The position numbers and the translations under genes are program-made. A stretch of 64,000 nucleotides of DNA from an uncultured Bacilli bacterium (GTDB lineage Bacteria; Bacillota_I; Bacilli_A; RFN20; CAG-826). How positions within the stretch are numbered: the stretch's first letter is position 1; each line of letters starts with the position of its first letter. Below the pieces are notes generated by a model. That model was not told where the DNA came from. It saw nothing but the letters and a program-made list of their open reading frames with translations, and made no database searches. The stretch covers positions 1 to 64,000 of the forward strand of contig CALVXK010000007.1 in assembly GCA_944369075.1 (NCBI GenBank). The letters are read 5' to 3'. Below, piece after piece: positions 1 through 64,000 of this stretch.

Positions 1-2
1 CG

Positions 3-396
3 GGCTTTTACGAATTTCACAGAAAAATCTATCCTAATGTTTTGATTTATGCTCATCTGTAAATTATTTACGTTTACTATTAAAAAATTTATAGCAGGGG
101 AATCTTTGCCCAAACTAAAAGGTGTTCAAGATAAAACAATACTTAGATATGCTAAATCACGGGCCAAAATATACAAGGAATTTGATAAAAATATAATCAA
201 CCCTAAAATAATTTATCGTACATATACATTGGCAGAAAAAATAAAAGCCTTATTTGATAAAAAAAACGAAATACTTACTAAAAAAAAGAGATCATGGAGT
301 TGTGTCTCAAGATATAAATAAGGTCACTGTGGAACGTTCATTAAAAAAGTTAATGCAGGTCCTTCTACAGGATATGTACGTAATTAAATAATATGT
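3..396 (+). pseudogene. decayed gene fragment, family not recognised
   Basis: Coding-like sequence is scattered over three frames. Frame 3 from the window edge reads GFYEFHRKIYPNV and stops near 59. The frame from 49 gives 90 codons containing a lysine-rich helical stretch (YAKSRAKIYKEFDKN). A third frame from about 296 reads VVSQDINKVTVERSLKK, and after another shift VNAGPSTGYVRN before a stop near 386. The last part resembles a winged-helix end (SQDINKVTVERSLKKLxNAG), of the type found at the C-terminus of some Fic-like and regulatory proteins. The successive frame changes indicate a dead gene that probably began left of the window. The family assignment is only a guess. Confidence 0.45.
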
Positions 397-428
397 CTTA
401 ATTTTAAATTAAATAGATAAACAAGTTC

Positions 429-1670
429 TTACTTAGTTTTAAGTTTTAAAATATCGCCTTTATAATATTTAATTTTGAAGTTAATTCCTTCATTACCAAA
501 TACCAAAAGTAAAAAGAAAGCAATAATAAAATAAGGAAGATAAATAAATGATGTTGCTTTTGCAATAAAACCAAATGCTGGAGCAATAATAAAGTTAGAA
601 ATATAAGCAAAAGACATTTGAATTCCCATTACATTTTGAGAATATGTTGAAGTAAATCTATTTGGTGTATCTTTAATAATTGCTGGATAAATTGGAGCAC
701 AACCTAAACCAATTAAAACAATACTTATTGGTAATAAAATAATTGATAAATTCACATTAATCGAAAGTAAAACTATACCAATTGCAATAATAACTTCTCC
801 AATTCGAATCATATTCTTTTCTTTAATTTTTAAAGATAATAAACCTGAAATAAATCTTCCAATTGTAATTCCTAAGTAAAAGAAAGATCCCCATTTAGCA
901 GCTTGAGCCTCACTTACTAATGCACTTCCATCAGTGTTTGTTAAACCAAAATGAACATAGGAAGAAAACCACATTCCAGTTAAAGATTCAACTGAGGTAT
1001 AAGCTAAAAATCCGAATAAAGCAAAAAATATTCCTCTAATTCTAAAAGTATCTAATATTGAAATATTAGCTTTTTCTTCTTTTTTAACTTCTTGTACTTC
1101 TCTTTTTGCAAATATAATTTCGCACTTTTTATATAAAGGAATAGCTAAAATTGAAACTAATAAAATAGAAAATTGTATAGCCGCAAGAACTAAACCACCT
1201 TTTCTCCGACCATTTATATCATTAGTTAAAAAATAGGAGATAATTAGTGGTGATGTAGTTGCTCCTACTCCCCAAAATGAATGGAGCCAGTTCATATGTA
1301 GGGCTTTATAATGTAGGGCTACATAGTTATTTAAAGTTGCATCTATTGCTCCTCCTCCAAGTCCTAAAGGTATGCAAGCAATAAAAAGTAAATAAAAATT
1401 AGGCATTAAAGTAAATAAAACTAATCCTAAAACTGTTAAACCTATAGAAAGGACTATCGTACCACTTGTTTTTAGCTTCCTTATTATATATATAGAAAAG
1501 AAAGATGAAATAATGGTACAAAGTGATATTGCCGATGTTATAAAGCCTTGAAAAGATTCATCAATATTTAACGAAGCTGAAATTGCTGGCCAAGCAGTTC
1601 CAATTAATGAATCTGGTAAACCTAAAGAAATAAATACTAGATAAATTACAATTAATAATACAGTAGTCAT
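429..1670 (-). CDS. MFS transporter, fucose-permease-like
   Basis: This 413-residue protein has about twelve hydrophobic segments and belongs by pattern to the major facilitator superfamily. The N-terminus carries the motif LGLPDSLIGTAWPAI, followed by a glycine-rich second helix region and a loop IRKLKTSG in the usual place of the cytoplasmic loop 2-3 signature. A charged central loop (residues about 185-205, KREVQEVKKEEK) separates the two six-helix halves. Proteins with this N-terminus are usually annotated as sugar or fucose-permease-like MFS; the substrate cannot be read from sequence. The ATG at 1670 is the first codon of the protein and no strong Shine-Dalgarno is visible before it. 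It is transcribed away from the pst locus and ends in TAA. Confidence 0.8.
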   Translation of the reverse strand: MTTVLLIVIYLVFISLGLPDSLIGTAWPAISASLNIDESFQGFITSAISLCTIISSFFSIYIIRKLKTSGTIVLSIGLTVLGLVLFTLMPNFYLLFIACIPLGLGGGAIDATLNNYVALHYKALHMNWLHSFWGVGATTSPLIISYFLTNDINGRRKGGLVLAAIQFSILLVSILAIPLYKKCEIIFAKREVQEVKKEEKANISILDTFRIRGIFFALFGFLAYTSVESLTGMWFSSYVHFGLTNTDGSALVSEAQAAKWGSFFYLGITIGRFISGLLSLKIKEKNMIRIGEVIIAIGIVLLSINVNLSIILLPISIVLIGLGCAPIYPAIIKDTPNRFTSTYSQNVMGIQMSFAYISNFIIAPAFGFIAKATSFIYLPYFIIAFFLLLVFGNEGINFKIKYYKGDILKLKTK

Positions 1671-1984
1671 AAGAAATCAAACTTATATCTTACTTAATAT
1701 AAATACTCTCCAATCCAAACAAGAAAATATTATATAAGGTTAATATTTAGATTAAAATAAGAATTTAAAAAGATAGTAAATTTAGACTAAACGTAACTAT
1801 GTAAATATAATTTTAATAAAATTATTAAATAAATTTAAAGAAAAATTTAACGATATTTATCGAATAAAAATTCAATTCTTAACAATTTCTTAACATTCAT
1901 TTACTTTTCTATGATATATCTTTAACTTCGAGATTTCTATCATATAGCCGTAAATTTTATTACGAGGTTACAAAAAAGAAATTT
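1671..1984. other. intergenic region with divergent promoters (MFS / pst)
   Basis: No coding sequence of useful length is present. The stretch is very AT-rich and contains the upstream regions of the leftward MFS gene and the rightward pst operon. The pst side holds TTAACA repeats and a TATGAT -10-like hexamer, listed separately. A weak GAGG lies at 1964-1967, about 17 bases before the pstS ATG, which is longer than optimal spacing. Confidence 0.7.
1879..1915 (+). promoter_or_regulatory. PhoP-box-like direct repeats and -10 upstream of pstS
   Basis: Two perfect TTAACA hexamers lie at 1879-1884 and 1890-1895, exactly 11 bp apart, with a degenerate third (TTACTT) at 1901-1906, again 11 bp on. 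TATGAT at 1910-1915 fits a -10 hexamer. In Bacillus PhoP binds TT(A/T/C)ACA repeats with an 11-bp period overlapping the -35 region, and the spacing here matches that design. The operon itself encodes an OmpR-type regulator, so autoregulation under phosphate starvation is the natural inference. Confidence 0.7.
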
Positions 1985-2953
1985 ATGAAAAAGAATTTAT
2001 TAGTTGTTGCTCTTATTGGAGCAGGTATGATGTTAGCTTCTTGTGGCGGAACTACTTCAAATGGTGGATTTGATACATCAAAGAATATTTCCCTTTATTC
2101 TAGAGAAGCAGGCAGTGGTACAAGAGAATGCTTCTTTGAAGGAATAGGCTATAGTGATGTCGCAAAAGAAGATTTATGGAATGAAGGTGTTAACCCAGCA
2201 AAACCTACATCAAATGCTGATATGATGTCCAAAATTGCTGCTGATGAATACGGCATCGGTTACTGTTCATTAGACGGCTTAGAAGGAAATACAGATGTTA
2301 AAGCATTAACATTCAAAGGTGTTGAAGCTTCAACAGAAACAGTTGTTGATGGTTCTTATGAATTAAATAGAAACTTCAACTATGTTATTAGAGATTATAG
2401 TGCAGATACAAGTGCAGACGCTCAAAATAAGAGTGATGTTGCGCATGCATTCTTAGAATTCATGGAAACAAGTGAAGGTAAAAATGCTATTCAATCTGCA
2501 GGTGGAATTTTAACAAATACTACTGCTACTACAACATTAGATGATTTAATTGCTAAATATCCTGTTTTAAGTGGTACAGATAAAGTTGAAATTAGAACAT
2601 GCGGTTCTACTTCAGTTGAAAAAGTTGTTACAGCTTTAATCGATAAATTCCTTGGAGCTATTCCAAATAAAAATATTAATATTCCAATGAACCAAACAGG
2701 TTCTGGTGATGCTATTCCAGGTGTTACCGAAGGTAAAAATGGTGTTGTTTCTGATTTAGGATTCCTTTCTAGAGAAATCAAAGATGATGAACTTGCACAA
2801 TTAAACGATAACAATACACATGGCATTATGTGTAAAGATGCTGTTGTTGCTATCGTTAATGCAGCTAACACAGCAATTAGCGATGCAACTCCAGAAACAT
2901 TAACTTCTATTTATAAAGGTGAAATTAAAACTTGGGCTGAATTAGTTAAATAA
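1985..2953 (+). CDS. pstS: phosphate ABC transporter substrate-binding lipoprotein, circularly permuted
   Basis: The protein should capture inorganic phosphate outside the membrane for PstCAB. Residues 1-20 form a lipoprotein signal (LASC, Cys20). The domain order is unusual. SREAGSGTR, normally at the middle of PstS, is at residues 39-47, followed by the usual second-half landmarks (IGYCSLDGLE, VKALTFKGVE, a DGSYELNRNF stretch, FLEFMETSEGKNAI). The normal first-half landmarks come afterwards: GSTSVEKVV at about 207, TGSGD at 238, FLSREIKDDE, VVAIVNAAN and finally IYKGEIKTWAELV at the very C-terminus. All segments of one binding protein are present once, so this reads as an intact circular permutation and not as a truncation. 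Length (322 aa) is normal. The gene heads the pst-pho cluster. Phosphate specificity is supported by the neighbours. Confidence 0.88.
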   Translation: MKKNLLVVALIGAGMMLASCGGTTSNGGFDTSKNISLYSREAGSGTRECFFEGIGYSDVAKEDLWNEGVNPAKPTSNADMMSKIAADEYGIGYCSLDGLEGNTDVKALTFKGVEASTETVVDGSYELNRNFNYVIRDYSADTSADAQNKSDVAHAFLEFMETSEGKNAIQSAGGILTNTTATTTLDDLIAKYPVLSGTDKVEIRTCGSTSVEKVVTALIDKFLGAIPNKNINIPMNQTGSGDAIPGVTEGKNGVVSDLGFLSREIKDDELAQLNDNNTHGIMCKDAVVAIVNAANTAISDATPETLTSIYKGEIKTWAELVK

Positions 2954-2987
2954 TTTATTAAGTTTATTAAAGTCTCCTAAATAAAAT

Positions 2988-3019
2988 TTTGACCCAGATG
3001 TATTATCATTTGGGTCAAA
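2988..3019. other. stem-loop between pstS and pstC
   Basis: TTTGACCCAGATG (2988-3000) and CATTTGGGTCAAA (3007-3019) can pair through 13 positions with one mismatch around a six-base loop. The U-run expected of a strong rho-independent terminator is missing on the + strand (an A-run follows). A transcript-stabilising or partly terminating hairpin that raises PstS relative to PstCAB is plausible; this is inferred. Confidence 0.6.
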
Positions 3020-3035
3020 AAAATTTCTTAAAATG

Positions 3036-3052
3036 TTAAGAAAAAGTTAATA
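3036..3052 (+). promoter_or_regulatory. possible second PhoP-box upstream of pstC
   Basis: TTAAGA (3036-3041) and TTAATA (3047-3052) are 11 bp apart, the same period as the pair before pstS, and lie 42-58 bases upstream of the pstC ATG. They are weaker matches to TTAACA, and in such AT-rich sequence a chance match is possible. If real, pstC onwards would have its own phosphate-responsive promoter. Confidence 0.35.
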
Positions 3053-3093
3053 ATGTAAATTAATTAATATTAAATGTAAATAATATTCTTGTT

Positions 3094-4110
3094 ATGGAAA
3101 ATCAATTATCTAGAAATAAGTTAGATAATAAAAATAAAAGAAAAATTGTTGGTGATAAGATACTTCATGCTATCTTATTCTTTTTGCTTCTTTTAGCTTC
3201 TTCAATTATTATTATCTCAGTTATTTTTATTATCATTAAAGGTGTACAACCATTTATCTATAACTATGGAACTGATGGAGAAATAGAAAAGCAAGATATT
3301 ATAGCTTTCTTTACTTCTTCTAGATGGACATATAATGGAATGGGTGGTGTACCTTTTTTAGTTTTAACTACTTTATATGTAGTTTTATTATCTTTAATTA
3401 TTAGTGTTCCTACTTCTATTTTTGCTGCTTTATTTATCGCTAAAATTGCTCCAAAAGGTTTATCTTTAGTAATTAGAAGTGCAGTTGATCTTCTTGCTTC
3501 TATTCCTTCAGTTATCTTTGGTCTTTTTGGTATGGGTATAATTTGCCCTATGGTTAGAGAAATTGCTGAAGCTTTTGGAACACAAACTTTTGGTGGATCT
3601 TCCATTTTAAGTGCTGCAATTGTTATTGCAATTATGTCTATTCCAACAATTACTACTTTATCAATAAGTGCTATTAATGCTGTTCCTCAATCACAAATTA
3701 ATGGTTCTTTAGCTCTTGGAGCTTCTAAAGCTCAAACTAACTTAAAAGTTATCTTAAAAGGTGCAAAATCTGGTATATTTGCTGGAATTATTTTAGGTAT
3801 TGGTAGAGCTTTAGGTGAAGCTACTGCTATTCAAATGGTCATCGGTAATACTAGTGAGGGTTCAGGATTTTATAATATCTTTATGCCAGGCTCAACTATT
3901 GCTTCAAGTATGTTAAGTGGTATTGGTGAAGCAAGTGGCTTAGGATATGATGTTAGATTCTCTTTAGGTATTGTTTTAATGTTAATCATTATTGTTACAA
4001 ACTTAATTTTAAATGCAATTAAAAATTACAATAAAGATAAACAAAGAAATGGCTTAATTAAAAGAATTTTAAATCATTTTAGGAAGGTAAAAGACTATGT
4101 CCAAAAATAA
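3094..4110 (+). CDS. pstC: phosphate ABC transporter permease PstC
   Basis: A 338-residue inner permease subunit with about six membrane segments. It pairs with PstA to form the phosphate channel energised by PstB. The first segment is at about residues 22-48, and a short extracytoplasmic loop precedes the transport core. The cytoplasmic EAA-type loop is visible as [13 protein letters not shown], and IPSVIFGLFGMG is typical of PstC. The ATG at 3094 is taken because the following lysine-rich stretch and first membrane helix fit; no clear Shine-Dalgarno is seen. The end overlaps the pstA start by 14 bases, indicating translational coupling. Confidence 0.93.
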   Translation: MENQLSRNKLDNKNKRKIVGDKILHAILFFLLLLASSIIIISVIFIIIKGVQPFIYNYGTDGEIEKQDIIAFFTSSRWTYNGMGGVPFLVLTTLYVVLLSLIISVPTSIFAALFIAKIAPKGLSLVIRSAVDLLASIPSVIFGLFGMGIICPMVREIAEAFGTQTFGGSSILSAAIVIAIMSIPTITTLSISAINAVPQSQINGSLALGASKAQTNLKVILKGAKSGIFAGIILGIGRALGEATAIQMVIGNTSEGSGFYNIFMPGSTIASSMLSGIGEASGLGYDVRFSLGIVLMLIIIVTNLILNAIKNYNKDKQRNGLIKRILNHFRKVKDYVQK

Positions 4111-5416
4111 AAATAATAATAAAAAGTCTATTTCTTTAAGTGATATAGTTTCAAGAAACATTAAAAATAGAAGATTTAAAGACTATTTTACTAATGGTAT
4201 TACTTCTATATTCTCATTTTTATGCGTTTTAATATTAGCTCTTGTTATTGGATATGTCTTAGTTGAAGGTTCTCCTTATTTAACAACTAATTTTATTACT
4301 ACTAATTATGCTCAATCTTCCGTTACTTTAAAAACCGAAAACGACTTTGTTTTAGGTGAAAATAGAGATTATTCTGATTTAATGCGTTATGAAGATACAG
4401 TTTATAGCGATAAATGGGGTATTGGAATTAAATCTAAGAAAGATAATGATCAAAATGATATTTATTATATTTCCGAAATAAGTGTTAATTCTCCATTTAA
4501 TAATGAAATGATTAGAGCTGATGATAGAACTATTTTCCAAGTTACACCAGATTTCTATATCAATTATCTTACTGTTAGAACAGAAGAAGGAACTTATGTA
4601 ACAGTATTTGGCAACGATGATGGTGGAGCTGAAGCTATTATTTCTACTTTAGATCAAGGTATTGCTATTCAAGATAGTGACTTTAAAACTCTTGGCGGCG
4701 GTATTAGATCTTCATTAATTACTACAGTTATTTTAATCTTATTTACAATTGTATTCTCCTTGCCTTTAGGGGTTGGTGGTGCAATTTATCTAGCATATTA
4801 TGCTAAAAACAATCGATTAACTAGAATATTAAGATCTTTAGTTGACATGTCTAGTGGTATCCCTTCCATTATTTTTGGTCTTGTTGGTGCAGCAATATTT
4901 ATTCCAATAATGTCATCAATGACTGGCGCAGTTGGAGGAAACGTAATTACTGGTTCATTAACTTTAACATTAATTTTACTTCCTACAATTGTTAAAACAG
5001 TTGAAGAATCGATAAAAGCAATCAATCCTTCGTTAATTCAAGGTTCTTTAGCTTTAGGTGCTTCTAACTTCCAAACAATTTTCAAGATTATTATTCCAAA
5101 TTCTTTAGACGGTATTTTAAATGCTGCTATCTTATCAATAGGTAGAGCAATCGGAGAAAGTGCAGCCTTAGTTTTTGCAATGGGTACTTTAATTACAGCT
5201 ACCCCATCATTAACTTCTTCTAACACTTCTTTAGCTGTTCATATTTGGTATATCTTAAGTGGTGAACATCCAGCTTATGGACAAGCTTGTGCTATTTCAA
5301 TCATGATTTTATGTGTTGTTTTAGTATTATCGATTATCTCTAAAGTCATTCCAATTTTACTAAATAGAAGAAAGAAAAAAGGAGCTAAGCAAAATGTTAA
5401 ACCTATTCAAAAATAA
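4097..5416 (+). CDS. pstA: phosphate ABC transporter permease PstA with extracellular insert
   Basis: Second permease subunit of the phosphate importer, 439 residues, clearly longer than the usual ~290-300. The first membrane segment (about 36-58) is followed by a hydrophilic stretch to about residue 198 with charged and aromatic residues, predicted to lie outside the cell. The canonical PstA core then starts ([26 protein letters not shown]-type loop [13 protein letters not shown]). The start is set by GGAAGG about ten bases upstream, inside the end of pstC. It overlaps pstB by 23 bases at its end. The extra domain could contact PstS; no domain family is recognised in it. Confidence 0.92.
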
Positions 5417-6251
5417 GAAAAAAGATGTTAACTCTGATGTTAATAATGAGATGTTAAGTAATGATGAATTACCTTATTCTAATGAATATCCTAATGAACA
5501 AGTAATGTTTGAAGTCAAAAATTTTAATTTCTATTACGATAAAAAATCCAAACTTGCTTTAAAAGATATTAATCTTGAAATCTTTAAAAATAAAGTTACA
5601 GCATTTATTGGTCCTTCTGGATGTGGTAAATCAACACTTTTAAGATGTTTTGACCGTATGAATGAACTTATTCAAGATTCTTCTTATGATGGACAAATTC
5701 TTTATAAAAATAAAGAAATTCATTCTTTCAATACTATTGAACTTAGATCAAAGGTTGGTATGGTTTTCCAACAACCTAACCCATTCCCTATGTCAATTTA
5801 TAATAACGTCTCTTATGGTCCAAAATGCCAAGGCCTTAAAGATAAAAAAGAATTAGATAAAATTGTCTTAAATTCTTTAAAAGACGTTGGTTTATATGAT
5901 GAAGTTAGCGATAGATTAAATATTTCTGGATCATCTTTAAGTGGCGGTCAACAACAAAGACTTTGTATTGCTAGATGTATTGCAATGTCTCCAGATGTTA
6001 TTTTAATGGATGAGCCTACAAGTGCTCTTGATCCTATTGCAACTCAAAAAATTGAAGAATTAATTAAGAAACTTAAAGAAAAATATACTATAATTATTGT
6101 TACTCACAATATGCAACAAGCTGCAAGAATTTCAGATTATACTGCTTTCTTTATGCTTGGCGAACTTGTAGAATTTAATAAGACAGAAGAATTCTTTGCT
6201 CGTCCTAAAAACAAAAAGAGTGAGGATTATATTACAGGTAAATTTAGTTAA
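5394..6251 (+). CDS. pstB: phosphate ABC transporter ATP-binding protein PstB
   Basis: A 285-residue ATPase that drives phosphate import. Walker A is GPSGCGKST, the Q-loop is [12 protein letters not shown], the signature is [12 protein letters not shown], Walker B is [13 protein letters not shown] and the switch histidine is in IVTHNM. The QQPNPFP stretch and [10 protein letters not shown] near the end are typical of PstB and distinguish it from other importers. About 38 residues precede the ATPase domain, slightly more than usual. AAGGAG before the ATG supports the start. The start codon lies inside pstA, so translation is probably coupled. Confidence 0.95.
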
Positions 6252-6284
6252 TACTTTATATAATATTGAAAGGAAAATATTTAT

Positions 6285-6917
6285 ATGGATATTGCAAAAA
6301 CTGAACTTGAATTAGTAGAAATGGCTAAATTCGTTAAAGAATCTCTTCATTTTGCTTTTTCTTACTATTTTGATAAAAATCTAAATAAAGAAAATATCAT
6401 TGATGATGCTAAAGTTAATGCTTACGAAAGACAAATCGAAGAAGAATGTCTTCTTTCAATCTTAAAAGAAAGACCTTTTGCTACAGATTTAAGAAAATTA
6501 ACTGGATATTTTAAAGTTGTAGAAGATTTAGAAAGACTAGGAGATCATGCTGAAGATATTGCATGGTGTACTTCTTCTTTAGCTAAGTTTAAAGAAAATA
6601 TTCGTATTCCTAAACTCGATTTTATGATTAACGAATGTTTAAAGATGGTTGATGATTCTATCGATGCTTTAATTAAAGGTGATGTTGCTTTAGCAAATAG
6701 AGTTATTGCAAATGATGACTTAATTGATACTACGTATTTAGACATTTTAAATCTTCTTCCAGAACTTAAAAAAGATAAAAATCTCGATGATGAATTTGTT
6801 ATTTTCTATACTCTTTTAAATAAATACGTTGAAAGAATTGCTGATCACGCTTCTAATGTTGCTGAATGGGCGATATACATTAAATCAGGATTTTATAAAG
6901 ATAGAAACATCATTTAA
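6285..6917 (+). CDS. phoU: phosphate signalling protein PhoU
   Basis: A 210-residue all-helical protein of the PhoU family, which links the Pst transporter to the histidine kinase and represses the Pho response when phosphate is plentiful. The metal-binding helix motifs are visible as EDLERLGDHAEDIA and, in the second repeat, YVERIADHASNVAEWA. These match the two ExxRxxDxxxNxxE-type motifs of the family. GAAAGGAAAA precedes the ATG. It lies 33 bases after pstB and 6 bases before the response regulator gene. Confidence 0.93.
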   Translation: MDIAKTELELVEMAKFVKESLHFAFSYYFDKNLNKENIIDDAKVNAYERQIEEECLLSILKERPFATDLRKLTGYFKVVEDLERLGDHAEDIAWCTSSLAKFKENIRIPKLDFMINECLKMVDDSIDALIKGDVALANRVIANDDLIDTTYLDILNLLPELKKDKNLDDEFVIFYTLLNKYVERIADHASNVAEWAIYIKSGFYKDRNII

Positions 6918-6923
6918 TTAATT

Positions 6924-7607
6924 ATGGGCTACGTAATCTACTCTCTTGAAGATGATAAAGAAATCTCAAGGGTTATTAACATAATTTTAACTAAAAACGG
7001 CAACGAAGTTGTATCTTTTTATGATGCTACAAGCTTTTTTAAAGCATTTGATAACATTAAACCAAACATGGTACTTTTAGATTTAATGCTACCGGATATG
7101 AGTGGAGAAGATGTTTTAAAAAGAATTAGAAGTGATTCAGCTAATAAAAATATCGAAATTATAGTTGTTAGCGCTAAAAATTCTATTATATCTAAAGTAG
7201 ATATGTTAGATTTAGGAGCTGATGATTATATCGCAAAACCTTTTGAAGTCTTAGAGTTAATTTCAAGAGTTAACGCTAAAAAAAGAAGACATGAAGAAGA
7301 TGAAGTTTTAAAATATAAAGACTTAGAGATTTATCCAAAGAAATTCGAAGTAAAGAAAAATGATAAATTTATTTCTTTTACTACTAACGAATTTAAAATC
7401 TTGCTTTATTTAATTAAAAATAAAGATAGAGTTGTTTCTCGTGATGAACTTTTTAGAGCTTATTGGGGAACAACTAAAGAAGATAAACCTTATGAATCTA
7501 GAGTAATCGATGTTCATGTTAAAGCTATTAGAGATAAACTTTCAAGTAATAAAGATGAATATATCATCACACTTTATGGAGAAGGATATAGATTAAAAAA
7601 TGAATAA
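6924..7607 (+). CDS. phoP: OmpR-family response regulator, PhoP/PhoB-type
   Basis: A 227-residue two-domain regulator. The receiver domain has acidic EDD at 9-11, the phosphoacceptor Asp53 in LLDLMLPDMSG, and the conserved lysine in DYIAKPFE. The C-terminal domain is an OmpR-type winged helix: FTTNEFKILLYL, VVSRDELFRAYWG, and a recognition helix in ESRVIDVHVKAIRDKL. It overlaps the kinase gene by eight bases and sits in the pst operon, so control of phosphate genes through the TTAACA repeats upstream of pstS is the likely role. The name phoP follows Bacillus usage and rests on context. Confidence 0.88.
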   Translation: MGYVIYSLEDDKEISRVINIILTKNGNEVVSFYDATSFFKAFDNIKPNMVLLDLMLPDMSGEDVLKRIRSDSANKNIEIIVVSAKNSIISKVDMLDLGADDYIAKPFEVLELISRVNAKKRRHEEDEVLKYKDLEIYPKKFEVKKNDKFISFTTNEFKILLYLIKNKDRVVSRDELFRAYWGTTKEDKPYESRVIDVHVKAIRDKLSSNKDEYIITLYGEGYRLKNE

Positions 7608-9351
7608 AAAAGGGTTATTTTTTAACTTATTAATCAACATTATACTTTCTTTACTACTTCTTTTTACATGCTTTGGGGTTACTTATTTTATTAACGAAAA
7701 TAACGCTAAAGAAGATTTATCACATTATGGTAATGATATTGCACTTAAATTTAATTCACTTGAAGATAAAGATTTAGTCTATAACGAATATAAAGAAATA
7801 TTACATTTTAGAGTTACTATTATTCCTTTAGATTCTAATGAGGTAGTTTTAGAAGTTAATAATATTGATGCAAATCCTTATAACGAAGATCGACTTCAAG
7901 AAATGAGAGAAAATTTAAACTCTTATTACTATAAAAAATCTAACACCCTTAAAGAAGATGTTCTTTATTATGTTTCATCTAATTCAAGATATTATGTAAG
8001 AGTTGGACTTCTTAGATCAAATATAATTAAAGCTTCGATATATGTACTTATTTTTGGTTCTATTTTAGTTATTATCTTAAATTTACTTTATTATTTCTAC
8101 TTAAGAAAAGTTTATAAAAACAATATTTACTTACTTCAAAGTGAAGTAAGTAAATTAACTAATGTTATTAATATTAGTAATGATAAAAATAATGAAGATA
8201 GTAGTAATAATAACGAAAATAGTAATGTTTTGACTTATAACAATGATGAATTTAAAGTATTAAGCGAAACAATTGATAATACTAGAATTTTAATTTCAGA
8301 AACTTTAGAAAAATTAAAAATAGAAAAAGAAAGAATTAATTATATTATTAATAATGTTAACGAAGGTCTAATTGTTTTAAATAGCGATAAAAACATAATA
8401 ATGATTAACAATTTCGTACTAAACTTACTTAATCTAGAAAAAGATGAAATATTAAATAAATCATATAAGTATTTAATGTTTCCTCTTAAGTTTGAAGAAT
8501 ATATTAACTCTTTAGATAACACTTCTTCTAATGTCAATAATTTATCCTTTGAAGAACAATTAAGTAATAATAAAATCTATGAGTTTAATTTTATTAAAAC
8601 TACTTCTTATTTAAATGGTTCTTCTCCTTTAATCATCATTGTTATTAACGATATTACAAAATTAAAAGAAGTTATTAAAACTAAGAAAGAATTTTTCCAA
8701 AATTCTTCACATGAATTAAAATCACCTTTAACTTCAATTATCGCTTATAGCGAAATGATTGATAATAAGCTTTTAACTTCACCTGAAGAAATAGAAAATG
8801 CTAATGAATCAATCTTAAAAAACGCTAAAAGAATGAAAGAATTAATTTCAAATATGCTTTATCTTTCATCTTTAGAAAATAACAATGAAAATTATACTTC
8901 CTTAGAATATTTAAATGTTAATGATGTCGTTAACAAAATAATTGAAGATAACATTTATAAAATTAAATCGAAAAATATTACTTTAAATGTAATGATGAAA
9001 GATAATGTAGTTCTTTATATTGATCATAATGATTTAGATACTTTATTAAGAAATTTAATTATTAATGCTATTCAATATGATAAAACTAATGGCTATATAG
9101 AAATCGAATTAACTCCTAACTTCTTTAGAATTAAAGACGATGGAATCGGTATTAAAGAAAGTGAAAAAGATGAGATATTTACTCGTTTTAAACGTAGTAA
9201 AGAAGCTTTACAAGTTAATGAAGAAGGAACTGGCTTAGGTTTAGCTATCGTAAAACATGTTGCATTAAAATATCATTATAAAATTGAGGTTAATTCCAAA
9301 GAAAATGAATATTCAGAGTTTATTGTTTATTTTAACGATAAGTTAAAGTAA
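7600..9351 (+). CDS. phoR: PAS-containing sensor histidine kinase, PhoR-type
   Basis: A 583-residue membrane kinase, the partner of the upstream regulator. Helix 1 is about residues 8-29 and helix 2 about 142-166, enclosing a ~110-residue extracellular domain. A low-complexity Asn/Ser/Asp linker (about 196-214) is followed by a PAS domain (about 245-355). The H-box is SSHELKSPLTS with His371. The ATPase domain shows the N-box (LIINAIQYD), DDGIGI and GTGLGLAIVKH. Kinases of this design (HAMP-poor, PAS, HisKA) are typical of PhoR. It is the last gene of the overlapping pst-pho run. The homopolymer-rich linker is compositionally odd but lies in frame. Confidence 0.88.
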   Translation: MNKKGLFFNLLINIILSLLLLFTCFGVTYFINENNAKEDLSHYGNDIALKFNSLEDKDLVYNEYKEILHFRVTIIPLDSNEVVLEVNNIDANPYNEDRLQEMRENLNSYYYKKSNTLKEDVLYYVSSNSRYYVRVGLLRSNIIKASIYVLIFGSILVIILNLLYYFYLRKVYKNNIYLLQSEVSKLTNVINISNDKNNEDSSNNNENSNVLTYNNDEFKVLSETIDNTRILISETLEKLKIEKERINYIINNVNEGLIVLNSDKNIIMINNFVLNLLNLEKDEILNKSYKYLMFPLKFEEYINSLDNTSSNVNNLSFEEQLSNNKIYEFNFIKTTSYLNGSSPLIIIVINDITKLKEVIKTKKEFFQNSSHELKSPLTSIIAYSEMIDNKLLTSPEEIENANESILKNAKRMKELISNMLYLSSLENNNENYTSLEYLNVNDVVNKIIEDNIYKIKSKNITLNVMMKDNVVLYIDHNDLDTLLRNLIINAIQYDKTNGYIEIELTPNFFRIKDDGIGIKESEKDEIFTRFKRSKEALQVNEEGTGLGLAIVKHVALKYHYKIEVNSKENEYSEFIVYFNDKLK

Positions 9352-9499
9352 AAAAATATTATAACTTTTTTGTCTTTTTCCAAACTGTTGATTGTTATAA
9401 AAGTAAACTTACATTATCATAAATTTAAGAATTAAAAGTGAATTTTAAAAAGATTTACTTACTAGTTAACTAATTTTTAATACTTAGGAGATTTAAGTA

Positions 9500-10072
9500 A
9501 TGAAGAAATTTTATCTTACTTTAATAATTAGTTCACTAATTTTTACTAGCTGCTCTTCAAACACAAGACCAGAAAATTTAAATAATGAAACTATGCATTA
9601 TTTACCTATTCAAACATTAATGGATAAAGATATTGTCTTCAATACAAGTGAAGAAAAAATCAATTTTAAAGTCTTAAATTCATATTTAGATTATACTTCT
9701 ATTCTATTAACAATAAATTCTTCAAATTTATTTATTTTAGATGAAAATTCAAAACTAGAAATTGCAAAAGATGATTTTAATAACTCTCTTATTTCTTTTG
9801 TTTCTTTAAAAACTCGATATTTCACATCATACCCACTTTATTACTCTGGTTCTAGTTTTGATGAAAAAAATAAATCAGTTGATTTAAATTTTTATTCATA
9901 TAATCCAACAGAAGATGGTGCAGTCGGCACTGATTTACCTACTTACCATTATTTCTTTATAAAACTTAATAGTGTTAATAAAGATGAACTAAACGAAATA
10001 ATTGTTAATTTTAATATTCAAGATTATGATGGCAAAGATATTGAAAATAATAATAAAACTTTTTCAATTTAA
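9500..10072 (+). CDS. small predicted lipoprotein, function unknown
   Basis: A 190-residue protein with a lipoprotein signal: positively charged start, hydrophobic stretch, and FTSC lipobox with Cys at about residue 18. The rest has no recognised motif; alternating polar and aromatic residues (ILLTINSSNLFIL, YTSYPLYY-like stretch, YHYFFIKL) suggest a beta-rich extracellular fold. TAGGAG lies 13-16 bases before the ATG. It follows phoR by ~150 bases, on the same strand but with its own likely promoter, so inclusion in the Pho response is possible yet unproven. The role is unknown. Confidence 0.75.
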   Translation: MKKFYLTLIISSLIFTSCSSNTRPENLNNETMHYLPIQTLMDKDIVFNTSEEKINFKVLNSYLDYTSILLTINSSNLFILDENSKLEIAKDDFNNSLISFVSLKTRYFTSYPLYYSGSSFDEKNKSVDLNFYSYNPTEDGAVGTDLPTYHYFFIKLNSVNKDELNEIIVNFNIQDYDGKDIENNNKTFSI

Positions 10073-10087
10073 ATATTTCTTTTAGCG

Positions 10088-11746
10088 CTATTTAAGTTCT
10101 TTATAATCAATTTTACCAATTAATGTTTTAGGTAAAGAATTAATAAATACTATTTCTTTTGGCTTAGCATAAATTGAACAATTATCAACAATAGTTTGAT
10201 TAATTATTTTAATAGCTTCATCTTGATTTATTTTGCTATTTCTTTCTAAAACAACGAATAATTTTACCATTTCACCACGTTTTTCATCTTGAATGCCAAT
10301 TGCAGCACTTTCATAAATGAAATCAAGTTTAGATAAAACGTTTTCAATATCGTTTGGGAAGATATTAATTCCATTAACTTTAATTAATCTTTTAATTCTT
10401 TGTTTAAAGAAGAAGAATCCATCTTCATCAACATATCCATAATCACCTGTACGAACATATTTTTCACCATTAATATTAACAAATACTTTATCGTTTTGAT
10501 CTTCAGAATCAAAACGATAACCATTCATTAAATAAGGTCCACCAACAACAATTTCTCCTTCTTTATTTGGAGGTAAAACATTTAAATTTTGATCAACTAC
10601 TAGTGCTTTTACTCTTTTTAATGGTTTACCAATGCTTCCATCTTTATGTTCATAGAAATTATTTACCATACATACAGTAACAGTTTCAGTTAAACCATAT
10701 CCAGTAAATAAACGTCCCATTCCACCATTTTCTTTTATTTTTGCATTAAATTTATCAAGTAAATTTTGATTAACAAAATCGCCGCCAACAAAGCATTCAA
10801 TTAAATTTTCTAGTTTCTTACCTTTAAAACCTTTATTTCTATAAAGTGCCTCAAATAATGTTGGAATGCCAACAATAAAACTACATCTATCTTTCTTAAT
10901 TAATTTAACTGTTTCATCGGATGAAAATTTAGGCATTAACATATCACATCCACCAATTGCTAAAGCAATGTGAATACAAATTGAAAGACCAAAACCATGA
11001 AACATTGGAAGAACACTTAAAACATAGGCAATCTCGCCTTTATCAATTGCTAAAATATTAAAAGCATCTCCTATTAAAGTATTAATCGAAGATGAACTTA
11101 AAGCAATAGTTTTAGGAGTGCCAGTTGTTCCGCCACTATGAAGGTAAATTGAATCTTTTAAATAATCTTTATCAAAATTATTAAATGGTAAAGGTTCAGC
11201 TTTTCTAAATTTAGAAGTATCAAAAGTTGGAACAAAATCTAAATCTTTTTTATTAAGTAGTTTATAACCTTCTTTTAAGATTAAATTTGATTCACTTACT
11301 GGTGAAATAGGAAAAACTTTAATATTTAATTTATCTTCTAAATATTTAAAATCTTTATAACGAGTATCTAAAATAAAAAGAATTTTAGAGTCAACTTTAT
11401 TCATAATATCTTCAAGTTGATTTTTGCCCATTAAAGGATGAATGATATTTGCAATTGCCCCTATTTGATTAGTTCCATAAAGTAAATACAAACTTTCAGG
11501 AACATTAGGTAAACAAATTGTAATAACATCATTCTTTTTAAAACCTAAAGATTTTAAACTTGCAGCATATTGATTTATTCTTTTAAGTAAAAAAGAATAA
11601 CTATAGTATTTTCCTTTAAAATAAAAAGATTTTCTTTTTGGATAAGTTAAAGCAGTATCTTTAACTACTTCGTAAAGTGTTTTATATTGAAGTTCTAAAA
11701 ATTCATATTTTCTTTCTTTTTGAATATGTAATTTACTTTTTTTCAT
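10088..11746 (-). CDS. AMP-forming acyl-CoA synthetase / ligase
   Basis: A 552-residue adenylate-forming enzyme of the ANL family that would activate a carboxylic acid as acyl-AMP and transfer it to CoA or another thiol. The P-loop is LHSGGTTGTPKTIAL, the A5 motif is GYGLTETVTV, the A7 motif is TGDYGYVDEDG, the hinge is QRIKRLIKVNGINIFP, and the C-terminal catalytic lysine motif is LPKTLIGKIDYKEL. Length and order are normal. The substrate is not readable; medium or long fatty acid is the usual default. It begins 15 bases after the end of the membrane acyltransferase gene, with TCTTCC giving a GGAAGA ribosome site. The pairing suggests the activated acyl group serves a surface modification. 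Confidence 0.88.
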   Translation of the reverse strand: MKKSKLHIQKERKYEFLELQYKTLYEVVKDTALTYPKRKSFYFKGKYYSYSFLLKRINQYAASLKSLGFKKNDVITICLPNVPESLYLLYGTNQIGAIANIIHPLMGKNQLEDIMNKVDSKILFILDTRYKDFKYLEDKLNIKVFPISPVSESNLILKEGYKLLNKKDLDFVPTFDTSKFRKAEPLPFNNFDKDYLKDSIYLHSGGTTGTPKTIALSSSSINTLIGDAFNILAIDKGEIAYVLSVLPMFHGFGLSICIHIALAIGGCDMLMPKFSSDETVKLIKKDRCSFIVGIPTLFEALYRNKGFKGKKLENLIECFVGGDFVNQNLLDKFNAKIKENGGMGRLFTGYGLTETVTVCMVNNFYEHKDGSIGKPLKRVKALVVDQNLNVLPPNKEGEIVVGGPYLMNGYRFDSEDQNDKVFVNINGEKYVRTGDYGYVDEDGFFFFKQRIKRLIKVNGINIFPNDIENVLSKLDFIYESAAIGIQDEKRGEMVKLFVVLERNSKINQDEAIKIINQTIVDNCSIYAKPKEIVFINSLPKTLIGKIDYKELK

Positions 11747-11761
11747 TTTCTCTTCCTTTAA

Positions 11762-12871
11762 CTATAAATTTAAACTAAATCCAGCAATAAAGAATAATAT
11801 AGCATGAATTAGTGTAATAACAGGGATATGAAGTAAATATACCCAGATAGTATGTTTTCCAACACCACATATTGGTTTTAAGATATATTTATTCATTACA
11901 TTTTTAAATTTATAATTAAATTTCTTATATGAAGATAAATTATTGTAATAATCTAATTTAGCTTGATCATTATTATTTTGATCTTTTTTAAGATCAAAAT
12001 AATCTAAATCATATTTAAATAATGATTCTTTATTTTTATAGACTGTTTTACCAATAATAATTCCAATTAAGAAGTAATTAATATAAGGGAATATTGGGAA
12101 ATAATCCCCACTAACTCTAGCAAAACCAAATATATTTGAAACAATTTGAAGTAATACTTGGCTTACATCATGAATATTAGTAAAAGTAAAAGAATATGAT
12201 GATAAATCAACTAAAGATGAAATAAAAATAAAGATGAATAGTAAAGTAAATGTTGTAATTAAACTTACACGGTAATAATTTTTATCGACTACTTCTTTAC
12301 TTTCTTTATTAACTACACTTTTTCGATATATTATTTTTCGTAAAAATAAATCAACTAAATAACAAAAAATAATAATAAAACCATAGCAAGATAAAACACC
12401 AAATGGAATAAAGTTACCATAGCTTATAACTCCAAAATAAGCTAAAAGGAAAGTAACAACTGAAATTAGTATGCCTCCCCCAAGAATTATTCCACCTCTT
12501 TTTAAATTATTTTTTGAAAAAGTAAAAGATATACCACTAACTGCAAAAAAGATAAATAAAATAACAATTCTAAAAGCTTCTCTTATATCCCAATGTATAT
12601 ACCAATTACCAGCGCACATATAATTAAAAAGCCAATCTGGTACAACTTGTCCTAAATTATTAGGAAGATTATATAAAATACCATTAGAATAAGCTATTCC
12701 TGTATTAAACAAATAAGCAATAAAGTTACTAATATTCCAAAAAAGATGGTCCATTACCATTAAGCAAATAGCAAAACCTCTTAAAAAATCTATTTCGAAA
12801 ATTCTTTTAGTTTTTGTTTTTTTAGTAACTAAAACTTTATCGGTATTTATCGATAAATCTTTTGCGTCCAT
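11762..12871 (-). CDS. multi-pass membrane acyltransferase, DUF1624/HGSNAT-like
   Basis: A 369-residue membrane protein with about eight to ten helices. The N-terminal motif FEIDFLRGFAICLMVMDHLFW is characteristic of the DUF1624 / heparan-alpha-glucosaminide N-acetyltransferase-like group, which moves acyl groups from cytoplasmic acyl donors across the membrane onto glycans. The C-terminal helix region has GVGKHTIWVYLLHIPVI, also typical (K-x-T/S-xx-xYLxH). A hydrophilic loop at about 285-320 contains a poorly conserved Asn/Asp-rich stretch. It is the first gene of a two-gene unit with the acyl-CoA ligase. The acyl group and target glycan are unknown. Confidence 0.8.
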   Translation of the reverse strand: MDAKDLSINTDKVLVTKKTKTKRIFEIDFLRGFAICLMVMDHLFWNISNFIAYLFNTGIAYSNGILYNLPNNLGQVVPDWLFNYMCAGNWYIHWDIREAFRIVILFIFFAVSGISFTFSKNNLKRGGIILGGGILISVVTFLLAYFGVISYGNFIPFGVLSCYGFIIIFCYLVDLFLRKIIYRKSVVNKESKEVVDKNYYRVSLITTFTLLFIFIFISSLVDLSSYSFTFTNIHDVSQVLLQIVSNIFGFARVSGDYFPIFPYINYFLIGIIIGKTVYKNKESLFKYDLDYFDLKKDQNNNDQAKLDYYNNLSSYKKFNYKFKNVMNKYILKPICGVGKHTIWVYLLHIPVITLIHAILFFIAGFSLNL

Positions 12872-12967
12872 GTTTGATATTATATCGTAAAATAGATGAT
12901 AAAATAAACAAAAAAATGACTATTTTTTAATTGACACTCAAGTAATTTTAGAATTCTTTATTAAGTA

Positions 12968-12997
12968 AAAATTTCACGACTATTATCGTGAAATTTT
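12968..12997 (-). terminator. rho-independent terminator after the GDPD gene
   Basis: A perfect 12-bp stem AAAATTTCACGA / TCGTGAAATTTT with a six-base loop. On the - strand it ends in TTTTT and lies ~35 bases after the stop of the glycerophosphodiesterase gene, so it probably ends the two-gene unit 15181-13031. The opposite direction has only a short T-run. Confidence 0.85.
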
Positions 12998-13030
12998 AAT
13001 ACTTGATCTTTTCTTTGACTGCTATATTTT

Positions 13031-13756
13031 TTATCTAACTAAGTCAGATTTATCAATATATTGAAATGTAACACTATCAACATATTTTGATACTTCTTTA
13101 AAGGTATCTTTATCTTCAATAGTCCAAGCCATCATAAATTTATGTTTAACTAATTTTTGATATTTTTTAGACTTTTTAAAGTAATGATAATCGATATCGA
13201 GTCCTTCAAATAAAAATCTAAGATTAAAGATCCATTCATATTTTTGAGCAATTAATAGACATCTAATAAAATTATATTTTTTAATAGGAATTAAACATTG
13301 AGGATAAAAAGAAATAATAATGAAATTAGATTTATCTTTAACTCTTTTTAATTCTTTCATTACTCTAAGAGCTAATTTTTTATAATTTTTCTTTTTAGTA
13401 TCAGGCTTTAATTCGATTACTAAAGGTACTTTTTCATCAACTAAATCTAATACTTCTTTTAAAGAAGGTATTTTTCCTCCATCTTTTAAAAGATAGTTAT
13501 TCTTAATTTCTTTAAAAGTTAAATCTTCGATAATACCTTCTTTAGAAGTAGTTCTAACTAAATTGGCATCATGACAAACAATTAATTCGTTATCTTTTGT
13601 TAAATGAACATCTAATTCAATGGCAAGGTCATTATCTAATGCATTTTTAAAAGCATTTAAACCATTTTCAGTAAATTTTTCATTATGATAACCTCTATGA
13701 GCTACACCTTTTAAAAATTTAGGATTTAATCTTTTTAAAACTTCTTCTTTCTTCAT
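13031..13756 (-). CDS. glycerophosphodiester phosphodiesterase
   Basis: A 241-residue cytoplasmic TIM-barrel enzyme of the GDPD family, hydrolysing glycerophosphodiesters to glycerol 3-phosphate and an alcohol. Key parts are AHRGYHNEKFTENGLNAF (His-Arg and Glu of the active site), IELDVHLTKDNELIVCHD (Glu-x-Asp metal ligands and general-base His) and VIELKPD. No signal peptide is present, so it acts inside the cell. It starts three bases after the stop of the MFS carrier gene and is probably co-transcribed with it. A role in recycling lipid head-group glycerophosphodiesters brought in by that carrier is possible. Confidence 0.9.
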   Translation of the reverse strand: MKKEEVLKRLNPKFLKGVAHRGYHNEKFTENGLNAFKNALDNDLAIELDVHLTKDNELIVCHDANLVRTTSKEGIIEDLTFKEIKNNYLLKDGGKIPSLKEVLDLVDEKVPLVIELKPDTKKKNYKKLALRVMKELKRVKDKSNFIIISFYPQCLIPIKKYNFIRCLLIAQKYEWIFNLRFLFEGLDIDYHYFKKSKKYQKLVKHKFMMAWTIEDKDTFKEVSKYVDSVTFQYIDKSDLVR

Positions 13757-13759
13757 AAT

Positions 13760-15181
13760 TTAATCTTGATCTAAAGCTTCTAATCCTTTTTTGAAACCAA
13801 TCTTGGCTGATTTAACATTTTTAATTAGTAAGAAAACAATTAATGAGATTGCAACACAACCAATTGCATAATAAGGTAAAATTCCAAAATCAAAACTTGG
13901 AACAAGTAAAATTGAGCCTAAAGCAATTGGAGTTACTGTTTGAGCAGCCATACTTGAAGCATAATAATATCCAGTAAATTTACCAATTTTCTTTGAGTTA
14001 CAAAGTTCGACAACCATTGGATAAGAATTAACATGTACTAAAGACATACCAAATCCTTTAATAAACCAAATAACATATAAATAAATTGGGAAAGTACCAC
14101 TTCCTGGTTGGAAAGTAAATAAAGTTGCAGCCAATACACCCCAAACTACATAGGAAGCTAGAGTTAAAGATAGTCCAAAAACTATCGTCCATTTTCTTCC
14201 AATTTTTGAGGCAATAATTCCACCTACAACAAAACCAATTACCGAACCAACTCCACCAACAATAGTATTAATCATACTTGAAGATGAGGAAGCACCAAAA
14301 TAATAAATAGTATAGTTAGTCATAAATGTTGCTATACCATTATCAGCCATAAACCAGAAAAATTCAGCCAAAAGAATTAAAATAAGCATGATTTTATTTC
14401 CTCTTGAAAGAGGCTTATCATCATCAACTTGTTCTTTTAACTCGGTCATTTCTTCTCCAAGTTTTAATTCGTCTTTCATTTCTTCTTCAATCTTATTTTC
14501 GTTAATTTTAAAAACCAAAACTAAAGCAGAAATAATCATTAAAATAGAAGCGATTAAGAATGGGATTTCAATAACCCAAATATTTCCAGCAGCCCATCCA
14601 CCTTTTCCATTAATATCTAAATAATCACTTAAAACAAAGAAAATGCCAACAACAGTTGCAAAAGCTCCACCAATATAACCCATGATGTTAATAATACCAT
14701 TAGCTCTACTTCTTAAAGGTTTTGGAGTCATATCAGGCATTAAAGAAACAGCAGGATTACGATACATCATTGAAAATACGACTACTATTGCCATTAAAGC
14801 AATTGTTCCACCAACATTATGATAATGAAATAAAAGTGGAATAAAAGGGAAAGCAACAGCACATACAAAAGTACCAACTAAAATATAAGGCATTCTTTTT
14901 CCTATCGGTGACTTTGTTTTATCAGATAAATGTCCAAATATTGGAAGTAAAATTAAAGCAGCTAAGTTATCAAAAGCCATAACAATACCAACAAGATATT
15001 GGACTTCTTCTTCGTTAGTTAAACTAAAAGCTTCTTTAAAAAGTTCTGTTAAAAAAGTCGGACACCAAGAATCATATACTTGCCATAAAAGTAAGATACC
15101 AAAGAAAGCAAAGCCAATAATTATTGTTCTTTTATAATTAAGTTTTAACTTTTTTGGTTCATTAGAAACAGATTTTTCCAT
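13760..15181 (-). CDS. MFS carrier, GPH/SLC45-like
   Basis: A 473-residue, twelve-helix carrier. The start FAFFGILLLWQVYDSWCPTFL and the loop FGHLSDKTKSPIGKRMPYILVG match the cation-coupled sugar carrier type (MFS_2 / SLC45 / GPH). A charged central loop (about 215-250) separates the halves. Sugars or sugar derivatives are the usual substrates. It is the first gene of a pair with the cytoplasmic glycerophosphodiesterase, which makes a glycerophosphodiester another candidate. TTTAACTAT with AGGAATTTT before the ATG fits a moderate ribosome site. Substrate uncertain. Confidence 0.8.
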   Translation of the reverse strand: MEKSVSNEPKKLKLNYKRTIIIGFAFFGILLLWQVYDSWCPTFLTELFKEAFSLTNEEEVQYLVGIVMAFDNLAALILLPIFGHLSDKTKSPIGKRMPYILVGTFVCAVAFPFIPLLFHYHNVGGTIALMAIVVVFSMMYRNPAVSLMPDMTPKPLRSRANGIINIMGYIGGAFATVVGIFFVLSDYLDINGKGGWAAGNIWVIEIPFLIASILMIISALVLVFKINENKIEEEMKDELKLGEEMTELKEQVDDDKPLSRGNKIMLILILLAEFFWFMADNGIATFMTNYTIYYFGASSSSSMINTIVGGVGSVIGFVVGGIIASKIGRKWTIVFGLSLTLASYVVWGVLAATLFTFQPGSGTFPIYLYVIWFIKGFGMSLVHVNSYPMVVELCNSKKIGKFTGYYYASSMAAQTVTPIALGSILLVPSFDFGILPYYAIGCVAISLIVFLLIKNVKSAKIGFKKGLEALDQD

Positions 15182-15260
15182 AGTTAAAATTCCTTTACTA
15201 TCCTAATTATATCAAGTAAATAAAAATTAAAATGTAAATTTTTCATTAATTTTCCATAAA

Positions 15261-15290
15261 AAATAGAACATCGATTTTGATGTTCTATTT
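15261..15290 (-). terminator. rho-independent terminator after the 15313-15912 gene
   Basis: A perfect 12-bp stem AAATAGAACATC / GATGTTCTATTT with a six-base loop, followed on the - strand by TTTTTTATGG. It lies 22 bases after the stop of the four-helix protein gene. A shorter T-run on the + side means it may also act against transcription from the left. Confidence 0.85.
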
Positions 15291-15312
15291 TCTTAGCTTT
15301 TAATAATGGTTT

Positions 15313-15912
15313 TTATTTTTTTGAACTACTTGTTGTTAAGAAGAATCTTACTAGTGACATTAAGAATAAAATTCCCATACATACAGCAAAAATAATTCCG
15401 CCAATAGAAATGCAAGATGTCTCTAATAAGCCTTCAATTGAACCTTGGTTAACAACTTCTCCTAGATCAGGATTAACAAAAAGGAAAGTTAAACCTTGGC
15501 AAGCAAGAATAACAGTTGAAGCAAGTGTAAATAAAGATGAAACTCCTAAAAGTGCTTTCTTTCTATAAAAAATTATAGCAAGAAGAACACCTACAACACC
15601 TAAAATAATACCAATTAATGCGATATAATCGAAATTTAATTGATATTGAGCAGTTGCTGTTACAGGATCACTAATTGCTTCACCATTAAGAAATGATTCT
15701 ACTTTTGAAGTCATCTCAACATTTCCACCAAAAATTCCTGATAAAGGTGGGAAAGTAATTGTTGTGACGGCAAGTGCAGTAACAATTATTGTTACTTCAG
15801 CTCTAGAAACTACTTGAGGTGAAAGCAAAAATACACATAATACTGCAACTAGTAATAATACAATGCTAATGATAGTCCAAAAAGTTCTACCAAGTGCTTT
15901 TATCACTTTCAT
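15313..15912 (-). CDS. four-helix membrane protein, unknown function
   Basis: A 199-residue protein with four hydrophobic segments (about 9-31, 90-113, 121-146, 164-190) and a short extracellular loop between the first and second. No motif of a known family is recognised. AAAGGAG lies at a good distance before the ATG, so the start is secure. It appears monocistronic, with its own terminator downstream. Base composition is like its neighbours. Confidence 0.75.
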   Translation of the reverse strand: MKVIKALGRTFWTIISIVLLLVAVLCVFLLSPQVVSRAEVTIIVTALAVTTITFPPLSGIFGGNVEMTSKVESFLNGEAISDPVTATAQYQLNFDYIALIGIILGVVGVLLAIIFYRKKALLGVSSLFTLASTVILACQGLTFLFVNPDLGEVVNQGSIEGLLETSCISIGGIIFAVCMGILFLMSLVRFFLTTSSSKK

Positions 15913-16007
15913 ATTATCAGTCTCCTTTTTAATCTATACTTAAATTATAAACCATAAATATTTTCTTAAAAGATATAAAAAACATTTTGTTTAATTTACT
16001 AAAGAAA

Positions 16008-16040
16008 AATGGTTCAAATATTCTAACTATTTGAACCATT
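16008..16040 (-). terminator. rho-independent terminator after the DUF362 gene
   Basis: A perfect 13-bp stem AATGGTTCAAATA / TATTTGAACCATT around a seven-base loop. On the - strand it is followed by TTTTCTTTAG. It probably ends the mgsA-nrd-DUF362 transcript. Confidence 0.85.
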
Positions 16041-16061
16041 AAAATGTTTAAAATTTAATAA

Positions 16062-17189
16062 TTATTTAACGTAAACTAATTCGTAATCATCAGTTCCAAG
16101 ATTAAGTTCTTTAGCTCTTCTAATACAAGCTTCCCATTCAGTTGTTGGGAAAATAGTATGGAAATAATCATGATGATGTTCTTCTAAATGAGCTTTTTGT
16201 TCACTTAACATAGAATTATCATTTACTGGCATTGCATTAACTTTATCAGCACAAGCTTTATCTAAAGCAACTGGATCAAAAGAAGCAAAGAAACCAACTG
16301 AAGGTGTAATTGGAGTATCATTTTCTCCATGACAATCGCAGAAAGGTGAAATATCCATAACTAAAGAAATATGGAACGTAGGTTTATTTTTCATAACCGC
16401 ATTAGCATATTCAGCAATTTTATAATTTAAGATAACGTTTGAATCATTATTAATAAATTCAATTGCATGAGTTGGACATACTTCAACGCATCTTCCACAA
16501 CCAACACATTTATTTAAATCAATAGTGCACTTTCCGTTTTCATAGATTTGAGCATCGTGATTACAAACTGTTTTACATTTTTTACAACCGATACATTTTT
16601 CACTTATAACTTTTGCTTGAGAAGCACTATGCATATCTTCTTTACCTTTTCTTGAACCACATCCCATGCCAAGATTTTTAAGTGCTCCACCAAATCCAGC
16701 ACCTTCATGTCCTTTAAAATGGCTTAAAGAAATAATAATATCGCTATCTACAATATCTTTGCCAATAAGTGGGCTTTTACATAAATCGTTTTCTGGACAA
16801 TGAACTCCTACTTCTGAATTTCCTTTTAAACCATCACCAATTAAAACTTCCATTCCGGTCGTTGCATAAGTAAAACCATTTAATCTAGCGTTTTCAAGAT
16901 GATCAACAGAATTCCATCTTTTTCCAGTATAAAGTGTGTTGCAATCGATTAAATAAGGTTTACCACCTAATCTTTTAACAATATCACCAACTACTTTAGC
17001 ATAATTTGGGCGAATATATGACATATTTCCAAGTTCACCGAAATGCATTTTAATAGCGACGAATTTGTCTTTAAAATCAATCTTTTCAATTCCTGCAGCT
17101 AGAATTACTCTTTCTAATTTTTTTAAAAGGTTATCTCCCATAGGAGCTCTTAAATCACTCCAATAAACCTTTGACTTATTTTCACTCAT
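16062..17189 (-). CDS. DUF362 protein with two [4Fe-4S] ferredoxin motifs
   Basis: A 375-residue protein with a DUF362 domain around a ferredoxin insert. The clusters are bound by CIGCKKCKTVCNHD and, thirty residues later, CVGCGRCVEVCPTH. KMHFGELGNMSYIRP and SHFKGHEGAGFGGALKNLGMGCGSRKGK are typical of the DUF362 family. It is thought to act in electron transfer or metal-centre chemistry; the exact role is unknown. An upstream in-frame TTG would add six residues, but GGGAG (17196-17200) sits correctly in front of the ATG at 17189, so that start is chosen. It follows nrdB in the same direction and could supply electrons to ribonucleotide reductase; this is speculation. Confidence 0.88.
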   Translation of the reverse strand: MSENKSKVYWSDLRAPMGDNLLKKLERVILAAGIEKIDFKDKFVAIKMHFGELGNMSYIRPNYAKVVGDIVKRLGGKPYLIDCNTLYTGKRWNSVDHLENARLNGFTYATTGMEVLIGDGLKGNSEVGVHCPENDLCKSPLIGKDIVDSDIIISLSHFKGHEGAGFGGALKNLGMGCGSRKGKEDMHSASQAKVISEKCIGCKKCKTVCNHDAQIYENGKCTIDLNKCVGCGRCVEVCPTHAIEFINNDSNVILNYKIAEYANAVMKNKPTFHISLVMDISPFCDCHGENDTPITPSVGFFASFDPVALDKACADKVNAMPVNDNSMLSEQKAHLEEHHHDYFHTIFPTTEWEACIRRAKELNLGTDDYELVYVK

Positions 17190-17195
17190 AAATTT

Positions 17196-17200
17196 CTCCC
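17196..17200 (-). promoter_or_regulatory. Shine-Dalgarno deciding the DUF362 start
   Basis: GGGAG on the - strand lies six bases before the ATG at 17189. It falls inside the longer reading frame that opens with TTG at 17207, which argues against that longer start. Confidence 0.8.
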
Positions 17201-17258
17201 TTATCAAAATTTATAGTAATATTTTACTGCCTAAACTTAACTTTAGGTCAAGAATAAA

Positions 17259-18314
17259 TTAATCTAAATCGTCTTTAATTGCACCAGATTTTGCATATGC
17301 AGTTGATCTAGCTTCAAAGAAATCAGTTTTAATCATATTAGCATTAGAATATTCACTAACCCACTTCATAGATGATGGCTCTTCTCTATGTCCTTCATAA
17401 ATAGGTTCAAAACCTAAATCCATACATCTTCTATTACCTAAGTATTTAATATAATCATCGACCATTTCTTCGTTTAGACCTGGGATATCATTACCAATAA
17501 TATATTTTCCCCAAGCCATTTCTTGCTCGCAGCCTTCTTTAATCATACCTCTAAGAGTTTCAATTGTTTCTTTATCAAAAAGCCATGCTTCTTCTTTTTG
17601 AAGTTCGTTAATAATATTTCTAAATAACCAAAGATGAGTATTTTCATCACGGTTAATATATCTAATTTCTTGAACTGAACCAGGCATTTTTCCATTTCTT
17701 CCAAGATTATAGAAAAACATAAAACCCGAATAGAAGTAAACACCTTCTAAAATATAGTTAGCGCACATTACTTTTAAAAGTGTATGGTAATCTTTATGTA
17801 AAACGAGTTCATTATAATTATCACCAATAAACTTGTTTCTTTTTAAAAGATGTTCGTCATTTTTCCATTGATATAAAATTTCTTCTCTTTCAGTTGGAGA
17901 ACAAATTGTATCAAGCATATAAGAATATGCTTGAGAATGAATTGATTCTTGGAAGTTTTGAATATTTAAGCATAAATTAACTTCATTTGCGGTAATAAAT
18001 TCACCAACATTTGGTAAGTTAGCAGTTTGAATAGAATCTAAAAATACTAAGAAAGATAAAACTTTATCGTAAGCTCTTTTTTCAGCTTTTGTAAGTTTAG
18101 CACGATAATCTTTAACATCTTGAGAAAGACTAATTTCTTCTGGAATCCAGAAATTATTCATTGCTTGTCTATACCAAGAAGAAACCCATGAATATTTCAT
18201 GTTATTGAAATCATTTAAATTGGTAGTATTTCCACCAATCATTCTTCTTTTAGCAACTTCAATATCACCATCTGGATTAAAAAGTGCTTTTCTAACTAAT
18301 TCTTTGTTTTCCAT
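17259..18314 (-). CDS. nrdB: ribonucleotide reductase class I, beta subunit
   Basis: A 351-residue metal-radical subunit that makes the radical for ribonucleotide reduction in partnership with NrdA. All six metal ligands are visible: Asp93 (FLDSIQ), Glu123 and His126 (ESIHSQAY), Glu190 (ILEGVYF), Glu224 and His227 (DENTHLW). Tyr130 sits at the radical-tyrosine position (HxxxY after the ligand). The enzyme therefore needs oxygen or an oxidant for activation, notable beside anaerobe-type genes. Its start is supported by GGAGTG ahead of the ATG. It lies 26 bases after nrdA. No NrdR box was seen upstream of the operon. Confidence 0.94.
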   Translation of the reverse strand: MENKELVRKALFNPDGDIEVAKRRMIGGNTTNLNDFNNMKYSWVSSWYRQAMNNFWIPEEISLSQDVKDYRAKLTKAEKRAYDKVLSFLVFLDSIQTANLPNVGEFITANEVNLCLNIQNFQESIHSQAYSYMLDTICSPTEREEILYQWKNDEHLLKRNKFIGDNYNELVLHKDYHTLLKVMCANYILEGVYFYSGFMFFYNLGRNGKMPGSVQEIRYINRDENTHLWLFRNIINELQKEEAWLFDKETIETLRGMIKEGCEQEMAWGKYIIGNDIPGLNEEMVDDYIKYLGNRRCMDLGFEPIYEGHREEPSSMKWVSEYSNANMIKTDFFEARSTAYAKSGAIKDDLD

Positions 18315-18340
18315 TTTTTATTCACTCCATTTAAATTATA

Positions 18341-20884
18341 TTAAGAAGCACAAGATTCACATTCTTCTACTTCAAGAGATTTAGATCTAACATAATAAAT
18401 TGATTTAACTTCATTCTCATAAGCATGAATGTATAAATTTAAAATTTGCTTCATTGAATAATCATTTGTTATATATAAGTTCATTGAAGTAGCTTGATCA
18501 ACGTGTCTACTTCTTCTTCCAGCCGCTTTAATAGTCCATTCTTGATCAATAATATGAGCATCTTTATAAATAAAGAAGTTTTGAGTCGATAAAGAAGGAG
18601 CTACACGAGGAATCATCTCACCTTTTTTCTCTTCATAGAAGAATTTTTTCATAATTGGGTCGACTCCTGGAGAGGTTGAAGAAATTATTGAAGTTGAAGA
18701 AGTTGGAGCAATAGCAATTAAATAGGCGTTTCTTAAGCCAAATTTATGAACTTCTTCTTTAAGTTCATTCCATCTAGGAGAATTATAATTTCTTAAAGTA
18801 AAGAAATCTCCATTATCAAAATCGCTTCCTTCAAAAAGTTGATATTTACCTTTTTCTTTAGCAAGTTTATTGCTTGCTTTAATTGCAAAATAAGATATAT
18901 CTTCAAATACTTTATCAACAAAATCTAGATGTTCTTCGCTTTCCCATTTTATCATGTTATTAGTTAGCATATGGTGATAGCCACTAACTCCTAAGCCGAT
19001 TGCACGATATTTTTTATTGGTAATTTTTGCATAAGGAAGAGGATATAAATTTAAATCAATTACATTATCTAAAGCTCTAACAGTAATTGAGATAATTTTT
19101 TCAAGTTCTTCTTTATTATTTACATCAATATTTCCTAAAGTAAGTGAAGCTAAATTGCAAACAACAAAGTCTCCTGGTAAAGTTTCTTCAACAACTACTT
19201 TTTCTCCATCTTCAAGTCTAATTTCTCTTTTTTTAAGTGTAATTGGAGACATATTTTGTGCAATTTCAGTACATAGATTTGAACAATAAATCATTCCAGC
19301 ATGTTTATTTGGATTATATTTATTAACAATATCACGGTTAAAAGTAAATGGAGTTCCGGTTTCAACTAATGATTTAATGATTAATCTAACGATATCTTTG
19401 ATAACAAATTCTCTTTTAGAGATTCTAAAATCATTAACGCAATCTAAATATCTTTTTTCCCATTCTTCTCCATAATAATCTTCTAAATAGTATCCTTTAA
19501 CTGCATGAACTTCATAAGGATCAAGTAAATACCATTTAGAATTTAAATCTTTTTTGCATAATTCCCAGAATAAATTTGGATAACAAATTCCAGGGAATAT
19601 ATCATGAGCTTTCATTCTTTCATCACCATTATTTGTACGAAGTTGTAAAAATTCTGGTAAATCTTTATGCCATACATCTAAATAGCAAGCGCAAGCTCCA
19701 CTTCTAACTCCAAGTTGATCAACTGCAACAGCAACATCGTTTATAATTCTAATCCAACGAATTACTCCTCCTGCTGCTCCTTTAAATCCTCTAATTGGAG
19801 CGCCATTTGCTCTAACTTTTCCTAAATATAGACCCATTCCACCACCAAATTTAGAGACTTTAGCAAAATTATCAATTGATCTAAAAATTCCATCTAAAGA
19901 ATCTGGAACAGTATCAATAAAGCAAGAAGAAAGTTGGTGGTAAGGTTTACGACCATTTAGCATTGTTGGAGTAGCCATTGTAGCTTTTAAAGAAGCTAAA
20001 ATATTATAGAAATCTTTAACTTTTGAAAGTCGGTCTTCTTTTTCATTCATCATTAAATGTAGGGCTAGAGTTAAAAACATTTCTTGTGGAGTTTCTAAAA
20101 CTACTAAATCATGGTCTCTAACTAAATATCTTTTATATAAGAGTTCAAATGAAGAATATGTTAAGAGTTTATCGTAATCTTTATTTATAAAACTTGAAGC
20201 ATAAATTAATTCTTCATCACTATATTTTTCTCTTAAAATAGGGAAATATAATTTATTATTAACTAAATAATTAAATTTATCTAAGTAATTTGAACTTAAA
20301 CCTTTTCTTTTTAATGTTTCTTTTAAGTCATCATAAAAAGAAAGAATATAGATTCTACCAGAAATAAATTCCCATTTAGGAGCTTCCATTGATGTAAGTT
20401 CCATGCTTGCTCTAATTAAAGCTTTCTTTTTATCTTCATAAGAAATATTAGAATATAAAAATGAATTAAATTTATCATCTAATTTATCTAAAGAATAACT
20501 TGATTCTAAAAAATCATTTTCAATATCTTTTAAGCAAGAATTTAAGTCTTCTTTAAAAGATTCTTTTTCAAAATTAGAAACAATCTTGTTTCTAATTTCT
20601 CTTTTTTTATTTCGATTTTCACGATAAAGAATATAGGCTTTTGATTCTTCAAAATAACCTTCTTCCATTAAAGTCTTTTCAACAAGATTTTGAATTTCTT
20701 CAACAGTTAAGTTTTCTTCACTTAAATTAAGTTTTTCTAAAACTTTATTAGTTAAATATTCATCAATATTTTCTTCATAAGTTTTATCTTTAAAAGAAGT
20801 TAAACATTTTTTAATTGCATTTTTAATCTTAGAAGAGTCAAAAAGTTCTTCTCTTCCATCTCTTTTTATAATCTTAATATCCAT
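18341..20884 (-). CDS. nrdA: ribonucleotide reductase class I, alpha subunit
   Basis: The 847-residue catalytic subunit that reduces ribonucleotides. An N-terminal ATP-cone (IKRDGREELFDSSKIKNAI, residues 3-95) signals allosteric activity control. The core has the substrate/effector stretch QLSSCFIDTVPDSLDGIF and GGGMGLYLGKVRA, the active-site NLCTEI region (YCSNLCTEIAQN), and the radical-transfer YxxxK-type stretch near APTSSTSIISSTSPGVDPI. The C-terminal tail ends in CESC (Cys842 and Cys845), the thioredoxin-reducible pair. The gene follows the DUF2130 gene by 14 bases and precedes nrdB. Full length, no defects. Confidence 0.95.
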   Translation of the reverse strand: MDIKIIKRDGREELFDSSKIKNAIKKCLTSFKDKTYEENIDEYLTNKVLEKLNLSEENLTVEEIQNLVEKTLMEEGYFEESKAYILYRENRNKKREIRNKIVSNFEKESFKEDLNSCLKDIENDFLESSYSLDKLDDKFNSFLYSNISYEDKKKALIRASMELTSMEAPKWEFISGRIYILSFYDDLKETLKRKGLSSNYLDKFNYLVNNKLYFPILREKYSDEELIYASSFINKDYDKLLTYSSFELLYKRYLVRDHDLVVLETPQEMFLTLALHLMMNEKEDRLSKVKDFYNILASLKATMATPTMLNGRKPYHQLSSCFIDTVPDSLDGIFRSIDNFAKVSKFGGGMGLYLGKVRANGAPIRGFKGAAGGVIRWIRIINDVAVAVDQLGVRSGACACYLDVWHKDLPEFLQLRTNNGDERMKAHDIFPGICYPNLFWELCKKDLNSKWYLLDPYEVHAVKGYYLEDYYGEEWEKRYLDCVNDFRISKREFVIKDIVRLIIKSLVETGTPFTFNRDIVNKYNPNKHAGMIYCSNLCTEIAQNMSPITLKKREIRLEDGEKVVVEETLPGDFVVCNLASLTLGNIDVNNKEELEKIISITVRALDNVIDLNLYPLPYAKITNKKYRAIGLGVSGYHHMLTNNMIKWESEEHLDFVDKVFEDISYFAIKASNKLAKEKGKYQLFEGSDFDNGDFFTLRNYNSPRWNELKEEVHKFGLRNAYLIAIAPTSSTSIISSTSPGVDPIMKKFFYEEKKGEMIPRVAPSLSTQNFFIYKDAHIIDQEWTIKAAGRRSRHVDQATSMNLYITNDYSMKQILNLYIHAYENEVKSIYYVRSKSLEVEECESCAS

Positions 20885-20898
20885 GTAATCCCCTTTAT

Positions 20899-22362
20899 TT
20901 AATCTTCTAATCGATCTAATTTACGAGCAATTTTACTTATATCAAAACGATCAATTTTTAATTTCATTTCATTAATGAATCCATTAATAATGTCATTTGA
21001 ATCATTCATTATAGAAACAGATAAATCATTGATCTTTTTAGCATCTTCACCAATTTTAGAAATCTTTTTATTTAATTTAGACATAATATCTTCAAGATAT
21101 TTTCTTTTAAATTCATCGAATTCTTTTATCACATCATCACTTTTTTTAAATTCTTCTTTTGTTTTAGAAACTTCAACTAATATATCTTTATATTTATCGC
21201 TTAAAGCAACTAAAAGTGAAATAAATGATATAAAGTAAGGTGGTCTAACAATAAACATCTTTTCATATTCGTTTACTTTTTTAATTGGAACATCATTTGC
21301 TGAATCCCATTCAAGTTCAGAAACAAGTAAGGCATATTCTAACTTCTTCTTATTTCTATTTTTATCAAGTTGTGTAAAATAAGATGCATTAGTTTTTTTA
21401 TGAGTTGAAACATTCGATTCATTTTTCATTTCTAAACAAATCGAAGTAAGTAAATTTTCATCTTTAAAGTCACTTGAAGAATAATGTTTAAAAATAAAAT
21501 CACCTTTTGAGCCTTTACTTTCATCTTCTTCTTTAACAACATCATTATCTTTAATAAAAGATGAATTTAAAAAAGCACCAGCATTAGAATAAGATTCATA
21601 TTCATTTTGACACCATTTTTCAAGTTCTTCACCAAGACGCTTAACATTTAAAGAAGATTTATTTAATTCAAGTTGATTAATTCGTTCTTGTTTAAGACTA
21701 ATCTCCTTTTTTAAAGCATTAATTTCTTCTTCTTTTTCTTTATTCAAATCAACTTTAAGTTGTTCTTTAGATAAAGTTAGATCAGATATTTGTTTATTTA
21801 AATCTTCTTTAATCTTATTTTTTTCAATTTCGATAGTTAGATTTTGATTTGTTTTTAAATTATTAACTTCATTTTCTAAATCTTTAATTTTATTTTCATA
21901 ACTAACTTTTAATGTAGCTAATTCTTTAGTTAATTTAACTTCATTTTCTTTACTTAAATCATTTAATTTAGAATTTAAAGAAGATAATTGAAGTTTTAGA
22001 TCGCTAATTTCTTTAGATTTTTCTTGTTCTACACTTAGCCTTATATTTTCTTTAACTGATTCAAGTTCTTTTTTAGATGATTTAACTAAATTATCGTATT
22101 CTAATCTTAAAAGAGATAACTCTTTATCTTTTTCTTTTAAAGAATCATTAAATTTAGCTACTTCGTTAGTTAATAAAGCATTAACTTCTTTATTTATTCT
22201 TTGAGAGATATAACTTTCTTTAGCATTATCAAATATTTTTTCTAAGGCTTCATGATCATAAGAACTAATCGAATTTAAATTAATAAAGTCACCTTTATTA
22301 GCATCTTCTTCTAAAACAAGAGTTGTTTTAGAAGAAAGAATTACATTAATCTCTTTTGCCAT
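20899..22362 (-). CDS. DUF2130 coiled-coil protein
   Basis: A 487-residue protein with a long coiled coil (about residues 55-235, heptads rich in Lys, Glu, Leu) and a C-terminal DUF2130 domain. That domain is recognised from GEELEKWCQNEYES, FIFKHY, LEMKNESN and the KLEYALLVSELE stretch. DUF2130 proteins are predicted to have a restriction-endonuclease-like fold, and the acidic and Glu-x-Lys (EMK) residues fit that, but activity has not been established to my knowledge. It sits between mgsA and nrdA with ten- and fourteen-base gaps, so it is probably in the nucleotide-reductase transcript. A DNA-associated role is a guess. Confidence 0.85.
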   Translation of the reverse strand: MAKEINVILSSKTTLVLEEDANKGDFINLNSISSYDHEALEKIFDNAKESYISQRINKEVNALLTNEVAKFNDSLKEKDKELSLLRLEYDNLVKSSKKELESVKENIRLSVEQEKSKEISDLKLQLSSLNSKLNDLSKENEVKLTKELATLKVSYENKIKDLENEVNNLKTNQNLTIEIEKNKIKEDLNKQISDLTLSKEQLKVDLNKEKEEEINALKKEISLKQERINQLELNKSSLNVKRLGEELEKWCQNEYESYSNAGAFLNSSFIKDNDVVKEEDESKGSKGDFIFKHYSSSDFKDENLLTSICLEMKNESNVSTHKKTNASYFTQLDKNRNKKKLEYALLVSELEWDSANDVPIKKVNEYEKMFIVRPPYFISFISLLVALSDKYKDILVEVSKTKEEFKKSDDVIKEFDEFKRKYLEDIMSKLNKKISKIGEDAKKINDLSVSIMNDSNDIINGFINEMKLKIDRFDISKIARKLDRLED

Positions 22363-22372
22363 TTTTGTTACC

Positions 22373-22798
22373 TTATAAATCTAATGAACGAATAGTTTCA
22401 ACAGATTTCATCTCTTCTTTAGACTTAATTTCGTTTTTACTTAATGCATTTAACATAATAATTGAAGAAGCTAAATTAGTAGCTAAAGGAGTATTTGTTA
22501 CATCACAAAGTCTAAGTAAAGCTGAAATATCTGGTTCATGAGGTTGAGCAGTTAATGGATCTCTTAAAAAGATTACTAAATCAAGTTCATCATCAGCAAT
22601 CATTGAACCAATTTGTTGATCTCCTCCTAATGGACCGCTTTTTAAACAATTTATATTTAAGGATGTTGCTTCTTTTACTAATTTTCCAGTAGTTCCAGTA
22701 GCATAAATTACATGCTTTGCTAAAACATCTTTATATTTTAAACAAAGGCGAATCATTTCAACTTTCTTTTTATCATGAGCAATTATTGCAAGTTTCAT
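22373..22798 (-). CDS. mgsA: methylglyoxal synthase
   Basis: A 141-residue enzyme converting dihydroxyacetone phosphate to methylglyoxal and phosphate, a bypass of lower glycolysis used under phosphate limitation. Family markers are IAHDKKK at the N-terminus, [19 protein letters not shown] (catalytic Asp) and [14 protein letters not shown]. Length is normal. AAAGGAG stands eight bases before the ATG. It is the first gene of the operon with DUF2130, nrdAB and DUF362. The link to phosphate stress is interesting given the pst locus 13 kb away, but no Pho box was seen here. Confidence 0.95.
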
Positions 22799-22853
22799 CT
22801 TTATCTCCTTTAGACTAAATCTAATACATCTTTAACATTATTTAACACTAAAA

Positions 22854-22862
22854 ATTATAGCA
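22854..22862 (-). promoter_or_regulatory. extended -10 promoter of the mgsA-nrd operon
   Basis: On the - strand the sequence TGCTATAAT is a full extended -10 element, 56-64 bases before the mgsA ATG. No convincing -35 stands 17 bases further upstream; extended -10 promoters can work without one. Confidence 0.55.
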
Positions 22863-23027
22863 AAAAAGGGGTGATAAAATAAAAAAGTTTATTAAATTTT
22901 TTTAGTATATTTTTAGTAAGAATTAAGCATTAAATTAGGTAATATTTAAATAATAAATCTTAAAATAAATAATGTTGTCTCTTATTAATTTTCTTTTAAA
23001 TTAAATACTAGAATTAGCTTAAATTTA

Positions 23028-24287
23028 TTAATTTAAATCATTCTTTTTAATATCTTTTATTATTTCTAAAATAAACTTCTTAGGATTAGTAATTGCTTCA
23101 ATTAAATTAGAAGAATAAGTTTTATATATTGGGTAGATATTTTTAATAAAAAATTTAATTTTATTAAAAATATCATCACTTATATTAATCTCATTACTTC
23201 CTAGTATTAGTATTAATTTATTTTTATCTTTATTTATATCTAAATAAGATAATATTCCTCCTATAACTTTATTATTTAAAATAGATGAATAATCTAATTT
23301 TCCTTCTCCACTAATAATAAAGTTATACTTATTTTTAATATCTTTAAAATTAATATAATCTAAAAAGAAATTAATACCTTGAAAATAACTAGTATTTTTA
23401 ATTATATGATTAAAGATATAACCTAGTCCTCCACTACTTCCATCTCCTTTAGTACTTGATTTATTATAAAAATAAATAGAATTAGATACTAAATCATTAA
23501 ATTTAGTAAAATAACTTTCTAAAGTATTAATAGTATCTAATAAATATTTATTTTTATATTCTAAATTATTAAATGATGGCGTTAATATCTTTTGTTTAGC
23601 ATATATAAAATTAGCCCCAGATAAACCTAAAAGAGGGTTATTTACATCATTAATTAAATTAATTTTAAATGATAAGTTTTTAATAGTAGATAGATCTATT
23701 CTTTTAATATTTTCAATATCGTTAATATATAAATCTTTATTTATTTTATTATCATTTAAATCAAAGAAAGTAACATTTAAGCTTTTTAATAATCCTATCC
23801 CTAAATCATTAATAGCACTTCCTCCTAAAGATAAATATAAAGTATTCATTAAATTTAATTTATCTAAAATTAGAAGTATTTCTCCTATTCCTTTACTAGT
23901 TCTATTAAATATATCAACATACTTATTATTTAACTTTTCTTTTGATAGTTTATTAAAAAGTTCTAATCCAACTATAGTAGATGTTTCTAAATAACCTACT
24001 TTTTTATTAATATCAATTAATACTGGTACATCTACTTTTATATCATTAATTAAAGAACTTACCTTAAAAGTAAGTTCTTTAATCTCATTAAGATTATTAT
24101 TTATCTTATAGATAAATTTAATTAATGATAAAAAGTTTTCTCCTCCATCACTTAAAGGATAATAACTTACATTAATATTATCATCGTCTAAATTAGATTT
24201 AATAAATTTAGATAGTTCTAAAGAAGAGATACTACCTTTAAAAGAATCTAAAAGTAATAATATATTAATCTTTTCTTTCATTACCAA
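23028..24287 (-). CDS. glycerate kinase
   Basis: A 419-residue protein of the glycerate kinase (GarK/GlxK) type, phosphorylating D-glycerate. Supporting motifs are LLLDSFKGSISSLEL at the start, PLSDGGENFL, GYLETSTIVGLEL, SLGGSAINDLGIGLL, NDVNNPLLGLSGAN, GSSGGLGYIFN and ISGEGKLDYSS, which follow the family order. It is very rich in Asn, Ile and Lys with AT-biased codons and more divergent than its neighbours. The start overlaps the DegV gene end by 23 bases, so the two are translationally linked. Product (2- or 3-phosphoglycerate) cannot be told apart here. Confidence 0.85.
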   Translation of the reverse strand: MVMKEKINILLLLDSFKGSISSLELSKFIKSNLDDDNINVSYYPLSDGGENFLSLIKFIYKINNNLNEIKELTFKVSSLINDIKVDVPVLIDINKKVGYLETSTIVGLELFNKLSKEKLNNKYVDIFNRTSKGIGEILLILDKLNLMNTLYLSLGGSAINDLGIGLLKSLNVTFFDLNDNKINKDLYINDIENIKRIDLSTIKNLSFKINLINDVNNPLLGLSGANFIYAKQKILTPSFNNLEYKNKYLLDTINTLESYFTKFNDLVSNSIYFYNKSSTKGDGSSGGLGYIFNHIIKNTSYFQGINFFLDYINFKDIKNKYNFIISGEGKLDYSSILNNKVIGGILSYLDINKDKNKLILILGSNEINISDDIFNKIKFFIKNIYPIYKTYSSNLIEAITNPKKFILEIIKDIKKNDLN

Positions 24288-25170
24288 TAAAGAATAAAGC
24301 TAAAGTACCAGGTCCTGTATGAGCCCCAATTGTAGTACCAATATCAAATATCTTAACTTTTCTTTTTAAATGTGGGAATTTTTCTTCAATTAAATCTTTA
24401 ACCTTATTAGCTACATCTAAAATATCAGAATGAGAAATAAAACAATAATCGCTATATTCTAAACCATTACTAGCATTTTCAACCATCTTTTGAACGATTC
24501 TAAGCATACATTTTTTCTCGCCTAAAATCTTTTCTCTAACGATTAATTTACCTTCATTAGATACATTTAAAAGTGGACAAATATGAAGCATATTACCAAT
24601 TGTTCCACTAGTTTTAGAAACTCTTCCACCTCTAATATAGAAAGTTAAATCAGTTGAAAAGAACCAATGGTTAACATTAAGTCTTATTTTTTCAGCATAT
24701 TCTTTAGTTTCTTCAATAGAATGGCCTTCTTTTTTAAAGTCACTAAGTTTTACCATAAGTAAACCATAGCCACTAGATGCAGCTAAAGAATCAACAACAT
24801 ATATTTTAAAATTAGGATAAGTTTTTTTAACTTCCTTTATAGCTTCAATAGCATTATTTAAAGTTCCACTAATTCCACTTGAAAGAGTAAGATGAAGAAC
24901 ATCTTTTCCTACTCTAGCAAAAGAAGTAAAGTAATCTACATATTGTCCTACACTAATTTGACTAGTTCTAGTCATTTTGCCTTTAACCATTTCATCATAA
25001 AATGTCTTCATAGACATTGTTTTTCCAAAATCATCAACATATTCTTTATTATCTAAAAAATAATGAAATGGGGTATAAGATATATCTCTTTTATTAAGTT
25101 CTTCAAGATTTAAATCAACTGTTGAACAACAAGATAAAACAAAGTTATTATTTGAATTGATATCGACCAT
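24265..25170 (-). CDS. DegV family fatty-acid-binding protein
   Basis: A 301-residue DegV-family protein. Members bind a fatty acid in a pocket and, as FakB, deliver it to the kinase FakA for acyl-phosphate production. Family signs are SCCSTVDLNLEELNKRDISYTPF at the start, MTRTSQISVGQY, LTLSSGISGTLNNA, VDSLAASSGYGLL and TDLTFYIRGGRVSKTSG, and the C-terminal HTGPGTLALFFIG. A fakA homologue is not in the window. AAAGGTAATAAAT precedes the ATG; a TATAAT-like hexamer lies at 25202-25207. It is the first gene of a pair with glycerate kinase. Confidence 0.92.
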   Translation of the reverse strand: MVDINSNNNFVLSCCSTVDLNLEELNKRDISYTPFHYFLDNKEYVDDFGKTMSMKTFYDEMVKGKMTRTSQISVGQYVDYFTSFARVGKDVLHLTLSSGISGTLNNAIEAIKEVKKTYPNFKIYVVDSLAASSGYGLLMVKLSDFKKEGHSIEETKEYAEKIRLNVNHWFFSTDLTFYIRGGRVSKTSGTIGNMLHICPLLNVSNEGKLIVREKILGEKKCMLRIVQKMVENASNGLEYSDYCFISHSDILDVANKVKDLIEEKFPHLKRKVKIFDIGTTIGAHTGPGTLALFFIGNERKD

Positions 25171-25292
25171 ATTTATTACCTTTCTTTTAAAATCTAGTTA
25201 AATTATAAACGTAAAAATTAATAGAAAAAAGTAATTTATAAATAAACTTTTTCGTCAATTTTTAAAAAGTTAAAATTAGATAATTCTTTTAA

Positions 25293-27155
25293 TTATTTAT
25301 AATATTTTGCTTGAGCATTAAATAGTTCTTGATATACACCATTATTTATTTTCATTAATTCTTCATGGCTACCTTCTTCAATTATTTTTCCTTTATCAAG
25401 AACTATGATATCATCACAAAACTTAGTAGAAGACATTCTATGCGAAATATAGATTGCTTTTTTATTAGTTACTAATTTATCAAATAAAGAATAAATTTCA
25501 GCTTCACTTATTGGATCTAATGCACTAGTTGGTTCATCTAAAAAGACATAATCACTATCTTTATATAAAGTTCTAGCAATTGCTATTTTTTGAGCTTCTC
25601 CACCACTAACTTCTATTCCTTTTTCAATATAGTTATATAAATAAGTATCAATACCTTTTTCAAACTTTTGATAATTAAAATTAACTTTATCTAGATCTTC
25701 TTTTATTTCTTCTTCATTTATCTTTTTATTTCCACTTACATTTTCTTTAATTGTAAGTGGAAATAAAGAAAAGTCTTGGAAAACTACTCCAAATAGAGTT
25801 TGATAATCTTTAAATCTAAATTTATTTATATTAATGTTGTTTACTAATATCTCTCCTTTTTCTGGTTTATAGAATCTAGCAATAAGTTTAATAATAGTTG
25901 ATTTACCAGCTCCATTTTTACCAACTATTGCTGTTTTATTAAACTTACCTAAAGTAAAAGAAACATCGTCTAAAGCATATTCATTTTGATTAGGGTATTT
26001 AAATGAAACGTGATTAAATCTAAATACATAAGGTGCTTTAACTTCACTAATATCAACATAATCTTTCTTATCATCATCATTTTTAAGATTAATATAATCT
26101 TCAAAATAAGATAAATATGTTGATTGAAGTAACATATCTTGACTTAAAGAGAATATTGATACTAAAGCATTTAAAACATTAGTAATAGATCCAACAATAG
26201 TAATAATTGAACCTAGTTCAATTATTTTACAATAAGCTTTTAAAGATACTAAGATATAACCTAGTAATATAATAAAAGAAGAAATAATAGATACTCCTAT
26301 TTGATTTTTAGCTACTTTTTTAGCTAATCCACCATAACTTTCATCTAGTTTAAAAAATATTTCTTTCATTCTAGATATAGCTACATCTTTAAGATTAAAT
26401 ATTCTAATATCTTTACCTAAATGATAATCAGTAAATATGCGGGCAAAATAAGCATATTTATGGTTATAATCAACATTTTCTTCAAAGAATTTATTACTTA
26501 TTTTATACATTTTACTTATGAGTAAGATAGTTAATATTAATGCTAAAATAATAAAGATAACTAAAATTAATCCTATATACCAAGAATTAGTAAACCTAAA
26601 TATTAATGAAGAAGTTACTTCTTCATTAATAACTATTTTACTAATATCAATAACTTTAAATAATTCTCCAATATAAGAAAAACCTAAGATAATAACAAAT
26701 ATATTTTGTATTAAATTTGCAATATTAGATAAGAAATTACCTATTCCTCCACTAGAATTTTGTCCATCTCTAGCTTTTTGTAACATTAATTTATTTTCTT
26801 CTTTTTCTAAAACTTCATAATCTAAAGTTAAACTACGTTTAGCAAGAAGTAAATCGGTTGTTCCATATAAAAGAGAGATCAGTGAATTAAAGTAAGAATT
26901 TAAAATACTATAAAGAAGATTAGTTAAAAATATTGATACAATAAAAATTGAAGCAATAATAAATATATCTTTAAACCCTAAAGAATTAACACTAGAGTTA
27001 TAAATAAGATTAACTACTTGTTCATTAAAAATTAAAGGTAAAAACAATGCTAAACCTTTAATTAAACCTATTAAAATAACAATAAAGATTGCTATTTTTG
27101 ATGATTTAAATGAATATTTAAATATTTTAATTAAATTAGAGAAAGCTTTTTTCAT
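25293..27155 (-). CDS. ABC exporter half-transporter, type IV, second of a pair
   Basis: A 620-residue fusion of a six-helix membrane domain (about 1-330) and an ATPase domain (about 380-620). The ATPase has Walker A VGKNGAGKSTI, Q-loop GVVFQDFSLFP, signature VSGGEAQKIAIART, Walker [14 protein letters not shown] and a switch His in ISHRMSST. All are consensus, so both halves of the pair look catalytically complete. It starts two bases after the stop of its partner, with which it probably forms a heterodimer. Such exporters move peptides, lipids or drugs; nothing local identifies the cargo. Confidence 0.9.
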   Translation of the reverse strand: MKKAFSNLIKIFKYSFKSSKIAIFIVILIGLIKGLALFLPLIFNEQVVNLIYNSSVNSLGFKDIFIIASIFIVSIFLTNLLYSILNSYFNSLISLLYGTTDLLLAKRSLTLDYEVLEKEENKLMLQKARDGQNSSGGIGNFLSNIANLIQNIFVIILGFSYIGELFKVIDISKIVINEEVTSSLIFRFTNSWYIGLILVIFIILALILTILLISKMYKISNKFFEENVDYNHKYAYFARIFTDYHLGKDIRIFNLKDVAISRMKEIFFKLDESYGGLAKKVAKNQIGVSIISSFIILLGYILVSLKAYCKIIELGSIITIVGSITNVLNALVSIFSLSQDMLLQSTYLSYFEDYINLKNDDDKKDYVDISEVKAPYVFRFNHVSFKYPNQNEYALDDVSFTLGKFNKTAIVGKNGAGKSTIIKLIARFYKPEKGEILVNNININKFRFKDYQTLFGVVFQDFSLFPLTIKENVSGNKKINEEEIKEDLDKVNFNYQKFEKGIDTYLYNYIEKGIEVSGGEAQKIAIARTLYKDSDYVFLDEPTSALDPISEAEIYSLFDKLVTNKKAIYISHRMSSTKFCDDIIVLDKGKIIEEGSHEELMKINNGVYQELFNAQAKYYK

Positions 27156-27157
27156 AT

Positions 27158-29014
27158 CTATTTATCCTCATCTTCTTTTAAGTTTTCTTTATAATACTTT
27201 GCTTGAAGATTAAACATCTTAAAATATTCTCCTTCTTGCTTCATTAATTCTTCATGACTTCCTTTTTCAATAATCTTTCCATTTTCTAAAAAGTATATTT
27301 CATCACAAAATCTAGTAGAAGAAAGTCTATGCGAAATAAAAATAGATGTTTTATCTTTGACTAATTCATTATATTTAGAGTAAAGTTCGCCTTCTGCAAT
27401 AGGATCTAAAGCTGATGTTGGTTCATCTAAAATTAAGAAGTAAGAAGTTTTATATAAAGCTCTAGCTAAAAACATCTTTTGAAGTTCTCCACCACTAAGA
27501 TTAATTCCATCCCTAGAAAAATTTTGAGTAATAAAAGTATTTTCTTTATCTTTTAAAGAATTTATTCTTTCTTTAATTCCTGCTTCTTCTATTACTTTAT
27601 TAAATCTAGTTTCATCATAAGGATAAGAACAAATAATATTATCTTTAATGGTAAAGGCTAAAGGATAAATATCTTGGTTAATAATTGAAACTCTAGAATA
27701 ATATTCATCAATATTTAAATATTTAATGTTTACTCCATTAACTAATATCTCTCCTTCACTAGGATAATATAATCCCGTTAATAGTTTAGCTAAAGTAGTT
27801 TTTCCAGCTCCATTTATACCTACTAAAGCAATTTTTTCTCCACTATTTATTTTTAAAGAGAAATCTTTAAAAATATATTTATCACTTCCTTCATATTTAA
27901 AAGAGATATTTTTAATATCTATTTCAAATGGTTTCTTAATTGTATTTATATCAATGCATTTTTTATTTTTATTACTACCATGATTAAAGATATTATTGAT
28001 ATCAAAGAATTCTCTAAAATATTTAACTTCTAAAGAGCATAATATATTTTCATCTAAATAAAGAGATATTTGATCTAAATAAGAATTAAATGCTGTAATT
28101 GATGAAAATAAAGCTACAAATTCACTTATTGATATTAAATTATTTATTGCTTGATAAATTAAGAAAGCATAAGCAATTAAATCTCTAATTAAGGCTCCTA
28201 AAGTAAGTTCAAAAGAAGGAATAAACCATAAGAAATTAAGTCTAATTAAATGCTTTCTTAATTCTTTATGATAAGTAGAAAGTAAAGAAATAAACTTAGA
28301 AGATAAAGAATAATTTCTAATATCTTTAGCCATTACTTCATTTTCACTAGCATTCGAAAAATATCTTATTTTATTATTAACTTTCGATATATCATCTTCT
28401 ATCTTGGTATGTTTTTTACTTACAAAGATAATAAGAATAAAGTTAATAATAAAAACTACTAAAACAATAATTAATACATAATATGAAATAAAGATAGTAG
28501 ATATACCAAAAATTAAAAAACCTAATATAGCAATAATTAATAAAGGTAATTTTCGATATAATCCTTCTAATCCTCTAAGATTAGAGGAAACTCCATATTC
28601 CGCTTTAGCTAAAGCATCTTTAACTTTACTTGATTCATATAATTCATAATCCATACTTAAAGCTTTTCTAGAAAGTTCTAGAAAAGGTATTGTTGCTCTA
28701 GTTAAAAGATATCCCATTGATAAAATTTCATTTAAATAATCTGTTGTTACTTTTATTACAATAAAGATTAAAGCTAATGATAATATTAAAAGTAACATTG
28801 TATAGATATTAAAGTTATTCTCTATAAAATAAACAATTAAAGATGGAATATAGGTAGAAATTAAAGTTACAAGTATAGAAAAGATAATAAAAAGAGGTAT
28901 TAAAAAAATAAAACTTCTTTTAGTATTAAATAGAAGTTTATAAGAATAAACGATATTAGAGAAGAATCCATACTTCTTCTTTTTATTTGATCTTTTATCT
29001 TCTCTTTTTTCCAT
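27158..29014 (-). CDS. ABC exporter half-transporter, type IV, first of a pair
   Basis: A 618-residue protein with a membrane domain (six helices in about 30-330) and an ATPase domain with Walker A VGINGAGKTTLAKL, Q-loop INQDIYPLAF, signature LSGGELQKMFLARAL, Walker [14 protein letters not shown] and ISHRLSST. The N-terminus is short and charged (EKREDKRSNKKKK). It is the first gene of the exporter pair and ends in TAG. No strong Shine-Dalgarno is seen, so a start a few codons away cannot be excluded. Cargo unknown. Confidence 0.9.
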   Translation of the reverse strand: MEKREDKRSNKKKKYGFFSNIVYSYKLLFNTKRSFIFLIPLFIIFSILVTLISTYIPSLIVYFIENNFNIYTMLLLILSLALIFIVIKVTTDYLNEILSMGYLLTRATIPFLELSRKALSMDYELYESSKVKDALAKAEYGVSSNLRGLEGLYRKLPLLIIAILGFLIFGISTIFISYYVLIIVLVVFIINFILIIFVSKKHTKIEDDISKVNNKIRYFSNASENEVMAKDIRNYSLSSKFISLLSTYHKELRKHLIRLNFLWFIPSFELTLGALIRDLIAYAFLIYQAINNLISISEFVALFSSITAFNSYLDQISLYLDENILCSLEVKYFREFFDINNIFNHGSNKNKKCIDINTIKKPFEIDIKNISFKYEGSDKYIFKDFSLKINSGEKIALVGINGAGKTTLAKLLTGLYYPSEGEILVNGVNIKYLNIDEYYSRVSIINQDIYPLAFTIKDNIICSYPYDETRFNKVIEEAGIKERINSLKDKENTFITQNFSRDGINLSGGELQKMFLARALYKTSYFLILDEPTSALDPIAEGELYSKYNELVKDKTSIFISHRLSSTRFCDEIYFLENGKIIEKGSHEELMKQEGEYFKMFNLQAKYYKENLKEDEDK

Positions 29015-29106
29015 AACAAGAAATACTATATCACTAAATTAAGATTTACCCTTAAAAACATTGTTTACACTAACATAAATTTAATTTACATCACTTAAAA
29101 TATATT

Positions 29107-30150
29107 TTAAAAATCTATTTTAGTCTTTAAAAATTGTTCAAATCTAGGTAAAGCAAATTCCACATAACCATAAGATGAAGATAAAAGTAACCCTTCATTT
29201 ATTAAATTATCTCTATATACGCTTATATACTTACTTGTTTTATCTAAATTATTTGCTAAATCACTTAACTTTATTGGCTTATCAGATTTAATCATTTCAA
29301 TAATTTTCTTACTCATTTCACTAAGTTCTGAATATACCTTCTCATAAACATGTGCTGACAACTGTTCATCAAATTTAAAAAGAATATCTTCGTCAATTTC
29401 ATTTTTATTTTCGCTATATAGATAATAACCTAAAACTTGATAAGCATAGGCATAACCTTTTGTTAACTTTGCAAATTGCAGTGCTTTTTCATAATCAACA
29501 TTTAATAAAGAAGAATATTTATTAGCAATTGCTCCTATAGAAAGAGAGCCCATTTGAATTCTTGGGCAACGAAATAAAAAAGTGAGTTGACTTTCGTTTT
29601 GAAGTTTAGAAATATTCTTGTATAGGCCTGTCATTAATAATCTAACAGGATAATTTAAACTAATAAGAGTTGCATATCCTTCTACAAAATGTTTAATTTC
29701 TTTACTATTATCAACTTCATCAATTACTATTAGGACTTTTTTATTCTTTTTCTTTAGGTATGAAAGCATTCTTTTTAAAAGGGACATAACGTTATTAACC
29801 TCTTCTTTCCCTTTTAAAGAAAAACTTAATCCATTAAAAGATATAGAAAATTCACTTTTTAAAAAAAGGTGTTTTAATTTTCCTTGATCATATATTTCGG
29901 ATGCAACAGTTTCTAAGATATCTTTTTTAGGACCAATCGTTGCTACTATCCAATCATCTTTTTTCATTAATTTATTGGCTATTGCATACATAAAAACAGT
30001 CTTACCAGAACCTCTTATGCCTGTAATTAGATAAGCATAATTTGATGGTTTCTCACTTGCAAAATCATTTAAAATATGCTCTTTTTCTAAAATTCGATCA
30101 ATGTAATTATCTGGTTCCATACCAAATGTCAAAGAAAATGGATTGCTCAT
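29107..30150 (-). CDS. AAA ATPase with C-terminal winged helix
   Basis: A 347-residue protein with an archaeal-type/Orc-like AAA ATPase domain. Walker A is TGIRGSGKTVFMYA, Walker B is VLIVIDEVDN, and LLMTGLYKNIS fits sensor 1. A helical lid follows, then a C-terminal winged helix (about 280-347, LSDLANNLDKTSKYISVYRDNLINEGLL). Such stand-alone ATPases are frequent in Firmicutes accessory regions; their function is unknown. CAGGAGT lies nine bases before the ATG. Its upstream region holds a striking set of TTAGAA repeats that could be its own operator or DNA site. Confidence 0.82.
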   Translation of the reverse strand: MSNPFSLTFGMEPDNYIDRILEKEHILNDFASEKPSNYAYLITGIRGSGKTVFMYAIANKLMKKDDWIVATIGPKKDILETVASEIYDQGKLKHLFLKSEFSISFNGLSFSLKGKEEVNNVMSLLKRMLSYLKKKNKKVLIVIDEVDNSKEIKHFVEGYATLISLNYPVRLLMTGLYKNISKLQNESQLTFLFRCPRIQMGSLSIGAIANKYSSLLNVDYEKALQFAKLTKGYAYAYQVLGYYLYSENKNEIDEDILFKFDEQLSAHVYEKVYSELSEMSKKIIEMIKSDKPIKLSDLANNLDKTSKYISVYRDNLINEGLLLSSSYGYVEFALPRFEQFLKTKIDF

Positions 30151-30174
30151 GTGTTTACTCCTGTTTTTTATATT

Positions 30175-30248
30175 TTAGAACTTTTTAGAGCTTTTGAAAA
30201 GCATTAGAACTTATTAGAACTTTTAAAAATTTTTAGAAGTTATTAGAA
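30175..30248. repeat. phased TTAGAA repeats upstream of the AAA ATPase gene
   Basis: TTAGAA or a close variant starts at 30175, 30185 (TTAGAG), 30194 (TTGAAA), 30204, 30214, 30223 (TTAAAA), 30233 and 30243. The spacing is 9 or 10 bases throughout, close to one DNA turn. The array ends 25 bases upstream of the ATPase start codon (30150) and overlaps its promoter region. It resembles an iteron or operator array in which a protein binds one face of the helix. Confidence 0.75.
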
Positions 30249-30261
30249 CTAGAAGCAATTA

Positions 30262-30312
30262 TTTTCTATATATTCTTAATTTTTGTTTATAAAATTAAGA
30301 ATATATAGGAAA
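30262..30312. repeat. 17-bp perfect inverted repeat (long AT-rich hairpin)
   Basis: TATATATTCTTAATTTT (30267-30283) and its exact complement (30291-30307) flank a seven-base loop. The outer bases 30262-30266 can extend the stem with one G-T pair. It lies between the phased repeats and the HEPN remnant. It could be a bidirectional terminator, although the U-run is short, or the trace of a small mobile element. Confidence 0.7.
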
Positions 30313-30356
30313 ACATGTAAATTTAGAATTAAAAGAAAATAAGTTAGTAGACATAA

Positions 30357-30876
30357 CTAGTAAAAAATATATTTGATACTGATCAAGAATTAACTAAAAA
30401 GAGTTTTAAAAAGATACTATATTTCTATTTATTTAAAATACCGGTTAAAGATGTATCTTCGTTATCAATATATTTTGATGAATATGGATGGAATAGATAT
30501 AACTATAAAAAGTTATTAAGTTTAATGAAAGAAGCTTTTTAAATATTTTACCTAAAAGAAAAGCTAAAAATAAATCTAATAATATTTTGTTTTATCCTTT
30601 AAAATCATCTAATGATGTTGAAGGAGCATTAGATAACGTTAAAGAAGAAAATGCTGATGTTTATATTATTTTTAAATTAACTTCTACTTCTAAATTAGAA
30701 TCAATATTTAGACATATTCGTAATTCTTTTGCTCATGGTAACTTCTATATTGATTCTAAAAGAAATTATCATTTAGAAGATTATTACCACGATAAATATA
30801 CCTCTAAAATTCTACTTAATAAAAAACTTTACTTGCTTGGATTGACGTAATTACGAAAGGCTCTATAAACAATTAA
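30357..30876 (+). pseudogene. decayed HEPN-domain gene
   Basis: Three in-frame pieces can be joined. 30357-30541 reads KKSFKKILYFYLFKIPVKD and ends GWNRYNYKKLLSLMKEAF before a stop. A one-base shift lets the next frame continue NILPKRKAKNKSNNILFYPLK and on to RHIRNSFAHGNFYID. Another shift near 30838 gives LAWIDVITK before TAA at 30874-30876. RNSFAH matches the RX4-6H motif of HEPN ribonuclease/abortive-infection proteins. No start codon is left at the N-terminus. This was probably an antiphage or toxin-type gene that is now inactive. Confidence 0.7.
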
Positions 30877-30887
30877 ACATTAAATTG

Positions 30888-30922
30888 AAAAATGTAGGCA
30901 ACAACAGATTGCCTACATTTTT
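30888..30922. terminator. bidirectional terminator at the end of the opp operon
   Basis: AAAATGTAGGCAA (30889-30901) pairs with TTGCCTACATTTT (30909-30921), a perfect 13-bp stem. T-rich tails are present on both strands (TTTTTATTTATT to the right, TTTTTCAATTT on the - strand). It lies immediately after the oppF stop. Confidence 0.9.
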
Positions 30923-30924
30923 AT

Positions 30925-32325
30925 TTATTCGTTCTCTTTATGTTCATTTTCTAAATCGAGCTGTTTTATCTCCTCTTTATATTTTTCGACTTCTGGTGAA
31001 TTAGCCAAAATAAAGTGACCTGGTAAAATTTCAACAAATTTTGGTTTTTCAACACTATAATCATGAGATTCAGCAGGATTATAAACTATTCTCACCCTGT
31101 TTTTCTCTGTAAGAGGATTTGGTTTTGGAATTGCAGAAAGTAAAGATTTAGTATATGGATGGAGAGGATGCTTAAAGAGTTCGTCACTAGTTGCAAGTTC
31201 AACTATTTCTCCAAAATACATAACAGCAATTTTATCGCAGAAATATTTAACGACAGAAAGGTCGTGTGCAATAAATAACATTGAAAGACCCATTTCCTCT
31301 TTCAAGTCATTCAAAAGATTAATAATTTGAGCTCTAATAGAAACATCAAGAGCAGAAATAGGTTCGTCGCAAATTAGGAATTTTGGATTCATAACTAACG
31401 CTCTAGCAATGCCGATTCTCTGTCTTTGACCACCCGAGAATTCGTGAGGATAACGATTAGCGTAATCTTCAATAAGACCAACTTTTTCTAATGCCGCAAC
31501 AACTTTTTTATGATTTTCAGCTTTATTTCTTTGTCCTTGAATCTGTAAACCTTCAGAGATAATTGATTCAACAGTCATTCTTGGATCTAAAGAATCGATA
31601 GGGTCTTGGAAAATCATTTGAATTTCACTCATTAAATTACGATCTACATGACTTTGATCATACTTAATTTGTTTTATTTTAGCATTTTGAATCTTTATAA
31701 CATTCTCGGCATATTCTTTAGCTTCATGACATTCTTTTTCGTATTGTTCTTGTGTTATTTCTTGCTTATTAAGAGCATTTTTTAACTCTTTAAGTTTCTT
31801 GTTTAAACGAATTTTTGTATATTTAATTTCTTTTTCGTTCCATCTAGAACCTGCTCCAATACGATAACCCTTATAATAAATCGAGCCAGATGTAATGTCA
31901 TATAATCTAATAATGGATCTACCTGTTGTAGTTTTACCACAACCAGATTCGCCAACTAATCCAAAACATTCGCCTTCGTGTATTTGAAAAGAAACATCAT
32001 GAACGGCTTTAAGTTTATATCTATTTGGTCCTTTTCCAAAAAAGAAATATTGCTTTAGATGATTAACGCTTAATAGTATCTTGCTATCGACATATTCTTG
32101 TTTAAATTTACATTTATTTTTAATATTTTCTAAATGTTCTTCAACGTTTTTCGCATCTTTTAACTCATCTTTTGGAGGAAAAGAATGTTCATCGGAATCA
32201 TCATCATTATCCTTTGAAATAACAACCTTCCCATCTAAAACATCTTGATAAACTGTTACATCTTCAGATAAAACTTTTTTAGAGGCTTCAATTTGATCAT
32301 TTTTAACATTTTTATTCTTTTCCAT
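30925..32325 (-). CDS. oppF: oligopeptide ABC transporter ATPase OppF, enlarged
   Basis: A 466-residue importer ATPase. It has an acidic, low-complexity N-terminal extension (about 1-80), Walker A VGESGCGKTTTGR (124-136), then a charged helical insert (about 156-230, KKLKELKNALNKQEI and AKEYAENVIKIQNAKIKQI) before the Q-loop MIFQDPIDSLDPR. The signature is SGGQRQRIGIARA, Walker B FLICDEPISALDV and the C-terminal LLSAIPKPNP stretch is typical of Opp/Dpp ATPases. Normal OppF proteins are ~310-330 residues without the insert. Last gene of the operon, two bases after oppD. Confidence 0.92.
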   Translation of the reverse strand: MEKNKNVKNDQIEASKKVLSEDVTVYQDVLDGKVVISKDNDDDSDEHSFPPKDELKDAKNVEEHLENIKNKCKFKQEYVDSKILLSVNHLKQYFFFGKGPNRYKLKAVHDVSFQIHEGECFGLVGESGCGKTTTGRSIIRLYDITSGSIYYKGYRIGAGSRWNEKEIKYTKIRLNKKLKELKNALNKQEITQEQYEKECHEAKEYAENVIKIQNAKIKQIKYDQSHVDRNLMSEIQMIFQDPIDSLDPRMTVESIISEGLQIQGQRNKAENHKKVVAALEKVGLIEDYANRYPHEFSGGQRQRIGIARALVMNPKFLICDEPISALDVSIRAQIINLLNDLKEEMGLSMLFIAHDLSVVKYFCDKIAVMYFGEIVELATSDELFKHPLHPYTKSLLSAIPKPNPLTEKNRVRIVYNPAESHDYSVEKPKFVEILPGHFILANSPEVEKYKEEIKQLDLENEHKENE

Positions 32326-32327
32326 GA

Positions 32328-34274
32328 TTATTTTACCTCCTCGTTGTCTTGAAATTTAATCTCAGGATGTCCTTTTAAAGAATTTTCTATACGTGTTTTA
32401 ACAATTTTTGGCATTTCTACTTTTGGAGCTCCTGGATAAAGTAACCAGGTTGCCGCATAATGAGTATCGCTTACCTTAAAGAAAGGTGGCTCATATTTAA
32501 AATCAATAGCCAAAGCGTACTTACTTCTTAAAGCAAAAGCATCACCTTTTGGAGGGAACCTCATATCTGGTGGGGTTCCAGGAATAGCATCGAGTTTTTC
32601 CTTACTATCAACATCAGGTATGGAAGATAATAAAGCCCATGTATATGGATGTTTAGGATTATAGAAAATTTCATCTACTTTACCATATTCAACAATTTTT
32701 CCAGCATACATAACTGCAACTCTATCAGCCATATTAGCAACAACACCAAGGTCATGTGTAATGAAAATACAACTTAAGTTTCTCTCTTTTTTTAATTTAT
32801 TAATAAGTTCAAGTATTTGAGCTTGGATAGTAACATCTAGAGCAGTTGTAGGTTCATCACAAATCAAAATATCAGGGTTAGCCGTTAAAGCAATTGCAAT
32901 GACAATTCTTTGTCTCATTCCTCCAGAAAATTCAAATGGATATTGTTTAAATCTACGCTCTGGCATAGGAATTCCAACTTCTCTCATTACTTCAAGAGCC
33001 ATCTTTTTTGCCTGAGCACGTGTAATTTTAGTTTTAGAAACGTATTCCTCTTTAACGGCTTCAATTTTATACTCAATTTTTTCTTTTTCTTTAAGCAACG
33101 AATCTAAAGTTTCGTTTCCGGTGGATTTAATTATATTGGTTTCAGATTTTGTCAATTTAGATAAGTTTATATCTTTATTAATTTCTGCTTTCTTTTTAGC
33201 TTTGGCTAATCTTTTATAAGTTTCTAATAATTGTTCATAATTGTTTTTAATATCATCAGAAGCTTTTAAAATAAAACCACTAATCTTGTCATCAACTTCC
33301 TTTAACTCTGTTTCTAAAGTTGATAAGTCCAAATGATACTTATTATCTAAATCTGATTTATAAATTTTAATTTTTTTCTTTGCAACTTTTTTTGATTCAC
33401 TCAAAGCTTTTTTATAAGTTCCTTTAAGAGCAGTAAAGTATTCTTTTGATTGTTTTTTCTTATTTTCGTAATAAGAAATTATTTCATCAAGAGTGACTAA
33501 AAAATCTGTGCTATCTCTCTTATTAGAGAGAAAATCGGTAGCTAAATCAATTTTTTTGCCAATTAAAGAGATTTTCTTTTCTAAAATAGTTTTTCTCTCA
33601 AAAACATTTTCCGTTAATTCACTTAATTCTTTTTCATATTTAAGTAAATCGTTTTTATATTTGTTTAAATTATCATTAATGACTCTATATTCAGTAGAAA
33701 TAAAATCATGAATTTGATTTGCTAAATCTTTTTTACTTTCATCATCAAGTTTTTTATCATTAAACTTTTTAATTAAGTTTTTAGCGTTAGTAATAATTTC
33801 TCTATAAAAAGATTGTTCGTAAACCTTATTTGCATTAGCGTTACGATATTGAATCAATTCTCTTAAGAAATATTCACTATAAGTTCTCTTAATGATATTT
33901 CTATTAATTAAGGTAGCTTCAGTTATTTGTTTACCAACTTTCATGATTGGGTTTAAGGAAGAAAGTGGATCTTGGAAAATCATTCCAATTTTATGCCCTC
34001 TAATTCTATGGAACTCTTCCTCGGAAACTCTGACCAAATCTTCGCCTTCATACAAAATTTGTCCACTCTCAATAATAGCATTATTGGCAGAAATACCCAT
34101 AATTGCTTTGTTAGTAACAGATTTTCCTGAACCAGATTCTCCGACAATACAAAGTGTTTCGCCTTTATAAAGATCAAACGAAACACCTCTAACTGCATGG
34201 ACTAAACCAGAGTCAGTTCTAAAACTAATTTTTAAGTTTTTTACGCTTAAAATCTTTTCTCTATTTTCATTCAT
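32328..34274 (-). CDS. oppD: oligopeptide ABC transporter ATPase OppD with ~300-residue insert
   Basis: A 648-residue ATPase, about twice the usual OppD length. Walker A is VGESGSGKSVTNK (45-57) and the Q-loop MIFQDPLSSLNPIMKVGKQI ends at ~118. About 300 residues of charged, coiled-coil-like sequence follow (about 122-420). Only then come GIPMPERRFKQYPFEFSGGMRQR (signature at ~450), Walker B LICDEPTTALDV and the Opp-type C-terminal region. The insert thus lies in the helical subdomain before the signature. An upstream GTG would add three residues; AAAGGGAG spaced before the ATG at 34274 favours that codon, two bases after the oppC stop. Confidence 0.92.
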   Translation of the reverse strand: MNENREKILSVKNLKISFRTDSGLVHAVRGVSFDLYKGETLCIVGESGSGKSVTNKAIMGISANNAIIESGQILYEGEDLVRVSEEEFHRIRGHKIGMIFQDPLSSLNPIMKVGKQITEATLINRNIIKRTYSEYFLRELIQYRNANANKVYEQSFYREIITNAKNLIKKFNDKKLDDESKKDLANQIHDFISTEYRVINDNLNKYKNDLLKYEKELSELTENVFERKTILEKKISLIGKKIDLATDFLSNKRDSTDFLVTLDEIISYYENKKKQSKEYFTALKGTYKKALSESKKVAKKKIKIYKSDLDNKYHLDLSTLETELKEVDDKISGFILKASDDIKNNYEQLLETYKRLAKAKKKAEINKDINLSKLTKSETNIIKSTGNETLDSLLKEKEKIEYKIEAVKEEYVSKTKITRAQAKKMALEVMREVGIPMPERRFKQYPFEFSGGMRQRIVIAIALTANPDILICDEPTTALDVTIQAQILELINKLKKERNLSCIFITHDLGVVANMADRVAVMYAGKIVEYGKVDEIFYNPKHPYTWALLSSIPDVDSKEKLDAIPGTPPDMRFPPKGDAFALRSKYALAIDFKYEPPFFKVSDTHYAATWLLYPGAPKVEMPKIVKTRIENSLKGHPEIKFQDNEEVK

Positions 34275-34275
34275 A

Positions 34276-36210
34276 CTAATCACTCCCTTTCAATGATGGA
34301 TTAAATGCATCACGTAGTCCATTACCAAAAAGGTTGAAACTAATCATCATCAACGCAACAATAACTGAAGGCCAAATAATTAAATAAGGATAAGAGTTAA
34401 TAAATTGTTGATTTTCAGATAAGGTAACACCTAATGAAGGTAGACCTTGTAATCCTAAATTTAAATAGGAAATAGTAGCTTCATTAAAGATAACACTTGG
34501 AATAATTAATACGCAACTTGTAACTAATGTACCAATAGAATTAGGTAAAATATGTTTAAAAATTAACCTAAAATCTGATGCACCTAGGGTTCTTGCAGCT
34601 AAGACGTATTCCCTACCTTTGAATCTATAGAATTGTGATCTTGTTAATGAAGAAACGCCAATCCAGCCAGTAAGACACAAAGCAAGAATGAATGTACCAA
34701 AGTTATTACCTAAATGCAAAATACATAAAGTCATTATAACAATCCATGGGATTCCGGATAGAATATCTGTGAATCTTTCCATAACAATATCAATATTTCC
34801 ACCAAAATATCCAGAAATTGAACCCCAGATGATACCAAAAGTAATACATACAGCAGCTGTACCAAAGCCAAGGAGTAATGATGTTCTAAGACCAGCGAAG
34901 ATAGAATGAAGCAAATCTTTACCATATTTATCGGTTCCAAGTAGATAAATTGGCATTTCATCATAACCAAGGTAACGATATTTTAAAACTTCGCAATTTA
35001 AAGAAACTGTGCCAAGTCTAGAATCATATGTTTGAGAGTAGACTTTAGTAATTGGACATTTGTTCTCATCTAAAATCTTAAACGATTCAACACCAACGTT
35101 TACATCATAACTCATCCAACCATTTTGGATATAGTTATTTAAAGTATTTTGCGAAATTATTTGGTTAACGTGACCAAATTTAGCAACATAAGTATCGTAA
35201 ACGAAATTACATCTCACTAAAGTTGATTTGTAAACGCCTTTATTTCCTGTAGAAGTCCAATAACCAATGTTATCAACGCCATTAGTACTTCTAGCTGTTC
35301 TAACCATTTTATTAGCATCATCAAAGAATACTTCATCTAAAGTTGCTTGTTCTTCTGAATTTGATGACTCAACGGTGCATTCTTTAACCAAAAGTTGAGA
35401 AACTATACCGCTTTCATAATCAAGATTAAAAGATACTGAGCAATTGGAATATGCTTTTTCTTCTAATCCAGCAGCGATAGCTAAATCAGTTAAATTTACA
35501 TCAAGATCAGAATAATCGTTAGAAAAATCTCTAATTAAAAAATCTTTTTGTTCTTCACCATCTAAATACGAGAATGTTACCGAGTAACCCCCTAACATTG
35601 TAGTTGTTGAAGTAGGCTCTTTGCCAAATTCAACATGTAACGAATAATCATTTTCAAAATTAAACTCGATAGGGTAAGATTTCATGCTTGTAGTTGATGT
35701 AGTTGAAACTGAATTATAAAAATTGACATATCCGCCATAAGCATAGTCATTTACAGTGTTAATTTCAGTTTCCATCAATTCAAGAGTATCATCCAATACA
35801 GCTTCTTTTGAGAATCCACCAGGAGTTTCATTTACTGTATCATAAGCAATTTTAAAATCAGTATATTTCTTTGTCCCATCCCGAAAGCCAGTTCCAGAAG
35901 GAAAAAGTTTAGGCTCCAAAAATTGCTCATCTAAGTGTGGTGAATCAATATCGCTAGGTAAAGCAACAGGCAAAATAATTGCACCTAATAACAAAATACC
36001 GAGGATAATACCACCAGCAACAGAAGACTTATTTTTTCTAAATCTTCTAAAAGCATCTTTTAAAAATGTAGTAGGCTTACTTTTAAATTTTACATCGTGA
36101 ATTCTTGCGCCTTTATTTACAATTTCAAAATCTTCTTTCGAAATTTCAATTTGTTGATCATTGTTATTTGAATCGACATATTCAAATAATTCTTTTTTAT
36201 TATCACTCAT
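34276..36210 (-). CDS. oppC: oligopeptide ABC transporter permease OppC with large extracellular domain
   Basis: A 644-residue permease, about twice the normal ~300. The N-terminus (1-60) is cytoplasmic and charged, the first helix is at about 63-85, and an uninterrupted hydrophilic segment runs to about 423. The core then resumes exactly where other OppC proteins continue after helix 1: LGTDKYGKDLLHSIFAGLRTS, the EAA-type loop AARTLGASDFRLIFKHILPN, and the final FNLFGNGLRDAFNP. The segment 86-423 has no family I recognise and should be extracellular. The frame opens at 36255, but the ATG at 36210, one base after the oppB stop, is preferred. Ends in TAG. Confidence 0.9.
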   Translation of the reverse strand: MSDNKKELFEYVDSNNNDQQIEISKEDFEIVNKGARIHDVKFKSKPTTFLKDAFRRFRKNKSSVAGGIILGILLLGAIILPVALPSDIDSPHLDEQFLEPKLFPSGTGFRDGTKKYTDFKIAYDTVNETPGGFSKEAVLDDTLELMETEINTVNDYAYGGYVNFYNSVSTTSTTSMKSYPIEFNFENDYSLHVEFGKEPTSTTTMLGGYSVTFSYLDGEEQKDFLIRDFSNDYSDLDVNLTDLAIAAGLEEKAYSNCSVSFNLDYESGIVSQLLVKECTVESSNSEEQATLDEVFFDDANKMVRTARSTNGVDNIGYWTSTGNKGVYKSTLVRCNFVYDTYVAKFGHVNQIISQNTLNNYIQNGWMSYDVNVGVESFKILDENKCPITKVYSQTYDSRLGTVSLNCEVLKYRYLGYDEMPIYLLGTDKYGKDLLHSIFAGLRTSLLLGFGTAAVCITFGIIWGSISGYFGGNIDIVMERFTDILSGIPWIVIMTLCILHLGNNFGTFILALCLTGWIGVSSLTRSQFYRFKGREYVLAARTLGASDFRLIFKHILPNSIGTLVTSCVLIIPSVIFNEATISYLNLGLQGLPSLGVTLSENQQFINSYPYLIIWPSVIVALMMISFNLFGNGLRDAFNPSLKGSD

Positions 36211-36211
36211 A

Positions 36212-37249
36212 TTATTTCTTAGCCCCCATTCTAATACGTGGGTCGACAATTCCATAACTTAAATCAACTAATAAGTTAGCTGCTAAGCCAATAAGGGTGA
36301 AAATTGCCATATCGACCATTAAAACATTATAATCTTTAGCGGTAAGAGCATCAGTAAACAATCTACCGATACCAGGGATACCGTAAAGATTTTCTAGAAT
36401 CATTGAACCAGATAAAATACCAATAAATTGTCCAATAATCATAGGAACAATAGGCACCATACTATTTCTTAAAGCATGTCTAATAACACATTGTGTCCTT
36501 GTTAAGCCTTTTGTTCTAGCTAAAAGTAAGAAGTCGCTTGACATGATTTCGCATAATTCAGCTCTAGTATAACGAGTAAAACTTGCGATTGTTCCAAATG
36601 ACAAGGCACAGACTGGAATAATAAATGCTTTGGCAATTTCACCTGAAGTTGCAGTACTAGATGGCCGTTGAGATGGAAGCCAACCGGTACTATAAGCAAA
36701 AATTAAAAGTAAAAATGTTATAACAATGAAACTAGGAATAGAAATCATAATCATAACTAAAGTTGATATCACGTGATCTGTAAGTTTATTTTTCTTTAAA
36801 GCAGCTATGATACCAAATAAAAATCCAAGTGGAACAGCAATTACAATACTTATAACATTAAGTTCCATTGTAACTGGCAATCTCTCCCCAATAATTGCAA
36901 TTGCACTTGAATTTACACTAATGGAAGTTGAAGTACCCCAGTCCCATCTAGTTAAGACATTTACAAGAAAATTCCAATATTGTTGCATGATAGGAACTTT
37001 ATAAAAATAATGGACTACATTTAATGCATCGGTATAAGAATAAAGGTAGTCACCTAAATCTGGCCTCAATGAGGTCATATCATATACATATCCTAAACTA
37101 ACTTGATCAAAATAATAAGCTTGAACTTGTGCTGGGAATCCTGCAGGCGGAGTATCAGGAAGCATTTTCATTAAAATGAATGTTAAACTTAAAATGATGA
37201 AGGCTGTAAAGAATATCAAAACTACTCTTTTAAGAAAATAGCTCTTCAT
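36212..37249 (-). CDS. oppB: oligopeptide ABC transporter permease OppB
   Basis: A 345-residue permease with six predicted helices. An extracellular loop (about 30-110) follows the first helix, the usual place of the OppB ectodomain. The core shows ERLPVTMELNVISIVIAVPLG, the EAA loop ARTKGLTRTQCVIRHALRNSMVP, ILENLYGIPGIGRLFTDAL and DPRIRMG at the C-terminus, all typical. AAAGGAGG lies nine bases before the ATG. It follows oppA by 87 bases. Works with OppC to form the peptide channel. Confidence 0.94.
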   Translation of the reverse strand: MKSYFLKRVVLIFFTAFIILSLTFILMKMLPDTPPAGFPAQVQAYYFDQVSLGYVYDMTSLRPDLGDYLYSYTDALNVVHYFYKVPIMQQYWNFLVNVLTRWDWGTSTSISVNSSAIAIIGERLPVTMELNVISIVIAVPLGFLFGIIAALKKNKLTDHVISTLVMIMISIPSFIVITFLLLIFAYSTGWLPSQRPSSTATSGEIAKAFIIPVCALSFGTIASFTRYTRAELCEIMSSDFLLLARTKGLTRTQCVIRHALRNSMVPIVPMIIGQFIGILSGSMILENLYGIPGIGRLFTDALTAKDYNVLMVDMAIFTLIGLAANLLVDLSYGIVDPRIRMGAKK

Positions 37250-37336
37250 TATATTTTATCCTCCTTTTCAATTTATTATAGACATAAAGAAAGTGCCATT
37301 GCTAGCACTTTCTTTAATCAAATCATAAATATAAAT

Positions 37337-40078
37337 CTATTCTGTTGCTGCGTATGTTGGAACAACGAATTGATAGGATTGTGCAGAAAGAGTTCCATCT
37401 GCTGTAACAACATCGTATTCTAAGTAAATTCCAACAGTTCCACTTTGGCCATCATCATATGTTGGTAAAATTTCAGCTGTAAATACTAAATCAAGTGGAT
37501 TATCACCAGCAGGAAGACCTGTTTCTGATTCAGGATCATATTGATCAGCATAATCAGCATATGTTAAAGCGTTGAAAATTTCAATACGTCTTAATTTAAG
37601 AGATTCGATTCCAGCGCCTTCTGTAGCTGTAATGTGGAATGTATATGTAACTCCAGCATCGCTCTTAACATAATCATAAGTTAATGCTGAAGGAGCAACT
37701 TCTTGACCGGAAGCAACTAAGGAACCTTGATAGCAAGCTGAATAGAATGCATCAAATGAGTAATATTCTCCATTCCATTCAATTTCATCTGTTACTTTTG
37801 ATGTATCAGGGCCCCAGTTAAGAGTGAATCCACTTCTACCATCTGAACACCAAATTTGAGTTAAGCCAAGAGGATCGAGTTGGTAACCAGTAATTGCACC
37901 AAAGCCTAAATCGAATTGACCGGCTTTTAAATCGTCATATGTATCAGTATAAGATGTACCAGGAACAATGTTCTTAATTGAAAGAGTATATCCGTATTCT
38001 TTCCAAGCCTCATTAGCAAGAGCTGTCATTGAGGCTGCAGCTGGTTCACCGAATTCATCAATATTTGTTTCTGATTGCCAAATACAAACTAGTTCAATAT
38101 TTGTTGGTTTGTTGACATCACCTTGTTTATATGTTCCTTTAGCAAATTCTTCTTGCATCGCTCTCTTATAATAAGTAATTGCAGCATCTTCGTTGTAACC
38201 ACTAGTTTCTGGATACATATCAGCAATGTTAGCTTGATGTTCTGGTGTATCATTCCAGTTAACTAAAGTACCGTCACTATTCTTTGTATAGGCTTTATAA
38301 GCAGATGAGAAGTAGTTTAATGTAGGTGTCATACCTGAAGCAGCGCCAATTGCTGTTCTATCCATTGAGAAGAATAAACCATTAAGGAAGTTCTTGTTGG
38401 ACATAATAGGTTTGACATCCCAATATTGAGATTTTGGAGTTTGTACAACACTACCATTTTCACCGAATAATTCTTCCCAAAGTTCAGGTGTAGTAGCATT
38501 TACGTTAAGTTTCCATGTACCTGTATCTGGAATAACTTTAGTTCTTGGATCTGATTTATATTGATCAAGTTGTGTAACAGGAATTGTACATGAATCTAAC
38601 TTGCCAGCTAAGAATTCTTTGAATAATAATTCAGTATCAGTCTTAGCACCAACATAGACAGCATAGAAGATACCATCTAATTTATACATATCTTGTTCAT
38701 CTTCTGTCTTAACGTAATTTTCATTCTTTTTGAAGGCAATTCCTTTATCAGTTTCCCAGTGTGATAAAGTCCATGGTCCAACAGAAATAGTATTATCAAC
38801 AGGGGAATATGCTCTATCAGTACTCCATTTACCATAAGTTTCAACTCCAATTTGCATTACTGCATCCATTGGAAGTGGTGAATAATAAGGTAAACCTTGG
38901 AATGCATCTCTAAATCCTTCTGCATCAAATTTATTTGCAGTTGTGAAAACAATTGAACTTGTTGCTTCATCAGCTTTAATTCCAACTTGTTGGAATAATT
39001 CGTCATTATAGTCTTGGTTAGCTGTTGCATTGAAATATTGTTGAGCACCTTTTAATAATTGAGTGTAGCCATCTCCAGCCATCTCAGCGCCTCTATAAAA
39101 GCCATAGCTTTGTGTTAAGCCTAATTTAATATTAGTTAAGTAGTCTTCGAGTTGGACTTCTCTTCCGTTCCAGTCTACTCCACTTCTACTTCCAGCATAA
39201 GAATATTTAAGACCATCTTTACCAGTTTTTACTCTAACTCTAAATTGTGTGCCTTGTCCATTTTCATCAGCATCAAGAACTTCTGGTAAATCATCTTGTG
39301 CTGTTACAGGATAAAGTTCGCCACCATTTTTAACATCATTAAATTTATAATTCCAAAGTGGTAAAACTGTCAAACCAGCTAACTCATCAATAAGAGTTCC
39401 GTTTCCATCCATTGCATAAATTTCAGCTGGATCTTCACTCATACCACTATGCCAATATGAACCGTATTCATAATCATCAGAATAGCCTGATAATTTTCCA
39501 TCGACTGAATAATAAGCAGTTCCACCAAATCCCATTAAGTCTTGATATGTTTCAACAGGTAATACAGAACGTTCAGAGTACATATTATAAGCTGTATCAG
39601 CAACCATTGGGATACCGGTTAAGAATTCATTATAAGCATATTTTTCTTGAATACCTAATAATTGGTTTTTAACTTCTGGTGTTGAAATAGTTAAATTTCT
39701 TAAACCAGATGCAGCTTTTGATAAATCGACAACATTTTTAACTTCAAGATAAGCTGAAGCGCTAACACCTGTTGCACTAGTTGCTGTAACAACAACAGTA
39801 CCATCACTAACAGCAGTTACTGTACCATTTGTATCAACAGTTGCAACCATAGGATCGCTAGTTGTCCATGTCCATGTTGTTTCACTACCATCTGATAAAG
39901 CAGCAGTGAAAGTTGTTGTAGTACCTTCATCAAGTTCAGAAGCACCGCCCGATAAGGAAGCAGTAACATTTGGTTCTACTTGTTCTTCTGGTCCACAACT
40001 TGTAAGACTATAAATCCCTAACCCGCCAAATGCTACGAGGCAAGATAAAGCTAATACATGTAGTCTTCTTTTTTTCAT
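37337..40078 (-). CDS. oppA: oligopeptide-binding lipoprotein OppA with N-terminal Ig-like domain
   Basis: A 913-residue surface lipoprotein. The signal has KKRRLH then a hydrophobic stretch and LTSC. Residues about 38-115 form a BIG2-type Ig-like domain (WTTSDPMVATVDTNGTVTAVSDGTVVVTATS). An SBP_bac_5 peptide-binding domain follows, with family stretches such as YSPVDNTISVGPWTLSHWE and a VKNGGELYPVT-type loop, and the last ~110 residues add an extra beta-rich segment. An upstream frame start at 40144 would add 22 residues, but AAGGAGG at 40085-40091 serves the ATG at 40078. First gene of the opp operon. Codons are less AT-rich than elsewhere, as expected for high expression. Confidence 0.92.
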   Translation of the reverse strand: MKKRRLHVLALSCLVAFGGLGIYSLTSCGPEEQVEPNVTASLSGGASELDEGTTTTFTAALSDGSETTWTWTTSDPMVATVDTNGTVTAVSDGTVVVTATSATGVSASAYLEVKNVVDLSKAASGLRNLTISTPEVKNQLLGIQEKYAYNEFLTGIPMVADTAYNMYSERSVLPVETYQDLMGFGGTAYYSVDGKLSGYSDDYEYGSYWHSGMSEDPAEIYAMDGNGTLIDELAGLTVLPLWNYKFNDVKNGGELYPVTAQDDLPEVLDADENGQGTQFRVRVKTGKDGLKYSYAGSRSGVDWNGREVQLEDYLTNIKLGLTQSYGFYRGAEMAGDGYTQLLKGAQQYFNATANQDYNDELFQQVGIKADEATSSIVFTTANKFDAEGFRDAFQGLPYYSPLPMDAVMQIGVETYGKWSTDRAYSPVDNTISVGPWTLSHWETDKGIAFKKNENYVKTEDEQDMYKLDGIFYAVYVGAKTDTELLFKEFLAGKLDSCTIPVTQLDQYKSDPRTKVIPDTGTWKLNVNATTPELWEELFGENGSVVQTPKSQYWDVKPIMSNKNFLNGLFFSMDRTAIGAASGMTPTLNYFSSAYKAYTKNSDGTLVNWNDTPEHQANIADMYPETSGYNEDAAITYYKRAMQEEFAKGTYKQGDVNKPTNIELVCIWQSETNIDEFGEPAAASMTALANEAWKEYGYTLSIKNIVPGTSYTDTYDDLKAGQFDLGFGAITGYQLDPLGLTQIWCSDGRSGFTLNWGPDTSKVTDEIEWNGEYYSFDAFYSACYQGSLVASGQEVAPSALTYDYVKSDAGVTYTFHITATEGAGIESLKLRRIEIFNALTYADYADQYDPESETGLPAGDNPLDLVFTAEILPTYDDGQSGTVGIYLEYDVVTADGTLSAQSYQFVVPTYAATE

Positions 40079-40084
40079 AAATTT

Positions 40085-40091
40085 CCTCCTT
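40085..40091 (-). promoter_or_regulatory. strong Shine-Dalgarno of oppA
   Basis: AAGGAGG on the - strand, six bases before the ATG at 40078, sets the start of the lipoprotein signal peptide and rules out the longer frame from 40144. Confidence 0.85.
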
Positions 40092-40225
40092 AAGAAATAG
40101 TTTTCAAAGGAATTATTAAGATAATAACTAATTCCTTGCTTCAATATGTTTAAAATTCTACATTTGAGAAGTAAAAATTATACAAAAAATTTTTATTCTT
40201 AATATTATATTAATGTTTTAAATGA

Positions 40226-40651
40226 CTAATTTGTTAATAATAAAAAAGTTACTATTGCACCAATAAGATATATAATTCCATAGAAAAAATAGAATACAAA
40301 ATTCCGTCTATTTCTAATTCTTTTTTCCTCTTTTAAATTTTTATATGAAATAACATCTTCGTATTTTTTATCTCCGCCTTTTTTATAAGAATATAATAAA
40401 TTTGCAAAAGAATAAGACATTAAATCAAATGTTCCTTGATTTCCTACAATTTGAAGAACGCCAACACCTATAAAAATGGCTCCAGTGATGAAAAAAGAAT
40501 CACAAGCAACTTTTAAAGTTAGGTCAAAGAAGCATAAAAAACAAAGACCAAAAATTACAATCGATATGGCAAATAGAATAAGTATATAAGATATATGCGA
40601 AGTAATTAAATTCTTAAAATTTAAGAAAAATATATATAGTTTGTTTTTCAT
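40226..40651 (-). CDS. small membrane protein, DUF3899-like
   Basis: About 141 residues with three hydrophobic segments: residues ~20-45, ~50-80 with ITGAIFIGVGVLQIVGNQGTFD, and the C-terminal YFFYGIIYLIGAIVTFLLL. The GxFDxxSYxF stretch after the second helix and the charged YKNLKEEKRIRNRRN region resemble DUF3899 proteins of Bacilli. The frame opens with a TTG at 40690; the ATG at 40651 is preferred because it starts directly before the first helix, although no Shine-Dalgarno is visible for either. It follows the protease gene in the same direction by ~56 bases. Function unknown; ends in TAG. Confidence 0.65.
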   Translation of the reverse strand: MKNKLYIFFLNFKNLITSHISYILILFAISIVIFGLCFLCFFDLTLKVACDSFFITGAIFIGVGVLQIVGNQGTFDLMSYSFANLLYSYKKGGDKKYEDVISYKNLKEEKRIRNRRNFVFYFFYGIIYLIGAIVTFLLLTN

Positions 40652-40707
40652 AAAGTAGATTTTAGCAAAAATAGAGTGATTAAAAAACAAAAATAATTGA
40701 GTTTTAG

Positions 40708-43700
40708 TTAATCATTATTGTTTTTTTTATCTTTCATTACTACTATGAAAGTAACAATTAAACCAATTACTATTAATCCACCAACAACCGATAATCCAAT
40801 AACAAGAGGTAAATTAATATCAGATTTAATATCGCCACTAAATGTAACTAAAAAATCATATGAATTAGCTGAATTAATATTTTTTGAATTATCAAAAGTA
40901 AAGGTTAAAGATGTGCCATTTTTATTAGATGAAAGTGAAGTAAGATTAGAACTACTACCATTTTCATCACTTAAAGAATAAACCGTGCTATCAGCATTAA
41001 TATATGTATCTTCTAATGATAAAACAACAGTGTAAGGTGATTCTTTATCGAGTTTTTGATACATTCCAACTGGATTAGTAATTGATAAAGAATAACCGAA
41101 AGTATTTTTATTACCATTATATAATCCATAATTTATGCTATCTAAATAAACGACATCTGTTTCATTGATATTCTTATTAAAAACTAAAGCATTTAAATTA
41201 GATACGCTTCTTCCATAAAGTACTCCATAGTTTTTCCCAATAACTTCAATAAATAAGTCATTATAAGAATTAAATAAATCATTAAAACCAGGCAATACAA
41301 TTTCATTAAGATTTAAAGTAAATGAGAAAGATCCATTATCTAATTTAGTTTTAGTTAATACCTCACCGTTTACTCTAACTTGAGCAATATCGTCTTTAGA
41401 AGAAACAATAGTTAAAGTTTTAGTATCATAATAAATCTCTTCAAGTTCAACATCATTAACTTCAGAATCTATCTCTAAAATATATTCTTTAGTATATGTA
41501 TAATCATCAAATAAAGTATAAGTAAATTTTAAAGAGTATGTTCCATCTTCAAAATAATTTCCGCTTTCTTTATCTTTTAACGGAATAATTGTATAAGCAA
41601 AATCTGCAAAAATACCATTATTTACTAAATTAACACTAGCTTTAGATTTAACTAAAGAATAATCGTCTTCTTCACTAACCATTGTATCAAACATATGGTC
41701 AGTTAAAACAACCTTATTTGTATCTAAAGAAGTTAAAGTAATTTCATTTGTCTTAACACTTCTATTAACAAAGTTTTGGATATATAAAGTATCAGCGCTA
41801 CCTATATTACCAGCATAAAGAATAAATTTATCTTCATTTTCATCATAAGAATAATTAATAGGAATAAATAAATCATCAATACTTTTTTCGTTTAAAATAA
41901 CGCTTTCCATATCAAGTTGATCTAAACCTAAATTAGTTACACCCATAAACGAACCAAAATTCATTGCTTTAAATCCAAGTGTTTCGCCAAAATTATTTAA
42001 CATATCTGAAGAATAAACTTTATTATCACCATAATATTCTTTTTCAAAATTATATGGTTCAATTACATCTTCTTTATGGTAATCACCTAAGAATCCAAGT
42101 ACAGGAATAGATAAATCAACTAAATTAGCATTATTAGTATCATTATTTAATGTTACATAACCTTCTAAATATGTTCCATTAGGGAAATCTTTTAAGATTG
42201 AATCTAAAGTTGATTTATCTAATTGATAATCAATACAAATAGTTTGATTTTCGTTTCCATCTAAATTCACTTCGAAAGAATCACTAATTACTTCTTTAGT
42301 GTAGAAGCTATCTTGAACTTTTTCACCTTTTAAAAATCCATTAGAATTTTCGCTATCAACATAAGTAATAGTTGGTGTTCCTAAAGATAAATTTAAAGTA
42401 TATTTACCAGTTAAATTCTCTTTATTAACAACATTAATATCAAACTTAACATGTCCTTCACTTATTTCAGGATTATTTTTTAATTCAATCGCTGATTCAT
42501 GAGTTAATGGATCTTCTAAATAGATTTTAGTTTTAATTGCATCACTTACATCAACTTCTCCTGCTCCGACTTTTCTAACACTTACATAAGATTCATTAGC
42601 TTGTTTAATAGGATTGGCTGTTGACATAATTCTATTTAATAAAGTATCTTTAAATTCTTTTTCTTCATTTTCATCTTTAAAATCTTGACTTGATAAGATT
42701 AAAGCTTCAGCCCCACTAAAATTAGGTGTAGCCATCGATGTTCCTGAAAGATAACGATATTCGTTATTTGTTGTAACACCATTATTAGAAGCTGAAATAC
42801 CAGCAATATTTTGTCCTGGTGCACTAATTTGTGGATTAATATCGAGTAACTGTGAACTTCCTTCACTAGAAAAATCTGAAGCTAAACTTTTAGTGATATA
42901 AATAGCTTTTTCTTCTTGATTAAGTAATGTTTGATAGCTTTCATAAGAAATTGAATAAGTAGGAATTAAATCATCACTTTTATTTCCTTGTAAGTCATAA
43001 TTTATTAAACTTCCTAAACCTTCTTGATTAGCGATAATAATTCCAATTGCTCCATGGCTTTTAGCATTTTTAATTTTACTTACTAAATCAATATCGCCTC
43101 TTTTAACTAAAGCAATTTTACCAGTTACATCAACATCATTGTAATCGCTATTATCACCAACTCCTGGAACAATTACATATTCATACTTTCCAACAGTTTC
43201 GTCATTATCGAGTAATGACCACATCATTTTTGGTTCAGAATTATAATTTAATAATGAGCTAGTAATTTCATCATAGCCATAAATCTTAATTCCAGAAACT
43301 GTTGAGATATCGGAAGTTACAGAATTATCACTAGTTAAATTAGTTGAAGCAACTGAAGTTACTCCATCTAAAACGTTATAACCACCTAAACTACCATTTT
43401 CAACATTGTTAACATTATCATTGCGGTAAGATTCAAAAGTATTGAAGTTTCCTTTACCATTATTGCCACTAGCAAAATTAACTTCGGTACCATTTTCTTT
43501 GAGTCTAGAAATTAATATTTGAGCATTTTCATCTTCTGTTAAAGAAGATTCGTCTAAATCAGTACCAAAAGAACAAGAAACAATATCTGCGCCTAAGTAA
43601 TATGCATCATTTAGCGCTTTAAAAATTGCATCATCACTTAAAATATTATCTCCGCTTAATCCAGGAACTTCTCCACCTACTTTCATTAAAGCAAGTTGCG

Positions 43701-44505
43701 CATTTGGAGCAACCCCTTTAAAAGTACCATTAGCCCCTAAAATAGAAGCAACGTGAGATCCATGAACCCCGCTAGAATACATTAAATCATCATCTTCTTT
43801 AATAGGTTCATATGTAGTTTTATTTAGTGTTCCACCATAATCATGGTAATAAGGTATTTTTCTATTTAAATAATAATTTAAATTAGTTAAATCAGCCTCA
43901 AAATCACTTGATTTAACAATTGAATCAACATTACTTTTAGATACTTTAACATTAATCGAAGAATCTAAATCTTTAAAAGCTTCATGATGAATATTAAAAG
44001 AATCATCAAGTATCGCCACAAGTACTCCTTCTCCATCATTTGTAATACTTGAAGAAGGAACGTTCATATCTTTAATTGAATCATTCTCTAAAGGAGTCTT
44101 ATATATTTCTTCAACATTATTTTCAACATCAAAAGAATTACTACTTATAGTGTAATAATTATTCTCATCTACACTTAAAACAGAACTTAAACTTTTTAAC
44201 TTACTAGTATTGTTAGAATTAATATTTAATCTAACCCCATGAATAATACCTTCATAAGATTCAATAAAATCATAACTAATATTATTATCGTTTAATTCTT
44301 TAAATAAATCTTCTTTGCTATAAGATTGATTTAATAAAACAATTGTATCTTGGTCTTTAATTAATTTTCTTCCTAATGAATTATAGTAAGAACTAGATTC
44401 ATTTGTATTTGATGAATTAAATGATAGTGATATTGATGTAAGAATGGAACTTGTACCAATAAGTAATGCTGTTGGAAGTAATATATGTTTAAAAATATTT
44501 TTCAT
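40708..44505 (-). CDS. cell-surface subtilisin-like serine protease (S8, lactocepin/C5a-peptidase type)
   Basis: A 1265-residue exported protease. Order: signal (1-~28), inhibitor-type propeptide (about 50-120), S8 catalytic domain with Asp167 (VAILDDSF), His248 (GVHGSHVAS), oxyanion Asn348 (ASGNNG) and Ser590 (LSGTSMATP), a protease-associated domain inserted at about 440-545 (GKIALVKRGDIDLVSKI, AIGIIIANQ), several beta-rich domains, a C-terminal helix (LPLVIGLSVVGGLIVIG) and a Lys/Asn tail that anchors it. The full triad suggests activity. The frame opens at 44532, but AAGGAGA (44514-44520) indicates the ATG at 44505. It lies beside the opp operon, so it could supply peptides for uptake. 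Confidence 0.92.
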   Translation of the reverse strand: MKNIFKHILLPTALLIGTSSILTSISLSFNSSNTNESSSYYNSLGRKLIKDQDTIVLLNQSYSKEDLFKELNDNNISYDFIESYEGIIHGVRLNINSNNTSKLKSLSSVLSVDENNYYTISSNSFDVENNVEEIYKTPLENDSIKDMNVPSSSITNDGEGVLVAILDDSFNIHHEAFKDLDSSINVKVSKSNVDSIVKSSDFEADLTNLNYYLNRKIPYYHDYGGTLNKTTYEPIKEDDDLMYSSGVHGSHVASILGANGTFKGVAPNAQLALMKVGGEVPGLSGDNILSDDAIFKALNDAYYLGADIVSCSFGTDLDESSLTEDENAQILISRLKENGTEVNFASGNNGKGNFNTFESYRNDNVNNVENGSLGGYNVLDGVTSVASTNLTSDNSVTSDISTVSGIKIYGYDEITSSLLNYNSEPKMMWSLLDNDETVGKYEYVIVPGVGDNSDYNDVDVTGKIALVKRGDIDLVSKIKNAKSHGAIGIIIANQEGLGSLINYDLQGNKSDDLIPTYSISYESYQTLLNQEEKAIYITKSLASDFSSEGSSQLLDINPQISAPGQNIAGISASNNGVTTNNEYRYLSGTSMATPNFSGAEALILSSQDFKDENEEKEFKDTLLNRIMSTANPIKQANESYVSVRKVGAGEVDVSDAIKTKIYLEDPLTHESAIELKNNPEISEGHVKFDINVVNKENLTGKYTLNLSLGTPTITYVDSENSNGFLKGEKVQDSFYTKEVISDSFEVNLDGNENQTICIDYQLDKSTLDSILKDFPNGTYLEGYVTLNNDTNNANLVDLSIPVLGFLGDYHKEDVIEPYNFEKEYYGDNKVYSSDMLNNFGETLGFKAMNFGSFMGVTNLGLDQLDMESVILNEKSIDDLFIPINYSYDENEDKFILYAGNIGSADTLYIQNFVNRSVKTNEITLTSLDTNKVVLTDHMFDTMVSEEDDYSLVKSKASVNLVNNGIFADFAYTIIPLKDKESGNYFEDGTYSLKFTYTLFDDYTYTKEYILEIDSEVNDVELEEIYYDTKTLTIVSSKDDIAQVRVNGEVLTKTKLDNGSFSFTLNLNEIVLPGFNDLFNSYNDLFIEVIGKNYGVLYGRSVSNLNALVFNKNINETDVVYLDSINYGLYNGNKNTFGYSLSITNPVGMYQKLDKESPYTVVLSLEDTYINADSTVYSLSDENGSSSNLTSLSSNKNGTSLTFTFDNSKNINSANSYDFLVTFSGDIKSDINLPLVIGLSVVGGLIVIGLIVTFIVVMKDKKNNND

Positions 44506-44645
44506 AACTAAAATCTCCTTAAAGACAGTCAATATATTTATTATTCTATGATTTTAATTTTTGTAAATATAAATATCTATTAAAGAGATATTTTAGGTTG
44601 CAAGTAGTAATATAGTATATATTTAGTATATATTTGTTAAATAAA

Positions 44646-44677
44646 AACTCTATAACTTGTTGCTAAGCTATAGAGTT
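44646..44677 (-). terminator. rho-independent terminator after prs
   Basis: AACTCTATA pairs with TATAGAGTT around a loop that itself contains a short CTT/AAG helix. On the - strand it is followed by TTTTTATTTA. It lies 24 bases after the prs stop. Confidence 0.8.
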
Positions 44678-44701
44678 AATGTTTAATTAAAATAATTAAT
44701 A

Positions 44702-45676
44702 TTATCTAAATTTAGCGTATTCGATTCTGATATCCTCATGTGATTCATGAGATTTAATGATATCAGCAATCATCTTAGCAATTGAAATTACTTTAATTTT
44801 ATTAGAACCTTCAAATTCTTCGTGTTCAATAGTATCAGTTACAATACATTCTGTAACATAATCTGCAGCTTCCATTCTAGCTTTTGCTTCGCCATTAAAT
44901 AAAGCATGTGATACGCAAAGGAATACTTCTCTTGCTCCTTTATCTTTTAATGCTTTAGCACCAGCTAAAATAGTTCCACCTGTATCAATAATATCATCAA
45001 CCATTACACAGACTTTACCATTAATATCGCCAACAACATTTAAAATTTCAGCAACATTTGGTTTTGGTCTTCTTTTATCTATAACAACAATGTTGGTATT
45101 AGGAATAAATGAAGCTAAGTCTCTAGCTCTATGCATTGCACCATGATCAGGAGCAACAATAGCTACATTTTTACCAGTAAAATTTGGATCATCTTTTAAT
45201 CTTTTATTTAAATATTTAGCGAAAAGATATGATGGGGTAGTATTATCTACTGGAATTCCAAAGAATCCTTGAATTTGAGGGGTATGTAAATCGACAGTAA
45301 TAACTCTTTTAACGCCAGAATTAGTAAATAAATCGGCAACCATTCTAGCGGTAATTGGTTCATTTTTAGAAGCAATTCTATCTTGTCTAGCATAACCATA
45401 ATAAGGCATTATTAAGGTAATTTCTCTAGCATTTGCTCTTTTAATGGCATCTATGAAAATAAGTGTTTCCATGATTCTATCGTTAACTGGTTTAGAAGTT
45501 GACTGAATAATATAAACTTTTTTACCTCTTACATCACTTTTAGATAATGCGATACATTCTCCATCAGCAAAATGTTTTACTTCACTTTCTCCCATTTTCA
45601 TATCTAATTGTTCACATACTTTTTTAGTGAGCGAGATGGATGAAGTAAGTGAGAAGATAATAATGTCTTTTAACAT
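44702..45676 (-). CDS. prs: ribose-phosphate pyrophosphokinase
   Basis: A 324-residue enzyme making PRPP from ribose 5-phosphate and ATP for nucleotide synthesis. Diagnostic motifs are GESEVKHFADGECIAL, ADVRGKKVYIIQST-like KSDVRGKKVYIIQS, MPYYGYARQDRIASKNEPITAR (flexible catalytic region), VTVDLHTPQIQGFF and the PRPP loop CVMVDDIIDTGGTI. Length is standard. GGGGG lies eight bases before the ATG. Single gene with its own terminator; the 900 bases upstream hold no intact gene. Confidence 0.97.
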   Translation of the reverse strand: MLKDIIIFSLTSSISLTKKVCEQLDMKMGESEVKHFADGECIALSKSDVRGKKVYIIQSTSKPVNDRIMETLIFIDAIKRANAREITLIMPYYGYARQDRIASKNEPITARMVADLFTNSGVKRVITVDLHTPQIQGFFGIPVDNTTPSYLFAKYLNKRLKDDPNFTGKNVAIVAPDHGAMHRARDLASFIPNTNIVVIDKRRPKPNVAEILNVVGDINGKVCVMVDDIIDTGGTILAGAKALKDKGAREVFLCVSHALFNGEAKARMEAADYVTECIVTDTIEHEEFEGSNKIKVISIAKMIADIIKSHESHEDIRIEYAKFR

Positions 45677-46591
45677 GGCTTTTCCCCCAAAAATAAGAAT
45701 AATAATTTTTTAACGCCAAAATATTATATCGATAATTATCTTCCTTTTAAAGTATTATTTATAACTATAAAGTCTATATTTATCATTAAAATAGCGTTTA
45801 AACATAGTAATGTTGATTCATTTTTTATAAAGTTATTTTAAATTATCTTTTATGCTTATCTTATTTAGATAATATTATTGAAATAATAATAATTTAAAAA
45901 ATAACAAGTAAAGTAAAAGTAATTATAGAAGTTTTTATTATAGCAATTTATTTGATTAAATAATTTTACTTTTAAATTTTTGCCTTATTTAAATTTAAAA
46001 ATTTACTCCCCAAAATTTATATTAAGAAGATTCAAACCAAAGGAAGAAACTATTTTAAATCTTTTGTGTATTACTTGTACTTTTTATCATCTTGTAAAGC
46101 GAAAATAGCAAATACATAATAATTGACGAAGAATAAGTCCTAAGACATTAATAGACATAGATGATTTATATGGCATTTATAATCATAAAAACAGATACGG
46201 AAGAGCAATTGTTATAAATCTAAATAAAGTCTGTAATTTTAGAACTTATGTAAAAGGAAATATTCGAAGAAAAAGTTAATATAGGAGGTTATTTTTAAAA
46301 TAGAATCTAATATAAAAAACTTACGTGAAACATGTGTTTATTATTTAAAAGAAGCATTATCTATACTCCAAAAGGGTCTATTCGATTATTTAGAAGATAT
46401 TTATGAGAAATTCACGAAGCTAACGGTATTTTTCTAGATTAAGGAAATAGTTATCAAGTTTGTTGCTTCTTCTTTTAAATAATAAATAAATAATCTACTA
46501 AATATATTAAAGAAATAATTATTCCTAGTTATTAAATTGTCTTGCATTTCTAATTTAAGATAACTATATTTTTCTAGGAGTTTTTATTTGT
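45677..46591. other. non-coding stretch with gene debris
   Basis: No intact gene. Two short open pieces look like decayed coding sequence on the + strand. About 46143-46278 reads LIDIDDLYGIYNHKN then GRAIVINLNKV and ends RRKS before TAA. About 46287-46437 reads NIKNLRETCVYYLKEAL then GLFDYLEDIYEKFTK before TAG, preceded by an AGGAGG but without a start codon. Neither family is recognised. The remainder (45677-46020) is very AT-rich and presumably holds the prs promoter. Confidence 0.55.
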
Positions 46592-48019
46592 ATGACTTTA
46601 AAGCGTGAAATAAATATGACTGAAGGTAATTTTAAAACCTTATGGAAAAAAGTCTTTTTATATTCTTTACCAATTATTTTGGTAGGTGTTCTTGAAATAT
46701 TATTTAATACTTTTGATTTAATAACAATTGAGGGAAAAGAAGGTGAACTAGCTGCGGCTGCAGTTGGAGCTAATGCTGGATTTATAGCTTTATTAACTAA
46801 TGTTTTTATTGGTTTATCTACAGGTGAAAACGTAGTTATGGCCAGACACTATGGAAGAAACGATAGTGAAGGTGGAGAAAAATGTGCTTCTACTGGTTTA
46901 CTAATTGCTTTTATTGCCGGAATTATAATTGCTCTTATTGGTTATTTCATTACCCCTTCCTTACTTAAAGTCATGCAGGTTGAAGATTCTTATTTTGATT
47001 TAGCCGTAACTTATCTTCAACTTTATTTCTTCGCTATGCCTTTTATGGCAATATATAATTTTGGATCTGCTACTTTTAGAGGTATGGGTGATTCTACTAC
47101 TCCTTTAATATTCTTAATTATTGCTGGAGTTGTTCATATCGCTTTAGATTATCTTTTTGTTTATGGATTTAATATGTCAGTTCAAGGTGTAGCTTTATCA
47201 AATATTATTTCTTATGCTTTAGCTGCTATATTAGTTTTACTTTTTCTTAGATACAAGAAAAGTTTTATTAAATTTAGATTTAAAGATATTAGATTTAGAA
47301 GAGAAAGTGCTTTAGAAATATTAAAAATTGGTATACCTTCAGCTTTGGAAGGTATGGTATTTGCAATATCAAATATCTTACTTCAATCAAGCGTTAATAC
47401 TTGGGGGAGCAAGGTTGTTGAAGCAAATGCTGATTGTGAAAATATAGAAAACTTTGTTTATACAACAACATTTTGCTTAGCTCAAGGTGGTGCAGCATTT
47501 GTTTCAGCAAATTATTCTATTGGGAAAAAGAAAAATGTTATTAATTTAGTTAAAATAATTGAACTTAATGCCTTTATTGTTGGCCTTATACTTGGACTTA
47601 TCTTCTTAGCTTTAAATAGACCTTTAATTTATGCTTATAGTGGTGGAAAAGCTGATGAAGAACTTTATAGTCTTTGTTTTGAAAGACTTGTACTACTTCT
47701 TTCAACATATTTTTTATGTGGCATGATGGATGGAATTACTAATTCGCTTAGAGGTATGAATAAGCCTTTGGTGCCAATGTTAATTACGATATTTTTCTTA
47801 TGTATATTTAGAGTATTTCGGAACTTTGTGGTTTATTCTCCAGAAGTTGGTAATCCTAGACATTCAACAATATTACTTTATGTTTGTTATCCAATTTCTT
47901 GGATTATGTCGTCATTATTCCAACTTCTTTATCTATATATTAAAAGAAAGAAAATTAGTAAAGAACTTGAAGAAAATAGAATTATTTATCAAGAAAAAGC
48001 TACGAATCCTACTTGCTAG
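46592..48019 (+). CDS. MATE family multidrug/organic cation exporter
   Basis: A 475-residue protein with twelve predicted helices in two similar halves. Features are FLYSLPIILVGVLEILFNTFD in helix 1, AAAAVGANAGFIALLTNVFIGLSTGENVVMARHYG (MATE signature region), FAMPFMAIYNFGSATFRGMGDSTTPLI, and the second-half counterpart LRGMNKPLVPMLI. It should export cationic compounds with Na+ or H+. TAGGAG lies ~14 bases before the ATG at 46592; an in-frame ATG eight codons later is an alternative. Flanked on both sides by gene debris. Ends in TAG. Confidence 0.92.
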   Translation: MTLKREINMTEGNFKTLWKKVFLYSLPIILVGVLEILFNTFDLITIEGKEGELAAAAVGANAGFIALLTNVFIGLSTGENVVMARHYGRNDSEGGEKCASTGLLIAFIAGIIIALIGYFITPSLLKVMQVEDSYFDLAVTYLQLYFFAMPFMAIYNFGSATFRGMGDSTTPLIFLIIAGVVHIALDYLFVYGFNMSVQGVALSNIISYALAAILVLLFLRYKKSFIKFRFKDIRFRRESALEILKIGIPSALEGMVFAISNILLQSSVNTWGSKVVEANADCENIENFVYTTTFCLAQGGAAFVSANYSIGKKKNVINLVKIIELNAFIVGLILGLIFLALNRPLIYAYSGGKADEELYSLCFERLVLLLSTYFLCGMMDGITNSLRGMNKPLVPMLITIFFLCIFRVFRNFVVYSPEVGNPRHSTILLYVCYPISWIMSSLFQLLYLYIKRKKISKELEENRIIYQEKATNPTC

Positions 48020-48061
48020 TTAATGGAATTAAAAAATCCTTGCAGCCTATAAAAATACGTT

Positions 48062-48480
48062 ATGTCAAAATTAGTAAATAACAATGATTACTATCTTTTT
48101 ATTGATAAAATTCAATTTTGTCAAGATTTCGAAGGTGTATTAAATAATTTTCTGCATATTAAGAATCTAGATGTTTATGTAGCTGGTTCAAATTCAAAAT
48201 TATTGTCAAAAGATATAATCTCCGAATTTAGAGAAAGAGGAGATAAAATTCATCTTTCTCCTTTATCTTTTAAAGAATTTCATTCTAACTCTAATAATTT
48301 TGATGAAGCATATAACACTTACATTACTTTTGCGAAATGTCTCTAGTTCTACCTAAAACTAGTGATGAGAAAAAATGACTTACTTAAAAGATTTATTTAA
48401 AGAAACATAGATTAGGGATATTATCAAAAAAAATAAAATTACAAAATAAAAAAGATGCTAAATTAATATTCCTGTTTCAT
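48062..48480 (+). pseudogene. decayed AAA_14/DUF4143 ATPase gene
   Basis: The 94-codon frame carries the Walker B-like YYLFIDKIQFCQDFEGVLN and VYVAGSNSKLLSKDIISEFRERGDKIHLSPLSFKEF, the central signature of DUF4143-type ATP-binding proteins. After the stop at 48344, a shifted frame reads SLVLPKTSDEKK, followed by a TGA and then DLFKET and IRDIIKKNKI in another frame, which match the next part of the same family. The Walker A end upstream and the DUF4143 end downstream are gone. The gene is inactive. Confidence 0.75.
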
Positions 48481-48581
48481 TTAAAAAGTTGTTGTTAGAC
48501 ATAATATCGAATCTAATCTCGATGATAGCGGAATATTTATGATATCTATTAAAGATTTCTTATTAAACAATAATATTCTTA

Positions 48582-49478
48582 TTATTTAGATATAAAATCT
48601 AATATATCGTTATAGACAAAAGAATTATTATCTTCATTTAATATCTCATGTCTCATATTAGGATAAATAATTAAATTAGATTTAAGATTATGTGATAGAT
48701 ATAACTTTTGTAGTTTAACTAATCCTTTGGAGTTATTACCTACCGGATCATCTTTTCCTCCAATAATTAATATATCTAAATTTTTAGATATATTATCAAC
48801 ATTCTTCGAATTTTGAATAGAGGCCATACCTTTTAGAAACGATTTATAGAATCTATTTGTAGCTCTAACCCCACATAAAGGGTCTTCATCATATCTTCTA
48901 ACATTTTCTTTATTATAAGATAACCAATCATTATCACTCTCTCTATTTTTAATTGCTTTAACATAACTTCCAATAGATAAATTATGGAATAAGGTAGCTT
49001 TCTTATCTAAATTCTTTTTATTAATTAAGAATTTAGATAAGAAATAACCTACCTTTGCTAAAGGATTAGGACCGTTACTTCCACAAATAATTACTTTATC
49101 AATTGTTGAAGAATATTTTTCAATATAACCTTGAAGAATAAAAGACCCCATTGAATGACCAAAATTAGTAAGTTCAATATTATTATCATATTTTGATTTA
49201 AGTAACTTATTAAAGTCTTTAAGTACTTCAATATATTTAAAGAAAAAATCATCTACTGGGTTCATTAATTCTCCATTTTTCTCACCTTGTCCAAAATGGT
49301 CTAATGAATATACTGAAATGTTATTTTTATTTAAAAAAGTAGCGAAATCATCATATCTTCCACTATGTTCTGCCATACCTGTTACAATAACAACAATCTT
49401 AGAAGGGGACTTAACTTCCCATTTATGTCCATATAATGAATCATTATTTCTTAAAGCAAACTTTAATTCTTCCATCAT
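48582..49478 (-). CDS. alpha/beta hydrolase, monoacylglycerol-lipase-like
   Basis: A 298-residue cytoplasmic hydrolase of the serine aminopeptidase S33 / lysophospholipase group. The nucleophile elbow is FGHSMGSF, the acid residue lies in IIGGKDDPVG, and the His in NMRHEILNE near the C-terminus completes the triad. SLDHFGQGEKNGE and IVVIVTGMAEHSGRYDDFA fit monoacylglycerol-lipase-like enzymes. GAGG stands nine bases before the first ATG (49478). Substrate not determined; lipid ester hydrolysis is likely. Confidence 0.88.
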   Translation of the reverse strand: MMEELKFALRNNDSLYGHKWEVKSPSKIVVIVTGMAEHSGRYDDFATFLNKNNISVYSLDHFGQGEKNGELMNPVDDFFFKYIEVLKDFNKLLKSKYDNNIELTNFGHSMGSFILQGYIEKYSSTIDKVIICGSNGPNPLAKVGYFLSKFLINKKNLDKKATLFHNLSIGSYVKAIKNRESDNDWLSYNKENVRRYDEDPLCGVRATNRFYKSFLKGMASIQNSKNVDNISKNLDILIIGGKDDPVGNNSKGLVKLQKLYLSHNLKSNLIIYPNMRHEILNEDNNSFVYNDILDFISK

Positions 49479-49548
49479 AAAAATTACCTCTAAACTAATT
49501 ATTTATATTATATTAGTTAAGTATTTTTATTTTAAGATAAAATAGTGT

Positions 49549-51828
49549 TTATTTTGCTTGTTTTATTGATAAACCAATTCTTTTTCGATCTAGATCTAAA
49601 GAAATAACTTTAACTTTTACAACTTGATTGATAGAAAAAATATCAGAAAGATTTTTAATATAAGAATCGCTAGCTTCTGAAATATGAACTAATCCATCTT
49701 GATGAACATTAATATCAACAAACATACCAAAATCCATAATGTTTCTTATTGTTCCATTTAAAATCATTCCAACTTTTAAATCTTTAATATCTTTAACTTT
49801 ATTATCTAAAGTTACAATTTCCATCTCATCTCTAATATCTCTACCTGGATTTTTAAGTTCACTTAAAATATCTTCTAAAGTTTCTAAAATCATATCTTTA
49901 TGTTCGTTAAGGAACTTTGTTTTATTTAATGAATTAAGTTTAGAAACTCTTTCTTCATATGAATCATTTTTTAAATCACAATTAACTTCTTTTAAAATGA
50001 GTTTTGCATCATTATATCTTTCTGGATGAATCATCGTGTTATCTAATATTTCTTCACTATCTTCAACTTTTAAGAAACCGGCACATTGAGTAAAAGCTTT
50101 TTCGCCCATCATTTTAACTTTCTTTAAATCATTTCTAGATTTAAAGTCACCATTTTCTTTTCGATATTCATAAATATTTTTAGCTAAAGTTTTCGAAACC
50201 CCTGAAACATAATTAAGTAAAGAAATAGAAGCATTATTAACTCTAACTCCAACTTTATTAACGCAGTCTTCAACAACATTAGATAAAGCATCATTTAGTT
50301 TAGTTTGGTTCATATCGTGTTGATATTGACCAACTCCAATTGCTTTAGGTTCAATTTTTACAAGTTCAGCTAAAGGATCAATGATTCTTCTTGCTAAAGA
50401 TATAGCACTTCTTTTTTCAACGCTAAGTTCAGGAAATTCTTCTTCCCCAAGTTTAGAAGCACTATAAACGCTCGTACCACTTTCATTAACAATAAATATC
50501 TTTGTAGAATTTAGATTATATTCTTTTAACATTACATTAAGTACTTCTTCACTTTCTCTAGAAGCAGTACCATTGCCTAAAGCAATATAATCTATATCGT
50601 ATTTTTTAATTAAAGTTGCAATTTCTTTTTTACCTTTTTCAACTTGTTCTTTACTACTAGAAGTAATATAAACTGTACCTACTTCATGAGGAATAGAAAG
50701 AGTATCAACATAGGCATATTTACATCCTGTTCTAAAACCAGGATCAAAACCTAAAACTTTCTTATTTTTTAATGGTGGATAAAGTAATAATTCTTTTAAA
50801 TTCTTCTTAAATACTTCAATTGATCTATCTTCAGCAAAAGTAAATAAATCATTTTCAATTTCATTAGTTATCGAAGGTAAAATAGATTTATTTAATGAAT
50901 CTTTAATACATTCACTAATAATATCTTCAAAATAGATATTATTAGTTTTAATGTAATGATATGACATATAAGAAATTAATCTATCTTTATCATAACTAAA
51001 TGAAAAAGAAAGTTCTTTTTCTTTATTTCCTCTAAATATTGCTAAAATTTGATAAGGTTTAAGTTTATTAATCTTATTTTCAAAATCTTTATATGTATCG
51101 TATTTTGATTTAACATTAGTTAATGTATTATCTTTACTTTCTTTTAACTTAACTTTAATTAAACCATAATTATAAATTGATTCTTTAATGTATTTTCTAA
51201 ATTTAGGATCATCACTAAATTCTTCTTTAATAATATCTTTTGCTCCTTCTAAAGCTTCTTCTTTTGATTTAACACCTTTTTCTTCATTTACAAAAGATTC
51301 TAAATAAGAATTATAAAAATCATCGACATATCTATTTTTTAAGATAACATCTTTAATAGGTTCAAGACCTTTTTCAATAGCTTTCTTTGCTTTTGAAACT
51401 CTTTTTTCTTTATAAGGACGATATAAATCTTCTAAAGTTGATAAAACAAAGGTTGATTTAATCTCGTTTTCTAATTCTTTAGTTAATTTATCTTTAAGAT
51501 ATATTGCATTTAAAATCGTTTCTTTTCTTTCTTCAATATTTCTTAAATACTTTAATCTTTCTTCAAAATTTCTTAAAGTTACATCATCTGTATTATTTGT
51601 TACTTCTTTTCTATATCTAGCAATAAAAGGAACTGTATTTCCTTCATCAAGTAAGTTTATAATCTTACTTACAATATCTTCTTTTAAATTAAGTTCATTT
51701 GATAAAGTTAAAACAATTCTTTTTAAAGATTCCTCTTTATTAAAATCATACTTTTTAACTTCATTATCTTCACTATTATTCTCATTAGTATTTAACGAAT
51801 TTGCTATATCTAAGTTATTTTCTAACAT
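49549..51828 (-). CDS. tex: Tex-family RNA-binding transcription accessory protein
   Basis: A 759-residue nucleic-acid-binding protein of the Tex family. In order: N-terminal helical region (VPFIARYRKEVTNNTDD), RNase H-like YqgF domain (VLGFDPGFRTGCKYAYVD, IALGNGTASRESEE), Tex-typical SVYSASKLGEEEFPEL, helix-hairpin-helix (SISLLNYVSGVSKTLAKNI and DFKSRNDLKKVKMMGEKAFTQCAGFLKV) and a C-terminal S1 domain (GTIRNIMDFGMFVDINVHQDGLVHISEAS). An acidic Asn-rich leader of ~25 residues precedes the conserved part. GAGGATTAATA before the ATG supports the start. Confidence 0.95.
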   Translation of the reverse strand: MLENNLDIANSLNTNENNSEDNEVKKYDFNKEESLKRIVLTLSNELNLKEDIVSKIINLLDEGNTVPFIARYRKEVTNNTDDVTLRNFEERLKYLRNIEERKETILNAIYLKDKLTKELENEIKSTFVLSTLEDLYRPYKEKRVSKAKKAIEKGLEPIKDVILKNRYVDDFYNSYLESFVNEEKGVKSKEEALEGAKDIIKEEFSDDPKFRKYIKESIYNYGLIKVKLKESKDNTLTNVKSKYDTYKDFENKINKLKPYQILAIFRGNKEKELSFSFSYDKDRLISYMSYHYIKTNNIYFEDIISECIKDSLNKSILPSITNEIENDLFTFAEDRSIEVFKKNLKELLLYPPLKNKKVLGFDPGFRTGCKYAYVDTLSIPHEVGTVYITSSSKEQVEKGKKEIATLIKKYDIDYIALGNGTASRESEEVLNVMLKEYNLNSTKIFIVNESGTSVYSASKLGEEEFPELSVEKRSAISLARRIIDPLAELVKIEPKAIGVGQYQHDMNQTKLNDALSNVVEDCVNKVGVRVNNASISLLNYVSGVSKTLAKNIYEYRKENGDFKSRNDLKKVKMMGEKAFTQCAGFLKVEDSEEILDNTMIHPERYNDAKLILKEVNCDLKNDSYEERVSKLNSLNKTKFLNEHKDMILETLEDILSELKNPGRDIRDEMEIVTLDNKVKDIKDLKVGMILNGTIRNIMDFGMFVDINVHQDGLVHISEASDSYIKNLSDIFSINQVVKVKVISLDLDRKRIGLSIKQAK

Positions 51829-51858
51829 TATTAATCCTCAAATTTTTATTTATCAATC

Positions 51859-51886
51859 AAATTCCTCCCTTTTTGGGGAGGAATTT
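51859..51886 (-). terminator. hairpin after lemA
   Basis: AAATTCCTCCC (51859-51869) pairs perfectly with GGGAGGAATTT (51876-51886) around a six-base loop. It lies downstream of lemA and just upstream of tex on the - strand. The T-tail is weak, so it may be only a partial terminator, or act within a lemA-tex transcript. Confidence 0.6.
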
Positions 51887-51913
51887 ATAATTCTAGTAGT
51901 TATTTTATAAATA

Positions 51914-52588
51914 TTAATTAAAGAATGTACCTCTAGCTTCTTCTTTAACTTCTTTAGAAATTGAAAAAGGAATTCTAGTGGTATATCCTCTTTTAGCAGC
52001 AACAATTTGTTTTGTTGGCCATTCAAAAATAGCATTATTCCATCTATTTACTGCATCATTATAAAGTTCTCTAGCGGCAGTAATTTCTCTTTGTAAATAA
52101 GAGTTTTTTTGTAAAACATCAGCTATTTCTTGATGAGCTTTTAAATCTGGATAGTTTTCAAAAGCAACATTAATTTTAGCAGCAACATTATCCATTGTTT
52201 GAGCAATTTCATTTCTTGCTCTATCTCCTTCTGGAGAATTAACTCCACCTCTATAAGAAGCGATTTTAGTCATTGTATCTTTATCTAAATCAATTGCTTT
52301 ATCTAAAAGCTGAGCAGCATTTTTAAGTTCCACAACTCTTTGTTCCATGTAGTTATCAACGGTTGAAGCAGCTGATTGAATATTTTGTTGAAGTTGAGAA
52401 AGATATTTTCCAGCATTAATTTTCATAAATAAGAAAATAATACCAGGAATAATACCAAGTACCCATAAAATAACTTCAAATATTGTTGAACCAACTCCTA
52501 CTTTTACTGGAATTTGTTTTTCTATAACGCTAACGTCTCTACCTTCTTCCTTAATAGGACCAGTTACTTCATCTAATTCATTTGGCAT
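51914..52588 (-). CDS. lemA: LemA family membrane protein
   Basis: A 224-residue protein with one N-terminal helix (about 35-55, VGSTIFEVILWVLGIIPGIIFL) after a charged segment, and a long helical domain with LSQLQQNIQSAASTVDNYMEQRVVEL, NEIAQTMDNVAAKINVAFENYPDLKA and AARELYNDAVNRWNNAIFEWP, all LemA hallmarks. Function of LemA proteins is unclear; they are often encoded near large membrane proteins of unknown role, as here (54098-56035). AAAGGAGATAAT precedes the ATG. Confidence 0.92.
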   Translation of the reverse strand: MPNELDEVTGPIKEEGRDVSVIEKQIPVKVGVGSTIFEVILWVLGIIPGIIFLFMKINAGKYLSQLQQNIQSAASTVDNYMEQRVVELKNAAQLLDKAIDLDKDTMTKIASYRGGVNSPEGDRARNEIAQTMDNVAAKINVAFENYPDLKAHQEIADVLQKNSYLQREITAARELYNDAVNRWNNAIFEWPTKQIVAAKRGYTTRIPFSISKEVKEEARGTFFN

Positions 52589-52684
52589 AATTATTATCTC
52601 CTTTAATAATTTAAATTTATATTAAGATTATACCATCTACTTACTTTTTAAGATATAAAATTTAGTTAAGAAAAAGTCATTATT

Positions 52685-52994
52685 TTAGTTAAACGAGCCT
52701 ATTTCAATGACTTTCTTTATACCTTTTTCAATAGCTTCATCATATGTCATATCTTCTAAGAGCAACTTATTTGATTGATTAAGATAATTGTTTTCAAAAA
52801 ATCTAGTTTTAATAATACTATTTAAAAGTTCATTAAAATCATATTGATCTTGGCAAGAATATTGATTATTTGCTTCTTTTCTACTTTCTCTAACTCTATC
52901 TCTTAAAATTTTTAATTCCTTCAGACCTTCCGCTTCTAAATAAGCTTCTAAATCATCCTTTATAGTGAAATTTAAATCTTTTTTTCACAACAAA
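52685..52994 (-). pseudogene. start-less open frame, probable gene remnant
   Basis: On the - strand an open frame of ~99 codons runs from 52982 to the TAA at 52685. It reads KDLNFTIKDDLEAYLEAEGL, then ILRDRVRESRKEANNQYS, and ends DEAIEKGIKKVIEIGSFN. It lacks a start: just upstream a run of seven A is preceded by GTG in a different frame, so a one-base slip in the A-run would join GTG to the frame. The strongly helical, charged composition looks like real protein. No family is recognised and no Shine-Dalgarno precedes the GTG. Confidence 0.5.
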
Positions 52995-53060
52995 ATTACT
53001 TAATAAAACTTCTTTTATCAAGATAAATAAAAAAGTTTACTATTATTTTTTATCTACTTT

Positions 53061-54086
53061 TTAAAAGGTTATTTTCTTAGTTATTTCATCAAATTTTATA
53101 TCATTTTCTTTAATTAAGTTACCAATTTCTTCTAATGTAGGCATAGGTAGAGCCCCTTCTTTTAAAATAGTAAGTCCACCACATATTGAGCCTATTTTAG
53201 TAGCGTTAATTAACTCCAAAGGAGAAAAATCTAAAGAAGATGAATTAAAATCTTTTAAAGAAGAAAGATAGCCAATAAATCCTCCAAAAGAAGCATCCCC
53301 ACATCCAATTGCATCTTTAATTTCTTCTTTTTTAAAATGTAATGGAGAAACTATATATCCTTCTTTATTTTTAGTATCAATTACCATCATATCTTTATCG
53401 CTATCAGTTAAAAAGATATAAGATAAATTATGATATTTTGAGATTATTTCCTTAATAGAAAAAATATAATCATCATTATTAGTAAATAAAGAAAGTTCAT
53501 CTTTTCCTATTTTTAAAATATTAGCATAGCGAAGAATCTTCTTTACTATTTTTCTCCAACTAACTTTGGAAAATAAATCTTTACGGTAATTTGGATCAAA
53601 AACGATTGTTGCATTATTTTTCGAATATATTTCTAAAATCTCTAATATTTCATCTTCATTAAGTTCAGATAAAAAAGGAATTGTTCCTAAATAAAAAATA
53701 GAAGGCAAATCTTTTTCTAACTTAACAAAATCTAAAATAGATGTATTTAAAAAAGAAGCTTTATCTAATATAAAAGAAAATGATCTATCTCCACTACTTT
53801 GATCTATTTTAGCTAAAGAAAAGGCAATATTACTATCTTCAATATAAGTTAAATAATCTTTCTTAACATTTTCTTTAGCTAAAATATCTAAAATATTATC
53901 TAAATATTTTTCGATATTACTATTTTTTGTAGGTAAAAAGGAAGAAAGATAAGATACATTATTTTTAAATTTAGCAACCATTGAAATAAAATTTAATGGT
54001 GCTCCGCCTACCTTTTCATTTTTAATTTTATTATCGATAACTACTTTATCGATAATTATCTCTCCAAATGCTACAATCCTATTCAT
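53061..54086 (-). CDS. PfkB family carbohydrate kinase, fructokinase-like
   Basis: A 341-residue sugar kinase of the ribokinase/PfkB superfamily. Landmarks are AFGEIIIDKVV at the start, the glycine motif KVGGAPLNFISMVAKF, and VFDPNYRKDLFS. The catalytic motif is DAIGCGDASFGGFIGYL, with the conserved GxGD aspartate in place (usual form GAGD). The GGAPLN motif is commoner in fructokinases. It starts 11 bases after the stop of the 645-residue membrane protein gene. The sugar is inferred only from motif similarity. Confidence 0.87.
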   Translation of the reverse strand: MNRIVAFGEIIIDKVVIDNKIKNEKVGGAPLNFISMVAKFKNNVSYLSSFLPTKNSNIEKYLDNILDILAKENVKKDYLTYIEDSNIAFSLAKIDQSSGDRSFSFILDKASFLNTSILDFVKLEKDLPSIFYLGTIPFLSELNEDEILEILEIYSKNNATIVFDPNYRKDLFSKVSWRKIVKKILRYANILKIGKDELSLFTNNDDYIFSIKEIISKYHNLSYIFLTDSDKDMMVIDTKNKEGYIVSPLHFKKEEIKDAIGCGDASFGGFIGYLSSLKDFNSSSLDFSPLELINATKIGSICGGLTILKEGALPMPTLEEIGNLIKENDIKFDEITKKITF

Positions 54087-54097
54087 ATATATTAAAT

Positions 54098-56035
54098 TTA
54101 AATTAGTTTATTAAGTTCATTAATGATTTTATCATAATCTAAATTAGTAAAATCATTCTCTTTTGTTAAATCACCTTTTAAAGGAATCATATAAAGTGAA
54201 TTTACTTCTTCTAAAGAATATATATCAAATAAATTACTAAGTACTTCATTAGATTCAACTATATCTTTCGATTTAAGTAAATTTCTTAGTCCACTAAGAC
54301 TATTTCCAATAATTACTCTTCTAGTTCTATTTAAACTATGATATTCAACATAATTAACAGGAACATCATAAATTCTTCCATTATTAGCACTTTTAGGAAT
54401 ATAAGCTATTTTATTTTCACCAAAATAAGAAAAAGCATAAACATCAACAATATCATAATTTTCATAACGCTTAATAAAGTTATATTTTAAAATTGTTGGA
54501 GTTGTATGATTTTTAGGAGCAAATTCTTTATCACTAGATTTATTGAGTAATGGTTCAATTGCATATGAAGAGAAATTTCTTTCATAGTAATCTTTATAAA
54601 TATATTCTAGTGGTTTATGTTGTTGATAAAGTGGAATAGATAAAAGTGGAGCAAAATCAAAATATAAACTTGAAAAGAAATTTTGAGCATAATTTAAAAA
54701 GTTCATCTTACTAACTTTATAAGAAGGCGAAGCAAAACTAGAAGGAATAACATCATAATTAAATTCTTGAGAATGAACTGATTTAACATAGTTTCTTATT
54801 CCATCTTTAATAAATATAAAATCATCGCCATAAGGTGAAAATTTAATTAAATCTTCCATTTCTTGTTGAGCAAGTGGGGTAAAAAGTAACCTAAATTCCG
54901 TCTCATTATCTCTAGAAAGAGTATTAAAATAAACTTCAAATTCTTTGTTAGTAAGAAGCGTTAACTTCTTACCTTCTTTTAAAGCATCTTCTTCTTTTTC
55001 TTCTAAATCTTTTATTCTTCTATTTAAATCTTTTTCACTTAATTCTTTTTCAATAGTAGGATTATTTTTTCTAATAAAATGAAGATTAGGTGCAGCTTCA
55101 TTACCTAAAAATAAAGTTGCTCTATTTGAATAATATGGACAAGGTAGAGTTAAACTTGCAACTAATGTTTGACTTCTAGTAGAGCTATTTTTACCATTAT
55201 AAACAGTGTAAGTAACAACAATACTTCCAGTATATGTTTTTTCTCCTAAATTATGATAAAGCGTATTATATAAAATAAATGGTGAGCCATAACATTCTCC
55301 TGATAGAACTGAAATCATCGATTCATCGCTACCTTGATTATCTAAAATACCATATTTTTCTTTAATAAAACTAAATTTCTTATAATCTAAATATTCATCA
55401 AATCTAATTGAAGGAATAGTTAAAGTAAATACTTTTTTAAACATATGGTAAGAAAAAAGATTATTTAAAGGAGCCATTTCAATGTTACATTTTATAAGTA
55501 AGTTATCTTTTTCTTTATTTAATTTATCAATTTCTTTAGTTAGTCTAATAATTGCAGCATCTCTTTTTTTATTTTTCAATACTAAAAAGATAATACCTAA
55601 AATAATTAAAATAACTCCTAAAATTATTCCAACTATTCCAAAAGTAAGAAATCCATTAATATTAAGAAGAGCGATAACAAAAAGAATAATACCAATTACT
55701 AAAGAAATAATTGATAAAGTTTTACGTAAATTTTTAGCACCTTTATGTTTATCTAGTTCTTCTTTTTTTATTTTAAGTTCATCTAATTTTTTTAGATATA
55801 AATCATAATCAGCAATATTTTGATTAACATCAATCTTAGATTTTTTAACTAAATCTTCAAAAAATTGATCGGCTTCTTCATTAACTTTATTTTTGTAAAT
55901 ATTATTAAAGTCTTTTAAAGGAGAATAAATGTATTTTGTATCATCTATTTTGTTTTTTATATCTGCTTTAGCTTTATCATCAAAATTAGCGATATTATCT
56001 TTTGATATAAATTTATTTAAATCAAGTTCGTCCAT
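54098..56035 (-). CDS. large protein with two membrane helices, unknown function
   Basis: A 645-residue protein. Residues 1-100 are charged and helical; two hydrophobic helices follow at about 108-125 and 131-155 (GIVGIILGVILIILGIIFLVL). The remaining ~490 residues are cytoplasmic or surface-exposed, containing a beta-rich part (GSIVVTYTVYNG, QTLVASLTLPCPYY), a charged coil (about 345-365) and a C-terminal mixed domain. The layout (helix pair, charged arm, folded tail) resembles DUF3137-type proteins often found with LemA, encoded 1.5 kb downstream on the same strand. It precedes the PfkB kinase by 11 bases. Family not certain. Confidence 0.7.
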   Translation of the reverse strand: MDELDLNKFISKDNIANFDDKAKADIKNKIDDTKYIYSPLKDFNNIYKNKVNEEADQFFEDLVKKSKIDVNQNIADYDLYLKKLDELKIKKEELDKHKGAKNLRKTLSIISLVIGIILFVIALLNINGFLTFGIVGIILGVILIILGIIFLVLKNKKRDAAIIRLTKEIDKLNKEKDNLLIKCNIEMAPLNNLFSYHMFKKVFTLTIPSIRFDEYLDYKKFSFIKEKYGILDNQGSDESMISVLSGECYGSPFILYNTLYHNLGEKTYTGSIVVTYTVYNGKNSSTRSQTLVASLTLPCPYYSNRATLFLGNEAAPNLHFIRKNNPTIEKELSEKDLNRRIKDLEEKEEDALKEGKKLTLLTNKEFEVYFNTLSRDNETEFRLLFTPLAQQEMEDLIKFSPYGDDFIFIKDGIRNYVKSVHSQEFNYDVIPSSFASPSYKVSKMNFLNYAQNFFSSLYFDFAPLLSIPLYQQHKPLEYIYKDYYERNFSSYAIEPLLNKSSDKEFAPKNHTTPTILKYNFIKRYENYDIVDVYAFSYFGENKIAYIPKSANNGRIYDVPVNYVEYHSLNRTRRVIIGNSLSGLRNLLKSKDIVESNEVLSNLFDIYSLEEVNSLYMIPLKGDLTKENDFTNLDYDKIINELNKLI

Positions 56036-56140
56036 AATTATTAAATTAATTTCACCCTTATTATAAATAAAATTCTAACATCTACTCACTTTTATATAAA
56101 GTTAATGTTTCTATATTTTTAAACAAAAAATCTTACTAAT

Positions 56141-57286
56141 TTACTTATTTTCCGTATTATTTTCATTTATATCATAAATATAACATCTTCTTCTTTTATG
56201 ATAAATTGAATCAAATCTTTTCCAACAATTAATAATAGGAGTATTTGTTTCTAATGTAAGATTAGTTTCACAATAATCAAATTCATTTTCATTCATTAAG
56301 TTCATTACTTCGACTAAGAGTAAAGTTGCAATACCAGCTGAACGATAATCTTTTCTAACTCCGATTAAACAAAAATCAATCTTTTGTGGTTTAGATAAAG
56401 CTTTTAAAAGCTTATATAAAGTTAGTAAATTAGTTAACTTACCTTTACTACCTTTTAAAGCATCACTTAAAGATGGAAGACAAAAGCCAAAAGCAATTAA
56501 ATCATCGTTTTTATCAACTACTAATCTTATTAAATCAGTATTTAAAATAGTTTTAAAATCTTTAACGATATAAGAAATTTGATTCTTAGTTAAAGGTACT
56601 GTTTGATAAAGTCCATCATAAGAATCATCGATTAAATCAAAGATTTTATCAGCATATTTATCAAGTAATTCTTTTTTAGATTTAATAGTTAATACTCTTA
56701 AATTATACTTTTTATTTAAAAAATTAATTAAATTAGAGATTTTATCTGGTATTGGTTTAGGTTTAAATAAACGGTGTTCTAACCAATCAACTTCTTTTCT
56801 AAATCCATAGTTTTCAATTAAATTTTGATAATAAGGATAATTATATTGTTCTTGATAAGTATTTAAATAATTAAATCCACTAATTAATAAACCTTCTCTC
56901 TCTAAATCTGAATAACCTAATGGACCATTAATTTGATTCATTCCTTGACTGATAGCAAATTCTTTTGCTTTATCAAATAAAGCATTAGCCACTTCTTGAT
57001 CATTAATACTATCAAAACGAGTAAATCTAACTCTTTTTTGATTCCATTTTTTATTTGAAGGATAAGAAAGTATAACTTCTATTCTACCGACAATTTTATT
57101 ATCTTTATAAGCTAAATAAAATTTAGATAATGTATTTTCATTATATGGATAGTCTTTTTTAAATATTGCTTTTTCACTAGAATAAAGTGAAGGTACATAA
57201 TATTTATTGTTTTTATATAATTTTAAAGGAAAGTTAATAAAATTCCTTATATCTTTTCTTGTTTTTACTTCTTTGATCTTAATCAT
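56141..57286 (-). CDS. GNAT-like N-acetyltransferase domain protein
   Basis: About 381 residues. The N-terminal part contains DIRNFINFPLKLYKNNKYYVPSL and VGRIEVILS, features of a family of putative acetyltransferase-like proteins. A second acetyl-CoA-binding-type stretch is DFCLIGVRKDYRSAGIATLLLVEVMN (R-x-x-G-x-A/G motif A). The middle holds NQINGPLGYSDLEREGLLISGF. Two degenerate GNAT folds in tandem are likely. The frame opens with TTG at 57301; the ATG at 57286 begins IKIKEVKTRKDIRNF and is preferred. Substrate unknown. Confidence 0.78.
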   Translation of the reverse strand: MIKIKEVKTRKDIRNFINFPLKLYKNNKYYVPSLYSSEKAIFKKDYPYNENTLSKFYLAYKDNKIVGRIEVILSYPSNKKWNQKRVRFTRFDSINDQEVANALFDKAKEFAISQGMNQINGPLGYSDLEREGLLISGFNYLNTYQEQYNYPYYQNLIENYGFRKEVDWLEHRLFKPKPIPDKISNLINFLNKKYNLRVLTIKSKKELLDKYADKIFDLIDDSYDGLYQTVPLTKNQISYIVKDFKTILNTDLIRLVVDKNDDLIAFGFCLPSLSDALKGSKGKLTNLLTLYKLLKALSKPQKIDFCLIGVRKDYRSAGIATLLLVEVMNLMNENEFDYCETNLTLETNTPIINCWKRFDSIYHKRRRCYIYDINENNTENK

Positions 57287-57367
57287 AATTTTAAATTCCA
57301 AGCAATAAAATTATATGATAAAAGAAGGATAAATTCATCTATAATTTAACTTTTAATTGACGAAAAT

Positions 57368-58099
57368 TTAGCCTAGTTCATTAACGATATAAATAATAGA
57401 ATCAGCTACTCTAAGATCACTATTTTTAAAATGATTTCCTTCATTTTCTTTATAATAAATTTTAATCTTTGGATCATCTAAAGAAGATAAATAATTAACT
57501 ACTTCTAAAGTTAAATCTTTAATCTTACTTAAAGTAACATTTTTAGTTAAATGTTCTTTATTCCCTAAAGAAATATAAATATTTTTAACATTTATACTAA
57601 TCTTATTTTCTTTTATGAAATTAATGAAGTTATTAAACCATAAAGAAGCAGAATTAATTAAAGCAAAAGAAAATAAGTCTACTTTATATAAAGAATATAA
57701 AGCAAATAAAGAAGCTAAAGAATATCCTCCTATTCCAATATTAGATATATTTACATTATGTTTTAAAAATAAATATTCTTTTACTTTAGGTAAAATTTCA
57801 TTAACTATATTATTTAAGAATATATCTCCATTTCCTTTAAAATCACTAGAATATTCATTTTTAAATACATCTTCTTGATAATATGGAGATAAATCATCAT
57901 TCCATGAAAAATTAGATATTGTTAAGATTATAAAATTATCTAATTTATTATTACTACACTTAGATTTAACAAGATTATATATATTATTTCCTTCTTCTTC
58001 GTTAATAATAGGAAGTAATAATAAATTAGATGTTAAATTAACATTCTTTGTAAAATAAAGATTAATTTTATAATCTAATATATCTAATTTTTCATTCAT
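57368..58099 (-). CDS. esterase of the alpha/beta hydrolase fold
   Basis: A 243-residue cytoplasmic protein. The nucleophile elbow is GIGGYSLASLFAL, and a His is in ENEGNHFKNSDLR near the C-terminus; a HDP-type acid residue is less obvious. FILTISNFSWNDDLSPYYQ and INSASLWFNN fit esterase D / enterochelin-esterase-like enzymes. Asn-, Lys- and Ile-rich with AT-biased codons. It starts eleven bases after the flavoprotein gene's end, so they are probably co-transcribed. Substrate unknown. Confidence 0.82.
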   Translation of the reverse strand: MNEKLDILDYKINLYFTKNVNLTSNLLLLPIINEEEGNNIYNLVKSKCSNNKLDNFIILTISNFSWNDDLSPYYQEDVFKNEYSSDFKGNGDIFLNNIVNEILPKVKEYLFLKHNVNISNIGIGGYSLASLFALYSLYKVDLFSFALINSASLWFNNFINFIKENKISINVKNIYISLGNKEHLTKNVTLSKIKDLTLEVVNYLSSLDDPKIKIYYKENEGNHFKNSDLRVADSIIYIVNELG

Positions 58100-58110
58100 A
58101 AAAGTAATAA

Positions 58111-58746
58111 CTACATCTTATCTTTTTCACTAATAAAGTTAGTTCTTTCATTAAAAGTTAATTTAGGCAAAGGTAAATTATTTTCTTTTGCTAAAGAAAT
58201 AGCTTTAAGTAAATAAGCCATGTTTTTACCTAAATTATGCATAGTTTCTATTCCTTCTAAATCATATTTTGCTTCCTCTTTAGAAGGTCCATGAACATTA
58301 TTCCAATAGTTAGAAGGAATAACAAACATGTTAGATATAGTAAAATATTTATTAATTACATCAAAAGATGCTGTGGCACCACTTCTTCTTAAAGTAATAA
58401 CGCTAGCTCCTACTTTATGTTTAAAAACACTTTTACCAGAATAAAATACTCTATCTAAAAATGAAAGAATTCTTCCTGTAGGATGGCCATAATAAACAGG
58501 AGAACCAAAAACAAATCCATCAACTTCGCTTGCTTTTTTAACAAATTCATTAACAATATCATTAAATACACATCCTTCATGAGAGGCACAATATCCACAA
58601 GCAATACAATCATTAATAGCTTTATTTCCTAAATCAATAATTTCAGTTTCAATACCTTCTTCATTTAATGATTTAGCAACTTCATTAAGAGCAAATTTAG
58701 TAGTTCCATTAACATTAGGGCTTCCATTTACAAGCAATACTTTCAT
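58111..58746 (-). CDS. flavodoxin-like NAD(P)H-dependent FMN reductase / iron-sulfur flavoprotein
   Basis: A 211-residue flavodoxin-fold protein. The phosphate-binding loop of FMN is LLVNGSPNVNGTTKFAL, and FGSPVYYGHPTGRILSFLDRV gives the rest of the flavin site. CIACGYCASHEGC holds closely spaced cysteines like those of iron-sulfur flavoproteins. It probably reduces quinones, nitro compounds or metals and is common in anaerobes. The frame begins TTG-ATG; AAAGGAGA is optimally placed for the ATG at 58746. First gene of a pair with the esterase. Confidence 0.88.
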   Translation of the reverse strand: MKVLLVNGSPNVNGTTKFALNEVAKSLNEEGIETEIIDLGNKAINDCIACGYCASHEGCVFNDIVNEFVKKASEVDGFVFGSPVYYGHPTGRILSFLDRVFYSGKSVFKHKVGASVITLRRSGATASFDVINKYFTISNMFVIPSNYWNNVHGPSKEEAKYDLEGIETMHNLGKNMAYLLKAISLAKENNLPLPKLTFNERTNFISEKDKM

Positions 58747-58838
58747 CAATGTTTTCTCCTTTATTTTTAATGATTATATAATACTTCTAGATTTTTAAAT
58801 TATGAATAATAATAATTTTAAAGTTTTTAATATAAAAA

Positions 58839-58865
58839 ACCTATAATAGTTTTGAAATTATAGGT
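58839..58865 (-). terminator. rho-independent terminator after the first AlbA_2 gene
   Basis: ACCTATAAT and ATTATAGGT pair around a nine-base loop, and the - strand continues TTTTTTATATT. It lies ~95 bases after the stop of the 58961 gene. Confidence 0.75.
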
Positions 58866-58960
58866 AATTTTTAATTTGCGCTTGGAAAACGCCTTAAATG
58901 CCCTCAAAATTGGAAAGCAAACGCCTTTAATGTCTTAAGAAAAATCTTCTATTCTTATTT

Positions 58961-60274
58961 TTATTTGATTATTTCCCAATAGCCGCCTTTGTCAGGCCCT
59001 GAATGCTTGATAATCTTTCGCTCCTGTAATTTTTTTAGATAATGCCTAATGCTTCCCTCTGTTTTGTGCAAAACAATTGCTATGTCTTTTCTCGAAATAT
59101 TTCCGTTATTTTTAATTAGTTGAATTATTTCCTCTTCTATGTTTTCTGGTTGTGTCGTGGTTGTTTTTCTGGTTGTCTTATAAAAACCTTCTCTATTGAA
59201 TGGTATTACCACATCGATGAAATATTCAGAAAAAATATATGCCTCTTCACCATAAGCTTTAACAACCGAAGGAACACCGTGACCACTTTCTTCAGCGAAA
59301 TTGCACGCTCTAAATATATCAAATAGTTCTTTATTTACTGGCTCGCTTTTGCCACGTAAGAATTGCTCCTTAGTTAAAACGCTAGGTATACCACCAAACG
59401 ATTCGATTTCTAAGCGATCGCTATAAACATATATGCCTGGATGGTTGCTTTCGCTCCATTTGTTGTGTACACATGCGTTAATCCACGCTTGCTCAAACGC
59501 CTCAGTATCAAACATTTTTCTTTCTTTTCGTGGTGTTGTTGTAACATCTACAAACGTTTGATTAATTGAATTCACATAATTTTTCGCTTGTTCCATTGCC
59601 AATAACAAACATTTTCCACCAAATTCTTCTCTTCTTAAATATTTCGTTTTATCCGAGGAGGCAAATGTCGCAACATTTATAACAATGTCGTTTTTATCGG
59701 CTAAAATTTCTGCTAAATAGTTAAAATGCCCCTCCTTTGTTAGCAAATGATAGTTTTCTAAAAAAGTATCATCTGAAATATGATTATTATTCGACAGCAA
59801 ATAATTTTTTAATATTTGAAATGTCAGATGACTTTTTCTAGAAGGAATGTCAACAATGCTCGTTGTAATATTTGATAACGACTTGATAAATCTTTCCTTT
59901 ATTTCTTCAGGTGTTAAACTTTTACAAGAAGAGCCTATTCTTATATAGCACCCCATTTCTGATAGACCGTATTTTTTTATGTAAAATAACTGGTTGCCTT
60001 TTTTTACTTCAATTTTAATAATATTTTTACCATCTATTATTTCATGAAATTGTTTAACAAAAGAAACACAACGCGGGGAAATTTGATCGGTTATGATATC
60101 CGAGATTTCTCGCATAGTTTCGTCAATATTAATAATACCAACAAGATCATTCTTTTTGTTTACGCCAATTAATATTGTTCCTCCTTCAGAGTTTAAAAAA
60201 GAAACAATCTCTTTTGGTAAAGAATTTGAAACTTTTTCTTTATATTCTAATTTGTCATTTTCATCGATAAGCAT
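58961..60274 (-). CDS. AlbA_2-domain ATP-binding regulator with C-terminal winged helix
   Basis: A 437-residue protein of the COG2865 type. The N-terminal AlbA_2 (Schlafen-like) domain reads EYKEKVSNSLPKEIVSFLNSEGGT and ILIGVNKKNDLVGI. A GHKL-like ATPase segment follows (AFEQAWINACVHNKW, GIYVYSDRLEIESFGG, GHGVPSV). A short Thr-rich hinge (TTRKTTTTQPENI, about 370-382) leads to a winged helix (ISRKDIAIVLHKTEGSIRHYLKKL) and the tail GPDKGGYWEII. Such proteins are thought to be DNA- or RNA-binding regulators, function unknown. ATATTGAGATG and AGGTGATAT precede the ATG. Its less AT-rich bases than the neighbours suggest acquisition. Confidence 0.82.
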   Translation of the reverse strand: MLIDENDKLEYKEKVSNSLPKEIVSFLNSEGGTILIGVNKKNDLVGIINIDETMREISDIITDQISPRCVSFVKQFHEIIDGKNIIKIEVKKGNQLFYIKKYGLSEMGCYIRIGSSCKSLTPEEIKERFIKSLSNITTSIVDIPSRKSHLTFQILKNYLLSNNNHISDDTFLENYHLLTKEGHFNYLAEILADKNDIVINVATFASSDKTKYLRREEFGGKCLLLAMEQAKNYVNSINQTFVDVTTTPRKERKMFDTEAFEQAWINACVHNKWSESNHPGIYVYSDRLEIESFGGIPSVLTKEQFLRGKSEPVNKELFDIFRACNFAEESGHGVPSVVKAYGEEAYIFSEYFIDVVIPFNREGFYKTTRKTTTTQPENIEEEIIQLIKNNGNISRKDIAIVLHKTEGSIRHYLKKLQERKIIKHSGPDKGGYWEIIK

Positions 60275-60310
60275 CTCAATATCACCTCGCTAATTATTAT
60301 AGTTCTATAG

Positions 60311-60343
60311 CAACCAGAAAACAACCAGAAAACAACCAGAAAA
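60311..60343. repeat. three tandem copies of CAACCAGAAAA
   Basis: Three perfect 11-bp copies start at 60311, 60322 and 60333, 37 bases upstream of the AlbA_2 gene start. On the opposite strand the same core ACAACCAGAAAA occurs twice inside that gene's hinge-coding region (about 59139-59185), where it encodes Thr/Gln/Pro repeats. The upstream array overlaps the expected promoter. Confidence 0.8.
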
Positions 60344-60757
60344 CAGCATGTGTTTTACCTTGTAAGTTCTTACAGTATTGATGATTTGAAATTTGTAGTA
60401 CGTATAATCAAGATTCAGTCGTTGTTTTGGCTAATTTTTTGACTAAAAGAAAAATTTTTTCAGAAATTTTGATTTCGCGGGGGCTAGATCAATATGACAA
60501 ATCCTCTTCCTTTTATATACATATTTATCATTTGCGAAAATTTGAACTCGAAGTGCTATCGCCGTGTGCGTATTGCTGGGGTTTGAACTTTTTGAGGTAT
60601 TTTTTTCTATTTTCGATGGTCATGATGGGACTCCAAAATTCTAGGATACGACATAATGAGCACGAATCGGTAATTTTTGGTAAAAAAAATGACCTGTAAA
60701 GACTAGACATTATAGGCCTTTTTCAAAGATGCCTACATACTACGCTTTGGATACATT

Positions 60758-60777
60758 ACACACCCTTACAACGGCAA
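60758..60777 (+). repeat. left arm of a ~2-kb-spaced inverted repeat
   Basis: ACACACCCTTACAACGGCAA at 60758-60777 recurs on the opposite strand at 62797-62817 as ACACACCACTAACAACGGCAA, one gap and one mismatch over 21 positions. Its GC content is well above the local average. The arms enclose the second AlbA_2 gene and the recombinase remnant. Confidence 0.7.
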
Positions 60778-60805
60778 CTTTTAGGTTAAACTATTAATCA
60801 ATATT

Positions 60806-62125
60806 TTAATCTATGATTTCCCAATGACCACCTTTATCAGGGCCAACACGTTTAATTTTATTTGATTTTTTAATAATTCTAGAAATTGTGATACGCGACT
60901 TATTACATAACTTAGCTAAAGCTTCTTGTGATACGTATGGATTTGATTTAATTGCTGAAATAATCGTTTTTTCTGTATCATTTTCTGTATCATTTTCTGT
61001 ATCATGTTCTGCACCAACATCAGTGACATGCATAGAGGCCATCACTTCTGCATCATATGGTATAGAAACATTTATATAATTTTCTTCAATATCAAATACA
61101 TTCTTATCATAGTGTTTTAAAACTTCAGGCACTCCATAACCCGTTTGTTCGACATATTTTAAGTCAGATAAAACTCTCATCAGTTCTTTATTTCGAGGAG
61201 TACTTATTCCTTTGAAGTACATTTCTTTGGCTTCACCATCAGGCAATCCACCATGAGATATAACTTCGATATGATTGGAAAAAATATAAACAGCCGGTTC
61301 TACAATAGACCAATCATTATGAGCAATGGCATTTATAAACACTTCTCTTAAACTTGCCATATCCATGAGTCTTTTATCAACTCTTTGAGCACCAACAATT
61401 CTTGATTTAGTAATATTTTCTGCTTCTAGCCTATTAATTACCCTATCTATAGCGACTAATAAACATTGATAACCATATTCACTTTTTTCTAATAAAACAG
61501 ATTTATCTTCACCTTGAAATCTAGCTACCTTAATTGAAATTCTATTTTCATCAGATAAAAGCTCGGCAAGAAAATTATATCTACCATCATCAGTTTTTAA
61601 ATGAAGATTATCTACCAAAGTTTCGTCGTTTAAATGATATCCTTTGCTAGAATAATAAATCTTTAGTTGGTTAAAACTAAAATCCTTTTGACTACTTGGA
61701 GTATCAATAATACTTAAATGCTTTGAATAAGTTTTTATGAATCTTCTTTCAATCTCTTCTTCACTCATGGGCGTTGAAGAAGTTCCGTCTCTATAAAAAC
61801 AACCAGTCGCACTTCTTCCTTCTTTCTTGATGTAATAGAGTTTGGTTCCTTTAGTCACTCTGATCGTGATGACTGTTTTATCATCTTCAAGTAATGAACC
61901 TATTTCACATAAGCCTTCAGTTGATGGAAGAATCTGATCTCTTATGATGTCTCTTATTTCCCTCATTGTTTTGTCGACATTAGAAACACCTAAAACATCA
62001 CCATTATCATCAACACCGATATAAATGACCCCGTTTCTAGTATTGAGGAAAGCTACTACTTCTTTAGCAAAGTCTTTATTTAACGTTCTTTTAAGTTCTA
62101 TACTTTCAGATTCTTGAAATTTCAT
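60806..62125 (-). CDS. AlbA_2-domain ATP-binding regulator, second copy
   Basis: A 439-residue paralogue of the preceding regulator. The AlbA_2 domain reads ESIELKRTLNKDFAKEVVAFLNT then GVIYIGVDDNGDVLGVSNVDKTMREI, the ATPase part SLREVFINAIAHNDWS and GYGVPEVLKHY. The hinge has three DTEN units encoded by 12-bp repeats, and the winged helix (VSQEALAKLCNKSRITISRII) ends in GPDKGGHWEII, as in the first copy. The frame opens 16 codons earlier, but AGGTG lies before the ATG at 62125 (62126 onward), so this start is preferred. Direct paralogy suggests duplication or joint acquisition. Confidence 0.82.
   Translation of the reverse strand: MKFQESESIELKRTLNKDFAKEVVAFLNTRNGVIYIGVDDNGDVLGVSNVDKTMREIRDIIRDQILPSTEGLCEIGSLLEDDKTVITIRVTKGTKLYYIKKEGRSATGCFYRDGTSSTPMSEEEIERRFIKTYSKHLSIIDTPSSQKDFSFNQLKIYYSSKGYHLNDETLVDNLHLKTDDGRYNFLAELLSDENRISIKVARFQGEDKSVLLEKSEYGYQCLLVAIDRVINRLEAENITKSRIVGAQRVDKRLMDMASLREVFINAIAHNDWSIVEPAVYIFSNHIEVISHGGLPDGEAKEMYFKGISTPRNKELMRVLSDLKYVEQTGYGVPEVLKHYDKNVFDIEENYINVSIPYDAEVMASMHVTDVGAEHDTENDTENDTEKTIISAIKSNPYVSQEALAKLCNKSRITISRIIKKSNKIKRVGPDKGGHWEIID
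60979..61015 (-). repeat. 12-bp coding repeats encoding DTEN hinge
   Basis: Three 12-bp units (TGTATCATTTTC and one TGTATCATGTTC on the + strand) encode Asp-Thr-Glu-Asn repeats in the linker between ATPase and winged helix. Such units can expand or contract by slippage without breaking the frame. Confidence 0.85.
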
Positions 62126-62196
62126 TATAAAAACACCTACTTTTTTAGCTATGCTAATTATACTTAAAAACAAGCTTATTTTCTAGATTCTAATAC

Positions 62197-62737
62197 ATAA
62201 AAAGACCAAGGAATCACTCCTCAGCCTTTATCGTAGTTTCAAATCCTGAATAGAACTTGAATGTTATCGATTTATCTATATGGACTATTGCTTTTTCTAG
62301 ATTAAAATTAAATACTGTTTCATCAAAATAAGTAATGAGTTTGCCTTTTTAAAGTGTCTCTATGAAGATATTAAACTTATTAACTTTTAGTTTTATTTCA
62401 TTCTTTTTAGTAATAAGTGAATTAAGTTCTGCTTCTTTGTTTTTATAAATATCCTCAAGTTCTGCATATTTTTTCGCCAAATAGTTTGATCTTGCTGCGT
62501 GATTGTATTCATCTTAACGAGTAGTTCAAACTCTTTGTTCATATCTTTAAGTTCATTAGACAATGCTTCTATTTGTTTATCCAAAGACGAAGTACCAAGA
62601 GCTTTGCTTACTGCTTATATAAGATTAGTAATAAGAAGGTCTTTACTCCTAATCATCTCGTTATAGGCTTTAAGGAACATTTTGATGGGGGTATAAATTA
62701 AAAAAAGTAAAAAACATTTCTAGGTATAAAAAGACCA
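62197..62737. repeat. 12-bp direct repeat bracketing the recombinase remnant
   Basis: ATAAAAAGACCA occurs at 62197-62208 and again at 62726-62737, on either side of the recombinase remnant. It could be a target-site or attachment-site duplication, or chance in AT-rich DNA. Confidence 0.4.
62214..62690 (-). pseudogene. decayed serine recombinase, C-terminal part
   Basis: Reading the - strand, the frame carries LKAYNEMIRSKDLLITNLI, a TAA at ~62616-62618, then AVSKALGTSSLDKQIEALS, LVKMNTITQQDQTIWRK, a frame change near 62480, VNKFNIFIETL, a second TAA at ~62350, KGKLITYFDETVFN, LEKAIVHIDKSITFKFYSG and the end TTIKAEE before TGA at 62214-62216. These are hallmark C-terminal stretches of large serine site-specific recombinases found in Firmicutes integrative elements. 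The resolvase catalytic part is absent. This is the clearest evidence of a past integrative element in the window. Confidence 0.85.
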
Positions 62738-63030
62738 CTTAGCTCAATAAGAACCAGATGGTCAATCAATATTATTAATAAAGATAGGGTGTGCAATTGC
62801 CGTTGTTAGTGGTGTGTACGGGTGTACAAAAAAGGGTCGCCGTGTAATAGTGCACACCTGCCGTTTCAAAGTGAGCCCTAAAAATGACGGTTTTTTGATG
62901 AATTTTAAAGATTTCGGCTTCAACTATCGCAAAGGCGTAAATTTAAAAAGTGGCCATTTAGCCTAAAATCAAAAAAAGTCTGCACACCCCTAGTCATTGA
63001 CTAAGAGTGTATCAGACATGTCGTTCTAAT
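62691..63030. other. non-coding stretch with GTGTGCA/TGCACAC motifs
   Basis: No gene. The segment holds several inverted or direct copies of a short GC-richer motif: GGGTGTGCA at 62787, TGCACACCTGCCGTT near 62849, TGCACACCCC near 62982, and the inverted-repeat arm at 62797-62817. Their density is unusual for this genome. They may be leftover ends of an integrated element. Confidence 0.5.
62797..62817 (-). repeat. right arm of a ~2-kb-spaced inverted repeat
   Basis: On the - strand this reads ACACACCACTAACAACGGCAA, matching the arm at 60758-60777 with one extra base and one substitution. Together they form imperfect terminal inverted repeats around the second AlbA_2 regulator. Confidence 0.7.
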
Positions 63031-63031
63031 T

Positions 63032-63107
63032 TGGCTGCCGAGATTGGGTTCGAACCAATGTATGTGAGTTTCAGAGACTCATGACTTTACCACTTGTCTA
63101 CTCGGCA
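63032..63107 (-). tRNA. tRNA-Gln (anticodon CUG)
   Basis: A full cloverleaf on the - strand: acceptor TGCCGAG / CTCGGCA (seven pairs), D-arm GAC...GTC, anticodon stem TGAGT / ACTCA with loop CTCTGAA, T-arm ATTGG-TTCGAAC-CCAAT, discriminator G and encoded CCA (63032-63034). Bases 34-36 are CUG (63072-63074 on the opposite strand), so it reads CAG glutamine codons. It is the neighbour of the recombinase remnant, and tRNA genes are common integration sites. No second copy of its 3' end was seen in the window. Confidence 0.9.
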
Positions 63108-63112
63108 ATAGA

Positions 63113-63139
63113 TTAAAAGCCTCAATCTGAGGCTTTTAA
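63113..63139. terminator. terminator between galE and tRNA-Gln
   Basis: TTAAAAGCCTCA and TGAGGCTTTTAA form a perfect 12-bp stem with a three-base loop, seven bases after the galE stop. It probably ends galE transcription; T/A-rich flanks allow either direction. Confidence 0.8.
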
Positions 63140-63146
63140 TTAATAA

Positions 63147-64000
63147 TTATTTTCCTTCTTTTTTTCTTTTTGCTTCTTCAACTTGGAAATGATAGCCATC
63201 TCTACAAGCATCTAAAACAGTGTAATCACAGTGAAAACCAAGTTCTTTTGCAGCTTTATCGCAGTTTGCATAAGATGTAGCAATATCTCCTGCTCTTCTT
63301 GGTTTAATAACATAAGGAATTTTAACTCCAGTAGCTTCTTCATAATCATGAATCATTTCTAAGACAGATGTTCCTTTTCCTGTTCCAAGATTATAAATAA
63401 CTAAACCTGGATTTTGTTCAAGTTTCTTTAAAGCTAAGACGTGACCTTTTGCAAGATCAACAACATGGATATAATCTCTAACACCAGTTCCATCAGGTGT
63501 ATCGTAATCATTACCAAAAACGTTAACTTCTTTTAATTCACCAGTTGCAACTTTTGCAATATAAGGAAGTAAGTTATTTGGAATACCATTAGGATCTTCG
63601 CCAAGTAAACCAGATTTATGAGCACCAATTGGGTTAAAGTATCTAAGTAAAGCACAGTTAAAATCAGGAGTAACTGCAGCAATGTCTTTTAAAATTCTCT
63701 CGATCATAACCTTTGTTTCGCCATAAGGAGATGTTGCATCAGTTACAGGATCTGTTTCATACATTGGAACTCTTTCTGGATTTCCATAAACAGTTGCACT
63801 TGAAGAGAAAACGAAATTATGGCAACCATATTCTCTCATTTTCTTAAGTAAAGCAAATGTAAGAGTTAAATTATTATCGTAATATTCTAAAGGTTTTTTA
63901 ACACTTTCTCCTACTGCTTTATATCCAGCAAAGTTAATAACAGCATCAATTTTATCTTTAAAAATTTCATCAAGAGCTTTTTCATCTTGAACATCTGCAA
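63147..64000 (-). CDS. galE: UDP-glucose 4-epimerase, N-terminus beyond the window
   Basis: The C-terminal ~284 residues of an NAD-dependent short-chain dehydrogenase interconverting UDP-glucose and UDP-galactose. The visible part begins ADVQDEKALDEIFKDKIDAVINFAGYKAVGESV. The catalytic Ser-Tyr-Lys set is FSSSATVYG and SPYGETK, and the GalE-specific LRYFNPIGAHKSGLLGEDP, GTGVRDYIHVVDLAKGHV and YNLGTGKGTSVLEM follow. The frame continues without stop to the right edge, so an apparent ATG at 63839 is internal. The gene is intact as far as visible and ends in TAA before the tRNA terminator. Confidence 0.95.
   Translation of the reverse strand, partial: ADVQDEKALDEIFKDKIDAVINFAGYKAVGESVKKPLEYYDNNLTLTFALLKKMREYGCHNFVFSSSATVYGNPERVPMYETDPVTDATSPYGETKVMIERILKDIAAVTPDFNCALLRYFNPIGAHKSGLLGEDPNGIPNNLLPYIAKVATGELKEVNVFGNDYDTPDGTGVRDYIHVVDLAKGHVLALKKLEQNPGLVIYNLGTGKGTSVLEMIHDYEEATGVKIPYVIKPRRAGDIATSYANCDKAAKELGFHCDYTVLDACRDGYHFQVEEAKRKKEGK

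Follow-up and report, generated by a model that had tools for sequence, protein, structure and literature searches.

Does the lipoprotein encoded at the head of the pst locus of an uncultured Bacilli bacterium (RFN20; CAG-826) carry the segments of the phosphate-binding protein PstS in permuted order, would it serve as the phosphate receptor, and how might such an order have arisen? The window, i.e., the whole 64,000-nucleotide stretch analyzed (positions 1 to 64,000 of contig CALVXK010000007.1, GenBank assembly GCA_944369075.1), lies in a genome of 1.25 Mb (35 contigs, 93.9% complete). Segment orders were called by HMM segmentation and are written with three elements, where A is GSTSV ... hinge strand ... 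IYKGEIKTW, 1 is ISLYSREAGSGTR ... RNFNYV and 2 is the C-terminal helices; standard PstS is A12 and the window protein 12A. The gene has the following parts.

1985–2953, + strand: permuted pstS, a 322-amino acid lipoprotein with order 1-2-A versus A-1-2 (uninterrupted 322-codon ORF)
1985–2044, + strand: lipoprotein signal peptide with LASC lipobox, Cys20 (sequence)
2087–2392, + strand: element 1, ISLYSREAGSGTR ... RNFNYV, the mid-part of standard PstS, lobe II, N-terminal here (HMM segmentation; PF12849 131–263)
2429–2545, + strand: element 2, AFLEFM-SEGK-AGGIL, the C-terminal helices of standard PstS (HMM segmentation)
2546–2587, + strand: linker from the old C-terminus to the old N-terminus, containing a short helix (AlphaFold helix 159–165, mature numbering)
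2588–2944, + strand: element A, GSTSV ... hinge strand ... IYKGEIKTW, the first part of standard PstS, C-terminal here (HMM segmentation; PF12849 9–125)

The preliminary description had read this gene as a circularly permuted PstS with all parts present once in an uninterrupted 322-codon frame, and this proved true. The ORF is open throughout, with SREAGSGTR at residues 39–47, GSTSV at 207–211 and IYKGEIKTW at 309–317, and profiles from two libraries each matched it in two stretches of swapped order. For PF12849 (70.9 bits, cut-off 27), profile positions 131–263 matched at 2081–2464 and 9–125 at 2582–2941; for TIGR02136, positions 161–291 matched at 2078–2503 and 21–157 at 2534–2950. The TIGR02136 score of 124.4 bits was below the curated whole-protein cut-off of 206.6, and since the standard-order protein of locus L040 also fell under this cut-off (118.5), divergence, too, contributes to the low score. 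The protein is homologous to PstS without being colinear, N to C, with the standard PstS fold. Standard PstS (TIGR02136/PF12849; C. perfringens 4Q8R, V. cholerae 1TWY, E. coli) has the same segments, binding-site residues and operon, but its order is A-1-2 and its N-terminus and lipid anchor are in lobe I. A lipobox was present in 86 of 89 distinct permuted ORFs.

AlphaFold modeling of the window PstS with 28 permuted homologs gave a single complete two-lobed fold (pLDDT 94.0, pTM 0.85), the same fold as in 4H1X. With each segment present once, the order swapped, the old termini joined and the fold retained, the protein has the features of a natural circular permutant. When the permuted-family profile was compared with solved structures, the sole colinear full-length match was 4H1X (E 1e-59, profile 32–311 on chain 7–264); for the remaining PstS structures, the best stretch spanned one half only. 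The window model likewise matched 4H1X colinearly over its full length using Foldseek (E 2.4e-24) and using VIA-align (Z 29.8, rmsd 1.8, 252 residues), its best structural match being a PstS with the type II fold, while standard PstS 4Q8R and 1TWY aligned over only ~135 residues. Among the next-best full-length matches of the permuted model was B. subtilis OpuAC (2B4L, 5NXX), a glycine betaine-binding protein and permuted relative of ProX, with a Z of only ~9.

The protein in 4H1X (2012) is Streptococcus pneumoniae PstS2 (SP_2084), which heads the pst2 operon (PMC4913102). The window PstS is of this type, sharing its permuted order, break point and fold; identity is ~30%, and in the tree described below PstS2 lies outside the 56-row clade of the window protein. 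A permuted PstS has thus been available in the PDB since 2012. The preliminary description knew of no account of such a protein, which agrees with the open-access literature (subscription journals were mostly outside its coverage), where no paper was found that names any PstS permuted or mentions 4H1X, and where PstS and circular permutation co-occurred only in a viral metagenome study; as regards structures, it is overtaken by 4H1X.

That the order is an assembly or frame artefact could be entertained for a 35-contig draft, and misassembly and chance were considered and rejected. The same order was found in a relative from another assembly (92% identity), in dozens of independent assemblies including single-contig genomes, on two plasmids and in one crystallized protein, and the probability of an artefact is negligible.

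The position of the break was assessed using the C. perfringens protein, in which the N-lobe comprises residues 24–111 and 279–324, the other lobe residues 112–278, and the hinge strands lie at ~102–117 (PMC12421899). Mature residues 253–266 (HGIMCKDAVVAIVN) form the long hinge strand of the window model, and 30 more residues, containing the IYKGEIKTW helix, follow up to the C-terminal end; the chain starts with the ISLYSRE strand. With lobes assigned by homology, the model places the new ends inside lobe II, between the IYKGEIKTW helix and the ISLYSRE strand and ~30 residues beyond the hinge strand, and not at the inter-domain hinge as first proposed. The form cut beside the hinge is 2A1, which occurs in relatives and is not the 12A of the window. 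A break inside lobe II would leave lobe I continuous and build lobe II from both chain ends, with the lipid anchor leading into lobe II.

The gene very probably encodes a naturally circularly permuted PstS that receives phosphate for its Pst transporter, judging from conserved residues and gene context. Across 95 sequences of all orders, four residues were invariant, namely Ser in TGSG and Arg, Ser and Gly in R-x-x-G-S-G-T, and the Thr of the latter motif was kept in 93 of these. The Ser of LSRE, which by alignment takes the place of E. coli Asp56, was invariant in 28 permuted sequences, and 12 of the 61 12A rows had Asp, Ser or Ile in place of the Thr of GSTSV. By alignment, the window PstS has the phosphate-coordinating residues, and its R-x-x-G-S-G-T Arg aligns with Arg125 of 4Q8R, a phosphate ligand (PMC12421899). 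No second PF12849 gene was found in the assembly (35 contigs, 93.9% complete). The gene heads a complete pst-phoU-phoPR locus, as initially described, with gene identities resting on Pfam matches:

1879–1895, + strand: PhoP-box-like direct repeat TTAACA-N5-TTAACA, upstream of pstS (exact pattern)
2987–3020, + strand: 14-pair hairpin in the pstS-pstC gap, terminator- or attenuator-like (−19.7 kcal/mol, z −6.7)
3094–4110, + strand: pstC (PF00528 and operon position; C versus A assigned by gene order and RefSeq-named orthologous operons)
4097–5416, + strand: pstA (PF00528 and operon position; assigned as for pstC)
5394–6251, + strand: pstB (PF00005)
6285–6917, + strand: phoU (PF01895)
6924–7607, + strand: phoP-like response regulator (PF00072 and PF00486)
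7600–9351, + strand: phoR-like histidine kinase (PF00512 and PF02518)

The variable first loop of some relatives (GSDSV) might be accounted for if the protein were a PstS-like lipoprotein that binds a different ligand or acts as a sensor, rather than the main phosphate receptor. This is very unlikely for the only PF12849 gene of the assembly, found at the head of pstCAB-phoU-phoPR with a conserved phosphate site and a PhoP-box-like repeat upstream. That the protein is probably a working phosphate receptor, as originally suggested, is therefore supported. Phosphate would be held in the cleft by the standard residues (GSTSV, TGSG, the Ser of LSRE and R-x-x-G-S-G-T), and the lobes would close and dock on PstC-PstA in the usual manner; the chief physical change would be that the lipid anchor now enters lobe II, not lobe I. 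Treponema pallidum TpMglB-2 (Tp0684) is also a natural circular permutant among lipid-anchored ABC binding proteins, and its authors propose a tie between permutation and membrane anchoring (PMC4990184). Compared by description, it differs in having a type I glucose-binding fold and another cut, and is no close homolog of the window PstS.

The pattern TTAACA-N4-6-TTAACA occurred 5 times in the window versus 0.22 expected (1879–1895, 5426–5443 on the − strand, 22832–22847, 41753–41770 and 58538–58555), and the same repeat lies 104 nt upstream of the permuted pstS of locus L065. These repeats resemble PhoP boxes of the B. subtilis PhoP consensus, and possibly mark a Pho regulon. The strong hairpin between pstS and pstC would fit an arrangement often seen where the binding protein is produced in excess. 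Directly 3′ of phoR, positions 9500–10072 encode a lipoprotein-like protein of 190 amino acids that no Pfam profile matched.

At least 15 family-level groups of the class yielded matches to the permuted profile that were single and full-length, several of them from single-contig genomes, and in a phylum-level search, matches were confined to this class. Outside it, permuted pstS genes lie on a plasmid of Monoglobus pectinilyticus (Clostridia) and on one of Treponema saccharophilum, each followed by annotated pstC-pstA-pstB-phoU; RefSeq names both only 'substrate-binding domain-containing protein', though they lie directly before pstC. Where the flank was long enough, nearly all PstS genes, of all orders, were directly upstream of pstC. 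Divergent PstS-like membrane-anchored proteins of standard order were also seen (L041–L046, L051, L053, L055–L060), most with a GAAAL(F/V)P motif; at the loci checked for neighbors (L044, L046, L051, L053 and L055–L060), no PstC was detected nearby.

The preliminary description had also suggested a search of relatives for tandem or permuted versions, and these exist: besides 12A across the class, fused tandems occur in six genomes and 2A1 in two. The 12A12A12A form is one 910-residue frame in G493, and 12A12A was found in G476, G376 (a single contig), G388, G278 and G346, with units 80–98% identical. In these multi-copy PstS lipoproteins (L104–L109), each predicted anchor carries two or three complete phosphate sites, and the near identity of the units points to recent duplication or to gene conversion. 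The 2A1 proteins (L110 in G423, L111 in G038) start with the C-terminal helices and end with the second hinge strand. Over aligned columns, that of G423 shares 60% identity with the 12A protein of G545; in the model of the G423 protein (pLDDT 96.3, pTM 0.90), residues 63–287 match standard PstS (Z 23) and residues 10–181 match 4H1X residues 140–291 (Z 14.4). Adjacent, separate pstS duplicates before pstC were observed at L112, L153 and L160 (standard order) and at L113 (12A).

The permuted order may have arisen when the product of an in-frame tandem duplication was trimmed at new ends, and permutation by duplication with functional tandem intermediates is a textbook model (PMC3320104). The fused tandems and 2A1 would be the intermediates and forms expected from this route, and because six relatives keep fused tandems and two carry 2A1, segment order in the PstS family appears to have changed repeatedly. 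The standard-order profile fits over the joint of the G376 12A12A protein (residues 177–444 to 26–290), which shows how a trimmed tandem could give A12, 12A or 2A1. A tandem ancestor, named at the outset as a likely origin, is plausible given in-frame 12A12A and 12A12A12A genes, though their place as ancestors is only inferred and they could instead be derived products. Fission and fusion of two half-genes is the recognized alternative model (PMC3320104) and is quite unlikely here: no separate half-genes were recognized beside pst operons, and both the fused copies and a second cut point are predicted by duplication. In the textbook cases, DNA methyltransferases and saposins, duplicated or partly trimmed intermediates are known (PMC3320104); these are other families, whereas in PstS tandem forms, two permuted orders and the standard order coexist at one operon position.

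Order switches were mapped on a tree of 95 rows, for which A and 1 were aligned separately and then joined, so that order was irrelevant; the tree was unrooted and the direction of each switch is not fixed. A 56-row clade (100/100) contained most 12A proteins, all tandems and both 2A1 proteins, with three A12 rows inside. Forcing all standard-order rows into one clade cost 175 log units (p-AU 2e-5), ruling out a single standard/permuted switch for the whole set, and this label required at least 4 changes on the tree. The 2A1 protein L110 grouped with the 12A protein of G545 (L126; 100/97 to 100/99). The A12 protein L040 grouped with 12A proteins L023 and L027 (99/83, 99/94), and was 54–63% identical to permuted G012 versus 37% to standard G047. 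Its C-terminal tail resembles the 2-A linker of 12A proteins, which fits reversion and, equally, an ancestral C-terminal helix. Placing L040 with the standard group gave p-AU 0.096, and outside the permuted clade 0.138; for the f5 standard-order pair, the values were 0.44 and 0.15. Reversion to standard order is suggested by the tree but is not proven, because moving L040 or the f5 pair out singly was not rejected (p-AU 0.096–0.44).

These values, together with the opening of every 12A protein in the same loop, would also suit one ancient permutation and one switch only, with the standard-order genes among the permuted ones being unrelated old-type genes acquired by transfer. We consider this unlikely in view of the cost of a single standard-order clade, the likeness of L040 to permuted G012 and the adjacency of 2A1 to 12A proteins. 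12A may also have originated more than once, because the 12A forms of pneumococcus, Monoglobus/Treponema and genus g32 lie among standard-order rows.

The permutation is real, widespread and functional-looking, known from a structure and apparently not from the open literature; of greater interest is the evolutionary series in which the window PstS stands. Although PstS counts as a textbook binding protein, its halves are swapped in a whole branch, to which one of the two pneumococcal PstS proteins belongs, and current profile models split these proteins. On balance, we favor the view that PstS topology is fluid in this class and beyond, with cycles of in-frame tandem duplication and trimming giving three or more single-copy orders (A12, 12A and 2A1 among them), fusions of two or three copies and, probably, reversions to the standard order, while operon position and fold stay the same. 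If true, PstS would offer an unusually complete set of natural stages in permutation by duplication, here in the receptor of an ABC transporter. With tandem, differently cut and standard-order relatives existing side by side, nature supplies a test of how proteins acquire new topologies, and of whether it matters where on a Venus-flytrap receptor the membrane anchor sits.
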